Source: Trueperaceae bacterium (GTDB taxonomy: Bacteria; Deinococcota; Deinococci; Deinococcales; Trueperaceae). From it: a stretch of 48,186 bases of DNA. Below, piece by piece: positions 1 to 48,186 of the stretch (the stretch's first letter is position 1; each line of letters begins with the position of its first letter). The stretch lies in contig JAABTL010000021.1 in NCBI GenBank assembly GCA_011389865.1, forward strand, positions 1 through 48,186, in the 5' to 3' direction. The notes under the pieces are model-generated. The model was not told the DNA's origin. It saw only the letters and a program-made list of their open reading frames with translations, and searched no databases. Both the position numbers and the translations under genes were made by a program.

Positions 1-2
1 TG

Positions 3-131
3 GCGGCGGAGCCGCAGGTGGAGGCTGACGTTCGGGCGCGCGTCCTCGACGCGCTGAACGCCAAGGCCGGCGGCAAGCACGCGACGGTCGACGCGGTCGC
101 AGAAGAGGTGGACCTGACCATCGAGGCCTGA
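3..131 (+). CDS. C-terminal fragment of an unidentified protein
   Basis: An open frame enters from the left edge and ends at TGA 129-131. It encodes about 42 residues ending in EEVDLTIEA, Ala/Glu/Asp-rich with some Lys and His. Base use resembles the neighbouring genes, so it looks like the end of a real gene cut by the window. I do not recognise the family. The next start codon lies 124 bp downstream behind its own -10 element, so this gene is probably a separate transcription unit. Confidence 0.5.
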   Translation, partial: AAEPQVEADVRARVLDALNAKAGGKHATVDAVAEEVDLTIEA

Positions 132-244
132 CCGTGGTGCGGCGCGGCGCGACCCGTCCGCGCGGTCCGCGCGCCCGGATCGGTCGGAGCGGACGTCGTC
201 ATGGCCCGGTCGCCCAATGGCGGTGGCGGGTGGTGGTCCCGCGA

Positions 245-250
245 TAGCCT
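245..250 (+). promoter_or_regulatory. Leaderless-type -10 element (TAGCCT) of the DapA-family gene
   Basis: TAGCCT fits TANNNT and is followed by 5 nt and then ATG at 256. Transcription would start at or next to the start codon. The GGAG just before the ATG is only 1 nt away, too close to serve as a Shine-Dalgarno site. Confidence 0.5.
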
Positions 251-255
251 GGAGC

Positions 256-1215
256 ATGCCACACCACGACGCGTTCTGGGGCGTTCACCCGATCGTGCCC
301 ACGCCGTTCCACGACGACGGCTCCGTCGACCTCGACAGCGTGCGCCGCATGGTCGACGCCATGGTCGCCACGGGCGTCCAAGGCATGGCGTTGCTCGGGT
401 TCATGGGTGAGTCGCACAAGCTCATGGCCGCGGAGCGCCGAGAGGTGCTGCGCGCCGCCGTCGAGCGATCCGCCGGTCGGCTGACCATCTGGGTGGGGGT
501 CAGGGGGCTGGGGACCGCGGCCTGCGTCGAGCAGGCGCAGGAGGCGGAGGCCCTCGGCGCCGACGCGATCTTCGTGGCGCCGATCCCGCCGCAGTCCGAC
601 GCCGCCCTCGAGCGCCACTACCGCGAGGTGGCCGCCAGCACGTCGCTGCCGATGGCGCTGCACGACTACCCGGCCTCCTTCGGCATCAGCCTCGGCGTCG
701 ACCTCATCGGGCGCCTCGCACGCGACGGCGTCGCGCCCTACATCAAGGCCGAGGACCCGCCGGTCATCGGCAAGCAGCGGCGCGTGCTCGCCGCCGCCGG
801 TGGGCGCATCGGGGTCTTCGGCGGGCTGGGTGGCGCGTGGCTCTTCGAAGAGCTCGAGGCCGGCGCGGCCGGCGTCATGACCGGCCTGGCGTTCCCGGAG
901 GTGCTGCTGGAGATCGTCGCGCGCTTCGCCGCCGGTGACCGCGCGGGCGCCGCCGCCGTGTTCGATCGCGCGCTCCCCGTCATCCGCTACGAGTTCCAGC
1001 CCGGTATCGGCGTGGCGCTGCGCAAGCACGTGTTCCGGCGCCGCGGCATCTTCGCGGGGGAGCACGTTCGCGCCCCCGCACCGGCGGTGGACGAGGCCAC
1101 GCTGGCCGGCTTCGAGGCGGTCGTCGAGCGTTGCGGCTTGCGGATCGACGCGCCCGGGTGGACGCGCCCGCCGGTGGAGGGCCCGGTGCCGCCGAGCAGA
1201 CCGCCCCGTGGCTGA
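256..1215 (+). CDS. Dihydrodipicolinate synthase (DapA) family protein
   Basis: This 319-residue protein has the layout of class I pyruvate-type aldolases/lyases (DapA/NanA superfamily). It begins with HPIVPTPF and has a GESHKL segment near residue 51 in place of the usual GTTGE(F/H). A likely Schiff-base Lys164 sits in the sequence YIKAEDPP, and Tyr138 lies in HDYPASFG. The (beta/alpha)8 barrel should cover about residues 5-295, followed by a Pro-rich tail. I chose ATG 256 over an in-frame ATG at 217 because HPIVPTPF then lies at the normal distance and a -10 element sits just upstream. The changed GTTGE motif and the lack of lysine genes nearby argue against true DapA, so the substrate (another 2-keto acid or sugar acid) is unknown. 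Confidence 0.8.
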   Translation: MPHHDAFWGVHPIVPTPFHDDGSVDLDSVRRMVDAMVATGVQGMALLGFMGESHKLMAAERREVLRAAVERSAGRLTIWVGVRGLGTAACVEQAQEAEALGADAIFVAPIPPQSDAALERHYREVAASTSLPMALHDYPASFGISLGVDLIGRLARDGVAPYIKAEDPPVIGKQRRVLAAAGGRIGVFGGLGGAWLFEELEAGAAGVMTGLAFPEVLLEIVARFAAGDRAGAAAVFDRALPVIRYEFQPGIGVALRKHVFRRRGIFAGEHVRAPAPAVDEATLAGFEAVVERCGLRIDAPGWTRPPVEGPVPPSRPPRG

Positions 1216-1308
1216 CGGCCGGCGCAGCGTCGCGCGCCCGCGAGGGCGTGTGCCCGGCGCAGGCTCGTGACGGCGTTCACCGATCGCACGTTCCCGATGG
1301 CGTCGTGC

Positions 1309-1314
1309 CAGAAT
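1309..1314 (+). promoter_or_regulatory. Possible -10 element (CAGAAT) of korA
   Basis: CAGAAT is one base off TANNNT and lies 8 nt before the korA ATG, the spacing seen at other leaderless starts here. No convincing -35 is visible and a GGGG tract at 1316-1319 is too close to act as a normal ribosome site. This is a weak call. Confidence 0.25.
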
Positions 1315-1322
1315 CGGGGATC

Positions 1323-3158
1323 ATGACTTTGGCGCCCACGGAAGTCCCGCCCGAGCCACCAACCCCCGTGTTCGACCCCCACGTGAACGACTTCTCGCTG
1401 GTGGTCGCCACCGCCAACGGCACCGGCTCGCAGACCGCCAACCTCACCTTGATGCGGTCGTTCTTCCGTATGGGCGTGCCGGTGAACGGCAAGAACGTGT
1501 TCCCGTCGAACATCCAGGGCCTGCCGACCTGGTTCCACATCCGGGTCAGCAAGGACGGTTACCTCGGTCGCAAGGAGAGCGACCTCCTCGTCGCCTTCAA
1601 CCCGGCGACGGTGGACGCCGACCTGCGCGCGCTCCCGGCGGGCGGCGCCGCCGTCGTGCGCGACGACCTGCACCCGTCGGTCGCCCGCGACGACATCACC
1701 GTCTACGCGGTGCCGGTCAAGCGGATCCTCGAGGTCAGCGACGCCAAGGGCAAGGTGCGCGACTACCTCGGCAACATGGCCTACGTCGGCGCGTTGGCGT
1801 GGCTCTTGGGCGTCCCGCTCGAGGTCGTCGAGCATGCGCTGAGCGTGCAGTTCGGCGGGCGCCGCAAGCTGGTCGACCCGAACATGCTGATCGTCCGCGC
1901 GGCGCACGCTTGGGCCGTCGCGAACCTCGAGAAGCGCGACCCCTTCCGCGTCGTGCCGATGGACCTCACGCGCGACCTGCTGCTCATGACGGGCAACGAG
2001 GCCGGGGCGTTGGGCAGCGTCTTCGGCGGGGTCAGCGTGGTGGCGTGGTACCCGATCACGCCGTCGACCTCCTTCGTCGACGCCCTGCGAGACTTCCTGC
2101 CGCAGCTGCGCCCGCCGCACGATGGCGAGCGGAGCTACGCCATCGTGCAGGCCGAAGACGAGTTGGCGGCCGCCGGCATGGTCATCGGGGCCGGCTTCGC
2201 CGGCGCCCGGGCGCTGACGGCGACGAGCGGACCGGGCATCTCGCTGATGGCGGAGTTCACGGGGTTGGCCTACTACGCCGAGGTGCCGGCCGTGATCTGG
2301 GACGTGCAGCGGGTGGGGCCGAGCACGGGCATGCCCACGCGCACGAGCCAGGGCGACCTGGCGTTCACCTACACCCTGGGGCACGGCGACACCGCGCACC
2401 CGGTCCTGCTGCCGTCGTCGATCGAGGAGTGCTTCGAGTTCGGCTGGCGGGCGTTCGATCTGGCCGACGAGTTGCAGACGCCGGTGTTCGTCCTCAGCGA
2501 CCTCGACCTGGGCATGAACACCTGGATGGGCGAGCGCTTCGCCTACCCGGAGGGGCCGCTGCGCCGCGGCAAGGTGTTGTCGGCCGAAGACGTCGAGGAG
2601 CGAGGCTTCGCGCGCTACGCCGACCTCGACGGCGACGGCATCGGCTGGCGCACCCTGCCGGGCAACCCGCACCCGCGCGGCGCGTACTTCGCCCGTGGCA
2701 CCGGCCACAACGCCGCGGCCGTGTACAGCGAGCGGTCGGACGACTGGGTCGAGAACATGGAGCGCCTCGCGCGCAAGCGCGAGACCGTCCGCCTGACGGT
2801 GCCGGCACCCGTCGTCGACCGGCGGCCGGGCGCGCGCGTCGGGGTGATCGCGTTCGGCACCACCCGCTACGCGCTGGCCGAGGCCCGCGACCGCATGGCG
2901 GCGCGCGGGCAGCAGGTCTCGTCGCTGCGGCTCAAGGCCCTGCCTCCCAGCGACGCCGTGCGCGCGTTCATCGAGGAGCACGACGTCACCGTGGTGCTGG
3001 AGATGAACCACGACGCCCAGCTGTTCGGCATCCTGGCGGCCGCCTGCCCCGACCTCGCCCCACGCCTGCGGAGCATCGCGTACCTCGACGGGGTGCCGTT
3101 CACCGCCGGCTTCATCGACGATCGCCTGCAGCCGTTCCTGGCCGCCGAGGAGGCCTGA
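1323..3158 (+). CDS. korA: 2-oxoacid:ferredoxin oxidoreductase, fused gamma-alpha subunit (KorA)
   Basis: This 611-residue subunit oxidatively decarboxylates a 2-oxoacid, probably 2-oxoglutarate, together with KorB, forming acyl-CoA and reduced ferredoxin. The N-terminal gamma domain (about 25-200) begins with ANGTGSQTANLTLMR. The alpha pyrimidine-binding domain starts near residue 223 and carries YPITPST and later TATSGPGISLM. A C-terminal domain follows with VGVIAFGTT. The gamma-alpha fusion is typical of two-subunit KorAB enzymes. ATG 1323 is the only start that fits the domain; longer in-frame starts add a low-complexity Arg/Ala/Gly-rich extension. The stop is one base before the korB GTG, so the two are cotranscribed. 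Pyruvate or another oxoacid as substrate cannot be excluded. Confidence 0.92.
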   Translation: MTLAPTEVPPEPPTPVFDPHVNDFSLVVATANGTGSQTANLTLMRSFFRMGVPVNGKNVFPSNIQGLPTWFHIRVSKDGYLGRKESDLLVAFNPATVDADLRALPAGGAAVVRDDLHPSVARDDITVYAVPVKRILEVSDAKGKVRDYLGNMAYVGALAWLLGVPLEVVEHALSVQFGGRRKLVDPNMLIVRAAHAWAVANLEKRDPFRVVPMDLTRDLLLMTGNEAGALGSVFGGVSVVAWYPITPSTSFVDALRDFLPQLRPPHDGERSYAIVQAEDELAAAGMVIGAGFAGARALTATSGPGISLMAEFTGLAYYAEVPAVIWDVQRVGPSTGMPTRTSQGDLAFTYTLGHGDTAHPVLLPSSIEECFEFGWRAFDLADELQTPVFVLSDLDLGMNTWMGERFAYPEGPLRRGKVLSAEDVEERGFARYADLDGDGIGWRTLPGNPHPRGAYFARGTGHNAAAVYSERSDDWVENMERLARKRETVRLTVPAPVVDRRPGARVGVIAFGTTRYALAEARDRMAARGQQVSSLRLKALPPSDAVRAFIEEHDVTVVLEMNHDAQLFGILAAACPDLAPRLRSIAYLDGVPFTAGFIDDRLQPFLAAEEA

Positions 3159-3159
3159 C

Positions 3160-4197
3160 GTGGACCGTTCCCAAGCCATCCGCGCCACCAACGCCATCGG
3201 CCTCACCAAGACCGAGTACGGTGGCAGCCCCAGCACGCTGTGCAAGGGGTGCGGGCACAACTCGATCGCCAACCAGATCCAGCAGGTCGCCTACGACCTG
3301 GCGCTGCGGCCGCACGAGGTCCTCAAGCTCAGCGGGATCGGCTGCTCGAGCAAGTCGCCCGCCTACTTCCTCGGCATGTCGCACGGCTTCAACTCGCTCC
3401 ACGGCCGGATGCCCGCCGTCGCCACCGGCGCCCTGCTCGGCAACCACCACCTGCGCGGCATCGGCGTGTCGGGCGACGGCGACACCGGCTCGATCGGTTT
3501 CGGCCAGTTCAAGCACATGGTCCGCCGCAACGTCCGGATGGTCTACCTCGTCGAGAACAACGGCGTGTACGGCCTGACCAAGGGCCAGTTCTCGGTCACC
3601 GCCGACGAGGGGCAGGAGCTGAAGTACGCGGGCCTGAACGACTTCCCCGCCGTCGACCTGTGCCTGGAGGCGATCGGGGCCGGCTGCGGCTTCGTGGCGC
3701 GCTCCTTCGCCGGCAACGCCAAGCAGGTGCGGGAACTGCTCAAGGCGGCCCTGGCGCACCGCGGCACCGCCTTCATCGACGTCATCAGCCCCTGCGTCGC
3801 GTTCAACAACGAGGACAGCAGCCGCAAGAGCTACGCCTACGGCCGCGACCACGAGCAGGCGATCCAGGAGATCGGCTGGGTGCCGCAGCAGGACGAGATC
3901 GTCATCGAGCCGACCGAGCCCGGCGAGGTCCGGGTGGTGCCGCTGCACGACGGGTCCCGCCTGCAACTGCAGCACCTGGAGGAGGACTACGACCCGACCG
4001 ACCGCCGCTCCGCCGTCGACCGGCTGCTGCGGGCGGAGGCCTCGGGCGAGTTCCTGACGGGGCTGCTCTACTACGACCCGTCGCGCCGCGGCCTCGCCGA
4101 GACGCTCGGGCTGGGCGCGCGCACCCTTGCAGCGATGCCCGACGCCCGGCTGCGCCCGCCGCCGGAGGCGCTGGCCGACATGCTGCAGCGCTTCTGA
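3160..4197 (+). CDS. korB: 2-oxoacid:ferredoxin oxidoreductase, beta subunit (KorB)
   Basis: This 345-residue protein is the thiamine diphosphate and [4Fe-4S] subunit partnering KorA. Cluster ligands are visible as Cys28 and Cys31 (CKGCGH), Cys62 (IGCSSK) and Cys212 (SPCVAFNN). The ThDP-binding motif runs from GDGD (105-108) to Asn133-Asn134. The reading starts with GTG one base after the korA stop, so translation is probably coupled. The length matches KorB proteins of two-subunit enzymes. No ferredoxin gene is visible next to the pair, so the electron carrier must be encoded elsewhere. Confidence 0.93.
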   Translation: MDRSQAIRATNAIGLTKTEYGGSPSTLCKGCGHNSIANQIQQVAYDLALRPHEVLKLSGIGCSSKSPAYFLGMSHGFNSLHGRMPAVATGALLGNHHLRGIGVSGDGDTGSIGFGQFKHMVRRNVRMVYLVENNGVYGLTKGQFSVTADEGQELKYAGLNDFPAVDLCLEAIGAGCGFVARSFAGNAKQVRELLKAALAHRGTAFIDVISPCVAFNNEDSSRKSYAYGRDHEQAIQEIGWVPQQDEIVIEPTEPGEVRVVPLHDGSRLQLQHLEEDYDPTDRRSAVDRLLRAEASGEFLTGLLYYDPSRRGLAETLGLGARTLAAMPDARLRPPPEALADMLQRF

Positions 4198-4201
4198 CGC
4201 G

Positions 4202-5323
4202 ATGCGCCTGGGTGCCGTCCCGGAGACGCCCATCGAATGGCTGGCGCTGCGCCTGGGCCGCATCCCGACGCCGCTGGTCGACACCCACCTGGCGTTCGCC
4301 TTCGCGCGGACGCTGATGGTGGCGGTGCGGTTGGGTGTCTTCGAGGCGCTCGTCGATGCCGACCGCACGCCCGGCGAGGTCGCTCGCCGCTGCGGCACCT
4401 CGGTCGCCCCGACGGCCCGCCTGCTGCACGCCCTCGTCGGCATGGGCTACCTCCGCCCCGGGCGCGCCGCCGATCGCGTCGGCCTCACGCGCGGCAGCCG
4501 CCGCTGGCTGACCCGCGGCTCGCCCGACGAGGTGCTCGACAAGGTGCTCTTCGGCTTCGACGAGTGGCGCTTCGTCGAGGGGTACGAGGCCTACGTCCGG
4601 GGTGGGCGCGCCATCGACATGCACGACTTGCTGGGCCGCGAGCCGTTGGACCCGCCCGGCGGCTCGCCGCGGCCCGCTCCGGCGACCGACGGATCACCGA
4701 CCCCTACGGCCTGGGTCCGCTACCAGCGCGGTCTGCGGGCGGTCGCCGGCGTCTCCGCGGCGGAGGTCGCGCGCCGGACGCCGGTCCCCCGCGGCGCACG
4801 GCGCATGCTCGACATCGGCGGCGCGCACGGCCGCTTCGCCGCCGCCATCCTCCGGCGGCACCCGCGGCTGACGGCCGAGGTGCTCGAGTTGGCGCCGGCG
4901 GTGGCTGCCTCCGCCGACCTCCTGGCCGGCGAGGGGATGGGCGACCGGCTGCGGCACCGCGTCGGCGACGCGCTGCTCGAACCGCTGGGCGAGGGCGACG
5001 TCGACGTCGTCTTCGCCTCGCAGTTCAACCACCACCTGGACGACGAGGCCAACCGCAGGCTCGCCCGCCGCGTCGCGACCGCGCTGCGACCGGGCGGCGT
5101 GTACGTGATCCAGGACCTGGCGCGCCCGTCGGACGCGCGCGAGGCGCGCCGCGCGCGTCTCGGGGCGCTGCTCGACCTGTACTTCGGCGCCACCAGCGAC
5201 GCCGGCACCTACACCGTCGCGAGCATGCGCCGGTGGCAGACGGAGGCGGGCCTGAGGCCGCTCGCGACGCGCTGGCTGCGGACGCTGCCGGGGCTCGTGC
5301 AGCAGGCGGCCGTCCGGCCCTAG
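4202..5323 (+). CDS. SAM-dependent methyltransferase, O-methyltransferase-like
   Basis: This 373-residue protein has an N-terminal winged-helix, dimerisation-like region (about 25-105), as in plant-type and antibiotic O-methyltransferases. A Rossmann-fold methyltransferase domain follows. Its SAM motif I, LDIGGAHG, is at about 203-210 and an acidic residue follows in VLELAP. A second motif reads GDVDVVFASQFNHHL near 268-282. A Pro-rich linker lies around 150-165. ATG 4202 is 4 nt after the korB stop, so it is probably expressed with korAB. The acceptor is unknown. Its TAG stop lies inside the 21-bp CTAG repeat. Confidence 0.8.
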   Translation: MRLGAVPETPIEWLALRLGRIPTPLVDTHLAFAFARTLMVAVRLGVFEALVDADRTPGEVARRCGTSVAPTARLLHALVGMGYLRPGRAADRVGLTRGSRRWLTRGSPDEVLDKVLFGFDEWRFVEGYEAYVRGGRAIDMHDLLGREPLDPPGGSPRPAPATDGSPTPTAWVRYQRGLRAVAGVSAAEVARRTPVPRGARRMLDIGGAHGRFAAAILRRHPRLTAEVLELAPAVAASADLLAGEGMGDRLRHRVGDALLEPLGEGDVDVVFASQFNHHLDDEANRRLARRVATALRPGGVYVIQDLARPSDAREARRARLGALLDLYFGATSDAGTYTVASMRRWQTEAGLRPLATRWLRTLPGLVQQAAVRP

Positions 5324-5382
5324 GCCCTCGGACCTAGACGCTAGGCCATCGGCCCTAGGCCCTAGGTCCTCGGCCCTAGGCC
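5320..5382. repeat. Three 21-bp tandem repeats with six evenly spaced CTAG cores
   Basis: The units are 5320-5340, 5341-5361 and 5362-5382. Each starts with CTAGG and has a second CTAG 14 bp later, so CTAG occurs at 5320, 5334, 5341, 5355, 5362 and 5376 with 14/7/14/7/14 spacing. The first CTAG contains the TAG stop of the methyltransferase and the last contains the TAG stop of the convergent SulP gene. The sequence is rich in GGCC/CCTAGG partial palindromes and could act as a bidirectional terminator. Confidence 0.85.
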
Positions 5383-6893
5383 CCGCGCAGCGGCCGCTGC
5401 GCGTAACGCTCGAGTCGTTGGCTCGTCCGCGGGTCGCCGCCGGTGATCTCCAGCGTGACCCCGACCTCCGCCGCCTCGGCGCGCAGGCGCGCGAGGACGA
5501 GCGCCGCGTCGACGTCGACGTGCGGGACGCGGGTGAGGTCGATCACCCAGCGCTCCACCTGGCGGTGGCGGTGCCAGCTCGCGTGCACCTCGTCCTCGAG
5601 GTGCGCGGCGTTGGCGAACCACAGGTTCCCGTCGACCCGGATCCGTCCCTGGCTGTCGTCGACCTCGGTGTCCAGCTGCAAGCGGCCCTCGCGGGCGAGG
5701 TGGAGGACCATCGACAGGACGACGCCCACGAGCACGGCGACGTCGACGCGCGGCTCGAACACCAGCACCAGGGCGGCGGTGGCCCAGGCGGTCGTGGTCT
5801 GCATGCGCCCGAAGCGCCATAGGTCGGCGACCGGGCCGATGCGCACGAGGTCGGTGATCGCGCTGAGGACGACCGCGGCCAGCACCGCCCGCGGGAGCCC
5901 CGCGAGCAGCGCCGCGGCCGGCGTCAGGGCCAGGACCGTCAACCCGGTGATCACGGCGCCGGCGCGCGTCACCGCGCCGAGCCGGTGGTGCAGGGCCGAG
6001 CGCGAGAACGAGGCGCCGACGGGCATGCCGCCGGTGACGCCGGTCGCCAGGTTCGCCAGGCCCTGGCCGATCAGCTCCCTGCTCGGGTCCCAGCGGGTGC
6101 CGCTGTGGCCGTAGCGGCGCGCGATGGCCGTGGGTTCGGCGAACCCGACGACCGCGATGACGACGGCACCGATGGCGAGATCGGGCAGCAGGTGCCAGGG
6201 CAGCGCGAGGTCGAGTCGCGGCCAGGCGCTCGGGAACGCACCGACGACGGGACCCAGCGCCCCCGGGAACAGGCCCGACACGGCGGTGACCACGGCCGCG
6301 AGCAGCAGGACGGTGGGCACGCGCGGCCCGAGCCGGCTGCCGGCGCGCAGGATCAGGTACGCGAGGACGGTCGTGGCGATGGCGCCGACCGACCAGTCCT
6401 CCGGGCGTGAGAGGGCCCGAGCGGCCGCGACCAGGAGGCGCCCCTCGCCGCTGCCCGACCCTAGGGCGGCGGGCACCTGCGAGGCGGCGATGAGGACGCC
6501 GGCCCCTAGCGTGAAGCCGCGCAGCACGGGACCGGACATCGCGTAGGCCAGGCCGCCGACCCGCCACGCGCCGAGCACGATGCGCACGACGCCGACCATC
6601 AGGGCCAGGAGCGCGGCCGCGGCCGCGTAGGTGGCCGTGCCCGTCGCGAGCAGCGGTGAGAGGACGGCGAACACGAGCACGGCGGACATCGCCGTGGGGC
6701 CCGTCTGCAGCGCGGGGCTGGAGGCGAAGGCGGCGGCCGCCAGGGGCGCGACCGCGGCGGCGATCAGTCCGTGGACGGCCGGCAGGCCCGCGAGTTGGGC
6801 GTAGGCGAGCGCCTGCGGGACCACGACCAGGGCCACGCTGACCCCGGCGAACAGGTCGGCGAGCGGCACGTGGGGGAGGCTCGGTCGCGGCAC
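5376..6893 (-). CDS. SulP family anion transporter with C-terminal STAS domain
   Basis: This 505-residue inner-membrane protein is predicted to carry sulfate, bicarbonate or a similar anion. The N-terminal region shows the SulP signature (ALVVVPQALAYAQLAG, then TGPTAMSAVLVF), followed by many hydrophobic segments to about residue 400. A STAS domain covers about 405-500. In its phosphorylation-loop region (RVPHVDVDAAL) the usual Ser/Thr is not obvious. I start at GTG 6893 because it places the signature at the normal distance and a TACCAT lies just upstream; longer in-frame starts run into the divergent MFS gene. The substrate cannot be read from sequence. Confidence 0.88.
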   Translation of the reverse strand: MPRPSLPHVPLADLFAGVSVALVVVPQALAYAQLAGLPAVHGLIAAAVAPLAAAAFASSPALQTGPTAMSAVLVFAVLSPLLATGTATYAAAAALLALMVGVVRIVLGAWRVGGLAYAMSGPVLRGFTLGAGVLIAASQVPAALGSGSGEGRLLVAAARALSRPEDWSVGAIATTVLAYLILRAGSRLGPRVPTVLLLAAVVTAVSGLFPGALGPVVGAFPSAWPRLDLALPWHLLPDLAIGAVVIAVVGFAEPTAIARRYGHSGTRWDPSRELIGQGLANLATGVTGGMPVGASFSRSALHHRLGAVTRAGAVITGLTVLALTPAAALLAGLPRAVLAAVVLSAITDLVRIGPVADLWRFGRMQTTTAWATAALVLVFEPRVDVAVLVGVVLSMVLHLAREGRLQLDTEVDDSQGRIRVDGNLWFANAAHLEDEVHASWHRHRQVERWVIDLTRVPHVDVDAALVLARLRAEAAEVGVTLEITGGDPRTSQRLERYAQRPLRGA

Positions 6894-6903
6894 GTTCCGT
6901 GCG

Positions 6904-6909
6904 ATGGTA
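6904..6909 (-). promoter_or_regulatory. -10 element (TACCAT) of the SulP gene
   Basis: On the minus strand TACCAT lies 10 nt before GTG 6893, giving a leader of only a few nucleotides. It shares a 57-bp divergent intergenic region with the MFS promoter. Confidence 0.4.
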
Positions 6910-6937
6910 CACCCGTCGGGCGGCGAGTTTCGGGCGG

Positions 6938-6943
6938 TAGGCT
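6938..6943 (+). promoter_or_regulatory. Leaderless-type -10 element (TAGGCT) of the MFS gene
   Basis: TAGGCT is followed by 7 nt and then ATG 6951. There is no room for a ribosome-binding site, so a leaderless transcript is expected. Confidence 0.5.
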
Positions 6944-6950
6944 CTGCGGG

Positions 6951-8174
6951 ATGTGGCGCTCGGTGTTCGTCCCCACCGTGGCCCTGGCGTTCGCCGAGGG
7001 GCTGCTCGTGCCCGTCCTGCCGCTGTTCGTCGCCTCGTTGGGGGTGCCGTTCTGGTGGGTCGGCCTGGTGCTGGCGGGCGAGGCGATCGGCATGCTGGTC
7101 GGCGACCTGCCCGCGGGCACGCTGTTGCGCCGCGTCGACCGCAAGCTGGCGATGCTGGTCGGCATCGCGCTGCTCGGGGTCGCGGCCCTCGGCGCGGCCT
7201 TCGTGGACGCCGTGGTCGCGGTCTTCTTGCTCCGCGTCCTCGCGGGCCTCGGGGCCGCCCTGTGGGGCATCTCGCGCCACGCCTTCCTGGCGGACGCCGT
7301 GCCGCTGCACCGCCGAGGGCGCATGATCGCCGCGTTCGGCGGCGCCCAGCGCATCGGCAGTCTGGCCGGTCCCGCCGTCGGCGGGGTGGTCGCCGCGGTC
7401 TTCGGCTTCTCGGCCCCCTTCCTGCTGTACGCGTCGGTCGCCGGGCTGACGCTCGCGTACTGCTGGCGGTACCTCGAGTCTGCGCCACCGGCGGGTCGCC
7501 GGGTCGCGCGTGCGCGTGCGCGCGTGCCCGTGCTCGTCGCCGCGGCCCCGGAAGCCGACCGCGAGGCGGACCGCGAGGCCGCGTCACCGTGGGCCAGCGT
7601 GTGGGCGCTCGGCGGGCGGCGCCTCGGCGCGGCTGCCGCCGGGGTCCTCATGGCGCAGGCGATCCGGGCGGGGCGGAGGATCGTCATCCCCCTCTACGCG
7701 TCGACGGTGCTCGGGCTCGACGTGGAGCAGGTCGGTTGGGTCGTGTCGCTGGCGGCGGCGTTCGACGTCGTCCTGTTCCCGCTCGCCGGCTGGGTGATGG
7801 ACCGCTTCGGGCGCAAGCACGCGATCGTGCCGAGCTTCGCCCTGCAGGCCGTCGGGATGGCCCTGGTGCCCGTGACCGCGGGGTTCGCCGGCCTGGCCGC
7901 GGCCGCGTCGCTCATCGGGGTGGGCAACGGCCTGGGCGCGGGCACGATGATGACCGTCGGCGCCGACCTGGCCCCGCAGGACGCGGTCGGGGAGTTCCTC
8001 GGCGCCTGGCGCCTGGTGGGCGACGGCGGTGCGATGGGCGGGCCCGTGCTGGTGGGTGCATTGGCCGACGCGTGGGGGCTCGCGTTCGCGACGGTGGCCG
8101 TCGCCGCGGTGGGCGCCGGCGCAGCGCTCACCTTCGCCTACGGGGTGCCGGAGACCGTCCGGCGTGGTTCGTGA
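6951..8174 (+). CDS. MFS transporter
   Basis: This 407-residue protein has about twelve hydrophobic segments in two halves joined by an Arg/Ala-rich cytoplasmic linker (about 180-215). The loop after segment 2 has GDLPAGTLLRRVDRK and the equivalent loop of the second half has AGWVMDRFGRKHAIV, both matching the MFS GxxxDRxGRK motif. The family suggests a proton-driven exporter of small molecules or drugs; the substrate is unknown. ATG 6951 follows a leaderless-type -10 and lies divergent from the SulP gene. Its 3' end overlaps the convergent SprT-like gene by 37 bp. Confidence 0.88.
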   Translation: MWRSVFVPTVALAFAEGLLVPVLPLFVASLGVPFWWVGLVLAGEAIGMLVGDLPAGTLLRRVDRKLAMLVGIALLGVAALGAAFVDAVVAVFLLRVLAGLGAALWGISRHAFLADAVPLHRRGRMIAAFGGAQRIGSLAGPAVGGVVAAVFGFSAPFLLYASVAGLTLAYCWRYLESAPPAGRRVARARARVPVLVAAAPEADREADREAASPWASVWALGGRRLGAAAAGVLMAQAIRAGRRIVIPLYASTVLGLDVEQVGWVVSLAAAFDVVLFPLAGWVMDRFGRKHAIVPSFALQAVGMALVPVTAGFAGLAAAASLIGVGNGLGAGTMMTVGADLAPQDAVGEFLGAWRLVGDGGAMGGPVLVGALADAWGLAFATVAVAAVGAGAALTFAYGVPETVRRGS

Positions 8175-8632
8175 GCTCGGACCACCCGCAGCGGCTCGGG
8201 GCGCGGTCCGCGACCCGCGACGTGCCGTTGCCAGCAGCGGCGGCAGACGTAGCGCCGGCGCGGGCGCCGGTAGCGGGCGATGCGGGCGCCGCAGGCGTCG
8301 CACACGAGGGCGTACGGCGCGGGGGGCAGCGTCACCGCGTCGGCCGACGCGCACGCCCGAGGCGCCGCCCCGAGGGCGGCCGCGCGCGCCCGCCAGGCGG
8401 GGCCGTGCTTCGCGCCCGGGGTCTGGGCGTGGGCGATCTCGTGCAGGATCGTGTCGCGGACGACCTCCACGGGGTTGAGCTTCACGAGGTGGCGGGAGAG
8501 CGTGATCGTGCGGCTGTCGTAGCGGCAGCAGCCGAGCCGCCGCCGCGCGTGGTCGAAGCGGAAGTTCCAGGCGTCGAGGCCGTGGCGGTCCATGAGGTCG
8601 CGTGCGAGTGCGCGGGCGGCATCGGGGTCCAC
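8138..8632 (-). CDS. SprT-like zinc metallopeptidase domain protein
   Basis: This 164-residue cytosolic protein has the SprT/Spartan layout. The metal and catalytic motif HEIAH is at 64-68, with a further His76 in KHGPAW. A C-terminal zinc ribbon is formed by C111-x2-C114 and C130-x2-C133. The bacterial family is poorly characterised; the eukaryotic relative Spartan cleaves DNA-protein crosslinks, but extending that here is inference. The start is GTG 8632, chosen because TACGCT lies exactly 6 nt upstream and the domain begins directly after it. The last 12 codons overlap the convergent MFS gene. Confidence 0.85.
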   Translation of the reverse strand: MDPDAARALARDLMDRHGLDAWNFRFDHARRRLGCCRYDSRTITLSRHLVKLNPVEVVRDTILHEIAHAQTPGAKHGPAWRARAAALGAAPRACASADAVTLPPAPYALVCDACGARIARYRRPRRRYVCRRCWQRHVAGRGPRPEPLRVVRAHEPRRTVSGTP

Positions 8633-8638
8633 GCCGGG

Positions 8639-8644
8639 AGCGTA
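8639..8644 (-). promoter_or_regulatory. Leaderless-type -10 element (TACGCT) of the SprT-like gene
   Basis: On the minus strand TACGCT is followed by 6 nt and then GTG 8632. It is one of three GTG starts with this arrangement or close to it in the window. Confidence 0.5.
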
Positions 8645-8730
8645 CGACGGCGGGCCCGTGGCAGGCGGTCGCGCCCGGGCCGCGGCCGAGAACGGTTGGG
8701 CCGTCGTCCCGGGGCGCCGGCTGCGAGGCG

Positions 8731-8806
8731 TGGTGGGCGGTGAGGGGCTCGAACCCCCGACCCCCTCCGTGTAAAGGAGGTGCTCTACCGGCTGAGCTAA
8801 CCGCCC
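8731..8806 (-). tRNA. tRNA-Val (anticodon UAC)
   Basis: A 76-nt cloverleaf on the minus strand pairs acceptor GGGCGGT with ACCGCCC and encodes the 3' CCA (8731-8733). The D arm has the typical AGCTCAG start, the anticodon stem is CCTCC/GGAGG with loop TTTACAC, and the T arm has GGTTCGAGCCCC. The loop reads anticodon TAC, giving valine. Confidence 0.95.
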
Positions 8807-8820
8807 GTGGCGTCGCGGCG

Positions 8821-8838
8821 CGCCCCCGTTCGGGGGCG
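8821..8838. other. Perfect 8-bp GC hairpin between the exported-protein gene and tRNA-Val
   Basis: CGCCCCCG and CGGGGGCG are separated by TT (or 7 bp closing a GTTC tetraloop). It lies 14 bp upstream of the tRNA-Val 5' end. It could insulate the tRNA from upstream transcription or be part of the pre-tRNA leader. I see no clear tRNA promoter in the adjacent sequence. Confidence 0.35.
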
Positions 8839-9003
8839 GTGAGCCCCGGCGAGCACCCATCTTGCCACGCGCACGGAGTTCCGGCACCGGTTCGCGGCGG
8901 TCGACGCGTCGCTCGGGAGAACTGGCGGCCGTCGGGTGCCCGGCGGCGGCCGTGCACGGGGAAGCGCCACGACCGCCGCGCGGCCGCCGTGGCGCTCTCG
9001 ACG

Positions 9004-9045
9004 TCGCCTGGCCGGCCACGCGACGCCGCGTGACCAGCCAGGCGA
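9004..9045 (-). terminator. Hairpin downstream of the exported-protein gene
   Basis: TCGCCTGGC pairs with GCCAGGCGA (9 bp). After a 4-nt internal loop on each side, CACGCG pairs with CGCGTG around an ACGC loop. It begins about 5 bp after the stop codon at 9050. There is no T-tract. Confidence 0.55.
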
Positions 9046-9049
9046 GGGG

Positions 9050-9835
9050 TCAATCGTCCGCGAGCCGGAAGGTCGTGTACGGCTCCGTGAGGAGGTCGAG
9101 GTAGAAGGCACAGTCGGTCTCGTCGCGCACCAGGACGCCGAGCCACGTGTCCTGATCGAGCATGCGGCCGCGCATCACGAAGCGCTCGTCCGGGCGGCAC
9201 ACCCCCAAGCCCGGATCGGCGACCAACGTGAGCACCCCTCGCTCGAACTGGTAGGTGCCGCTGAAGACGTGGCGACCCGAGCGCAGGTCGTCCATGGTCT
9301 CGAAGTTGCGGTAGCTGCCGTCGAACTCGAAGCGGTGGAGGGTGCCTGGGCTTAGGCGGTCCTCCCACGTGCTGCCGACGACGGCGGCGAGCGTGAGCGC
9401 GTCCCGCTGCTCGGCCGACAGCACGCGGGTGACGCCCATCAGCCAGCCGGACTCGACCACGTAGACGGTGGTCGAACGCAGCGGCGCCATGCCTTCCGGC
9501 ACGAAGTCGCCCCACATGCGCTCGTGGGCGATCACCATCTGGTCGTCGCCCACGACGGCGATCACCTCGGTCTCGAGCCGGACGCCGGCCCGGATCAACT
9601 CGTACGCCCGGATCTGCAGGTCCCTGCCACTGAACGTACGCCAGTACAGGTCGTGCTCGGTCCAGGTGGCGCTACCGGCCAAGAGGCCGAAGACGGTCGC
9701 GGTGTCCCCCGCCGACAGCGCCTCCGCGAAGCGCTCCACCACCTGCTGTGCCGCCGGGGTCTCCTGGGCTCCGCCGACGGCCAGGACCGATTGGACGAGG
9801 ACGAACGCCACGACCTTGCGAAGCTTCTCGTGCAT
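9050..9835 (-). CDS. Exported protein with an N-terminal NTF2/SnoaL-like region
   Basis: This 261-residue protein starts MHEKLRKVVAFVLVQSVLA, a signal peptide with probable cleavage after GGAQ (about residue 24). Residues 30-110 (AQQVVERFAEALSAGDTATVFGLL, then W/E-rich text) resemble the NTF2/SnoaL-like fold, in which a helix precedes a curved sheet. The remainder (about 130-261) is predicted beta-rich with only two Cys, possibly a disulfide. I do not recognise a function. A GAAGGGA ribosome site lies about 8 nt before the ATG, so unlike many neighbours it is translated from a leadered mRNA. It stands alone, with a terminator hairpin behind it. Confidence 0.75.
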   Translation of the reverse strand: MHEKLRKVVAFVLVQSVLAVGGAQETPAAQQVVERFAEALSAGDTATVFGLLAGSATWTEHDLYWRTFSGRDLQIRAYELIRAGVRLETEVIAVVGDDQMVIAHERMWGDFVPEGMAPLRSTTVYVVESGWLMGVTRVLSAEQRDALTLAAVVGSTWEDRLSPGTLHRFEFDGSYRNFETMDDLRSGRHVFSGTYQFERGVLTLVADPGLGVCRPDERFVMRGRMLDQDTWLGVLVRDETDCAFYLDLLTEPYTTFRLADD

Positions 9836-10300
9836 GATCGCTTCCCTTCATGCGCCACCGGGTCGTGACCGACCCGCCGAGCGTTCGGACCGAGGCCGAG
9901 GGCCTACGGTCCGTTGTCATGAAACCGTTTCGGGGTTGCGGGCGTTGGCGACCACGTCGCCCTCTTGCGTGGGGGTGGTGGGTGGGGTGAAGAACCGCTC
10001 GCGCGCCTGCCGACGTGTCTCGGCCGCGCAGGCTCGCGGGAAGCGGTCGCGATGGTCGCGATCGGGCTCATCGTGACTCCCGTGAAGGCACGAGAACCAA
10101 CCCGGCCACGGCGCCCGCTGGCCCGGTCGTCCTGCCGCGTCGCGCTTCACCTCCCCTTGCCAGAGAGGATACCACGGATGCGTTCGTCGCCTAAGCGGTT
10201 GCGGTCATGGATCGCCGGGCTCGTGGCTGGCGGTTGGGGGGCGCATCGGGTGCGCTTCGTCGCGGCTCGGACCGCCCGCCGCGCGCCTCGCCATACGAAA
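9836..10300. other. Intergenic region without a convincing gene
   Basis: This stretch holds the upstream region of the exported-protein gene and the run-out of the tRNA unit. A perfect odd-centred palindrome, GAAACCGTTTC, lies at 9921-9931 and might be an operator. Small frames on both strands lack family features or coding bias. One minus-strand frame (9917-10150, 77 codons, GTG start directly after AGGGGAG) is the best of them, but I do not call it. Confidence 0.5.
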
Positions 10301-10322
10301 CGGCGGGGCTTTCGCCCCGCCG
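10301..10322 (-). terminator. Rho-independent terminator of the tRNA-Lys/tRNA-Glu unit
   Basis: A perfect 9-bp stem, CGGCGGGGC and GCCCCGCCG, has a 4-nt loop. On the minus strand it is followed by TTTCG. It lies 5 nt after the tRNA-Glu CCA end. Confidence 0.8.
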
Positions 10323-10326
10323 ATCG

Positions 10327-10401
10327 TGGTGACCCCTACGAGATTCGAACTCGTGCCGCTACCTTGAAAGGGTAGTGACCTAACCGCTAGTCGAAGGGGC
10401 C
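10327..10401 (-). tRNA. tRNA-Glu (anticodon UUC)
   Basis: A 75-nt minus-strand cloverleaf pairs GGCCCCT with AGGGGTC (one G-U) and encodes CCA (10327-10329). The anticodon stem CTACC/GGTAG encloses CTTTCAA, giving anticodon TTC (Glu). The T arm has GAGTTCGAATCTC. It lies 4 bp after tRNA-Lys and is surely cotranscribed with it. Confidence 0.95.
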
Positions 10402-10405
10402 TCGT

Positions 10406-10481
<76 letters not shown>

Positions 10482-10494
10482 GACAGCGCCACGG

Positions 10495-10524
10495 AGCATA
10501 CGCGCCGGGAACGACCGGCGTCAA
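10495..10524 (-). promoter_or_regulatory. sigma70-type promoter of the tRNA-Lys/Glu unit
   Basis: On the minus strand, -35 TTGACG (10519-10524) and -10 TATGCT (10495-10500) are separated by 18 bp. Transcription would start about 7 nt before the tRNA-Lys 5' end. Confidence 0.8.
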
Positions 10525-10570
10525 CCGTCGGCGAGACGCCTTGGCGTGCACCCGCGAGGGACCGCTCGCC

Positions 10571-10599
10571 TTGTTGGCGCCCATGGCCCTTGGTAGACT
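10571..10599 (+). promoter_or_regulatory. Promoter of the nuo operon
   Basis: -35 TTGTTG (10571-10576) and -10 TAGACT (10594-10599) have a 17-bp spacer. The predicted start is near 10606, leaving a leader of about 190 nt before nuoA. Confidence 0.7.
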
Positions 10600-10605
10600 C
10601 GTGGG

Positions 10606-10793
10606 CGTGTCTGGGTCGTGAATCACGGCACGAGCGGTCGTGGTTCATGGCCCCGTGCCCGTCGCGAGTACCCGGCCGACCGCGTTCGGCCGAGCCCCGA
10701 GACGGCCCGCTCGCGTCCCGCCGCCCGTGGCACGATGCCAACACCACGGGCCCGCGCCGCACGGCCCCGACCGGGGGAGAGAGGACGACCACT
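10606..10793 (+). promoter_or_regulatory. Structured 5' leader of the nuo operon
   Basis: The leader contains three inverted repeats. The first is a 15-bp stem with three G-T pairs (10613-10627 with 10639-10653), almost at the 5' end. The second is CGGCCGA/TCGGCCG (10673-10679 with 10686-10692). The third is GCCCGTGG/CCACGGGC (10723-10730 with 10744-10751). A strong ribosome site, GGGGAGAGAGG (10774-10784), ends 9 nt before the TTG start. No known riboswitch is recognisable. The 5' hairpin may stabilise the long mRNA or the leader may regulate it. Confidence 0.6.
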
Positions 10794-11141
10794 TTGTACG
10801 AGAACCTGCTCATGATGTTCCTCGCGGCCGGATTCATCGCTGCGGCGGCGCTCGTGGTGGGCGCTCTGTTGGGCCCGAAGCGCACCACGGACGACCTGCT
10901 CGAGGCGTACGAGTCCGGCATCCCGGCCACGGGCACCGCGCGCGAGCGGTTCCCGGTGCACTTCTACCTGGTCGCGATGCTGTTCATCGTGTTCGACATC
11001 GAGACCGCGTTCTTCTTCCCGTTGGCGGTGCGCTTCGGCATGGCGCCGCAGTTCCTCTTCGTCCAGGCGATCCTGTTCGTGGCCATCCTCGGCGTCGCCT
11101 ACGTCTACGTCCTGCGCAAGGGCGTGCTCCGGTGGAAGTGA
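10794..11141 (+). CDS. nuoA: NADH-quinone oxidoreductase subunit A
   Basis: This 115-residue membrane subunit of complex I has three transmembrane helices. Family hallmarks are [21 protein letters not shown] and [16 protein letters not shown], the latter holding the conserved acidic residues of TM2. I start at TTG 10794 because GAGAGAGG lies 9 nt upstream; an internal ATG pair (MM, residues 7-8) is the alternative. It is the first gene of the nuoA-N operon and 6 bp precede nuoB. Confidence 0.93.
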
Positions 11142-11147
11142 GTTGAC

Positions 11148-11684
11148 GTGGGCCTCACCGACGTGTTCGAGAAGGACGTCATGGAGCTGGAGAAGGACGG
11201 CATCCTGTTCTCCACCCTGGGCCGGCTGGTCGCCTGGGGGCGCTCCAACAGCCTGTGGCCCGCGACCTTCGGGCTCGCGTGCTGCGCCATCGAGATGATG
11301 CAGTCCACCAACGCGCACCACGACATGGCGCGGATGGGCTCGGAGGTCTTCCGCGCCAGCCCCCGGCAGGCCGACGTCATGATCGTCGCCGGGCGCCTGT
11401 CGAAGAAGATGGCGCCGGTGATGCGGCGCGTCTACGAGCAGATGCCCAACCCCAAGTGGGTGATCTCGATGGGGGCCTGCGCCTCGTCGGGCGGGATGTT
11501 CAACAACTACGCCATCGTCCAGAACGTCGACTCGGTCGTCCCCGTCGACGTGTACGTCCCCGGCTGCCCGCCGCGGCCCGAGGCGTTGGTCTACGCGGTC
11601 CTGCAGCTGCAGAAGAAGGTGCGGGGCGAGACGTTCGACGAGGCCGGCATCGAGCTGCCGATGGTCGAGGGGTGGGCGCGATGA
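11148..11684 (+). CDS. nuoB: NADH-quinone oxidoreductase subunit B
   Basis: This 178-residue peripheral subunit carries the N2 [4Fe-4S] cluster that passes electrons to quinone. The unusual tandem ligands Cys45-Cys46 (GLACCAIEM), Cys111 (GACASSGG) and Cys140 (PGCPPRPE) are all present. The start is GTG 11148, 6 nt after the nuoA stop. The last codon overlaps the nuoC ATG in an ATGA arrangement, indicating coupled translation. Confidence 0.96.
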
Positions 11685-12306
11685 GCGCCGGGCCCGCCGA
11701 CCGGGCCGGCGACAAGGTCGCCGCGCTGACCGAGGCGCTCGCGCAGCTGGGCGCGGAGCGGGCCGACCAGTTGTCGGGCGCGATCCTCGTGGTGCCGCGC
11801 GCGGCCATCCACCAGGCCGCCGCCACCGCCCGCGAGCACGGTTTCGACCTCCTGCTCGACGTGTTCGCCATCGACTGGCTCGCCTACCCGGGGCACCCTG
11901 GCCCGCGCTTCTCGGTGAGCTACCACGTGCACTCGGTCGCCGCCAACGAGCGCTGCTCGCTGCGCGTTCACCTCGACGACGGCGACGCGTTGCCGACCGT
12001 CACCGACGTGTGGCCCGCCGCGGCGTTCATGGAGCGCGAGGTCTACGACCTCTTCGGCGTCGCCTTCGACGGTCATCCGGACCTGCGCAAGCTCGTCACG
12101 CCCGAGGACCTCGAGGGACACCCGCTGCGCAAGGACTTCCCGCTCGGCGAGTCGCCGACGCTGTTCAACGACGGGCGCTTCCTCGATCCGGCCACCTTCC
12201 GTGCCGGCATGATCGGCACCAGCGAGGGTCGCACGGGCTGGGTCGGCGGCGCGCGCAAGGGCGTGGTCTCCGCGGCCCCCGAGGCCGACGGCAAGGGCGG
12301 TGACGC

Positions 12307-12310
<4 letters not shown>
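11681..12310 (+). CDS. nuoC: NADH-quinone oxidoreductase subunit C
   Basis: This 209-residue 30-kDa-type subunit sits in the peripheral arm of complex I next to NuoD. The family signature ERCSLRVHL and, later, [21 protein letters not shown] with LRKDFPL are visible around residues 89-155. A short tail (about 160-209) is Gly/Ala/Lys-rich. It starts at ATG 11681 overlapping the nuoB stop, and its own stop overlaps the nuoD ATG. It is separate from nuoD, unlike the fused NuoCD of enterobacteria. Confidence 0.95.
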
Positions 12311-13547
<1,237 letters not shown>

Positions 13548-13551
<4 letters not shown>

Positions 13552-14213
13552 GCCACGCGATGGATCTGCCCACCCTCAAGCCGTTCTTCGAGGACAAGCC
13601 CGAGCTGCTGCAAGAGATCCTCGACCGCTACCCGCCGAACGGGCGGCGCTCCGCCCTCATGCCCCTGATGTGGGAGGTGCAGCGCGCGGAACGCCACATC
13701 GGCGAGGCGCGGCTGCACGAGATCGCCGAGATCGTCGGGGTCACCGTGACCGAGGCCAAGGGCGTGATGAGCTTCTACAGCACGTTCCACGAGCACCCCG
13801 TCGGCCGCTTCCACCTGCAGGTGTGCCGCACGCTGTCGTGCAAGCTCGCGGGCGGCGACGAGCTCTACCGCGCCCTGGTGGAGGAGACCGGGCTGGTCTC
13901 CGGCGAGACCGACGCCGAGGGCACGTTCTCGCTGCAGAACGTCGAGTGCCTCGGCTCGTGCGGCACCGGGCCGGTGCTGCAGGTCAACGACACCTACCAC
14001 GAGCGCGTCACCCGCACGCGCCTCGCCGAGCTGTTCGCCGAGATGCGCGCCGGCCGCGAGCCGGTGCCGACGCGCGAGCGCGGCGGCGACAACGTGTCGG
14101 CCGACAAGGCCGAGCGGGTCGACGCACCTGACGGCACGTCGGTCGACGCACCTGACGGCACGTCGGTCGACGCACCTGACGGCACGTCGGACGAGGAAGG
14201 AGGCGTCGCGTGA
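13548..14213 (+). CDS. nuoE: NADH-quinone oxidoreductase subunit E, with acidic repeat tail
   Basis: This 221-residue subunit carries the N1a [2Fe-2S] cluster, liganded by Cys93, Cys98, Cys134 and Cys138, and works with NuoF in the NADH module. GTG 13548 overlaps the nuoD stop as GTGA; ATG 13560 is an alternative start. The thioredoxin-like core ends near residue 170. Beyond it is an acidic, low-complexity tail with three exact copies of VDAPDGTS (191-214), encoded by identical 24-bp repeats. Family members normally end near the core. Confidence 0.95.
14118..14189 (+). repeat. Three perfect 24-bp tandem repeats at the end of nuoE
   Basis: The units are 14118-14141, 14142-14165 and 14166-14189 and are identical at every base, including third codon positions. 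Each encodes VDAPDGTS. The identity suggests recent expansion by replication slippage, and a unit gain or loss keeps the frame. The nuoF ribosome site GGAAGGAGG lies directly after them. Confidence 0.95.
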
Positions 14214-15592
14214 GCACGGTCGCAGACAAGCCCGCGGCGATCACCAGCCGCTTCGACCCGCGGTACGAGATCACCCTCTACCGCCACGTCGGCGTCGACG
14301 GGGCGCACACGCTCGAGCACTACCGCGCCCGGGGCGGCTACCGGGCCGCCGAGAAGGCCCTGACGGAGATGACGCCGACGCAGGTGATCGACGAGGTCAA
14401 GGCCTCGGGTCTGCGCGGCCGCGGCGGCGCCGGCTTCCCCGCCGGGCTCAAGTGGTCCTTCATGCCCCCGATCGACGGGCGCCAGCGCTTCATCGTGTGC
14501 AACGCCGACGAGTCCGAGCCGGGCAGCTTCAAGGACCGCTACCTCATGGAGGACGACCCGCACCAGCTGATCGAGGGGATGCTGATCGCCGGCTGGGCGA
14601 TCCAGGCCACGATCGGCGTCCTGTACGTGCGTGGCGAGTACTACGTGGCCTACGAGCGGATGCGCGACGCGATCGCCGAGGCCCGCGCCGCGGGCCTGCT
14701 CGGCCGCGGCGTCTTCGCCACGGAGCCGGACGGGGAGGGAGACGAGGCCACGCCGGCGAGCCCGGGCTTCGACTTCGACATCATCCTCCACCGCGGGGCC
14801 GGGGCCTACATCTGCGGCGAGGAAACGGCCCTGATGAACTCGTTCGAGGGGCTGCGCGCGAACCCGCGCCTCAAGCCGCCCTTCCCGGCCCAGGCCGGCG
14901 TCTACGGCCTGCCGACGACGATCAACAACGTCGAGAGCTTCTGCAGCGTGGTGCACATCGTCGAGCGCGGCGGCGCGTGGTACGCGTCGATGGGCACCGA
15001 CGACAGCAAGGGCACCAAGCTCTACCAGCTCAGCGGTCCCGTCGCGCGGCCCGGCGTCTACGAGATGCCGATGGGCGCGACCTTCCGCGAGCTCATCTAC
15101 GACCTCGGCGGCGGGCCGACCGAGCCCGCCAAGGCCCTCATCCCCGGTGGCTCCAGCACCCCCTTGCTGCCCTGGTCCGACGAGACGCTCGACCTGCCGA
15201 TGGACTACGGCACCATGGCCAGGGTCGGCAGCATGCTCGGCACCGGCGGGGTCATCGTCATCCCCGAATCGCAGTGCATGGTCGACGCGATGGCCAACGT
15301 CGTGCGCTTCTATGCCCACGAGTCCTGCGGCAAGTGCACGCCGTGCCGCGAGGGCGTCGCCACCTGGCTGCCGAAGATGTACCAGAAGCTGCTCGCCGGG
15401 CTCGGTACGCGCGACGACCTCACCCTGATGGAGGAGATGGTGCGCAACCTGCGCGGGACCGCCTTCTGCCCGCTCGCCGACGCCTGCGCCATGCCGGTGG
15501 CGGCCTCGTTCCAGCACTTCCGGAACGAGTACGAGCACCTGGTCGACCACGGCGCGCCCAAGTACCCGACGGTCTCGAGGTGGGCGGAATGA
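14210..15592 (+). CDS. nuoF: NADH-quinone oxidoreductase subunit F
   Basis: This 460-residue subunit binds NADH and FMN and carries cluster N3. The nucleotide motif [13 protein letters not shown] is at 70-82 and [13 protein letters not shown] near 200. The [4Fe-4S] ligands are Cys373, Cys376, Cys379 ([12 protein letters not shown]) and Cys420 (TAFCPLAD). GTG 14210 overlaps the nuoE stop, and a strong GGAAGGAGG site (14195-14203) lies within the nuoE tail. A Glu/Gly-rich insert ([13 protein letters not shown]) lies near 175-187. Confidence 0.96.
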
Positions 15593-18021
15593 AGGTCGTC
15601 GTCGACGGCGTCACCCTCGACCTGCCGCCCGGCACCAGCGCGATCGACGCGGTGTTCGCGGCCGGCTCCGACGTCCCCTACTTCTGCTCGCAGCCGTACA
15701 TGTCGCCGATCGGCGCCTGCCGCATGTGCCTGGCCAAGGTGGGCGCGCCGCGCAAGGACCGCGACGGCAGCTGGATCCTCGACGAGGAGACCGGCGAGCC
15801 GAAGATCTTCTGGTTCCCCAACCTCATGGCGACCTGCACGACCGCCGTCATGGACGGGATGGTCGTCGACACCCGCTCCGAGCCCGTCAAGGCGGCGCAG
15901 AACGGGATGGTCGAGTTCACGCTGATCAACCACCCGCTCGACTGCCCCGTGTGCGACAAGGGCGGAGCCTGCGAGCTGCAGGACCGCGCCTACGAGTACG
16001 GCGAGGGCGTGTCGCGCTTCGTGTTCGACAAGCGGCACCAGGAGAAGCACCACGCGCTCTCCGACCTGATCACGCTCGACCGCGAGCGCTGCATCCACTG
16101 CAAGCGCTGCGTGCGTTACTTCGAGGAGGTGCCCGGCGACGAGGTGCTCGACTTCATCGAACGCGGCGGGCACACCTACATCGGCACCCTCGAGGAGGGC
16201 CTGCCGAGCAACTTCACCGGCAACATCACCGACATCTGCCCCGTGGGCGCCCTGCTCGACGCCACCAGCCGCTTCCGCGGCCGCAACTGGGAGTACCACC
16301 ACACCGAGACGACGAGCCTCGACGACGCGTCCGGCAGCGCGATCGTCGTCGACGGCCGCACGGGCCGGATCGAGCGCATCAAGGCCGGCCACCACCCGGA
16401 GATCAACAAGACCTGGATCGACGACGGCACCCGCTTCGGTCACGAGTACGCGGACGCCCCCGACCGGGTGCGCCGGCCGCTGGTCCGGCACGACGGCCGG
16501 CTCGTCGAGACCGACTGGGCCGACGCGATGGACTACGTCGCCGCGCGCCTCACCGAGGTGAACGGTAGGGACGTCGGCATCGCCATCCGCGCCGACGCGA
16601 CCCTCGAGGAGGGCGTCGCCGCGCGCGCGCTGGCGGATCACATCGGCACCGGCCAGCTCGACCACGCCCCGCGGCCCGCGGGTGGCGTCATCGCCGCGGG
16701 CGGTCAGGCACGACTCGAGGAGCTGGCGGTCGCCGGCGCGATCCTCGTCGTGGGCGACGTCACCGAGGAGGTGCCGATCGTCGACCTGCGCATCAAGGAC
16801 GCGCTGCGCGGGGTGACGCCGCCGTCGCTCTTCGATCACGGCGCGCCGATCGCGGACCTGCGCCTCAAGGAGCGCGCGCCGCGGCACGCCGAGATCCTGA
16901 CCGTCGCGGCGCCACTGCGCGTCGACCTCATGCGCCATGCGGGCCGGGCGGCGCAGTACCCGGCCGGCGGCGAGCGCGCCTTCTTCCACGCGCTGACGGC
17001 GCTCGCCGAGGGCGAGACGCCCGCCGACGGCGACCTGGGCATGCCGCTCGAGGCCGCCACGGCGGCCGTCGACGGCCTGCGCAAGGCCGAGACCGCGGTG
17101 GTCGTGCTCGGTGGTTGGGTGCTCGCGAGCCTGCAGGCGACCGAGGCCGCGTTGCACTTCTGCCGCGCGGTGGGCGCCAAGCCGATGCTGCTCGGCCCGA
17201 TGGCGAACAGCTACGGCCTCGAGCTCGTGGGCGTCGCGCCGAGCCACGCGCGCTACGCCTACGGCGGCATGCTGACCGGCGCCAAGGCGCTGATCCTGTC
17301 GCAGCTCGACCCCGCGATCGATCCCGCGGTGGCCGAGCGCCTCGACAAGCTCGAGCTACTGGTGGTGCACGCCTCGTTCCTGACCGCGACCGCGAAGCTC
17401 GCCGACGTGGTGCTGCCGGCGGCGATCGGCTACGAGAAGGACGGCACCGTGGTCAACCTCGAGGGGCGCATGCTCCCGGTGCGCGCCGCTCCGGTCGACG
17501 CCGGCGAGTCGCGCGACCTGACCGGGTTCGTGAAGGCCTTCGGCGAGGCCGCTGGCCAGCGGCTCGAGGGGCGCAGCGTGAAGAGCGCGCGGCGCTGGCT
17601 CAAGAAGGGCCTCGGCGTCGACCTCGACGCCCTCCCCGAACACGGGGGCTGGGCGCCCGCCAAGCGCGGTCCCGCGCGGGTGGCGGTCGCGGTCCACGAG
17701 GCCCCCGCGCACGGCGGCGCACTGCGGGTGCCGACGATGGTGCGGGCCGAGGTGCTCGACCGCAACCCGCACCTGCGGGCGGCCACCGGCGGGCTGGCGC
17801 TCGGGCTGCACCCGGACGACGCCGCGGCGCTGAAGCTGCGGTCGGGTGACGAGGTCACCGTGCCGGTCGCCGGCGTGCCGCGCCGGCTGGTCGTGCGCCC
17901 GAGCGAGGCGGTCCCCGCCGGCCTGGCCACGGTGCCGGCGACCCCCGACGAGCCGGTCGGCCTGGTGCCGATCGACCTCAAGCAGATCGCGCTGGAGCGA
18001 CGAGCGCTCGAGGTGGCCTGA
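15589..18021 (+). CDS. nuoG: NADH-quinone oxidoreductase subunit G
   Basis: This 810-residue subunit is the largest of the peripheral arm. The N-terminal [2Fe-2S] ferredoxin-like domain has [15 protein letters not shown] and a later Cys in MATCTTAV. A His/Cys cluster follows ([17 protein letters not shown]), then [14 protein letters not shown] and [11 protein letters not shown] for the [4Fe-4S] clusters. A molybdopterin-oxidoreductase-like domain without cofactor occupies about 240-810. ATG 15589 overlaps the nuoF stop. The molybdopterin part diverges more than the N-terminus, as is usual. Confidence 0.94.
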
Positions 18022-19037
18022 TGGCTGAGTCGTTGCTGACCGTGTTCCTCAAGGCGCTGCTGCTGGCGGTCGCGTTGCTCGGGGCGTTCGCCTACATGAC
18101 GCTGATCGAGCGGCGGATCCTCGGTCGCATGCAGCACCGCATCGGCCCCAACCGCACCGGGCCGTTCGGCCTGCTGCAACCGATCGCCGACGCCCTCAAG
18201 TCGATCTTCAAGCAGGACATCCTGCCGGCGCGGGCCGACAAGTTCGTCTTCGTCCTCGCCCCCGCGATCTCGATCACCTTCGCGCTAGCGGCGTTCGGCG
18301 CCATCCCCGGCGGACCGGCCGGCAGCCTCTTCGGCTTCGACCCGTGGGTGGTCGACCTCGACATCGGTCTGCTGTACGTCCTCGCGGCCACCTCGATGGG
18401 CGTCTACGGGATCTTCCTCGGCGGCTGGGCGGCGAACAGCAAGTACGCGCTGCTCGGTTCGCTGCGCTCCGCCGCGCAGATCATCAGCTACGAGCTGGGC
18501 CTCGGCCTGTCGGTGCTGACGATCATCATGATCGCCGGCACCCTCAACCTGCGCGAGATCGTGGAGATCGGCGTGTGGTCGGTCAGCCCCTGGCTGTGGC
18601 CCGGATTGGCGGTCGCCTTCGTCACCTTCGTGATCAGCGGGATCGCCGAGGTCAACCGGACGCCGTTCGACCTCCCGGAGGCCGAGCAGGAGATCGTCGC
18701 CGGCTACCTGACCGAGTACTCGAGCATCAAGTGGGCGCTCTTCCAGATGGCCGAGTACGTCAACATGTTCACCGCCGCGGCCTTCATGAGCACGCTGTTC
18801 CTCGGCGGCTACAAGGGACCCGGCTTCATGAACGCGCTCATCCCCGGCAGCGCCGACTGGCCGATCGTGTGGCTCGTCGCCAAGATGGCGATCTTCATGT
18901 TCCTGTTCATCTGGTTGCGCGCCACGCTGCCGCGACTGCGCTACGACCAGCTCATGCGCTTCGGCTGGATCTACCTCTTCGAGGTGGCGCTCGGCGCCGC
19001 CCTGCTGACGGGGGCGGTGATCGCGTTTGTGCTGTGA
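18021..19037 (+). CDS. nuoH: NADH-quinone oxidoreductase subunit H
   Basis: This 338-residue membrane subunit has eight or nine helices and links the peripheral arm to the proton pumps, forming the quinone entry channel. Signatures include [19 protein letters not shown] and [18 protein letters not shown], the latter with the conserved acidic loop. ATG 18021 overlaps the nuoG stop by one base (TGATG). It is followed by the only larger gap in the operon (78 bp before nuoI). Confidence 0.95.
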
Positions 19038-19115
19038 CCGCGATGCGCGCCCCGGCGGACCCGGCCGTGCGGCCCGGTCCCCCACCGACCGGACCGCGAC
19101 CGAGGGAGGCGAACG

Positions 19116-19643
19116 ATGAGCGTTCTCGACATCGCCAAGGGGATGGGCGTGACCCTCGGCCACCTGTTCAAGAAGCCGATGACCGTCCAGTACCCGGAGC
19201 AGAAGGCGCCCGTCCAGGCCCGCTTCCGGGGGCGGCATCACCTGTTGCGCCACCCGGACACGGGGCTGGAGAAGTGCATCGGCTGCAGCCTGTGCGCGGC
19301 CGCCTGCCCGGCGTACGCCATCTACGTCGAGGCGGCCGAGAACGACCCGGCCAACCCCACCTCGGCGGGCGAGCGCTACGCCTCCATCTACGAGATCAAC
19401 ATGCTGCGCTGCATCTTCTGCGGCTTGTGCGAGGAGGCCTGCCCCACGGGGGCGGTCGTCTTGGGCCACGAGTTCGAGCTGGCCGACTTCCGTTACCAGG
19501 ACTTCGTGTACGGCAAGGAGGACATGCTGGTGGGCGTCAAGGGCGCCAAGTGGCAGCGGCGCGAGGCCGCCGCCAAGGGCAAGGACGTCGAGCTGGGCTT
19601 CACGGCCCCGCCGCGGCCCGAGCTCGAAGGCGTGGATTACTGA
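19116..19643 (+). CDS. nuoI: NADH-quinone oxidoreductase subunit I
   Basis: This 175-residue TYKY-type subunit holds two [4Fe-4S] clusters (N6a/N6b). The ligands are Cys54, 57, 60, 64 and Cys99, 102, 105, 109 in two CxxCxxCxxxCP motifs. ATG 19116 has a GAGGGAGG ribosome site about 6 nt upstream, so it does not rely on coupling to nuoH. Its stop overlaps the nuoJ ATG (TGATG). Confidence 0.96.
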
Positions 19644-20236
19644 TGGCCACCTTCGTCGTCCTCGCCGTCGTCATGGTCGTGGGCGCCCTGGGCGTGGTCC
19701 TGCTCAAGCAGCCCGTCCACGCCGCCCTGTCGCTCGTCGGGACGCTGCTCACGCTGGCGGTCACCTACGTCACGCTCGAGGCGCACTTCCTCGCGGCCGT
19801 GCAGGTGATCGTCTACGCGGGCGCGATCATGGTGCTGTTCCTCTTCGTGCTCATGCTGCTCAACGTGCAGGACACCGGGCCGCGGCGCTCGCTCCCCGGC
19901 CTGCGCTGGGCCGCCTACGCCGCCGCCGTCGTCACGGCGACGGCCATCGCCGCCGTCGCCTTCTGGGACGGCCGGCCGGCGCCCGACCCGGCGGTCGTGT
20001 CGCTGCACCTGCAGGGCGGGTCGGCCGGCGGCATCGGTGACGCGCTCTTCGGCGAGCTGTTGCTCGCCTTCCACCTGGTGGGCGTGCTGCTGCTGACGGG
20101 GGTCGTCGGCGCCGTGGCGCTGGTCCAACGCCGCGCCGAGTCCGCCCACGGGGCCCCCAAGGGCACGGGCCTTCCTGCCGGGCGCGACGCGGCCGACGGG
20201 AAGGCCCGCGCGCTGGCCTCGGGAGGCCGCCGATGA
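19643..20236 (+). CDS. nuoJ: NADH-quinone oxidoreductase subunit J
   Basis: This 197-residue membrane subunit has five predicted helices. The segment [22 protein letters not shown] is the conserved NuoJ TM3 region with its pi-bulge. The C-terminal 25 residues are Gly/Arg/Lys-rich and cytoplasmic. ATG 19643 overlaps the nuoI stop and its stop overlaps the nuoK ATG. Confidence 0.94.
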
Positions 20237-20556
20237 ACGTGCCCACCGAAGCCTACGTCGCCCTCTCGGGCGTCCTTTTCGCGATCGGTGCGATGGGCGT
20301 GCTCGTCCGCCGCAGCGCGATCATGGTGTTCCTCAGCGTCGAGCTGATGCTCAACGCCGCCAACCTGGCCATCGTCGCGTACGCCCGCCACTGGGCCGGC
20401 TTCGACGCCCTGGCGGGCCTGACCGGGCAGACGGTCGTCTTCATCGTGTTGGCGGTGGCGGCGGCCGAGGTGGCCGTCGGCCTGGCGATCCTGATCGCCA
20501 TCTTCCGTGATCGCTCCAGCACCGACGTCGACGCGCTGGCGGAGGTGCGGTTGTGA
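20233..20556 (+). CDS. nuoK: NADH-quinone oxidoreductase subunit K
   Basis: This 107-residue protein has three helices and is an MrpC-like antiporter subunit. [19 protein letters not shown] carries the conserved Glu of TM2, and a second acidic residue lies in [17 protein letters not shown]. The start and stop overlap its neighbours by 4 nt each. Confidence 0.95.
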
Positions 20557-22487
20557 ACGGGACCTGGTCCGATCCGGTCGCCTGGGCCACGCTGGCCCCG
20601 CTCTTCGCCCTCGCCGGGGCGCTCGCCAACGGCCTCTTCGGCCGCCGCTGGCCCGAGCCGCTGCCCGGCATCGTCGCCGGTGTCGCCGTGGCCGCCGCCT
20701 TCGCGGTGTCGGCGATCGCCTTCGTCGGCCTGATCGGGCGCGACGCGGGCGTCGCGCTCACCCTCTGGTCGTTCCTGCCGGTCGCCGGCCTCGACGTGTC
20801 GGTCGGCGTCGTCGTCGACGCGCTCTCGACCACCTTCCTGCTGGTCATCACGGGCGTCGGCCTGCTCATCCACGTCTACTCGGTCGACTACATGCGCGAC
20901 GACGAGGACAACGCCCGCTACTTCGCGCTGCTCAACCTCTTCGTCGCCTCGATGCTCGTCCTGGTGCTCGCCGACTCGCTCGTCCTGCTGTTCGTCGGCT
21001 GGGAGGGCGTCGGCGTCTGCTCCTACCTGCTGATCGGTTTCTGGTTCCGCAAGAAGGCCAACGCCGACGCGGGCCGCAAGGCCTTCATCGTCAACCGCAT
21101 CGGCGACGCCGGCTTCGTGCTCGCGAGCTTCCTGGTGGCCGCCACCTTCGGCACCCTGACGATCGCCGAGGTCAACGCCCAGGCCGGCACGTTCGCCTTC
21201 GGCGCCGGCGTGCTCACCACGATCGGTTTGCTCTACCTGGTCGCGGCCACCGGCAAGAGCGCCCAGTTCCCGCTTCACGTGTGGCTGCCCGACGCGATGG
21301 CCGGCCCGACGCCGGTCTCGGCCCTGATCCACGCCGCGACGATGGTCACCGCGGGCATCTACCTCATCGCCCGCCTCAGCCCGCTCTACGCCCAGGCGCC
21401 GGCCGCCTCCGCCGTGGTCGCCTGGGTCGGCGTCCTGACGGCGCTGATCGCCGCCATCGCCGCGCTCGCGCAGACCGACATCAAGCGCATCCTGGCCTAC
21501 TCGACGATCAGCCAGCTGGGCTTCATGTTCGTCGCCATCGGCGTCGGCGCCTACGCGGCCGCCGTCTTCCACGTGTTCACCCACGCGTTCTTCAAGGCGC
21601 TGCTCTTCCTCGCCGCCGGCTCCGTCATCCACGCGCTGCACGGCGAGCAAGACGTGCGCCGCATGGGTGGCCTCGGCCGCCGCATGAAACTGACCGGCAC
21701 CACCGCGCTGATCGGCACCCTGGCGATCTCGGGCGTGCCGCTGCTGTCGGGCTTCTTCAGCAAGGAGGCGATCCTCGGCGGCACCTGGAACTCGACGCTG
21801 GTCGAGGACTACGGCAGCCGGGTGCTCTTCGTCCTGCTGCTGGCCACGGCGGGCCTGACCGCCTTCTACATGTTCCGCTGGTACCACCGGGTGTTCGCCG
21901 GGCCCTCGCGCCTGACGAAGGACGCGGCGGCCAAGGTGCACGAGTCGTCGTCGCTGATGACGGTGCCGCTCGTGCTGCTGGCGGCGTTCGCCGCCCTGGC
22001 CGGCTTCCTCGGGCTGCCGTCGTTCGCCTTCCCCAACTGGTTCAAGGGCTGGCTGGCGCCCGCGCTCGCGCAGGTGCCTACGCTCCACCCGCCCCTGTGG
22101 GTGGAGTGGCTGCTGGTCCTCGCCTCCATCGTCGTCGCCGCCGCGGGCCTCTTCGCCGGCTGGTGGATCTACGAGCGGGGCAAGGGCGCCATCGCCGCCA
22201 AGGCAGGCGGCGGGGCACTCGGCCGCTTCGCCGAGGGCGGCCTCGGCTTCGACGCCGCCTACCGCGCCGCCGTCGTCGGCCCCGCTGAGGGGGTGGCCGG
22301 GGGCCTGGCCATCGCCGACCGCGATCTGCTCGACCGCGGCATCGCCGCCGGCGTGACCGGGTCCAGCCTGATCGGCCGCGCGGTCGCCGCCTGGCAGTCG
22401 GGCTACGTCCGCCTCTACGCCCTCGCCATGTTCCTCGGCTTGGCGGCCCTCGCGGTCGTCGCGGCCGTCGTTGGAGGTCGCCCGTGA
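20553..22487 (+). CDS. nuoL: NADH-quinone oxidoreductase subunit L
   Basis: This 644-residue proton-pumping subunit is the distal antiporter-like unit with the long lateral helix. [19 protein letters not shown] contains the conserved Glu of TM5, and [18 protein letters not shown] contains the conserved Lys. [15 protein letters not shown] follows. GTG 20553 overlaps the nuoK stop. The length is within the family range. Confidence 0.95.
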
Positions 22488-23950
22488 TCGCTGCCCTGAT
22501 GGTCCTGTTGCCGTTGGCGGTCGCGCTCGCGCTGCCGTGGGCGAAGAGGCCGGCGGTCCATCGGCCGCTGGCCGTGCTCGGGGTCGCGGCGACCCTGGCG
22601 CTGGGCGTGTTCGCCACCGGCGGTGCCGGCAGCCTCGAGATCGCTTGGGTGCCCGCCCTGGGCACCTGGTTCGCGGTCGACGCGACGGGTGCCGGCGGCG
22701 TCCTGGCCCGCATCGCCGCCGCCGTCATGCTGCCGACCGTGTTGTGGGCCGGCGCGCGGGTCGACGACCGGCCGCAGGTGTTCCTGGCCTGGCTGCTGGC
22801 CACGCTGGCGGGGCTGGTCGGCATCTTCCTCGCGCGCGATCTCGTCCTGTTCTACGTGTTCTGGGAGCTGACGCTGCTGCCGGCCCTGGCGATGCTGGCG
22901 GGCTGGGGGCTGACGCACCGACGCGCCGCGACGATCAAGTACCTGCTCTACGCGGTCGCCGGCTCCTTCGCCATGCTGCTCTCGGTGCTCGCGGTGCGGC
23001 CGCTCTCCGGCGCCGAGGGCTACCGCTTCGACCAGCTGCTGGCCGCCGCGCCGCTGCTCGACCCGCTGACCCAGACGTGGATCTTCGCCGGCTTCGCGTT
23101 CGCCTTCGCGATCAAGCTGCCGATCTTCCCGCTGCACGTGTGGCTGATCGACGTCCACGAGCAGAACCACCCGAGCGGCGCCGCCGATGTCGCGGGGACC
23201 CTGTACAAGGTGGGCGGGTTCGGGCTGTTCGCCTGGGCCATGCCACTGCTGCCGGAGGGCGCCAACGCGCTGGCCCCGCTGGGCCTGGCGCTGGGTGCCT
23301 TCACCGCCATCTACGCCGCCATGATCGCCACCCGCCACGCGAACCTCAAGCGCGCGCTCGCTTACGCCTCGCTGTCGCACATGGGCATCGTGGCGGTGGG
23401 CCTGTTCTCGCTGCACCTCGCCGGTCAGGCCGGATCGATGGCGCTGCTCGCCGCCCAGATGGTGACGACGGGCGGCATGTTCCTCGTCAGCGGCATGCTG
23501 CACGACCGCCGCGGCACGTTCGAGCTCGAGGCGTTCGGCGGGCTCGCCCGCGGGGCGCCGGCGCTGGCGGCCGCGACGCTGGTCGTGCTGTTCGCGTCCG
23601 TCGGGGTCCCAGGGCTGGCCAACTTCCCCGGCGAGTTCCTGTCCCTCCTCGGCGCCTTCCAATCGGCGCCCGCGGCGGCGGTCGTGGCCGTCCTCGCGAG
23701 CATCGCCCTCGGCGCCTTCGCCGTCGGCCTCTACCAGCGTCTGTTCCAGGGCGAGGCGCGTGAAAAGGCACGCGAGATCAAGCCGCTCGAGGTCGCCGTG
23801 TTCGCGCCGATCGTCGCCCTGACGCTGTGGCTCGGCGTGGCCCCGGCAGCCAACCTCACGGTGTTCGAACGCGAGGCGGTCGCGGCCCACGCCGCCGCGG
23901 CAGCGGTCGCCCCGCCGGCCGACGCCCAGGCCTCGGGAGGTGAGCGATGA
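22484..23950 (+). CDS. nuoM: NADH-quinone oxidoreductase subunit M
   Basis: This 488-residue antiporter-like subunit has about 14 helices. Hallmarks are FYVFWELTLLPALAML with the pump Glu, and FAIKLPIFPLHVWLIDVHEQ with the conserved Lys. YASLSHMGIVAVGLF is in the second half. GTG 22484 overlaps the nuoL stop and the stop overlaps the nuoN ATG. Confidence 0.95.
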   Translation: MIAALMVLLPLAVALALPWAKRPAVHRPLAVLGVAATLALGVFATGGAGSLEIAWVPALGTWFAVDATGAGGVLARIAAAVMLPTVLWAGARVDDRPQVFLAWLLATLAGLVGIFLARDLVLFYVFWELTLLPALAMLAGWGLTHRRAATIKYLLYAVAGSFAMLLSVLAVRPLSGAEGYRFDQLLAAAPLLDPLTQTWIFAGFAFAFAIKLPIFPLHVWLIDVHEQNHPSGAADVAGTLYKVGGFGLFAWAMPLLPEGANALAPLGLALGAFTAIYAAMIATRHANLKRALAYASLSHMGIVAVGLFSLHLAGQAGSMALLAAQMVTTGGMFLVSGMLHDRRGTFELEAFGGLARGAPALAAATLVVLFASVGVPGLANFPGEFLSLLGAFQSAPAAAVVAVLASIALGAFAVGLYQRLFQGEAREKAREIKPLEVAVFAPIVALTLWLGVAPAANLTVFEREAVAAHAAAAAVAPPADAQASGGER

Positions 23951-25437
23951 ACCTCCCGCCGATCATGGGCGACCTCGTGGTGCTCGTGCCCGTCGTCACG
24001 CTGGTGGTGTTCGCCGCGTTGACGCTGCTGTTCGGCGTGTTCACGCGCGAGCGGGCCGCCCTCGGCGGTCTCGCGTTGACCGGCGTGATCGCGGCGCTGG
24101 TGTTCACCGTCTTCCTCTGGCTCCAGGCCCGCGCGGGCGGCGTCGCCGTCACCGCGCTGGGCGGTGCCTTCCGCGGCGATGCCCTGTCGTACGCCTTCTC
24201 GTTCATCATCCTGATCGGCGCCGGCCTCGCCGTCGTGCTGGCCGACGGGCACCGCGTGCGCCTGCAGCTCGATCAGCCGGAGTTCCATCCGCTGCTGCTG
24301 CTCGCCGCCGCCGGCGGCCTCGTCCTGGTCTCCGCCGGCGACCTGGTGACGCTGCTGCTGGGCCTGGAGATCATGTCGCTGGCCGTGTACGTCCTCGCCG
24401 CCTGGCGCGAACGCTCGCGGGTGAGCGAGGAAGCGGGCATGAAGTACTTCCTGCTCGGCGCCTTCGCCTCCGCCGTCCTGGTCTACGGCATCGCGCTGAC
24501 ATTCGGCGCGACCGGTCGCTTCGACTTCGCCGGCATCGCGGCCGCCGCCGCGGCGCCGGATTTCGCCGCGCGCGGTCTGCTGCTCCTCGGCGCGCTGTTC
24601 GTGCTGGTCGGGCTGGCCTTCAAGGTCGCGTTCGCGCCCTTCCACCAGTGGTTGCCCGACGTCTACACGGGCGCGCCCACGCCGGTGACCGCGTTCATGA
24701 GCGTCGTGGTCAAGACGGCCGCCTTCGGCGCGCTGCTGCGGACGACCGGCACCCTCGTCGACGCGCTCGGCGTCGGGCCGATCGGTGAGGTGTTGCCCGC
24801 CGTGCTGGCGGTGTCCATCGGCCTGACGATGGTCGTCGGCAACTTCGGCGCCCTGCTCCAGAGCGGCGTCAAGCGCATGCTCGCGTACTCGGCCGTGGCC
24901 CACGCCGGCTACGTCGGCCTCGCGGTGTTGGCCGGCGGCGACGCCGGCGTCCAGGCCGCCTCGTACTACCTGTTCACCTACACCTTCGCGAGCGTGGCCG
25001 CCTTCGCCGTCCTCCTGTCGCTGATGGATGACGACGACCGCGGGGACCGGCTCGAGCGCCTCGCCGGCCTCGGCCGTCGACGGCCCTGGCTGGCGGCGGC
25101 GCTGGCGGTCATCATGCTGAGCCTCGCGGGCTTCCCGCCGTTCGCCGGTTTCATCGGCAAGGCCGTCGTCTTCCAGGCCGCGATCGCCGCGGGGCACGCC
25201 GCCCTGGCGGTCCTCGGCATCTCGACCGCGGTGGTGGCGGTGGTGTTCTACGCCCGCGTGGTGATGACCATGTACCTGCGCGAACCGGACGCCCACACGC
25301 CGGTCGCGCGTCCGATCCCCCGCCGCACGGCCGTCGTCATGGCGATCGGCCTGGCCGCCACGGTCGTCTTCGGGCTGTTCCCGGGGCTGTGGCTCGACTG
25401 GATCGCCCGGGCGCCCTGGTGGTCCGCGGGCTTCTGA
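23947..25437 (+). CDS. nuoN: NADH-quinone oxidoreductase subunit N
   Basis: This 496-residue antiporter-like subunit is the last gene of the operon. LLLGLEIMSLAVYVLAA holds the conserved Glu and FKVAFAPFHQWLPDVYTGAP the conserved Lys. LAYSAVAHAGYVGL is typical of TM12. ATG 23947 overlaps the nuoM stop. A strong 16-bp hairpin follows 23 bp after the stop codon. Confidence 0.95.
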   Translation: MNLPPIMGDLVVLVPVVTLVVFAALTLLFGVFTRERAALGGLALTGVIAALVFTVFLWLQARAGGVAVTALGGAFRGDALSYAFSFIILIGAGLAVVLADGHRVRLQLDQPEFHPLLLLAAAGGLVLVSAGDLVTLLLGLEIMSLAVYVLAAWRERSRVSEEAGMKYFLLGAFASAVLVYGIALTFGATGRFDFAGIAAAAAAPDFAARGLLLLGALFVLVGLAFKVAFAPFHQWLPDVYTGAPTPVTAFMSVVVKTAAFGALLRTTGTLVDALGVGPIGEVLPAVLAVSIGLTMVVGNFGALLQSGVKRMLAYSAVAHAGYVGLAVLAGGDAGVQAASYYLFTYTFASVAAFAVLLSLMDDDDRGDRLERLAGLGRRRPWLAAALAVIMLSLAGFPPFAGFIGKAVVFQAAIAAGHAALAVLGISTAVVAVVFYARVVMTMYLREPDAHTPVARPIPRRTAVVMAIGLAATVVFGLFPGLWLDWIARAPWWSAGF

Positions 25438-25460
25438 ACGTGCGTCACGGTGGCTGACGT

Positions 25461-25499
25461 CCCGATGGGGCCCCTCGTCCTCAGAGGGGCCCCATCGGG
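25461..25499 (+). terminator. 16-bp perfect hairpin ending the nuo operon
   Basis: The arms 25461-25476 and 25484-25499 are fully complementary around a 7-nt loop (GTCCTCA). It is followed by GC-rich sequence rather than a T-tract. Confidence 0.75.
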
Positions 25500-25538
25500 C
25501 GGCGGGGGCCCGCCCGAGCACCGGGTCCCCACCCGGGT

Positions 25539-25544
25539 TACCCT
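25539..25544 (+). promoter_or_regulatory. Leaderless-type -10 element (TACCCT) of the DinB-like gene
   Basis: TACCCT is followed by 6 nt and then ATG 25551. Confidence 0.5.
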
Positions 25545-25550
25545 CGAGCG

Positions 25551-26030
25551 ATGGACCCGTACCTCGCCTCGCTGATCGAACGACTCGGCGACGAAGACCC
25601 CATCGCCGTGTTGCAGGCCACGCCCGCCCGGCTGAGCGAGCTCGCCGAGCGCCTGGGCCCCGAGGGCTGGGACGCGGAGGTCTCGCCCGGTGGGTGGAGC
25701 TTCGCGGAGACGCTGGCGCACCTCGCCGACGTCGAGCTGGCGATGGGCTTCCGCCTGCGTCAGGCGGTCGCCGGCGAGCCGACGGTGCAGGCCTTCGACC
25801 AGGACGCGTGGGCCCGGCGCTACCGGCGCCTCGACGCCAGCCTGGCGCTGGAGATGCTGCGCGCGGCGCGCGCCTGGAACCTCGCGCTGTTCGCGACCTT
25901 CGACCTCGACGACTGGCTGCGTGACGTCGTGCACCCCGAGCGGGGCCCGGAGAGCGTCGACGCGGTGGTGCGCTACCTGGCGGCGCACGACCTGCGTCAC
26001 CTCGATCGGCTCGTGGCGCTGTTGGGGTGA
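25551..26030 (+). CDS. DinB/YfiT-like four-helix-bundle protein
   Basis: This 159-residue soluble protein has the DinB-like layout: [14 protein letters not shown] with His57 and, near the C-terminus, [11 protein letters not shown] with His146 and His150. These three His form the family's usual metal site. Members act as metal-dependent thiol transferases or hydrolases, but the substrate here is unknown. It is a single leaderless gene between the nuo terminator and ndk. Confidence 0.8.
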
Positions 26031-26074
26031 CGGTGACGGCCGTGGGCGTCCCACGGGACGTCCCGGGCACGTGG

Positions 26075-26080
26075 TACCTT
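26075..26080 (+). promoter_or_regulatory. Leaderless-type -10 element (TACCTT) of ndk
   Basis: TACCTT lies 8 nt before ATG 26089. Overlapping palindromes lie at its -35 position: CGTCCC/GGGACG, and GGGACGTCCC at 26055-26064. They may be an operator. Confidence 0.45.
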
Positions 26081-26088
26081 GGCCACCT

Positions 26089-26511
26089 ATGGCTACCGAA
26101 CGCACCTACGCGATGATCAAGCCCGACGGCGTCCAGCGCAACCTGATGGGGGAGATCGTCTCCCGCATCGAGGCGAAGGGGTTCCGCATCGTCGGGATGA
26201 AGCTCATGCAGATCCCGCGCGCCACCGCCGAGCGACACTACGGGGAGCACGTCGGCAAGCCCTTCTTCGAGGGCCTCGTCGCCTTCATCACCAGCGGCCC
26301 GGTCGTGGCGATGGTGCTCGAGGGCGAGAACGCCATCGCCGAGTGGCGCAAGATGATGGGCGCCACCAACCCGAAGGACGCGGCGCCCGGCACCATCCGC
26401 GGCGATCTCGCCAGCACGATCGACCACAACGTGGCGCACGGCTCCGATGGCGCCGCGACGGCCGAGCGCGAGATCGGGATCTTCTTCGATCCGTCCGAAC
26501 TCATCGACTGA
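26089..26511 (+). CDS. ndk: Nucleoside diphosphate kinase
   Basis: This 140-residue enzyme transfers the gamma-phosphate between nucleoside triphosphates and diphosphates through a phosphohistidine. The family start [20 protein letters not shown] and the active-site motif NVAHGSD with His117 are intact, as is [13 protein letters not shown]. The length is standard. It is monocistronic, with its own -10 element and a hairpin behind it. Confidence 0.97.
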
Positions 26512-26540
26512 CCGGGCGACGACCCGCAGCGAACGCGGAC

Positions 26541-26563
26541 GGCCGGGGGACCTCGCCCCGGCC
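26541..26563 (+). terminator. GC hairpin downstream of ndk
   Basis: GGCCGGGG (26541-26548) pairs with CCCCGGCC (26556-26563) around a 7-nt loop. There is no T-tract. A -10-like TAACCT for the next unit follows directly. Confidence 0.6.
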
Positions 26564-26570
26564 GCTCGGG

Positions 26571-26576
26571 TAACCT
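26571..26576 (+). promoter_or_regulatory. -10 element (TAACCT) of the aminotransferase-osmC unit
   Basis: TAACCT lies 57 nt before ATG 26634. The leader ends in a GAGGTGA ribosome site (26623-26629), so this is a conventional leadered promoter. Confidence 0.45.
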
Positions 26577-26633
26577 GAGGCCGCGCGCCCGGCGAGCCCA
26601 CGCCGCCGCTGCCGCAGCCAACGAGGTGACCGC

Positions 26634-27788
26634 ATGCCCCAGCTCTCCGACGCGATCCGTGCCCTGAAGACCTCGTCGACCGTCGCGCTGAACGCCAAGG
26701 CGCTCGAACTCAGGCGTGCCGGCGTCGACGTCATCGCCATGACGGCCGGCGAGCCCGACTTCCAGCCTCCGGCCCACGTCCTGGCCGCCGCCCACGAGGC
26801 GATCGACCGGGGGCTGACGAAGTACACGGCCGTCCAGGGCACCGTGGAGCTGCGCGAGGCGATCGCCGCGAAGCACTTGCGCGAGAACGGCCTGCGCTAT
26901 TCGCCGGACCAGGTCAGCGTCTCGACCGGCGGCAAGCAGGTCCTCTACAACGCCTTCATGGCGATCCTGAACCCCGGCGACGAGGTCATCGTGCCGTCGC
27001 CGTACTGGGTCAGCTACCCGCCGCAGATCGAGCTGGCCGGTGGCGTCACCGTCACCGTGGCGGCTCGCGCCGAGGACGGCTTCGTGCCCGACCCCGAGGC
27101 GATCGCGGCGGCCATCACGCCGCGCACCCGGGCGATCCTGGTCAACTCACCGAGCAACCCCACCGGCGCCGTCATCCCGGAGGGCGTCCTGCGGGCGATC
27201 GCCGACCTGGCGGAGCGCCATGACCTGTGGTTGATCACCGACGAGCTGTACGAGCACATGGTGTACGAGGGGTCGTTCACCCCGGTCGCGCAGTGGTACC
27301 CGGAGCGAACGATCCTGGTGCATGGCGCGAGCAAGGGCTACGCGCTCACCGGCTGGCGCATCGGCTGGGGCTGTGGCCCCAGCGAGGTCATCAAGGCGAT
27401 GAACCGGCTGCAGGGCCAGGTGACCAGCAACGCCAACGCCGTCGCGCAGTACGCGACCCAGGTGGCGCTGAACTCCGTCGAGGAGACGGCCGCCTTCCAG
27501 GCGATGACGCGTGGCGCCTACCGCGAGCGGCGCGACGTCATCGTCGCGGGCCTCAACGCGATGGGTCTGCCGACGCCGACGCCGCATGGGGCCTTCTACG
27601 TGATGGCCGACACCCGCGGCATCGACCCCGACGAGAACGTCGCCGGCGCCGTGCTGCTGGAGCGGGCCCGGGTCGCCGTCGTGCCCGGCACGGACTTCGG
27701 GGCACCGGGGTTCGTGCGCATGTCGTACGCCTGCTCGCTCGATCAGGTGCGCACGGCGCTCGAGCGGATCGCCGAGGTGGTCGCATGA
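26634..27788 (+). CDS. Pyridoxal-phosphate aminotransferase, aspartate aminotransferase type
   Basis: This 384-residue class I aminotransferase probably interconverts aspartate or a related amino acid with its oxoacid. The PLP lysine is Lys234 in GASKGYALTGWRIGW. AGEPDF near residue 40, NSPSNPTG in the middle and the late Arg of VRMSYACS are the usual substrate-binding features. The length and the N-terminal LNAKALELRRAGVDVI resemble Thermus-type AspAT (Igamma). ATG 26634 has a GAGGTGA site 4 nt upstream. The stop overlaps the osmC ATG. Confidence 0.92.
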   Translation: MPQLSDAIRALKTSSTVALNAKALELRRAGVDVIAMTAGEPDFQPPAHVLAAAHEAIDRGLTKYTAVQGTVELREAIAAKHLRENGLRYSPDQVSVSTGGKQVLYNAFMAILNPGDEVIVPSPYWVSYPPQIELAGGVTVTVAARAEDGFVPDPEAIAAAITPRTRAILVNSPSNPTGAVIPEGVLRAIADLAERHDLWLITDELYEHMVYEGSFTPVAQWYPERTILVHGASKGYALTGWRIGWGCGPSEVIKAMNRLQGQVTSNANAVAQYATQVALNSVEETAAFQAMTRGAYRERRDVIVAGLNAMGLPTPTPHGAFYVMADTRGIDPDENVAGAVLLERARVAVVPGTDFGAPGFVRMSYACSLDQVRTALERIAEVVA

Positions 27789-28195
27789 GCGGGCCGCGAA
27801 AGGCCGCATCGACGATGGCCGCGAGCGGCTACCGCACCGTCGCGCGGGTCGGCCGGCACCTCCTGGTCGCCGACGAGCCGGTGGAGGTCGGCGGCAGCGA
27901 CACGGGTCCCACGCCGATGGAGATGGTCGCGGGGGCGCTGGCCGGCTGCATCTCGATCACCCTGCGCATGGTCGCGCAACGCAAGGGGTGGCCGCTCGAG
28001 GGCGTCGACGCCGAGGTGGCGGTCGTCAAGGAGACGGTCGAGGGATCGCGGCCGCGGGACACCTTCGACGTCCAGGTCACCCTGAAGGGCCCGCTCGACG
28101 ACAAGATGCGCGCCGAACTCACCCGGATCGCCTCGCGCTGCCCCGTGCACCGCGTGCTGGCACACGAGACGCCGGTCACGACGACGGTTCGCTGA
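27785..28195 (+). CDS. OsmC family protein
   Basis: This 136-residue protein belongs to the OsmC/Ohr thiol peroxidase superfamily. Both conserved cysteines are present: Cys55 (LAGCISITLR) and Cys119 (SRCPVHRVL). It could reduce organic hydroperoxides. The sequence is nearer the general OsmC/YhfA group than Ohr, so peroxidase specificity is uncertain. ATG 27785 overlaps the aminotransferase stop by 4 nt, so the two are translated together. Confidence 0.87.
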   Translation: MSGPRKAASTMAASGYRTVARVGRHLLVADEPVEVGGSDTGPTPMEMVAGALAGCISITLRMVAQRKGWPLEGVDAEVAVVKETVEGSRPRDTFDVQVTLKGPLDDKMRAELTRIASRCPVHRVLAHETPVTTTVR

Positions 28196-28223
28196 CGCGC
28201 GACTGGGGGGCGGCTGACGGACG

Positions 28224-28241
28224 CGCCCGCGCTCGCGGGCG
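28224..28241 (+). terminator. Compact GC hairpin after osmC
   Basis: CGCCCGCG and CGCGGGCG flank CT (or 7 bp with a 4-nt loop). It lies directly upstream of the next -10 element at 28242, so it also covers that promoter's -35 region. Confidence 0.45.
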
Positions 28242-28247
28242 TACCCT
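28242..28247 (+). promoter_or_regulatory. Leaderless-type -10 element (TACCCT) of the hydrolase-like lipoprotein
   Basis: TACCCT is followed by 6 nt and then ATG 28254. Confidence 0.5.
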
Positions 28248-28253
28248 GGGGCC

Positions 28254-29213
28254 ATGCGCCGTCCCGTGTTGCTCATCCTGCCGCTGCTCCTGCTCCTCGC
28301 CTCCTGCGTCCCCGCCCTCGACGCCGAGGGGCCCGAGGCGATCATCCCCGGCGCGCGCTTCGCCACCGCGCCGTTCGTCGATCCCGCCTCGGGTGCGACC
28401 TACGAGACCGGCTTCGAGGCCGTCGGCCGCGGCGCGCCCGTCGTCATGGTCCACGGGATCGGTGGCGGCTCGAGCCTGTTCCAGTACCGGTTGAACGCCC
28501 CCGCCGTCGCCGACGCCGGCTACGCGGTGTACGCCCTCGACCTGCTCGGCTTCGGCCGCTCCTCGCGCCCGGCGATCCGCAGCACCCAGGACCTGCTCGT
28601 CGCCCAGGTCACGTCGTTCCTCGAGGACGTGGTGCGCGAGCCGGCCGTGGTCGTCGCCAACGGCCTGGCCGCCGCCCACGCGATCCGCATCGCGGCCGAG
28701 CGCCCCGACCTGGTGGCGGGGCTCGTGCTGATCGCCCCCACCGGCTACCGGAGCCTGAACCGCCCGCAGGACGCGGACCGCGTGCGCACCTACGAACTAC
28801 TCGCGAGTCCGGCGGTCGGCGTGCCGTTCGCCGCCGCGCTCCTGTCGCCGGCGGCGCAGGAGTTCTTCCTGCTCGACGCCTACCAGGACCGCGAGAGCCT
28901 CACGCCCGAGGTGCGCGCGAGCTACGACCGCAACCTGCGGGTGGCCGACGCGCGCTGGATCGTCTTCTCCTTCGTCAGCGGCAACCTCGACCAGGACGTC
29001 TCCGAGCTGTGGCCGGCGACGACCCAGGAGAGCCTGCTCGTGTGGGGCAGCGCGCCCGGCTTCAGCTCCTACGAGGACGCCGAGGACTTCGTCCTCGCGC
29101 GGCCGGACGCGCAACTGCTCATCCTGCGCGACGCCGCGCTGCTGCCGAACGAGGAGCGCGCGGACACCTTCAACGGCGCCGTCCTCGACTTCCTGCAGCG
29201 CATCGGCTGGTAG
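28254..29213 (+). CDS. Lipoprotein with a degenerate alpha/beta-hydrolase fold
   Basis: This 319-residue protein starts with a lipoprotein signal (LLLLLASC, lipidated Cys18). Residues 45-319 follow an alpha/beta hydrolase: MVHGIGGGSSLFQYR gives the oxyanion-hole HG, ALDLLGFGRSS the next strand, and LVLIAPTGYRSL the strand after the nucleophile. The catalytic triad is missing. The nucleophile elbow, normally GHSLGG, reads ANGLAA with Gly137 at the Ser position. The Asp region reads WGSAPG, and the usual GHLPHEE reads ALLPNEE with Leu296 at the His position. It therefore looks like a surface-anchored pseudo-enzyme with a binding or scaffolding role. It is monocistronic. Confidence 0.85.
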   Translation: MRRPVLLILPLLLLLASCVPALDAEGPEAIIPGARFATAPFVDPASGATYETGFEAVGRGAPVVMVHGIGGGSSLFQYRLNAPAVADAGYAVYALDLLGFGRSSRPAIRSTQDLLVAQVTSFLEDVVREPAVVVANGLAAAHAIRIAAERPDLVAGLVLIAPTGYRSLNRPQDADRVRTYELLASPAVGVPFAAALLSPAAQEFFLLDAYQDRESLTPEVRASYDRNLRVADARWIVFSFVSGNLDQDVSELWPATTQESLLVWGSAPGFSSYEDAEDFVLARPDAQLLILRDAALLPNEERADTFNGAVLDFLQRIGW

Positions 29214-29219
29214 GGGACG

Positions 29220-29253
29220 GTGTCGGGACCGCGCGTGAGCGCGGTCCCGACAC
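29220..29253 (+). terminator. 14-bp perfect hairpin after the hydrolase-like gene
   Basis: GTGTCGGGACCGCG and CGCGGTCCCGACAC flank a 6-nt loop. It begins 7 bp after the stop codon and has no T-tract. Confidence 0.7.
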
Positions 29254-29265
29254 CCGTGCACGCGC

Positions 29266-29271
29266 TACCAT
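29266..29271 (+). promoter_or_regulatory. Leaderless-type -10 element (TACCAT) of amn
   Basis: TACCAT is followed by 6 nt and then ATG 29278. This places the true N-terminus of the AMP nucleosidase upstream of the frameshift. Confidence 0.5.
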
Positions 29272-29277
29272 GCAGCC

Positions 29278-30260
29278 ATGCCCCGCGAGGACGACCCCGC
29301 GCCACCCGTGAACCGGGGCCCCCGCGACCCTAGCGACGCGGGGGAACCGCGCGCCGCGGGACCCGCGGAGCCCGTGCAGCCCCCGGAGTCGCGGCGCGTC
29401 CGGAGTCGGCGGCGCGTCCGGAGTCCGCGGCGCGTCCGGAGTCCGCGGCCGGGCCCCCCGGGACGACCAACCACATCTACGCCAACCCGGAGAAGTGGCG
29501 CATCGGCCGCGAGTTCCTCGCACGCTACACGGGTACCGAGCCCGAGGCGTTCCACAAGCAGATCGTCCTGACGAACTTCCATCACTACCTCGAGCGCTTC
29601 GAGGCGATCGCCGGGGACGCCCGGCGCACCCAGGGTTCGGCCATGACGGCCTCCCACAGCGACCGCCTCGGGGTTTCGATCATCGACTTCTCGATCGGCT
29701 CGCCGGTCGCGGCGCTGATCATCGAGGTGCTCGCCACCGCCGATCCCAAGGCGACGCTGTTCCTCGGCATCTGCGGCGGGCTGCACCGCTCGCTGGAGGT
29801 CGGCGACTTCGTGCTACCGACCGCGGCCATCCGTGACGAGGGCTCGAGCAAGCACTTCATGCCCCCGCAGGTGCCGGCGCTGCCGACCTTCAAGATCCAG
29901 AAGTTCGTGTCGCAGATCGTCGTCGAGCGCGGTCTCGACTACCGCACCGGGGTGGTGCACACCACCGACTACCGCTTCTGGGAGTTCGACGAGCGCTTCA
30001 AGGCGCAGCTCTACGAGGAGCGCGCCCTGGCGATCGACATGGAGAGCGCCACGCTGTTCTCGGTCGGCTTCGCCAGCAAGGTCCCCATCGGCGCGCTGCT
30101 GCTGGTCTCCGACCTGCCGCTGCGCGAGGGCGGCGTCAAGACGCGGGAGAGCGCTCGCGCCGTCTTCCGGCGCTTCACCGACCTGCACATCGAGGTCGGC
30201 ATCGAGGCGATGAGCCAGATCGACGCGCGCGGCGAGCACATCCGGCACTACCGCTGGTGA
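29278..30260 (+). CDS. amn: AMP nucleosidase, frameshifted in an N-terminal repeat
   Basis: The enzyme hydrolyses AMP to adenine and ribose 5-phosphate. The catalytic part, NHIYANPEKWRIGREF to the stop at 30260, matches short AMP nucleosidases: LTNFHHYLERF, IDFSIGSPVAAL, LFLGICGGLHRSLEVGD, and AIDMESATLF with the base-binding Met-Glu. That frame (from the stop at 29331) has no ATG, GTG or TTG before 29643, which is too late. The leaderless ATG 29278 opens another frame, giving a Pro/Arg-rich start through PPES. The two frames join if one base is restored in the first unit of an 18-bp repeat (29384-29400 is only 17 bp), which would yield repeated PESAAR. So the gene is either inactivated, phase-variable or misread at one base. 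Confidence 0.8.
29384..29449 (+). repeat. 18-bp tandem repeat in amn with a 1-bp short first unit
   Basis: The units are 29384-29400 (17 bp), 29401-29418, 29419-29436, and a partial one from 29437 whose last 4 bases are less certain. The consensus is CGGAGTCSGCGGCGCGTC, encoding PESAAR in the catalytic frame. The first unit lacks one base, exactly where the two halves of the gene go out of frame. Confidence 0.8.
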
Positions 30261-30264
30261 GACG

Positions 30265-30711
30265 ATGGACGCCCCGCGACCCACGGCCTACCCCGGCATC
30301 CGCTTCCAGACCGACCTCGACGGCGTCACGGCGGCGCGGCTGCGCGGCTTCTTCGTCGGTTGGCCCAACCCGCCGACCCCCGAAACCCACCTCCGCATCC
30401 TGCGGGGCAGCACCGCGGTCGTGCTCGCGGTGGACGCCGAAAGCGGGCGCGTCGTCGGGTTCGTGACCGCCCTGAGCGACGGCGTCCTCTCCGCCTACCT
30501 GCCGCTGCTCGAGGTCCTGCCGGGCTACCGCGGTCGGGGCATCGGGAGCGAGTTGGTGAGGCGCGTCCTGGTGGCCCTCGGCGAGCTGTACATGGTCGAC
30601 GTGACCTGCGACCCGGACGTGATGCCCTTCTACCTCTCGCTGGGCCTGAGCCGGGCGACCGGCGCGAGCATGAGGCGCTACCCGCGGCAGTCCGGCGCGC
30701 CCCCGGAGTGA
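30265..30711 (+). CDS. GNAT family N-acetyltransferase
   Basis: This 148-residue protein has the GNAT fold. Motif A, with the acetyl-CoA P-loop, is PGYRGRGIGSELVRRVL at about residues 88-104. VVGFVTALSDG forms the preceding strands and DVMPFYLSLGLSRATG the usual late helix-turn. The acceptor substrate is unknown. ATG 30265 is 4 nt after the amn stop, so the two genes form an operon. Confidence 0.85.
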   Translation: MDAPRPTAYPGIRFQTDLDGVTAARLRGFFVGWPNPPTPETHLRILRGSTAVVLAVDAESGRVVGFVTALSDGVLSAYLPLLEVLPGYRGRGIGSELVRRVLVALGELYMVDVTCDPDVMPFYLSLGLSRATGASMRRYPRQSGAPPE

Positions 30712-30741
30712 CGGCCGGGCGTTCGCCCCGCGCGTTCACCG

Positions 30742-30786
30742 CGCCTGCCCCGGGCCGGCGACGACGGCACCGGCACGGGGCAGGCG
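30742..30786 (+). terminator. Hairpin after the amn-GNAT unit
   Basis: CGCCTGCCCCG (30742-30752) pairs perfectly with CGGGGCAGGCG (30776-30786) across a 23-nt loop. It ends 3 bp before the next -10 element. Confidence 0.5.
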
Positions 30787-30789
30787 GCG

Positions 30790-30795
30790 TACGCT
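30790..30795 (+). promoter_or_regulatory. Leaderless-type -10 element (TACGCT) of the EamA gene
   Basis: TACGCT is followed by 8 nt and then ATG 30804. Confidence 0.5.
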
Positions 30796-30803
30796 GACGC
30801 CCG

Positions 30804-31685
30804 ATGCTTCACCTGCTCGGCGTCGCCGCCGCCGCCGCCATCTCCTTCTCCGCGATCTTCATCCGCCTCGCCGACGTGTCGGTCTCGACCGCCGCCTTCT
30901 TCCGGCCGTTCTATGCCCTGCCGGCCATCGCGCTGCTGCTCGTCCTCGATCGCGGCGACGACCGTCGCACCGGGCGGGAGCGGCTCGGGATCATGCTGGC
31001 CGGGGGCCTGATGGGCGTGGCGTTCACGCTGTGGAACTACGCGATCTCGTACGTCGGCGCTGGGCTGGCGACGGTGCTCGGCAACACGCAGGTGATCTTC
31101 GTCGGGCTGTTCGCGTGGTGGGTCTTCCGGGAGCGGCCGCCGCGGGCGACCGCGTTGGCGGTGCCGCTCGTCCTCGGGGGCGTGGTGCTGGCGACCGGGG
31201 TCGGACGCCCGGACGCCTACGGCAGCGACCCGCTGCTCGGGGTCCTCTACGGGATCGGCAACGCGATCTCGTACGCCGCCTTCCTGCTGATCTTCCGGCG
31301 CACCGCCCGCAGCGTGACGCGCCCGTGGGGCGCGCTGCTCGACGCTTCCGCCGGTGCCGCCGTCGTCACGCTGGTGCTCGGGCTGCTCACCGATCCGGCC
31401 TTCGATCTGCGGCCCGTGTGGCCGGCCCACGGCTGGCTGCTGGCGTTGGCGATCGGCTCGCAGACGCTGGCGTGGGGCGCGATCGTGGCCGTGCTGCCGC
31501 GCCTGCCGGCGCTCGACACCTCCGTCATCCTGCTGGTGCAGCCCGTGCTGACGGTCGTGTGGGGCGCCTGGCTGTTCGCCGAGCGGCCGTCGCCGTGGCA
31601 GTGGGCGGGCGTGGCCTCGGTGCTCGCCGGCATCGCCGTGGTGGTGCTCGCGGGGGCGCTCGGCAGGGCTCGGCGGCGGCCGTGA
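30804..31685 (+). CDS. EamA/DMT superfamily transporter
   Basis: This 293-residue membrane protein has ten predicted helices in two EamA repeats. The first repeat includes ISFSAIFIRLADVSVSTAAFFR and LWNYAISYVGAGLATVLGNTQVIF. The second includes LGVLYGIGNAISYAAFLLIFRR and a late LLVQPVLTVVWGAWLFAERPS. Family members export amino acids or other metabolites; the substrate is unknown. The gene is monocistronic and probably leaderless. Confidence 0.9.
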   Translation: MLHLLGVAAAAAISFSAIFIRLADVSVSTAAFFRPFYALPAIALLLVLDRGDDRRTGRERLGIMLAGGLMGVAFTLWNYAISYVGAGLATVLGNTQVIFVGLFAWWVFRERPPRATALAVPLVLGGVVLATGVGRPDAYGSDPLLGVLYGIGNAISYAAFLLIFRRTARSVTRPWGALLDASAGAAVVTLVLGLLTDPAFDLRPVWPAHGWLLALAIGSQTLAWGAIVAVLPRLPALDTSVILLVQPVLTVVWGAWLFAERPSPWQWAGVASVLAGIAVVVLAGALGRARRRP

Positions 31686-31767
31686 CGGGCGCTCGTGGAC
31701 TCGGGCGCCCGCGCGCGGACGCGTGACCCCGCGTCGCCGATCGCCCCTGCCGCGGGCCCTCGTGCCG

Positions 31768-31773
31768 TACGCT
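31768..31773 (+). promoter_or_regulatory. Leaderless-type -10 element (TACGCT) of the small lipoprotein gene
   Basis: TACGCT is followed by 6 nt and then ATG 31780, deciding this start over the upstream in-frame ATG at 31723. Confidence 0.5.
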
Positions 31774-31779
31774 CGTGGC

Positions 31780-32265
31780 ATGCGCAGATCACCACTGATT
31801 CTCCTCGCCATCGTGCTGGCCGTCCTGGTGGCCGGCTGTGCGCCCGCGGTCGTCGGCAGTCGCAGCAACCCGGTCGACCTGCAGCGTGATCGCAGCGCGA
31901 CCACGACCGCCGGCGCGACCGTCTTCGTCCGCAGCACCTTCCCGTCGGGCGCGTTCGGGCTGCGGGCCAACGCGTTCGCGGGCGCGTTCCGGGTCCCGCT
32001 CGGGGTCGACGGCAGCGGCGCGCGCGTGACGAGCGAGTTCGAGCTCGTCGACGTCGTCGCCCCCTCGGGGTGGAGCTGGCAGCTCGTGGACGTGTGGTCC
32101 GAGGTGCGCGGCGACCGACCACCGGTCCTCGTGGCGACGCTCCGGCTCGACGTGCCCGCCGACGCCCGGCTCGGCGGTCAGCAGCTGCGTGGCACGCTCG
32201 TCGCCCGCTCGACAGGCGGCCGCGAGCGGGTGTCCTTGGTGGTGCAGGTGGTGCCGCGGGGCTGA
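31780..32265 (+). CDS. Small lipoprotein of unknown function
   Basis: This 161-residue protein starts MRRSPLILLAIVLAVLVAGC, with a lipobox (VAGC) and lipidated Cys20. The mature part is about 140 residues, predicted mostly beta, with alternating hydrophobic strands such as SWQLVDVWSEV and VLVATLRLDVPA. It may have an immunoglobulin-like fold, which is my inference. I do not recognise a family. Beginning at ATG 31780 puts the signal peptide at the N-terminus and a -10 element 6 nt upstream. Confidence 0.7.
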   Translation: MRRSPLILLAIVLAVLVAGCAPAVVGSRSNPVDLQRDRSATTTAGATVFVRSTFPSGAFGLRANAFAGAFRVPLGVDGSGARVTSEFELVDVVAPSGWSWQLVDVWSEVRGDRPPVLVATLRLDVPADARLGGQQLRGTLVARSTGGRERVSLVVQVVPRG

Positions 32266-32274
32266 GGCCGGGGT

Positions 32275-32302
32275 GTGCCGGGGCCCAGCCGGGCCCCGGC
32301 AC
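32275..32302. terminator. Convergent hairpin between the lipoprotein and the hypothetical gene
   Basis: GTGCCGGGGCCC and GGGCCCCGGCAC (12 bp) flank an AGCC loop. It lies between the stop codons of two convergent genes (32265 and 32309), so it may serve both. Confidence 0.65.
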
Positions 32303-32308
32303 CCGCGC

Positions 32309-32746
32309 TCAGGCCCAGGGGAGGTCGTCTCGGCGCAGCCCGGTGAGCCGCCAGCCCGTCTCGGCGTCGCGCCGGGCCGAGACGAGGTAGAGGGCGGTCG
32401 TCGCCTGGCCCGACGGCGTCCGCGCCGGGTCGCCGACGACGCGCACATGGGTGCGGCCGACCTCGCCGTGCAGCTCCCACGGGTCGACCTCGGCCGCGGC
32501 GTGCCCCACCAGTGGCGCGAGCAGCTCGTTGCCCAGCGCGCGGCGGGCGCCGTCGACGTCGCCCAGCGGGCCGCGCGCGCGAGGGGTCAGGGCCGCCCAC
32601 AAGGCCGCGGCGCCGTCATCGCCGCCCGACCGCAGGGCGGCCAGTAGGGCCGAGAGCATCTTGCCCGGGCCCTCCTCGCCGCCCGTCGCGGCGGCGGGCC
32701 CGGGCGCGGCCGGTTCGTCGCCCGCGCCCGTCTCCCCCTCGCTCAA
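32309..32746 (-). CDS. Hypothetical protein coupled to the aldehyde dehydrogenase
   Basis: The frame encodes up to 145 residues. The first 28 are Gly/Ala/Pro/Glu-rich. The rest (MLSALLAALRSGGDDGAAALWAAL, then ALYLVSARRDAETGWRLTGLRR) resembles small NTF2-like or DUF4864-type domains, ending in strands with a W-R-L-T-G pattern. That similarity is tentative. The start used is TTG 32746, 1 nt after the aldehyde dehydrogenase stop. An internal ATG at about 32659 would give a shorter protein containing the whole folded part. Confidence 0.55.
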   Translation of the reverse strand: MSEGETGAGDEPAAPGPAAATGGEEGPGKMLSALLAALRSGGDDGAAALWAALTPRARGPLGDVDGARRALGNELLAPLVGHAAAEVDPWELHGEVGRTHVRVVGDPARTPSGQATTALYLVSARRDAETGWRLTGLRRDDLPWA

Positions 32747-32747
32747 G

Positions 32748-34172
32748 TCAACCGATCCCCAGCGAGACGTACTTGGTCTCCAGGTACTCCTCGATGCCCC
32801 ACGGCCCGCCCTCGCGGCCGATGCCCGATGCCTTCACGCCGCCGAACGGCGCGTGCGCCACCGACGGCACACCGTCGTTGACGCCGATGAGACCGTACTC
32901 GAGGGCCTCGGCCACGCGGATGGCGCGGGCAAGGTCGCGCGTGTAGAGGTAGGCGGCGAGGCCGTACGGCGTGTCGTTGGCGCGCGCGATGGCCTCGGCC
33001 TCGGTGGAGAAGCGAAGAACGGGGGCGACCGGGCCGAACGTCTCCTCCTCGAGGATCTTCATCCCCGGTTCGACGCCGACGAGGAGCGTGGGTTCGTAGA
33101 ACAGCCCGTCGCCGCGTACCCCACCGGTGACGACCCGGGCGCCACGCGCGACCGCGTCGGCCACGTGATCCTCGACCTTGCGGACGCCGGGTTCGTCCAC
33201 CAGCGGACCCACGTCCGTGGTCTCCTCGAGCGGGTCCCCGAGTTGCAGGGCGCGCACGGCGCCCGTGAAGGCCTCCACGAAGGCGTCGTGGATCCCGTCT
33301 TGCACGTAGATGCGGTTGGTACAGACGCAGGTTTGCCCGGCGTTGCGGAACTTGCAGGCCGTGACCTCGCGTACCACGGTGTCGAGGTCGGCGTCGTCGA
33401 ACACGAGGTACGGGGCGTGACCGCCGAGTTCCAGCGACATGCGCTTCACGGTGTCCGCCGACTGCCGGTACAGGACCTGGCCGATCTCGGTCGAGCCGGT
33501 GAACGTGAGCTTGCGGATGCGCGGGTCATCCATCATGACGCTCGTGAGGGGTGCGGGCTTGAAGGCGGGCAGCACCTGCAGCGTGCCCGGCGGGCCCCCG
33601 GCCTCGACCCACAGGTCGGCGAGCCGGAGGGCGGTGAAGGGCGTCTGCTTGGCCGGCTTCACGATCATCGTGCAGCCGGCGGCCAGGGCCGGCGCGGCCT
33701 TGCGTGTGAGCATCGCCGCCGGGAAGTTCCAAGGCGTCACCGCGTAGCTCGGCCCCACCGGCTGGCGGATCGACATCAGCCGCTTGTGGGGCGTGTGGCT
33801 GGGGATCCAGGTGCCGTAGACGCGCTTGCCCTCCTCCGCGTACCACTCGACGAAGCTGGCGGCGTAGGCGGCCTCGCCGCGTGCCTCGCGCAGGGGCTTG
33901 CCCATCTCGCGCGTCATGAGACGACCGAGCTCGTCTTGGTGCGCCATGATCCCCTCGTACCAGCGGCGCAGCACCTTGGCCCGCTCGAACGGCGACGTCG
34001 AACGCCACGACTCGAACGCGTTCCAGGCGATGTCGATGGCGGTCCGTCCCTCGGCCTCGCCGCAGTCGGCGACCCGTCCGAGGACGGTCCCGGTGGCGGG
34101 TTCGGTCACCTCGAAGGTGGAGTCGGTGTCGTGCCAGGCGTCGGTGAGGTAGCGACCTTGGATGAGTTCCAT
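32748..34172 (-). CDS. NAD(P)-dependent succinate-semialdehyde dehydrogenase-type aldehyde dehydrogenase
   Basis: This 474-residue enzyme oxidises an aldehyde to the acid. The family catalytic Cys lies in NAGQTCVCTNRIYV, the general-base Glu in LELGGHAPYLVF, and the cofactor region in GSTEIGQVLYRQ. ITPWNFP-like VTPWNFPAAM is also present. The sequence resembles GabD/YneI-type succinate-semialdehyde dehydrogenases, but the substrate is inferred only. ATG 34172 follows TAGACT by 6 nt, so its mRNA is probably leaderless. A long hairpin covers the -35 region. The hypothetical gene follows downstream. Confidence 0.9.
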   Translation of the reverse strand: MELIQGRYLTDAWHDTDSTFEVTEPATGTVLGRVADCGEAEGRTAIDIAWNAFESWRSTSPFERAKVLRRWYEGIMAHQDELGRLMTREMGKPLREARGEAAYAASFVEWYAEEGKRVYGTWIPSHTPHKRLMSIRQPVGPSYAVTPWNFPAAMLTRKAAPALAAGCTMIVKPAKQTPFTALRLADLWVEAGGPPGTLQVLPAFKPAPLTSVMMDDPRIRKLTFTGSTEIGQVLYRQSADTVKRMSLELGGHAPYLVFDDADLDTVVREVTACKFRNAGQTCVCTNRIYVQDGIHDAFVEAFTGAVRALQLGDPLEETTDVGPLVDEPGVRKVEDHVADAVARGARVVTGGVRGDGLFYEPTLLVGVEPGMKILEEETFGPVAPVLRFSTEAEAIARANDTPYGLAAYLYTRDLARAIRVAEALEYGLIGVNDGVPSVAHAPFGGVKASGIGREGGPWGIEEYLETKYVSLGIG

Positions 34173-34178
34173 ACCGCC

Positions 34179-34184
34179 AGTCTA
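34179..34184 (-). promoter_or_regulatory. Leaderless-type -10 element (TAGACT) of the aldehyde dehydrogenase
   Basis: On the minus strand TAGACT is followed by 6 nt and then ATG 34172. The expected -35 region falls inside the left arm of the hairpin at 34198-34264. Confidence 0.5.
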
Positions 34185-34197
34185 CGGTGCGGGTGGG

Positions 34198-34264
34198 GTC
34201 GGGGCCCGCCTCGGGGGCCTGGAGTCACGTGACCGTGCCAACGGCCCCCGAGGCGGGCCCCGAC
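34198..34264. repeat. Long hairpin 1: 22-bp perfect stem with shared apex
   Basis: The arms 34198-34219 and 34243-34264 are perfectly complementary. The 23-nt apex (34220-34242) reads TGGAGTCACGT, GA, CCGTGCCAAC. Inside it TGG/CCA and CACG/CGTG can pair, leaving AGT and AC unpaired and TGAC at the tip. The same apex, inverted, caps hairpin 2 on an unrelated stem. Confidence 0.9.
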
Positions 34265-34419
34265 GCCACCGCCGCCGCTCGGTGGGGGTGTCGAGCGCGC
34301 ACCTGGCCCTCAGGTCACCACCCACGGGAGGGGGCCGTCGAGCGCATCCGTGCCACCGACCGACGTCGCCGTGCGCCGCGCCGGCGACCACCCACCACCA
34401 CCCACCGCCCGGGCGGCAG
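34265..34419. other. Non-coding spacer between the two hairpins
   Basis: No convincing gene is present. The sequence has a small hairpin (ACCTG/CAGGT around 34301-34315) and CCACC-rich tracts near 34388-34407. Small frames that cross it are GC-driven and interrupted by the hairpins. Confidence 0.5.
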
Positions 34420-34497
34420 GGGGTGGGGGCGCGCGTGTGCGCGGACCGTTGGCACGGAACGTGACTCCAGGTCCGCGCACACGCCCGCCCCCACCCC
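34420..34497 (-). terminator. Long hairpin 2: 28-bp stem with shared apex, downstream of the desaturase
   Basis: The arms 34420-34447 and 34470-34497 match at 27 of 28 positions. The 22-nt apex (34448-34469) on the minus strand reads TGGAGTCACGT, T, CCGTGCCAAC, the inverse of hairpin 1. It lies 8 bp after the desaturase stop codon, so it probably ends that transcript; no T-tract follows. Confidence 0.85.
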
Positions 34498-34505
34498 AAC
34501 GGCAG

Positions 34506-36005
34506 CTACGCGGGTCCGATGAGATCGTCCGCGATCTTCGACGACGAGAGCACGCCCGGCAGCCCGGCCCCGGGGTGGGTGCCGGCGCCGACCAGGTAGA
34601 GGTTGGGGACGTCCTGCGAGCGGTTGTGCGGGCGGAACCAGGCCGACTGGGTCAGGATCGGCTCGACGGAGAAGGCGGAGCCCTGGGCGGCCTGCAGCCG
34701 GTCGCGGAAGTAGCGCGGGTCGACGAACTTCTCGGTGACCAGGTTCGCCTGCAGGTCGGGGAGGTAGTGGTCCTCGAGGTGCTGCATGATCGTGTCGCGG
34801 TAGCTCTGCGCGTGCTGCTCCCAGGAGATGCCGGACTTGAGGTTGGGCACGGGGGAGAGCACGTAGAACGACTCGTGGCCCTCGGGGGCGATCGTCGGGT
34901 CCGTGATCGTGGGCATGTGCAGGTAGAGGCTGAAGTCGTCCGCCAGCCGGCCCTTGTTGTGGAAGATGTCGTCGAGCAGGCCCTTGTAGCGGGGCCCGAG
35001 CAGGATGTTGTGGTGCGCGAGTCGGCCCTCGTGGGCGTAGCGACGCTTGGTGCCGAAGTAGATGACGACCAGGCTCATCGCGTAGCGCGTGCGCTCCATC
35101 TTGCGGTCGGTCATCACCTTGCGGTACGTCGGGTCGATCAGCTTCGTGTAGGTGTGCGCGACGTCGGCGTTGGAGACCACCGCGTCGGCCGGCAGGACGC
35201 GGCCGTCGGCCAGCGCGACGCCGGTGGCGCGCGGCTTGCCGTCGGGGCCTTCCTCGACCAGGATCTTCTCGACCGGCGCGTTGAGCAGGACCTCGCCGCC
35301 GAGCTCCTCGATCAGCCGGCCGAAGGCCTCGACCAGCTTGCCGGTGCCGCCCATCGCGTACCACACGCCCCACTCGCGCTCGAGGTAGTGGATCATCGCG
35401 TAGATCGAGGTCGTGTCGAAGGGGTTCCCGCCGACGAGCAGCGGGTGGAAGCTGAACACCTGGCGCAGGAACGGGTCCTGCACGTAGTCGGAGACCAGCC
35501 GGTAGACGCTCTTGTACGACTGCAGCTTGATGAGGTCGGGCGCGACGCGCAGCATGTCGCCGACGGTGTGGAAGGGTTTGTCGGCCAGCTCCACGAAGCC
35601 CTTGTCGAAGATGCGCTTCGCCATGTGGACGAAGTTGAGGTAGCCGCGCTTGTCGGCGGGGTTGCGCTTGTCGATCTCCGAGAGGATGAACATCTCGTCG
35701 TCGTTGTAGTCGAAGGGGACGTGTTCGTGGTCGAAGATCCGATAGAACGGGTCGCACTTGCTGAACTCGACGTAGTCCTCGCGGCGCTTGCCGGCCTTGT
35801 TCCAGATGTCGTCGAACATCCACGGCGCCGTGATGATCGTGGGGCCCGCGTCGAACGCGAAGCCGTCCTGTTCGAACACGTAACCGCGTCCGCCGAGCTT
35901 GTCGAGCTGCTCGACCAAGGTGACCTGGTGCCCGCTGGCTGCGAGCCGCGCGGCGGCGCCGAGGCCGCCGAATCCCGCTCCGATGACGACGATGCGCTTC
36001 TTCAC
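34506..36005 (-). CDS. crtI: CrtI-family FAD-dependent desaturase (phytoene desaturase type)
   Basis: This 499-residue flavoprotein belongs to the CrtI family that dehydrogenates carotenoid precursors or related isoprenoids. The N-terminal FAD site is VVIGAGFGGLGAAARL and the next segment is FAFDAGPTIITAP, both typical. The C-terminal FAD segment reads YLVGAGTHPGAGLPGVLSSSKIADDL. I start at GTG 36005 because TACCCT lies 6 nt upstream and the FAD motif then begins at residue 5; an in-frame ATG at 36077 would add a Trp/Arg-rich leader. No crtB or other carotenoid gene is adjacent, so the exact substrate is open. Confidence 0.85.
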   Translation of the reverse strand: MKKRIVVIGAGFGGLGAAARLAASGHQVTLVEQLDKLGGRGYVFEQDGFAFDAGPTIITAPWMFDDIWNKAGKRREDYVEFSKCDPFYRIFDHEHVPFDYNDDEMFILSEIDKRNPADKRGYLNFVHMAKRIFDKGFVELADKPFHTVGDMLRVAPDLIKLQSYKSVYRLVSDYVQDPFLRQVFSFHPLLVGGNPFDTTSIYAMIHYLEREWGVWYAMGGTGKLVEAFGRLIEELGGEVLLNAPVEKILVEEGPDGKPRATGVALADGRVLPADAVVSNADVAHTYTKLIDPTYRKVMTDRKMERTRYAMSLVVIYFGTKRRYAHEGRLAHHNILLGPRYKGLLDDIFHNKGRLADDFSLYLHMPTITDPTIAPEGHESFYVLSPVPNLKSGISWEQHAQSYRDTIMQHLEDHYLPDLQANLVTEKFVDPRYFRDRLQAAQGSAFSVEPILTQSAWFRPHNRSQDVPNLYLVGAGTHPGAGLPGVLSSSKIADDLIGPA

Positions 36006-36011
36006 GCCGAC

Positions 36012-36017
36012 AGGGTA
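36012..36017 (-). promoter_or_regulatory. Leaderless-type -10 element (TACCCT) of the desaturase
   Basis: On the minus strand TACCCT is followed by 6 nt and then GTG 36005. Confidence 0.5.
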
Positions 36018-36095
36018 CCCGTCCCGTCGCCAGGACGTTTGGCTCTTCGCCCACGGTTGCCAACGGCTCGGGCGCATCGCGCCCGAGCCGCCCGG

Positions 36096-38225
36096 TCACC
36101 TGCCGCGGTCGGCGCGGTGTGCCGCAGCCTCGAACGTCTGCCCCAGCCGACCGAGCGCCCGGAGCGCGGCGTGATCGAGGTGGGTCGAGGCGTCGGGGTG
36201 CTCCTGACACAGCGCCGCCAGCGTGCCCAGCCAGCGCCCGTCGTGTCCCCACCAGACGGCCACCTCGTGGCGCACGCCCGTGATCCAGCCGCCCTTGGCC
36301 CCGACCACGAGGTCGTCGCCGGCGCGGCGCAGGAGGCCGTCGCGGAACGCGCTCGACCGCAGCGTCGCCGCCGCACGGGCGGTCGCGTCCTGGGGCAGCC
36401 ACCCCAGCTCGGGGCGGACCAGGGCGCTGGCGAGCAGGGCCGTCTCGGCCGCGGTCGTGCGCGCGCGCTCGCCCCGCCGCTGCGCCGCGGTCCAGCGGTC
36501 CTCGGTCACCTGCAGCGGACCGACGACGCGCGTGGACCTCAGGCCGTGGGCCTCGCCCCAGGCGTTGCTGCGCTCGCTGCCCAGGCGGGCCAAGACCACG
36601 TTGGTGGCGAGGTTGTCGGAGTGCGTGATCATCAGGGTGAGCAGGTCGCCCCAGGTGGGCGCGAGGCCCGGCGCCAGCAGCTGCAGCACGCCGCTGCCGG
36701 TCGCCAGGTCGTCGGCCGTGAGGGCGACGCGCTCGTCCCAACGCGGCGCGTCCACGGTCGGGTCGAGGGCCGCGCCGAGCAGCAGCAGCTTGATCAGCGA
36801 CGCCGCCGGCGCACCCGCGTCGGCCGCACGAGCGACCCGCGAGCCGTCGGCGAGTTCCGCGGCGAGCGACCAGCGGCCGGGTTCCTCCGCCAGCTCCGCG
36901 GCGAACGCCGCGGCCAGCCGTGCCCCCTGCGGCCCGTCGTGCCGCCAGGGCTCGTCGGACGCGTCGGCCGGTTCGGCCGCCATGGTCGCCTCGGTCACCG
37001 CGGCCGGCCCGGCAGAGTCGGTGACGGACCGCTCCCGCGCCCACAGCTCGGCGAGCGGCTCGGCCTCGCGCAGCAGCCACGCGCGCCCCCCTTGGAGGGC
37101 GACCTCGGCGACGCGCACGTGCGACGCGTACCACGAGCCCATCGTCCAGCCGTAGGCGCCCGCCTGGCCGACGGCGATGAGATCGCCGGGCGCGACGTCG
37201 CCCAGCGCGACGTCCTGCGCCAGCCGGTCGCCGTTCTCGCACAGCGGCCCGTCGACGTCGGTGGCGACGAGCGGACCCGGCGCGGTCTCGCCGGGCGCGC
37301 CGGCTTCGGCCGGGAGCCGCCGCACGGGGTGCTGGGCACCGTAGAGCGCCGGCCGCAGCAGGTCGGCCATGCCGGCGTCGGCGATCACGTGCCGACGCGG
37401 CCCCGACTTGACGTGTTGGACGCGGGTGAGCAGCGTTCCGGCGTCGGCGACCAGCGCGCGGCCGGGCTCGAGGAGCAGGCGCAGGCCGCGGCGTTCCAGC
37501 CACGGTCGCACCAGCGCCCGCAACCCGTCGAAGTCGTAGTCGGGCACGGCGAAGCCGCCGCCCAGATCGAGGAGACGGACCTCGGGGAAGGCGTCGAACA
37601 GCGGCTCGACCGCGGCGAGGACGTCCCGATGCATGCTCACGTCGCGCAGCTGGGAGCCGGCGTGCACGTGGAAGCCGGCGAGCACGCCGGCCGCGTCCAC
37701 CTCGCGCGCGAGCGCCAGCGCGGCCTCGGGCGTGACGCCGAACTTGCTGTCCTCGGCGCCGGTGGCCATGTGCGGGTGCGTGCGCGGGTCGAGCCGCGGG
37801 TTGACGCGCACGACGAAGCGGCTGCCGGGGGGCAGCCCGTGACGCCGCCAGGCGGCCCAGGTGCCCTCGCCGTCGAGGCTGACGAGGTCGGGTGGCGCCG
37901 CGCTGGCGAGGCGCCGCAGCGGCGCGTCGTGCGCCAGGCCGCCGACGAGGACGCGCGACGCGGGGATGCCCGCGCGCAGCGCGCGGGCGAGCTCGCCGAC
38001 GGTGATGACCTCCGCGCCGACGTCGAGGGCGGCGAGGTGGGCGAGGACGCCGGCCGACGGGTTGGCCTTGACGGCGAAGCGCAGGTCGACGTCCGGGAAG
38101 GCGTGGCGCAGTCGCGCCACCTCGCGCGTGACGGCGTCGAGGTCGTACGCGTACAGCGGCGTGCCGAAGCGGTGTGCCAGGTCGCGCAGGGCGGCGTCGG
38201 TGGGGGTGCTCGTCGCGGGGTCCAT
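36096..38225 (-). CDS. Fusion of diaminopimelate decarboxylase (LysA-type) and beta-lactamase-like serine hydrolase
   Basis: The 709-residue protein joins two domains. Residues 10-390 are a fold III PLP decarboxylase: PLP Lys53 in [16 protein letters not shown] (186-192), [12 protein letters not shown] (252-263) and active-site Cys329 in LCENGD, all LysA-like. After an Ala/Glu/Ser-rich linker (about 400-435), residues 440-700 form a class A beta-lactamase/DD-peptidase-like domain with SLIK (Ser476, Lys479), SDN (536-538) and KGG (644-646). The ExxLN of true class A beta-lactamases is not visible, so a cell-wall peptidase or amidase is more likely. No signal peptide is present. The SxYNxR region of LysA reads SWYASH, so another diamino acid may be the substrate. 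A one-base readthrough artefact is unlikely because the frame is continuous. Confidence 0.85.
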
Positions 38226-38235
38226 GCTGGCGAAG

Positions 38236-38241
38236 AGCCTA
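38236..38241 (-). promoter_or_regulatory. -10 element (TAGGCT) of the LysA-hydrolase fusion gene
   Basis: On the minus strand TAGGCT lies 10 nt before ATG 38225. It faces the divergent TAGACT at 38249 within a 36-bp intergenic region. Confidence 0.4.
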
Positions 38242-38248
38242 TCAGCCG

Positions 38249-38254
38249 TAGACT
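38249..38254 (+). promoter_or_regulatory. Leaderless-type -10 element (TAGACT) of the membrane protein gene
   Basis: TAGACT is followed by 7 nt and then ATG 38262. Confidence 0.5.
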
Positions 38255-38261
38255 GGTCCGC

Positions 38262-38855
38262 ATGATGAACCGTCAGATCCGCCGCGCCCAGGCCAAGCAG
38301 GACAAGAAGGCCGAGCGCGAAAAGGAGGAGCGACGCGAGGCGCGCAAGCGCAAGGTGGCGCAGATGCGGGCCAAGCGCGCCGAGCGCCGCACCGCGGCCC
38401 GGTCGAAGCCGGCCGCGGTGGCCGACGAGGGCAAGGGCGCCGCCGCGGGCGCGACCAAGGACGCCGCGAAGGGCTCCACCAAGGGCGGCAAGAAGCCGGG
38501 TCGTCGCCCCGGGCGCTTCTCCGGCGCGCTGATGATGGCGACGATCTTCTTCATCGTGCTGCAGTCCAGCGTGCCGCCGATGGAGGGCGACAACGAGTTG
38601 CTGCGCAGCGTCACCGGTGCGGGCTTCTTCCTGCTGTTCGGCTACTTCTCGGTGATGTGGCTCATGCGCCGCGACACGCCACGACCGCTGATGATGACCT
38701 GGATCACGGGCGCTCTCCTGCTCGTCGGCGTCGAGGTCGCCAAGGCGCTCCAGGGCGTGGTCCCGTTCGACCCGCTGATGGTCGCGCTGGCGGCGCCCGG
38801 CATCGTCGGTGGCTCGTACCTCGGCCGATTGGTGTTCGAGAACACGCCCGCGTGA
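38262..38855 (+). CDS. Membrane protein with a long basic N-terminal region
   Basis: This 197-residue protein begins with about 80 residues rich in Lys, Arg, Ala and Glu ([19 protein letters not shown] and following). It is probably a charged helix, then a disordered Gly/Lys segment. Four hydrophobic segments follow: about 87-100, 120-137, 147-165 and 172-187. I do not recognise a function. A cytoplasmic basic region could bind nucleic acid or the ribosome, which is speculation. ATG 38262 is used because the -10 lies 7 nt upstream; ATG 38265 directly follows. The stop overlaps the GTG of the nucleosidase gene. Confidence 0.75.
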
Positions 38856-39577
38856 GCCCGGTGCGCGTGACGGTGGAGCGACCGCTGGCCGTCATCGGCG
38901 CGATGGAGGAGGAGGTAGCCCCCCTGCGGGGAGCCGCGATCGACGCGGTCGAGGAGGGCCAGGGCCCGTACCGCTGGCACCGCGCCACGCTGGACGGCGT
39001 GCCGCTGCTGCTCGCCGCCTGCGGCATCGGCAAGGTGAACGCCGCGGCGCTGACGCAGGCGCTGCTCGGTGGCGGAGCGGCCGCGGTGATCTTCACGGGG
39101 GTGGCCGGCGGCGTGGACCCGGGCCTGCGCGTGGGCGACCTGGTCGTCGCGCGCGACGCCGTGCAGCACGACGTCGACGTCACGGCGCTGGGCTACGACG
39201 AGGGCCAGGTGCCGGGGGAACCGGCGGTGTGGGCGGCCGATCCGGAGCTGCGCGACCTCGTCGCCGGCGTCGCTGCCGAGGTGGCGGGGGCCGAGGGGGT
39301 GCGTGCGATCGTCGGACGCGTCGCCTCCGGCGACACCTTCGTCGCCGACCCGCGGCGGGTGGCGGACCTGCGCCGCCGCTTCGCGGCGAGCTGCGCCGAG
39401 ATGGAGGGGGCGGCGGTCGCTCAGGTGTGCGCACGCTGGGCCGTGCCGTGGTCGATCGTTCGCAGCGTGTCGGATACCGCAGATCACGACGCGAGCGTCG
39501 ACTTCCGCGCGTTCACCGAGGTGGCGGCGCGGCGGGCGGTCGCCGTGGTGCGGGGGACGCTGCGGCACCTGGCGTAG
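38852..39577 (+). CDS. mtnN: 5'-methylthioadenosine/S-adenosylhomocysteine nucleosidase
   Basis: This enzyme cleaves methylthioadenosine and S-adenosylhomocysteine to adenine and a thioribose, relieving methyltransferase product inhibition. [13 protein letters not shown] gives the catalytic Glu, [20 protein letters not shown] the phosphate/ribose loop, [10 protein letters not shown] the Met-Glu site and RSVSDTAD the general-acid Asp. GTG 38852 overlaps the membrane-protein stop (GTGA); GTG codons at 38861 and 38867 are alternatives. At 241 residues it is of normal length. Confidence 0.92.
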
Positions 39578-39581
39578 GGCA

Positions 39582-39603
39582 GGCGCGTGCGCGCACGGGC
39601 GCC
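39582..39603. terminator. Convergent GC palindrome between mtnN and the debranching-type gene
   Basis: A GGCGC/GCGCC pair surrounds a 10-bp palindrome, GTGCGCGCAC (39587-39596). It lies between stop codons 28 bp apart and could end transcription from both sides. Confidence 0.4.
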
Positions 39604-39604
39604 G

Positions 39605-41458
39605 TCAGGCGGGCCCGTCGAACCCGAGCAGGAAGACGAGCGCGGCGGCGTCCCACGCCTGCGGTCGGCAGGCGACCGGGTACGGCACGGGCGGCCGGTC
39701 GTCGCGCGGGTAGCCGGCGACCAGCTCGGGGAGCCGCAGGTCGGGCTGCGCCGCCGCGAGCTCGTAGACGACGTCGCGCACCCGCCTGGCCTCGGCGTGG
39801 AAGCCGTAGCGCGCGAGGCCGGCGGCGAACAGGGCGGTGTCGTGGGGCCACACCGAGCCGTTGTGGTAGCTGACCGGGTTGTAGCGCCGTTCGCCCGTCC
39901 CGAGCGTGCGCAGGCCCCAGCCGGACCAGGTCTCGGGTCCGAGCAGCGAGCGGACGAGGCGCTCGGCGTGGTCGTCGGGGACGATGCCCGACCAGAGCAG
40001 GTGGCCGGCGTCCGAGTTGCGCACGCGCAGCGGCCGCTTCTCACCGTCGAGGGCCATGGCGTAGGTGTCCAGGTCGTCGAGCCAGAACGCCTCGTGGAAG
40101 CGCGTCCGCAGACGATCGGCGCGCGCGGACCAGCGTTCGGCGGTGTCGGGCTCGCCGAGGCCGGCGTACCAGCCCGCCGCCGCCGTGAAGGCGGCGTAGG
40201 CGTATCCCTGGACCTCGGACACCGCCAGGGCGCCCTCGGCGAGCGCGCCGTCGGCGTGACTCATCGAGTCGCCGGAGTCCTTCCACGACTGCACGGTCAG
40301 GCCGGCGGCATCCGCCGCCGGGGTGAACTCGACGAAGCCGTCGCCGTCGGGGTCGCCGTCGCCCTGCAGCCACCCGAGGGCGGCCTCCCAGGCCGGGCGC
40401 AGCTCGCGCACCAGGCGGTCGTGGCCGACGGCGCGCCGGTGCGCCTCGAGCAGGACGACGAACAGCGGGGTGGCGTCCACGGTGCCGTAGTAGGCGGCGT
40501 GCGGCACGCGCCCCAGGCGCGAGAGTTCGCCGTGGCGCACCTCGTGCAGGATCTTCCCCGGCGCCTCGGCGCGGAACGGATCGTGGACGCGGCCCTGGCG
40601 CTCCGCGAGGAAGCGCAGCGTGCCCTCCGCCACGTCGGGCCGGTGCGGCAGCAGCATGGTGGCGGCGAGCAGCGCGTCGCGGCCGAAGGCGGCGACGAAC
40701 CACGGGATTCCCGCGGCCGGTATGGGCCCCTGAGGGGTGAACAGGAGCAGGCCGCGGAGGTCGTCGATGGCGCGGTCGAGGACGCGCCGGTCCGGGGGCG
40801 CGGGCAGCGCGGCGAACGACGCCCGCCAATCGGCGTACGTCATCGGCGCCGCGGGTTCGTCGTCGAGTGGGTTGTCGATCCGCACGTCGGCCTGCAGCCG
40901 CACGCGCTCGCCCGGCGCGAGGGAGAGCTCCCAGTCGGCGCCGTCGGGGCGGGCGGCGGCGAGGTCGTCGAACCGCAGGTGCAGCGCCTGGGGGAGGCCG
41001 TCGGAGGCCGTTTGGGCGAACGACAGGGTGGAGCTCGAAGCGACGACGTCGGGGTCGGGCCGCTCCAGGCGATACCAGCCACGCGCCTCGAACAGGTCGG
41101 CGAACTGCGGCTCCACCTCGAGTTCGAGGCTGAGCGAACGCCGCTCGAGCGAGGTGTTCTCGACCTCGAGCTCGTCGCGTAGGCCGTCGGCTCGCAGCGT
41201 CAGACGGCGCCGGACGGCGAGCAGCTGCGAGGGGCCCGCGATCAGGGCGTGGTGCGCATGGAAGAGGTCGGGGCGGGGGCTCTCGGCGACCAGCGTCTGG
41301 AACTCGCCGTCGGGCGCGAGCCAGCGCCAGGCGTAGCGGCGCAGCAGGCGCGTGTCGCGGTTGTAGAGGCCGTGCTCGCCGCCGAGCGCCTGACCCTCCT
41401 CGTCGGCGACGAGGAAGGTGTAGTGCTCCTTGAGGACGGCGTTGTGGCGGAAATCCAT
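39605..41458 (-). CDS. Glycogen-debranching-type amylo-alpha-1,6-glucosidase
   Basis: This 617-residue protein begins AVLKEHYTFLVADEEGQAL and GGEHGLYNRDTRLLRRY, the N-terminal beta-sandwich of bacterial glycogen debranching enzymes (about 1-230). The rest is an (alpha/alpha)6 barrel with FVAAFGRDALLAATMLLP, DGDPDGDGFVEF and GSVWPHDTALFAAGLARYG, which match GH-type acid residues of the GDE_C/amylo-alpha-1,6-glucosidase family. It should cleave alpha-1,6 linked oligosaccharides. It lies downstream of sugar ABC permeases on the same strand (56-bp gap), which fits use of imported maltodextrin-like sugars. A GGAG site precedes ATG 41458. Confidence 0.88.
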   Translation of the reverse strand: MDFRHNAVLKEHYTFLVADEEGQALGGEHGLYNRDTRLLRRYAWRWLAPDGEFQTLVAESPRPDLFHAHHALIAGPSQLLAVRRRLTLRADGLRDELEVENTSLERRSLSLELEVEPQFADLFEARGWYRLERPDPDVVASSSTLSFAQTASDGLPQALHLRFDDLAAARPDGADWELSLAPGERVRLQADVRIDNPLDDEPAAPMTYADWRASFAALPAPPDRRVLDRAIDDLRGLLLFTPQGPIPAAGIPWFVAAFGRDALLAATMLLPHRPDVAEGTLRFLAERQGRVHDPFRAEAPGKILHEVRHGELSRLGRVPHAAYYGTVDATPLFVVLLEAHRRAVGHDRLVRELRPAWEAALGWLQGDGDPDGDGFVEFTPAADAAGLTVQSWKDSGDSMSHADGALAEGALAVSEVQGYAYAAFTAAAGWYAGLGEPDTAERWSARADRLRTRFHEAFWLDDLDTYAMALDGEKRPLRVRNSDAGHLLWSGIVPDDHAERLVRSLLGPETWSGWGLRTLGTGERRYNPVSYHNGSVWPHDTALFAAGLARYGFHAEARRVRDVVYELAAAQPDLRLPELVAGYPRDDRPPVPYPVACRPQAWDAAALVFLLGFDGPA

Positions 41459-41495
41459 GCTCGCTCCAGGGTGGGGCCGCGCTGCGGCCGCTCGA

Positions 41496-41501
41496 AATCT
41501 A
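41496..41501 (-). promoter_or_regulatory. Possible internal -10 element (TAGATT) before the debranching-type gene
   Basis: On the minus strand TAGATT lies 37 nt before ATG 41458. A small GGCCGC/GCGGCC hairpin (41475-41489) and a GGAG site lie between them. No -35 match is clear, so it may only modulate readthrough from the permease operon. Confidence 0.3.
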
Positions 41502-41514
41502 CCAGAACGGCCCG

Positions 41515-42954
41515 TCACTCCTTGCCGCCGCCGAACGACACCCCTTCCATGAAGTAGCGCTGGAACACGACGAACAGGATGATCACCGGGATCGCGCTCA
41601 TCACCGCGCCCGCCAGGATCAGGCCCCAATCGCCGACGGCGCCGTAGGTGTTGCGGAAGGAGAGGAGGCCGATCGGCAGCGTCTTGACGTTCTCGGGGCT
41701 CGTCAGCACGATGAAGGGCCAGAAGAAGTCGTTCCACGCGCCCTGGAAGGTCAGGATCGTCAGCGCCCCCAAGGCCGGTCGCGCCATCGGCAGGACGACG
41801 TTCCAGTAGCGGCGCCAGTGGTTGGCCCCGTCGATCATCGCGGCCTCCTCGACCTCGCGCGGGATCGATTCGAAGAACTGCTTCATGATGAACACCGCGC
41901 CGGCGTTGAGGGCGGTCACGAACACGAGGCCGGTCAGGCTGTTGAGCATGCCGTCGGGGAAGCCCCACAGGCTCGACAGCGTGAAGCCGCCGACGGTGAG
42001 GATGCCGTCGCGCAGCACCAGGTAGTTCGAGATGAACAGCACCTGCAGGGGCACCATCTGCGAGAAGAGGACCAGCATGAAGATCGCCTCGCGACCGCGG
42101 AAGCGCAGCCGCGCGAGCGCGTAGCCGGCCATCGAGGCGATCACCAGCGTGACCACGATGCGCACGGCGGCGAAGGCGAAGCTGTTCCCGATCCAGGCCA
42201 GGAAGAGGCTCTGGCGGGTGGCGGGGCTGCGGACCTCGTTGAACACCCGCACGTAGTTGCGGAGCACGTATCCGAGCACCCCGGGCGCGACGTCGTTGAA
42301 GGACGCGGTGCGGCCCCTGCGTTCCAGCCGGCTGGCCGTGAGCGTCGAGTCGAGGTACTGCATGCCGACGGCGGCGGTGACGTCGAGCGGCAGGCGGTCG
42401 ATCACCGGCCCGTCGCCCTGGTAGCGGATGGTGAACGCGTAGGCGACACGGCGGCCGCTGGTCGTGCCGTCGCCGCTCTCGACCGTCATGGGGACGTCGG
42501 GGAGGCGCTGCAACTCGCTCACGCTGGCGAAGTCGGCCGCGTACTCGATGGCGAGCACCGCGCCGAGGCCGGCACCGGGTCGGCGGCGGGGGACCTCGAC
42601 GTCCGGATCGGTCACGTCGACGCCGTCGGGGACGAAGTAGGCGATCTCGAAGGGGACCGTGGCGCCGGGCGCGAAGCCGCCGAACCAGCGGTCGCCGGCC
42701 CCCGCCTGGCCGAGCCGCGCGGCGGCGGCCCAGTTGCTCGGTTGCAGCTGCGGGATCGCGAGGCTGGGCGGGTACTCGAGCGGATCGGTGCGCAGGCTGG
42801 AGACCGCGGCGAAGAGCAGCGGCCCCACGAACACGATCGCGAACGCCAGCATGACGGCGTACACCAGGCCGGCGCGGGCCCAGCGGCGGCGCGCCTGCCA
42901 GTGCTCGAGCGCGCGCTGCTCGGCGGCGCCGAGGCGGGTGGCGGCGGCGCGCAC
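41515..42954 (-). CDS. Sugar ABC transporter permease (MalG type) with a large inserted ectodomain
   Basis: This 479-residue permease is about 190 residues longer than usual MalG-type proteins. TM1 is near 28-50. Residues of about 55-240 form an extracytoplasmic region with PFEIAYFVPDGVDV, VLAIEYAADFASVSELQ and AYAFTIRYQGDGPV, which look beta-rich. TM2 to TM6 follow from about 250, with the ATPase-contacting EAA motif EEAAMIDGANHWRRYWNVVLP. The insert is where MalF, not MalG, normally has its periplasmic domain. GTG 42954 lies 1 nt after the preceding permease stop. No ATPase gene is in the locus; a shared MsmK/UgpC-type ATPase elsewhere is likely. Confidence 0.88.
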   Translation of the reverse strand: MRAAATRLGAAEQRALEHWQARRRWARAGLVYAVMLAFAIVFVGPLLFAAVSSLRTDPLEYPPSLAIPQLQPSNWAAAARLGQAGAGDRWFGGFAPGATVPFEIAYFVPDGVDVTDPDVEVPRRRPGAGLGAVLAIEYAADFASVSELQRLPDVPMTVESGDGTTSGRRVAYAFTIRYQGDGPVIDRLPLDVTAAVGMQYLDSTLTASRLERRGRTASFNDVAPGVLGYVLRNYVRVFNEVRSPATRQSLFLAWIGNSFAFAAVRIVVTLVIASMAGYALARLRFRGREAIFMLVLFSQMVPLQVLFISNYLVLRDGILTVGGFTLSSLWGFPDGMLNSLTGLVFVTALNAGAVFIMKQFFESIPREVEEAAMIDGANHWRRYWNVVLPMARPALGALTILTFQGAWNDFFWPFIVLTSPENVKTLPIGLLSFRNTYGAVGDWGLILAGAVMSAIPVIILFVVFQRYFMEGVSFGGGKE

Positions 42955-42955
42955 G

Positions 42956-44065
42956 TCAGTGCCCCTCGCTGCGCACCAGGCGGCGCTGCAGCAGGACGAC
43001 CACGAGGGTGAGCACGGCGAGGAACATCGCGCCCGCCGCGGCGAAGCCGACCTCGGGCGTCTGGGCGCCCGGGAACATCCGGTCGTAGACGAAGTAGGCG
43101 AGCGTGACGACCGAGCGCAGGGGCGCGGCGTCGCCGAAGATGGCCACCTGGTCGAACATCTGCAGGGTGCCGATCATCGACAGCGTCAGGACCAGGAACG
43201 TCACCGGCGCGACCGACGGGATCGTGATGCGCAGGAACTGCTGGGTCGCGTTGGCGCCGTCGATGGAGGCGGCCTCGTAGTGGCTCTTGGGCACGTCCTG
43301 CAGGGCGGCGAGGTACATGAGCATGAAGGTCGGGATGGTGGTGAAGACGTTCTGGATCATGATCGCGGCGAGCGGGATCGGGACCGACAGCCAGAAGGGG
43401 GCGCCGCTGGGGATGGTGTCGCGCGTCTGGAGCCAGATGAAGTCGACCGGCGCCACGTCGCGGGGCGCGACCACGCCGGTGGTCACGAGCAGCCAGGTGG
43501 CGCCGAACGCGACCAGCAGCGAGACGACGAAGAGGGCGGGATCGGTCCACGTCGCAGGCAGCGCGCTCCGGCGCTCCCAGGCCACCTGGACCACCTGCAC
43601 GGCGATCAGGACCAGCAAGAAGGCCAGCAGGACGGGGAGGTGCCGCTGCAACGTCTCGGTGAGGTAGTTGATGAGGCCGCGCCGCTGGAACATCCACAGG
43701 AAGATCAGCGTGATCACGACCGAGCTGGTGATGCTGGGCATGTAGAACGCGGCGCGGAAGAAGCCGATGCCGCGCACCCGCTGGTTCAGCACCGCGGCCA
43801 TCACCAGCGCCAGGAAGGTCTGCACGGCGGTGACGATGACGGCGAACAGGATCGAGTTGCGCAGGGCGCTGAGGAAGAGGGCGTCGGCGAACAGGGCGGC
43901 GTAGTTGCGCAGGCCGACCCAGTTCGGCGGCCGGAAGAGGTCGTAGTCGGTGAAGCTGAAATAGACGGCGCGGCCGGTCGCAAACACGAAGAAGATCAGG
44001 AGCAGGACGAGGAACGGCAGCAGGAACAGGTACGCCGCGACGGTGTCGGCTCGCTTGGTCCGCAC
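42956..44065 (-). CDS. Sugar ABC transporter permease (MalF/UgpA type)
   Basis: This 369-residue permease has the usual TM1 (AYLFLLPFLVLLLIFFVFA) and the EAA motif YEAASIDGANATQQFLRITIP. Between TM3 and the later core helices lies an extra stretch of about 75-100 residues with two further hydrophobic segments (LPVLLAFLLVLIAVQVVQVA and PALFVVSLLVAFGATWLLV). It should form a heterodimeric channel with the next permease. GTG 44065 has a GAGGGGG ribosome site about 5 nt upstream. A hairpin separates it from the binding-protein gene. Confidence 0.88.
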   Translation of the reverse strand: MRTKRADTVAAYLFLLPFLVLLLIFFVFATGRAVYFSFTDYDLFRPPNWVGLRNYAALFADALFLSALRNSILFAVIVTAVQTFLALVMAAVLNQRVRGIGFFRAAFYMPSITSSVVITLIFLWMFQRRGLINYLTETLQRHLPVLLAFLLVLIAVQVVQVAWERRSALPATWTDPALFVVSLLVAFGATWLLVTTGVVAPRDVAPVDFIWLQTRDTIPSGAPFWLSVPIPLAAIMIQNVFTTIPTFMLMYLAALQDVPKSHYEAASIDGANATQQFLRITIPSVAPVTFLVLTLSMIGTLQMFDQVAIFGDAAPLRSVVTLAYFVYDRMFPGAQTPEVGFAAAGAMFLAVLTLVVVLLQRRLVRSEGH

Positions 44066-44128
44066 GTGGGACCCCCTCGATGGTCGGCGGCCGGACCCGG
44101 TCGGGGTGCCGCGGGAGGGTTCGGGTTT

Positions 44129-44157
44129 CGCTGGGCGCGCCTAGGGCGCGCCCAGCG
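44129..44157 (-). terminator. Intra-operon hairpin between binding protein and permease genes
   Basis: CGCTGGGCGCGCC and GGCGCGCCCAGCG (13 bp) flank a TAG loop. On the minus strand it lies 19 nt after the binding-protein stop. Such attenuators or 3' stabilisers commonly keep binding protein more abundant than permeases. Confidence 0.7.
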
Positions 44158-44176
44158 AGCTGATCGTTCCGGCGCC

Positions 44177-45400
44177 TCAGCGGGCGCGTTCGATGAGGGC
44201 GTTCAGGTCGCGTTGGGCCTCGGTCAGGGCCTCGTCGACCGTCGCCTGACCGGTCATGATCGCGACCAGGGCGTCGTTGACCGGCGTCATCCAGTCAGTG
44301 CCGATGTTGCCGAACTGGAAGCCGAGGACGTGGCCGTCCGCCGCCCCCTCGAACACGACCCGGTTGGCGATGGCCTCGGGCGTGCCCTCCAGGAAGAACG
44401 GGTTGTCGGCCAGTGCCGTGCGGCTGGGGATGGCCAGGCCCTGCTCGAGCACCCACTGCTGGGCGGCCGGGCCGGTGATCGCCTCGAGGACGCGCAGCGC
44501 GGCCGCGCGGTTGGGCGAGTCGGTGTTGATGCCGTAGGCGACGGTGTAGAGGAAGTTGCCGCGCTCGCCCGAGGGGCCGATCGGCATGAAGGTGGTGCCG
44601 TACTGCAGGTTGGGGGCCTCGTTGCGCAGGAACCCGAGCATCCAGGCGCCCTCGATGGCGATCGCCACGTCGTCCGTCGCGAAGCAGCCGCCCGTCCAGC
44701 CCTGGCCGATGTCGGAGGGTTGGATGGCGACGCCCTCGCGCACGAGGTCGGTGTACCAGGTCACGGCCTCGACGAACGCCGGGTCGAGCAGGTCGGTGTG
44801 GCCGTCGGCGTCGAAGGGCTGCCAGCCGGTGGCGAAGGCGAAGGCGCCGAAGCGGTCGAAGCCGGCCGGGAAGCAGGTGCCGTAGACGTCGGCGTCGAGC
44901 GCCGCGACCGCGCGCAGCTTGTCGGCGAAGGTCGCCCAGGTGTCGCTCGCGTCGGGGTAGGCGACGCCGGCCTCGTCGAACAGGTCGGTGTTGTAGTGGA
45001 TGGCCAGGGTGTTGAAGTCCTTGGCGATCCCGTAGACGCTGCCATCGACGGTGTAGGCCTCGACGAGGCTGTCGATGAACGGCGCGGTGTCGAACAGGCC
45101 GTCGAGGGCGAGCACCTTGCCGGTCGCGATGATGCCGGGCGCGGTCTCGACCGGGATGTAGAAGATGTCGGCGGCGGTGCCGGCGGACAGGGCGTTGAAC
45201 AGGGCGGCGTTGTAGTCGCCCTCGAGCGGTTCGTAGGTCAGCGTGATCCCCTCGGCGGCGAGTTCGGCGCCGATGACCTCGTCGAGGAGGCGGACGAGGA
45301 TGGCGGGGTCTTGGCCGCCGTAGCCCATGATCCGGATCTGTTGTGCGAATGCCCCGCCGATGAGGGCGGTGGCGAGAACGATGGCGAGGATGCGTCGCAT
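44177..45400 (-). CDS. Sugar ABC transporter substrate-binding protein
   Basis: This 407-residue exported protein starts MRRILAIVLATALIGGAFAQ, a signal peptide cleaved near AFA-QQ; there is no lipobox Cys. The mature protein matches family 1 (MalE-like) solute-binding proteins: EGDYNAALFNALSAGTAADIF, YGIAKDFNTLAIHYNTDLFDEAG, and the late GNFLYTVAYGINTDSPNRAAALRVLE. It should deliver an oligosaccharide to the two downstream permeases. GGGAG lies 7 nt before ATG 45400. It is 60 bp downstream of the lacI gene, with no separate promoter visible. Confidence 0.92.
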   Translation of the reverse strand: MRRILAIVLATALIGGAFAQQIRIMGYGGQDPAILVRLLDEVIGAELAAEGITLTYEPLEGDYNAALFNALSAGTAADIFYIPVETAPGIIATGKVLALDGLFDTAPFIDSLVEAYTVDGSVYGIAKDFNTLAIHYNTDLFDEAGVAYPDASDTWATFADKLRAVAALDADVYGTCFPAGFDRFGAFAFATGWQPFDADGHTDLLDPAFVEAVTWYTDLVREGVAIQPSDIGQGWTGGCFATDDVAIAIEGAWMLGFLRNEAPNLQYGTTFMPIGPSGERGNFLYTVAYGINTDSPNRAAALRVLEAITGPAAQQWVLEQGLAIPSRTALADNPFFLEGTPEAIANRVVFEGAADGHVLGFQFGNIGTDWMTPVNDALVAIMTGQATVDEALTEAQRDLNALIERAR

Positions 45401-45460
45401 GTGGACTCCCGTGGTCGTGAGGGGGGTGTGGGTGCCGGCGGGCGGTTCGGTCTGCGTCCG

Positions 45461-46483
45461 TCACCTCCTCTCGGCCGTCGTGCCGCGGCTGATCAGCGTC
45501 ACGGGGAGGCGGACGCTGCGGGCTTCGTCGCCGCGCAGCGCCTCGTGCAGGAGGGCGACGGTCTCGCGGGCGAGCGCCTCGAAGTCCTGGCGCACGGTGG
45601 TGAGACCCACGCCGATCTCGGGCAGGTCGTCGAAGCCGACCACGGAGACGTCCGCGGGGACGCGCAGGCCGAGGTCGGCGGCGGCGGCGAGGCAGCCGTT
45701 GGCCATCTCGTCGGTGGCGGCGAAGACGGCCGTGGGGCGGGCGCCGGACTCCAGGTGCGCGCGCAGGACGCGGTAGGCGCCCAACGGGGAGCCGTCGTCG
45801 GCCACCAGGTGCGTGGGCGCAGTCGACGCGGCGTCCGTGAGGGCCGTCGTGAAGCCGCGGGCCCGGTCGGCCATCGCCTGGGCGTGTGGCTGCCCGGTGA
45901 GAAGGACGACGTCACGGTGCCCCAGACGCAGAAGGTGCTCCGCAGCGAGGCGGCCGCCCGCCTCGTCGTCGGCGGCGACGCAGCGGACGCCCGGGTGGCG
46001 CCCGACCAGGACGAACGGGCGCCCCGTCTTCGTCAGCTGAGCGATGCGCGGATCGTCGGGGTGAGCGCCCAGCAGGACGAACGCGTCCGCGTCGCCGGCC
46101 GGGAGGCCGTCGCTGCGGGTGGGCAGGTCGTCGACCCGCAGGCCGCTCATGGCGAGGTGCGCGCTGAGGTGCTCGAGGAACAGGGCGAAGAAGGGGGTCA
46201 GGCGGCGGTAACCGTGCGCCATCGAGAGCCCGACCGACACGGCCCGGCGGTTGGAGAGCTCGCGGGCGGCGCGGTCGGGGTCGTAGGCGAGTTCCGAGGC
46301 GGCGTCCATCACCCGCCTGCGGGTGGCCTCGTGGACGCCGGAGCGCGCGTTCAGCGCGCGGCTGACGGTACCGATCGATACGCCGGCCGCTTCCGCCACG
46401 TCGCGGATCGTCGCGCGGCCGCGCGCAGGGCTCGGGTCGGCCTCCGCCGCCGGCTTCTCCTGGTTCCGTGATCGTGGCGCCAT
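45461..46483 (-). CDS. LacI family transcriptional regulator
   Basis: This 340-residue repressor has the LacI helix-turn-helix ATIRDVAEAAGVSIGTVSRA at about 24-43, with hinge ELAYDPDRAARELSNRRA, then a periplasmic-binding-like effector domain (about 80-335). It probably senses a sugar and represses the sugar uptake genes that follow on the same strand. A GAGGGAGGG ribosome site precedes ATG 46483. A consensus promoter lies upstream, and a CGTAAACGGTTACG operator sits between the promoter and the gene, so the whole operon is likely autoregulated. Confidence 0.92.
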   Translation of the reverse strand: MAPRSRNQEKPAAEADPSPARGRATIRDVAEAAGVSIGTVSRALNARSGVHEATRRRVMDAASELAYDPDRAARELSNRRAVSVGLSMAHGYRRLTPFFALFLEHLSAHLAMSGLRVDDLPTRSDGLPAGDADAFVLLGAHPDDPRIAQLTKTGRPFVLVGRHPGVRCVAADDEAGGRLAAEHLLRLGHRDVVLLTGQPHAQAMADRARGFTTALTDAASTAPTHLVADDGSPLGAYRVLRAHLESGARPTAVFAATDEMANGCLAAAADLGLRVPADVSVVGFDDLPEIGVGLTTVRQDFEALARETVALLHEALRGDEARSVRLPVTLISRGTTAERR

Positions 46484-46500
46484 GCACCCTCCCTCACGTC

Positions 46501-46516
46501 TCGTAAACGGTTACGA
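46501..46516. promoter_or_regulatory. LacI-type operator 1
   Basis: TCGTAAACGGTTACGA is an inverted repeat (TCGTAA/TTACGA) around ACGG, close to CRE-like LacI-family sites. It lies about 10-25 nt downstream of the predicted lacI transcription start, a place where bound repressor would block transcription. Confidence 0.65.
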
Positions 46517-46530
46517 ACTCGATGCCATGC

Positions 46531-46559
46531 AGGTTAGGGCATGCCCCCCGGCTTGTCAA
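46531..46559 (-). promoter_or_regulatory. sigma70 promoter of the lacI-sugar operon
   Basis: On the minus strand, -35 TTGACA (46554-46559) and -10 TAACCT (46531-46536) have a 17-bp spacer. The -35 is a perfect consensus. Confidence 0.8.
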
Positions 46560-46625
46560 GTGGGCTGGACATCCCGTGCGTTCTGGACGGTTCTACTGAC
46601 GCATCGTCGTCGTGCGTGGATGGCT

Positions 46626-46639
46626 CGAAAACGTTTACG
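46626..46639. promoter_or_regulatory. LacI-type operator 2
   Basis: CGAAAACGTTTACG is a near-palindrome with the central CG typical of LacI-family sites and resembles operator 1. It lies about 125 bp from it, upstream of the lacI promoter and about 100 bp upstream of the aceE -10. It could allow looping or affect aceE. Confidence 0.55.
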
Positions 46640-46737
46640 GGAATGGCCCAACCGTGACGCCGTCCCGCGCGCTCGCCGACCGCGACCCGTCTTCGCCTCT
46701 GTCGCCACTCGGACCCCGGGGCCGGTCGCGCGCGATG

Positions 46738-46743
46738 TACCAT
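46738..46743 (+). promoter_or_regulatory. Possible -10 element (TACCAT) of aceE
   Basis: TACCAT lies 129 nt before GTG 46873. No clear -35 is visible. The leader would hold a CCCGTG/CACGGG hairpin (46828-46848) and end in GAGAGAGG (46856-46863), 9 nt before the start codon. Confidence 0.4.
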
Positions 46744-46872
46744 GTGGGGCCCTCGCGACCACGCCGCTCTCATGATCGGCCAGCGTCGCGCCCACGAACG
46801 GTCAGGTGGACCGGCGAACCGTGGCTCCCCGTGCGAGCCGCCCACGGGCGCCGGCGAGAGAGGAACGGACCT

Positions 46873-48186
46873 GTGGCAGACGCCCACGACGCGCCGAACG
46901 GCGGACCCCGCCGCGCCAGTGAACGAGACCAGCTATCCCCCGAGGAACTCGCCGAACTGCACCGCATCGAGACGCGCGAGTGGCTCGACTCGCTCGACTA
47001 CGTGCTCGACTCCGGCGGCCCCGAGCGGGTCACCGAGCTGATCGACCTGCTGGAGCAGCACGCCCACCGCCACGGCGTGCGCACCCCGTTCTCGTCGACG
47101 ACGCCGTACATCAACACGATTCCCGCGAGCGAACAGCCCGAGTACCCCGGCGACCTCGCGCTCGAGAAGCGCATCCGCGCCCTCATCCGCTGGAACGCGA
47201 TGGCGATGGTCGTGCGCGCCAACAAGGAGTCCGACGGCATCGGCGGGCACATCAGCACCTACGCCTCCGCCGCCACGCTCTACGAGGTCGGCTTCCATCA
47301 CTTCTTCCGCGGGCGGGACGCGGGCGCCGACGCCGACAGCGTCTACTTCCAGGGCCACGCGAGCCCCGGCATGTACGCCCGCTCGTACGTCGAGCACCGC
47401 CTCGACGTCGAGCGCCTGCGCAACTTCCGCCGCGAGCTGCAGGAAGACCCGGGGCTCGCGTCGTACCCGCACCCGTGGCTGATGCCCGACTACTGGCAGT
47501 TCCCCACCGTGTCGATGGGCCTCGCGCCGATCCTGTCGATCTACCAGGCGCGCTTCGACCGCTACCTGGTGGCCCGCGGGCTCAAGCCCGAGAGCGACCG
47601 CAAGGTGTGGGCGTTCCTCGGTGACGGCGAGACGGACGAGCCCGAGACGCTCGGCGCCATCAAGTTCGCGGCGCGCGAGCGGCTCGACCAGCTGATCTGG
47701 GTGATCAACTGCAACCTGCAGCGCCTCGACGGCCCGGTGTACGGCAACGGCTCGATCATCCAGGAGCTCGAGGGCATCTTCCGCGGCGCCGGCTGGAACG
47801 TGATCAAGGTCGCCTGGGGCAGCAAGTGGGACGAGCTGCTCGAGCGCGACACCGAGGGCATCCTCGCCCGCCGCTTCAACCGCCTCATCGACGGCGAGTC
47901 GCAGCGCTACGCGGCCTTCGGGGCGAGCGAGCTGCGCGAGCGCTTCTTCGACAGCCCCGAGCTGCAGCAGCTGATCGAGGACTGGAGCGTCGACGATCTG
48001 GCGCAGCTCAACCGCGGCGGCCACGATCCGGTCAAGGTCTACGCCGCCTACCACCGCGCCGTGCAGCACCGCGGTTCGACCACCGTCATCCTGGCGCGCA
48101 CGGTCAAGGGCTACGCCCTGGGCGAGGCCGCCGAAGGCAGGAACCCGACCCACCAGCAGAAGAAGCTCGACGTCGACGAGATGCGC
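46873..48186 (+). CDS. aceE: Pyruvate dehydrogenase E1 component, homodimeric type (N-terminal part)
   Basis: The 438 visible codons form the N-terminal half of AceE, which decarboxylates pyruvate with thiamine diphosphate in the pyruvate dehydrogenase complex. [10 protein letters not shown] and [21 protein letters not shown] are AceE hallmarks. The ThDP/Mg motif begins with [12 protein letters not shown] (250-261) and continues to [11 protein letters not shown]. The start is GTG 46873, with a GAGAGAGG ribosome site 9 nt upstream. The gene runs off the right edge. With KorAB at the other end of the window, the organism has both NAD-linked and ferredoxin-linked oxoacid oxidation. Confidence 0.95.

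Follow-up and report, generated by a model that had tools for sequence, protein, structure and literature searches.

A genus-restricted family of palindromic elements with a fixed apex and locus-specific stems in Trueperaceae

Background

Template switches are known to create and to maintain hairpins, and in doing so may retain or invert the loop (PMC8794818, PMC8604942). In RNA genes, intrastrand priming repairs the stem and keeps the loop (PMC8794818), in yeast the arms of inverted repeats are homogenised and the spacer between them is inverted (PMC8604942), and quasipalindrome correction has been described in E. coli (PMC7202029). The origin of long perfect stems and of the joint change of their arms is an old puzzle, for which template switching has been proposed mainly from isolated sites. 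Among dispersed palindromes the usual pattern is a conserved stem with a free loop. The double-hairpin elements of Allomyces mtDNA (the work of Paquin et al. 2000), to which we liken the hairpins described here, are reportedly also mobile, spacer-invading hairpins that are single or doubled. To our knowledge, there is no described bacterial family with a fixed apex and a free stem, and none was found in the literature covered, most subscription papers lying outside that coverage. The two hairpins analysed here (H1 and H2), which carry the same apex in opposite orientations on different stems, lie in a window of 48,186 nucleotides, the whole analysed stretch of contig JAABTL010000021.1 from a Trueperaceae bacterium (GCA_011389865.1).

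Genomes and searches

H1 and H2 lie on contig C13 of their own genome (G000; 3.05 Mb, 67 contigs). This genome and the four others of the genus (G001 to G004) all look like fragmented metagenome bins, one of them partly contaminated. The L17 ribosomal protein of the genus has its closest PDB match in the entry group of 1nkw (Deinococcus radiodurans), in keeping with phylum Deinococcota. The family was traced with the 316-bp region as DNA query, with a relaxed pattern and with a covariance model of apex and stem (R1). The model was built from 13 copies, which match it by construction, while the copies C16, C21, G001:C210, G003:C110 and G004:C97 as well as the degenerate ones on C11 were found by R1 itself.

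Results

The hairpin pair and its neighbouring genes

The locus contains the following features (coordinates of the window):

32748-34172, minus strand: aldehyde dehydrogenase gene (PF00171), the downstream neighbour
34179-34184, minus strand: -10 element TAGACT of the aldehyde dehydrogenase gene, assigned by eye and kept in hairpin-less relatives
34192-34219, plus strand: 5' arm of H1 (apex orientation +)
34220-34242, plus strand: apex of H1, TGGAGTCACGTGACCGTGCCAAC, with the inner mini-stem CACG/CGTG
34243-34270, plus strand: 3' arm of H1
34271-34419, strand not applicable: spacer separating H1 from H2
34420-34447, minus strand: 3' arm of H2 (apex orientation -)
34448-34469, minus strand: apex of H2, on this strand TGGAGTCACGTTCCGTGCCAAC
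34470-34497, minus strand: 5' arm of H2
34506-36077, minus strand: CrtI-type phytoene desaturase gene, the upstream neighbour

Both hairpins sit where the original prediction had placed them, H2 ending 8 nt from the crtI stop and H1 covering the -35 position of the aldehyde dehydrogenase gene. The stem of H1 measures 28 bp with a single G.G mismatch, the predicted 22 bp of it (34198-34219/34243-34264) being perfect, and that of H2 has 27 of 28 positions paired. The H2 loop (34448-34469) reads GTTGGCACGGAACGTGACTCCA and, once reverse-complemented to TGGAGTCACGTTCCGTGCCAAC, differs from the H1 loop only by T in place of GA, which bears out the claim of reverse-complementary apices. The further claim that the two stems are unrelated holds in so far as the arms differ, but they are not wholly unrelated, as G-rich starts and GGCC closings recur. 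RNA folding energies were better than those of shuffles by 8.5 sd for H1 and 8.0 sd for H2, and each loop is predicted to fold on itself. A structure-only scan covering 448 kb of the genome returned, at a minimum stem score of 20 and a minimum loop length of 15 nt, no hairpins besides H1 and H2. A scan of 34100-34600 for T-tailed terminators (loops of 3-8 nt only) found none, and by eye no T-run follows H1 or H2. Next to crtI, a 709-aa frame (36096-38225, minus strand) combines a PLP-dependent ornithine/DAP/arginine decarboxylase (both domains) with a C-terminal Beta-lactamase2 domain, which is either an unusual fusion or one frame holding two genes.

Copies and range of the family

At E<=0.01, R1 found 13 copies at seven loci of the own genome, distributed over the contigs as follows:

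C11: two intact and two degenerate copies
C13: H1 and H2
C7: two copies
C41: one intact copy and one cut by the contig end
C22: one copy
C16: one copy
C21: one copy cut by the contig end

The exact apex pattern is confined in this genome to H1 and H2, and relaxed forms occur elsewhere. The four other genomes of the genus gave 2-4 R1 matches each at E<=1, a number from which one weak match each was dropped in G002, G003 and G004; the matches at E>0.05 (C63, G002:C13, G003:C656, G004:C228) were rejected, as no long hairpin stands at the match. Run on control and sample DNA (848 kb), R1 recovered H1 and H2 only. A run over 111 genomes found no copy at E<=0.01 in the 106 other genomes of the order, under stricter filters that lost one known G003 copy and could also have lost diverged relatives. 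The apex alone was matched 70 times in 84,980 genomes, which is about chance level, and never on a long stem. Matches in viral contigs (3 + 1) were not on hairpins either, the sole one with closing pairs lying within a repetitive coding gene, and phage and plasmid records yielded no apex, only three weak partial matches. Apex patterns in G007 and G013 were set aside for not lying in hairpins.

Most copies are intergenic, on the start or stop side of genes, and the four double-hairpin loci of the own genome all have the order + then - (4/4). Two sites lie in open frames. The C21 copy stands inside the open E2 frame, near codon 85, where the protein is rich in Ala, Pro and Gly; the mraZ/rsmH copy stands, in G000 as in G001, in the open frame that extends rsmH at its 5' end, and it may belong to a leader because a downstream rsmH start is possible.

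The complementarity of the H1 and H2 loops, together with the constant order of double loci, would be expected if the two loops formed a dedicated loop-loop (kissing) pair in the crtI-aldehyde dehydrogenase transcript, as the original prediction had suggested. We consider this very improbable, given that at least two loci (rplQ/deoB, mraZ/rsmH) hold a single hairpin, that each loop is predicted to self-fold and that the apex pairs of C7 and C11 are imperfectly complementary.

Several copies were seen at contig ends (the end of G000:C21, the start of C41, the ends of G004:C134 and G001:C259). Short-read assembly therefore probably breaks at the hairpins, and the copy number may be underestimated. 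The same contig-end copies, in genomes that are all fragmented, are what a metagenome assembly artefact would produce, but five separate genomes carry hairpins at the same genes and many copies lie inside long contigs (C11 288 kb, C22 283 kb, C16 41 kb) with arms and flanks intact, so that we hold the probability of an artefact to be close to negligible.

Anatomy and covariation

The common apex has the form TGGAGYCA-(stem)-TGCCAAC or similar, on GC-rich stems of 23-29 bp. Read in apex orientation, a locus-specific stem, usually ending in ...GGCC, is followed by TGGAG-Y-CA-SS-(2-5 nt)-SS-TG-CC-AAC and then by GGCC...; most 5' arms start G-rich (GGTGGGGGCGGGG-like) and most close on the apex with GGCC. 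The inner apex stem covaries (CACG/CGTG, CACC/GGTG, CAGC/GCTG, CGGG/CCCG), and the conserved part is an internal loop, TGGA opposite AAC, beside a G-C pair and between two free helices.

Stem pairs vary on both sides in 15 of 16 cases. Across 17 copies, 18 of 21 pairs show double changes, 96.3% of the cells are paired, and both sides have changed in 92 cells. Shuffles reached 66% pairing and slid arms 36-44%, and no shuffle attained the observed level. Mismatches number 14 among 434 stem pairs, including three G.T and two A.C; the three G.T cells are all in the mraZ/rsmH pair, where they are G.U in the mRNA sense. Searches against Rfam gave sub-threshold matches only, mostly to microRNA precursors and of the chance-like kind expected for long hairpins, and a known Rfam family was rejected.

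The motif is a real, genus-restricted family of Trueperaceae with fast concerted stem turnover. A covariance-model search of the kind proposed in the original prediction has found further copies in the own genome and in the genus, and the 13 copies and their covariation support the recurring motif of conserved apex and covarying stem that had been claimed from a single pair.

Orthologous sites

The crtI/aldehyde dehydrogenase spacer measures 333 bp here and about 25-130 bp in relatives, the -10 region of the aldehyde dehydrogenase gene being conserved. The site is filled in G004:C134, where the H1 apex is 21/23 identical, a T-A stem pair has become G-C by a double change, and the sequence between the hairpins has 70% identity to that of the window, unlike at other double-hairpin loci. 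In G004:C296 an 85-bp spacer has no hairpins; the G004 bin (6% contamination) holds two versions of the locus, C134 with and C296 without them. In G003:C586 (L077), 3' of crtI at a contig end, a ~28-nt unit, CTCGGCGCGCCTTCTGCGCCGAGCGGGT, which forms a small hairpin by itself, is repeated in tandem, with two or more complete copies and a partial one.

Between the convergent genes rplQ and deoB, a hairpin is present in 5/5 genomes of the genus, with the apex + in G000, G001 and G002 and inverted in G003 and G004. The latter two share 19/20 apex positions and 7/16 of the inner arms, on both sides. G002 has two strain versions of this site, C38 being filled and C98 a bare palindrome, GCGGGGGCCGGCCCCCGC. 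The sister genera G018 and G019 carry ordinary short hairpins after rplQ.

The mraZ/rsmH hairpin is absent in G003, G004, G015 and the other displayed relatives, which places its gain in the lineage of G000 and G001. These two genomes have flanks of 96%/98% identity and agree at 21/21 positions of the apex and at 12/12 and 11/12 of the outer stem, while the arms of the inner ~14-16 bp match at only 7/16 and 8/16 positions with pairing intact. Single substitutions as frequent as those in the flanks cannot produce such a change; a source of the replaced inner stem was found nowhere else in the available DNA of the genus. Stems are maintained at orthologous sites and further copies of the apex exist, so that neither of the two outcomes named as refuting in the original prediction was observed.

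At the E2/uvrC and C41-gene sites, the hairpin is missing or a remnant in G001 (both sites) and in G002 (C41). The unoccupied sites C7b (against G001) and C41b (against G002) retain the gene-side (5') arm, with scores of 17/28 and 22/27 that 0/500 shuffles reached, and there neither the apex nor the other (3') arm was above chance. These one-armed sites could represent the state before a gain, or a loss by deletion of the apex and one arm; on the evidence of the site comparisons, some copies were gained or lost recently. In G003 and G004 (L313, L314), a second hairpin type stands upstream of uvrC, with the loop TAGGGGCGCTTCGCGCCCCACGC and with stems that differ and keep their pairing.

Such clean presence and absence among relatives, and the dispersed, mostly intergenic copies in + then - order, would suit a mobile element of the REP/BIME or MITE kind, in which a transposase acting in trans would move the entire hairpin and the stem differences would reflect the age of the copies. 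This is distinctly unlikely in our opinion, as orthologues have the same apex on different stems, the spacers of paired copies are unrelated, the copies are few and lack a GTAG/CGTC tag, and Y1_Tnp (PF01797) was not found in the genus (0/5 genomes, control genomes being positive in 5/14), contrary to the RAYT-like transposase suggested for carriers. A REP/BIME system with RAYT was rejected on the missing Y1_Tnp, on the lack of a constant GTAG/CGTC tag by the stems (by eye), on the non-conserved stems and on copy number, 13 copies in 3.05 Mb not being high even though the first-look filter may miss diverged ones. A MITE with the apices as TIRs (a 250-300 bp unit) was likewise rejected, the interiors of four own loci being unrelated and single-hairpin loci existing. 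The empty rplQ/deoB allele of G002 C98, viewed for a target-site duplication, is palindromic itself. The suggestion of a mobile motif that inserts at terminators retains the gain and loss of sites, and its link to terminator position holds at one site, rplQ/deoB; this site fits a transcript end between genes, the mraZ/rsmH and E2 copies do not.

A selected RNA element is possible, if doubtful: the transcribed hairpin would bind a protein with its apex internal loop or set the 3' end, with a role in non-canonical termination, 3'-end stabilisation or processing, and compensatory substitution would keep the stems. The rplQ/deoB hairpin in all five genomes, where G018 and G019 have ordinary short hairpins after rplQ, the TGGA/AAC loop between two covarying helices and the G.U sense of the mraZ/rsmH wobble cells agree with it. 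Yet wobble pairs are only 3/434, a T-tract is absent, inner arms were swapped as a block despite 96-98% identical flanks, several sites were gained or lost among close relatives, and copies stand in the E2 frame and the rsmH 5' frame, where a terminator would harm.

Discussion

Any explanation has to account for an apex that is kept and can be inverted and for arms that change jointly, even as blocks. In the reading that we prefer, and hold with about as much belief as doubt, H1 and H2 are copies of a palindromic element that is dispersed within one genus and whose stems would arise and be replaced through fold-back (template-switch) copying. The element would be a self-folding apex of ~20-24 nt on a stem of 23-29 bp, with the stem belonging to the locus and not to the family. 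During DNA synthesis, the nascent strand would pass one arm and the apex, fold back at the self-complementary core of the apex, which would be the fold-back seed, and copy the first arm into the second by an intrastrand template switch. One such event would give a perfect stem, later events would rewrite both arms jointly with the apex kept, and the same switch, made between strands, would invert the apex.

Two traits of template switching were found, namely multiple compensatory changes in both arms beyond the flank rate (mraZ/rsmH, G000 vs G001) and loop inversion among orthologues (rplQ/deoB). The block replacement of arms between 96-98% identical flanks, the scarcity of G.T pairs and the in-frame copies point to arm-matching DNA copying, with or without selection, and the few G.T pairs fit DNA copying better than slow RNA compensation. 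Selection on structure, as originally proposed, keeps the stem covariation on its side, but is not the sole reading, since block replacement and rare G.T pairs fit DNA copying. Stem rewriting and apex inversion are well supported by the comparison of orthologues, while the polymerase mechanism, the apex as fold-back seed and the means of spread are what we infer. The one-armed empty sites have the polarity expected were the 3' arm copied from the 5' arm. Against the fold-back reading, it explains the matched arms but not the origin of the new mraZ/rsmH inner sequence, and a conserved internal loop with covarying flanking helices is also expected where selection acts on an RNA or DNA structure that is bound.

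The lone resident arm at the empty sites of two relatives, in the same polarity, would also be seen if the apex were minimal (~22 nt), stem-less mobile DNA that joins a resident arm, the adjacent DNA then being copied back as the second arm. We think this rather unlikely; if true, apex insertion would lead to an inverted, not a direct, duplication of the target.

Comparison with known systems

Intrinsic (Rho-independent) terminators resemble the family as GC-rich hairpins after stop codons, including one convergent site, but the family has no T-tract, a structured loop of 20-24 nt whose sequence is common to all members, and copies upstream of promoters and in reading frames. REP/BIME/REPIN sequences with their RAYTs (PMC3733652, PMC3116915, PMC2817692) are likewise lineage-specific palindromes dispersed mostly between genes, many of them as inverted pairs. 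REPs differ in keeping the stem constant, in carrying a GTAG or CGTC tag and in their high copy number, whereas the Trueperaceae family has 13 copies with a fixed apex on a free stem. The repetitive hairpin-forming elements of sponge mtDNA (PMC2800124) are mobile and invade the spacers of close relatives, single or doubled, but their stems are conserved and their loops vary, the reverse of the Trueperaceae family, which in this respect inverts the usual pattern of dispersed palindromes. Template-switch hairpins (Monttinen and Loytynoja 2022, PMC8794818; PMC8604942; PMC7202029) are alike in perfect stems made in one step, concerted arms and a loop that is kept or inverted; they are known from single sites, where loops mostly span a few bases and arms are short, while here an apex of ~22 nt recurs on stems of 23-29 bp at many loci of one genus. 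With many independent stems on one apex in one genus, and close relatives that keep, invert or lose the apex and have the stem rewritten, the template-switch hypothesis can be tested directly, both on sequences and in the laboratory.
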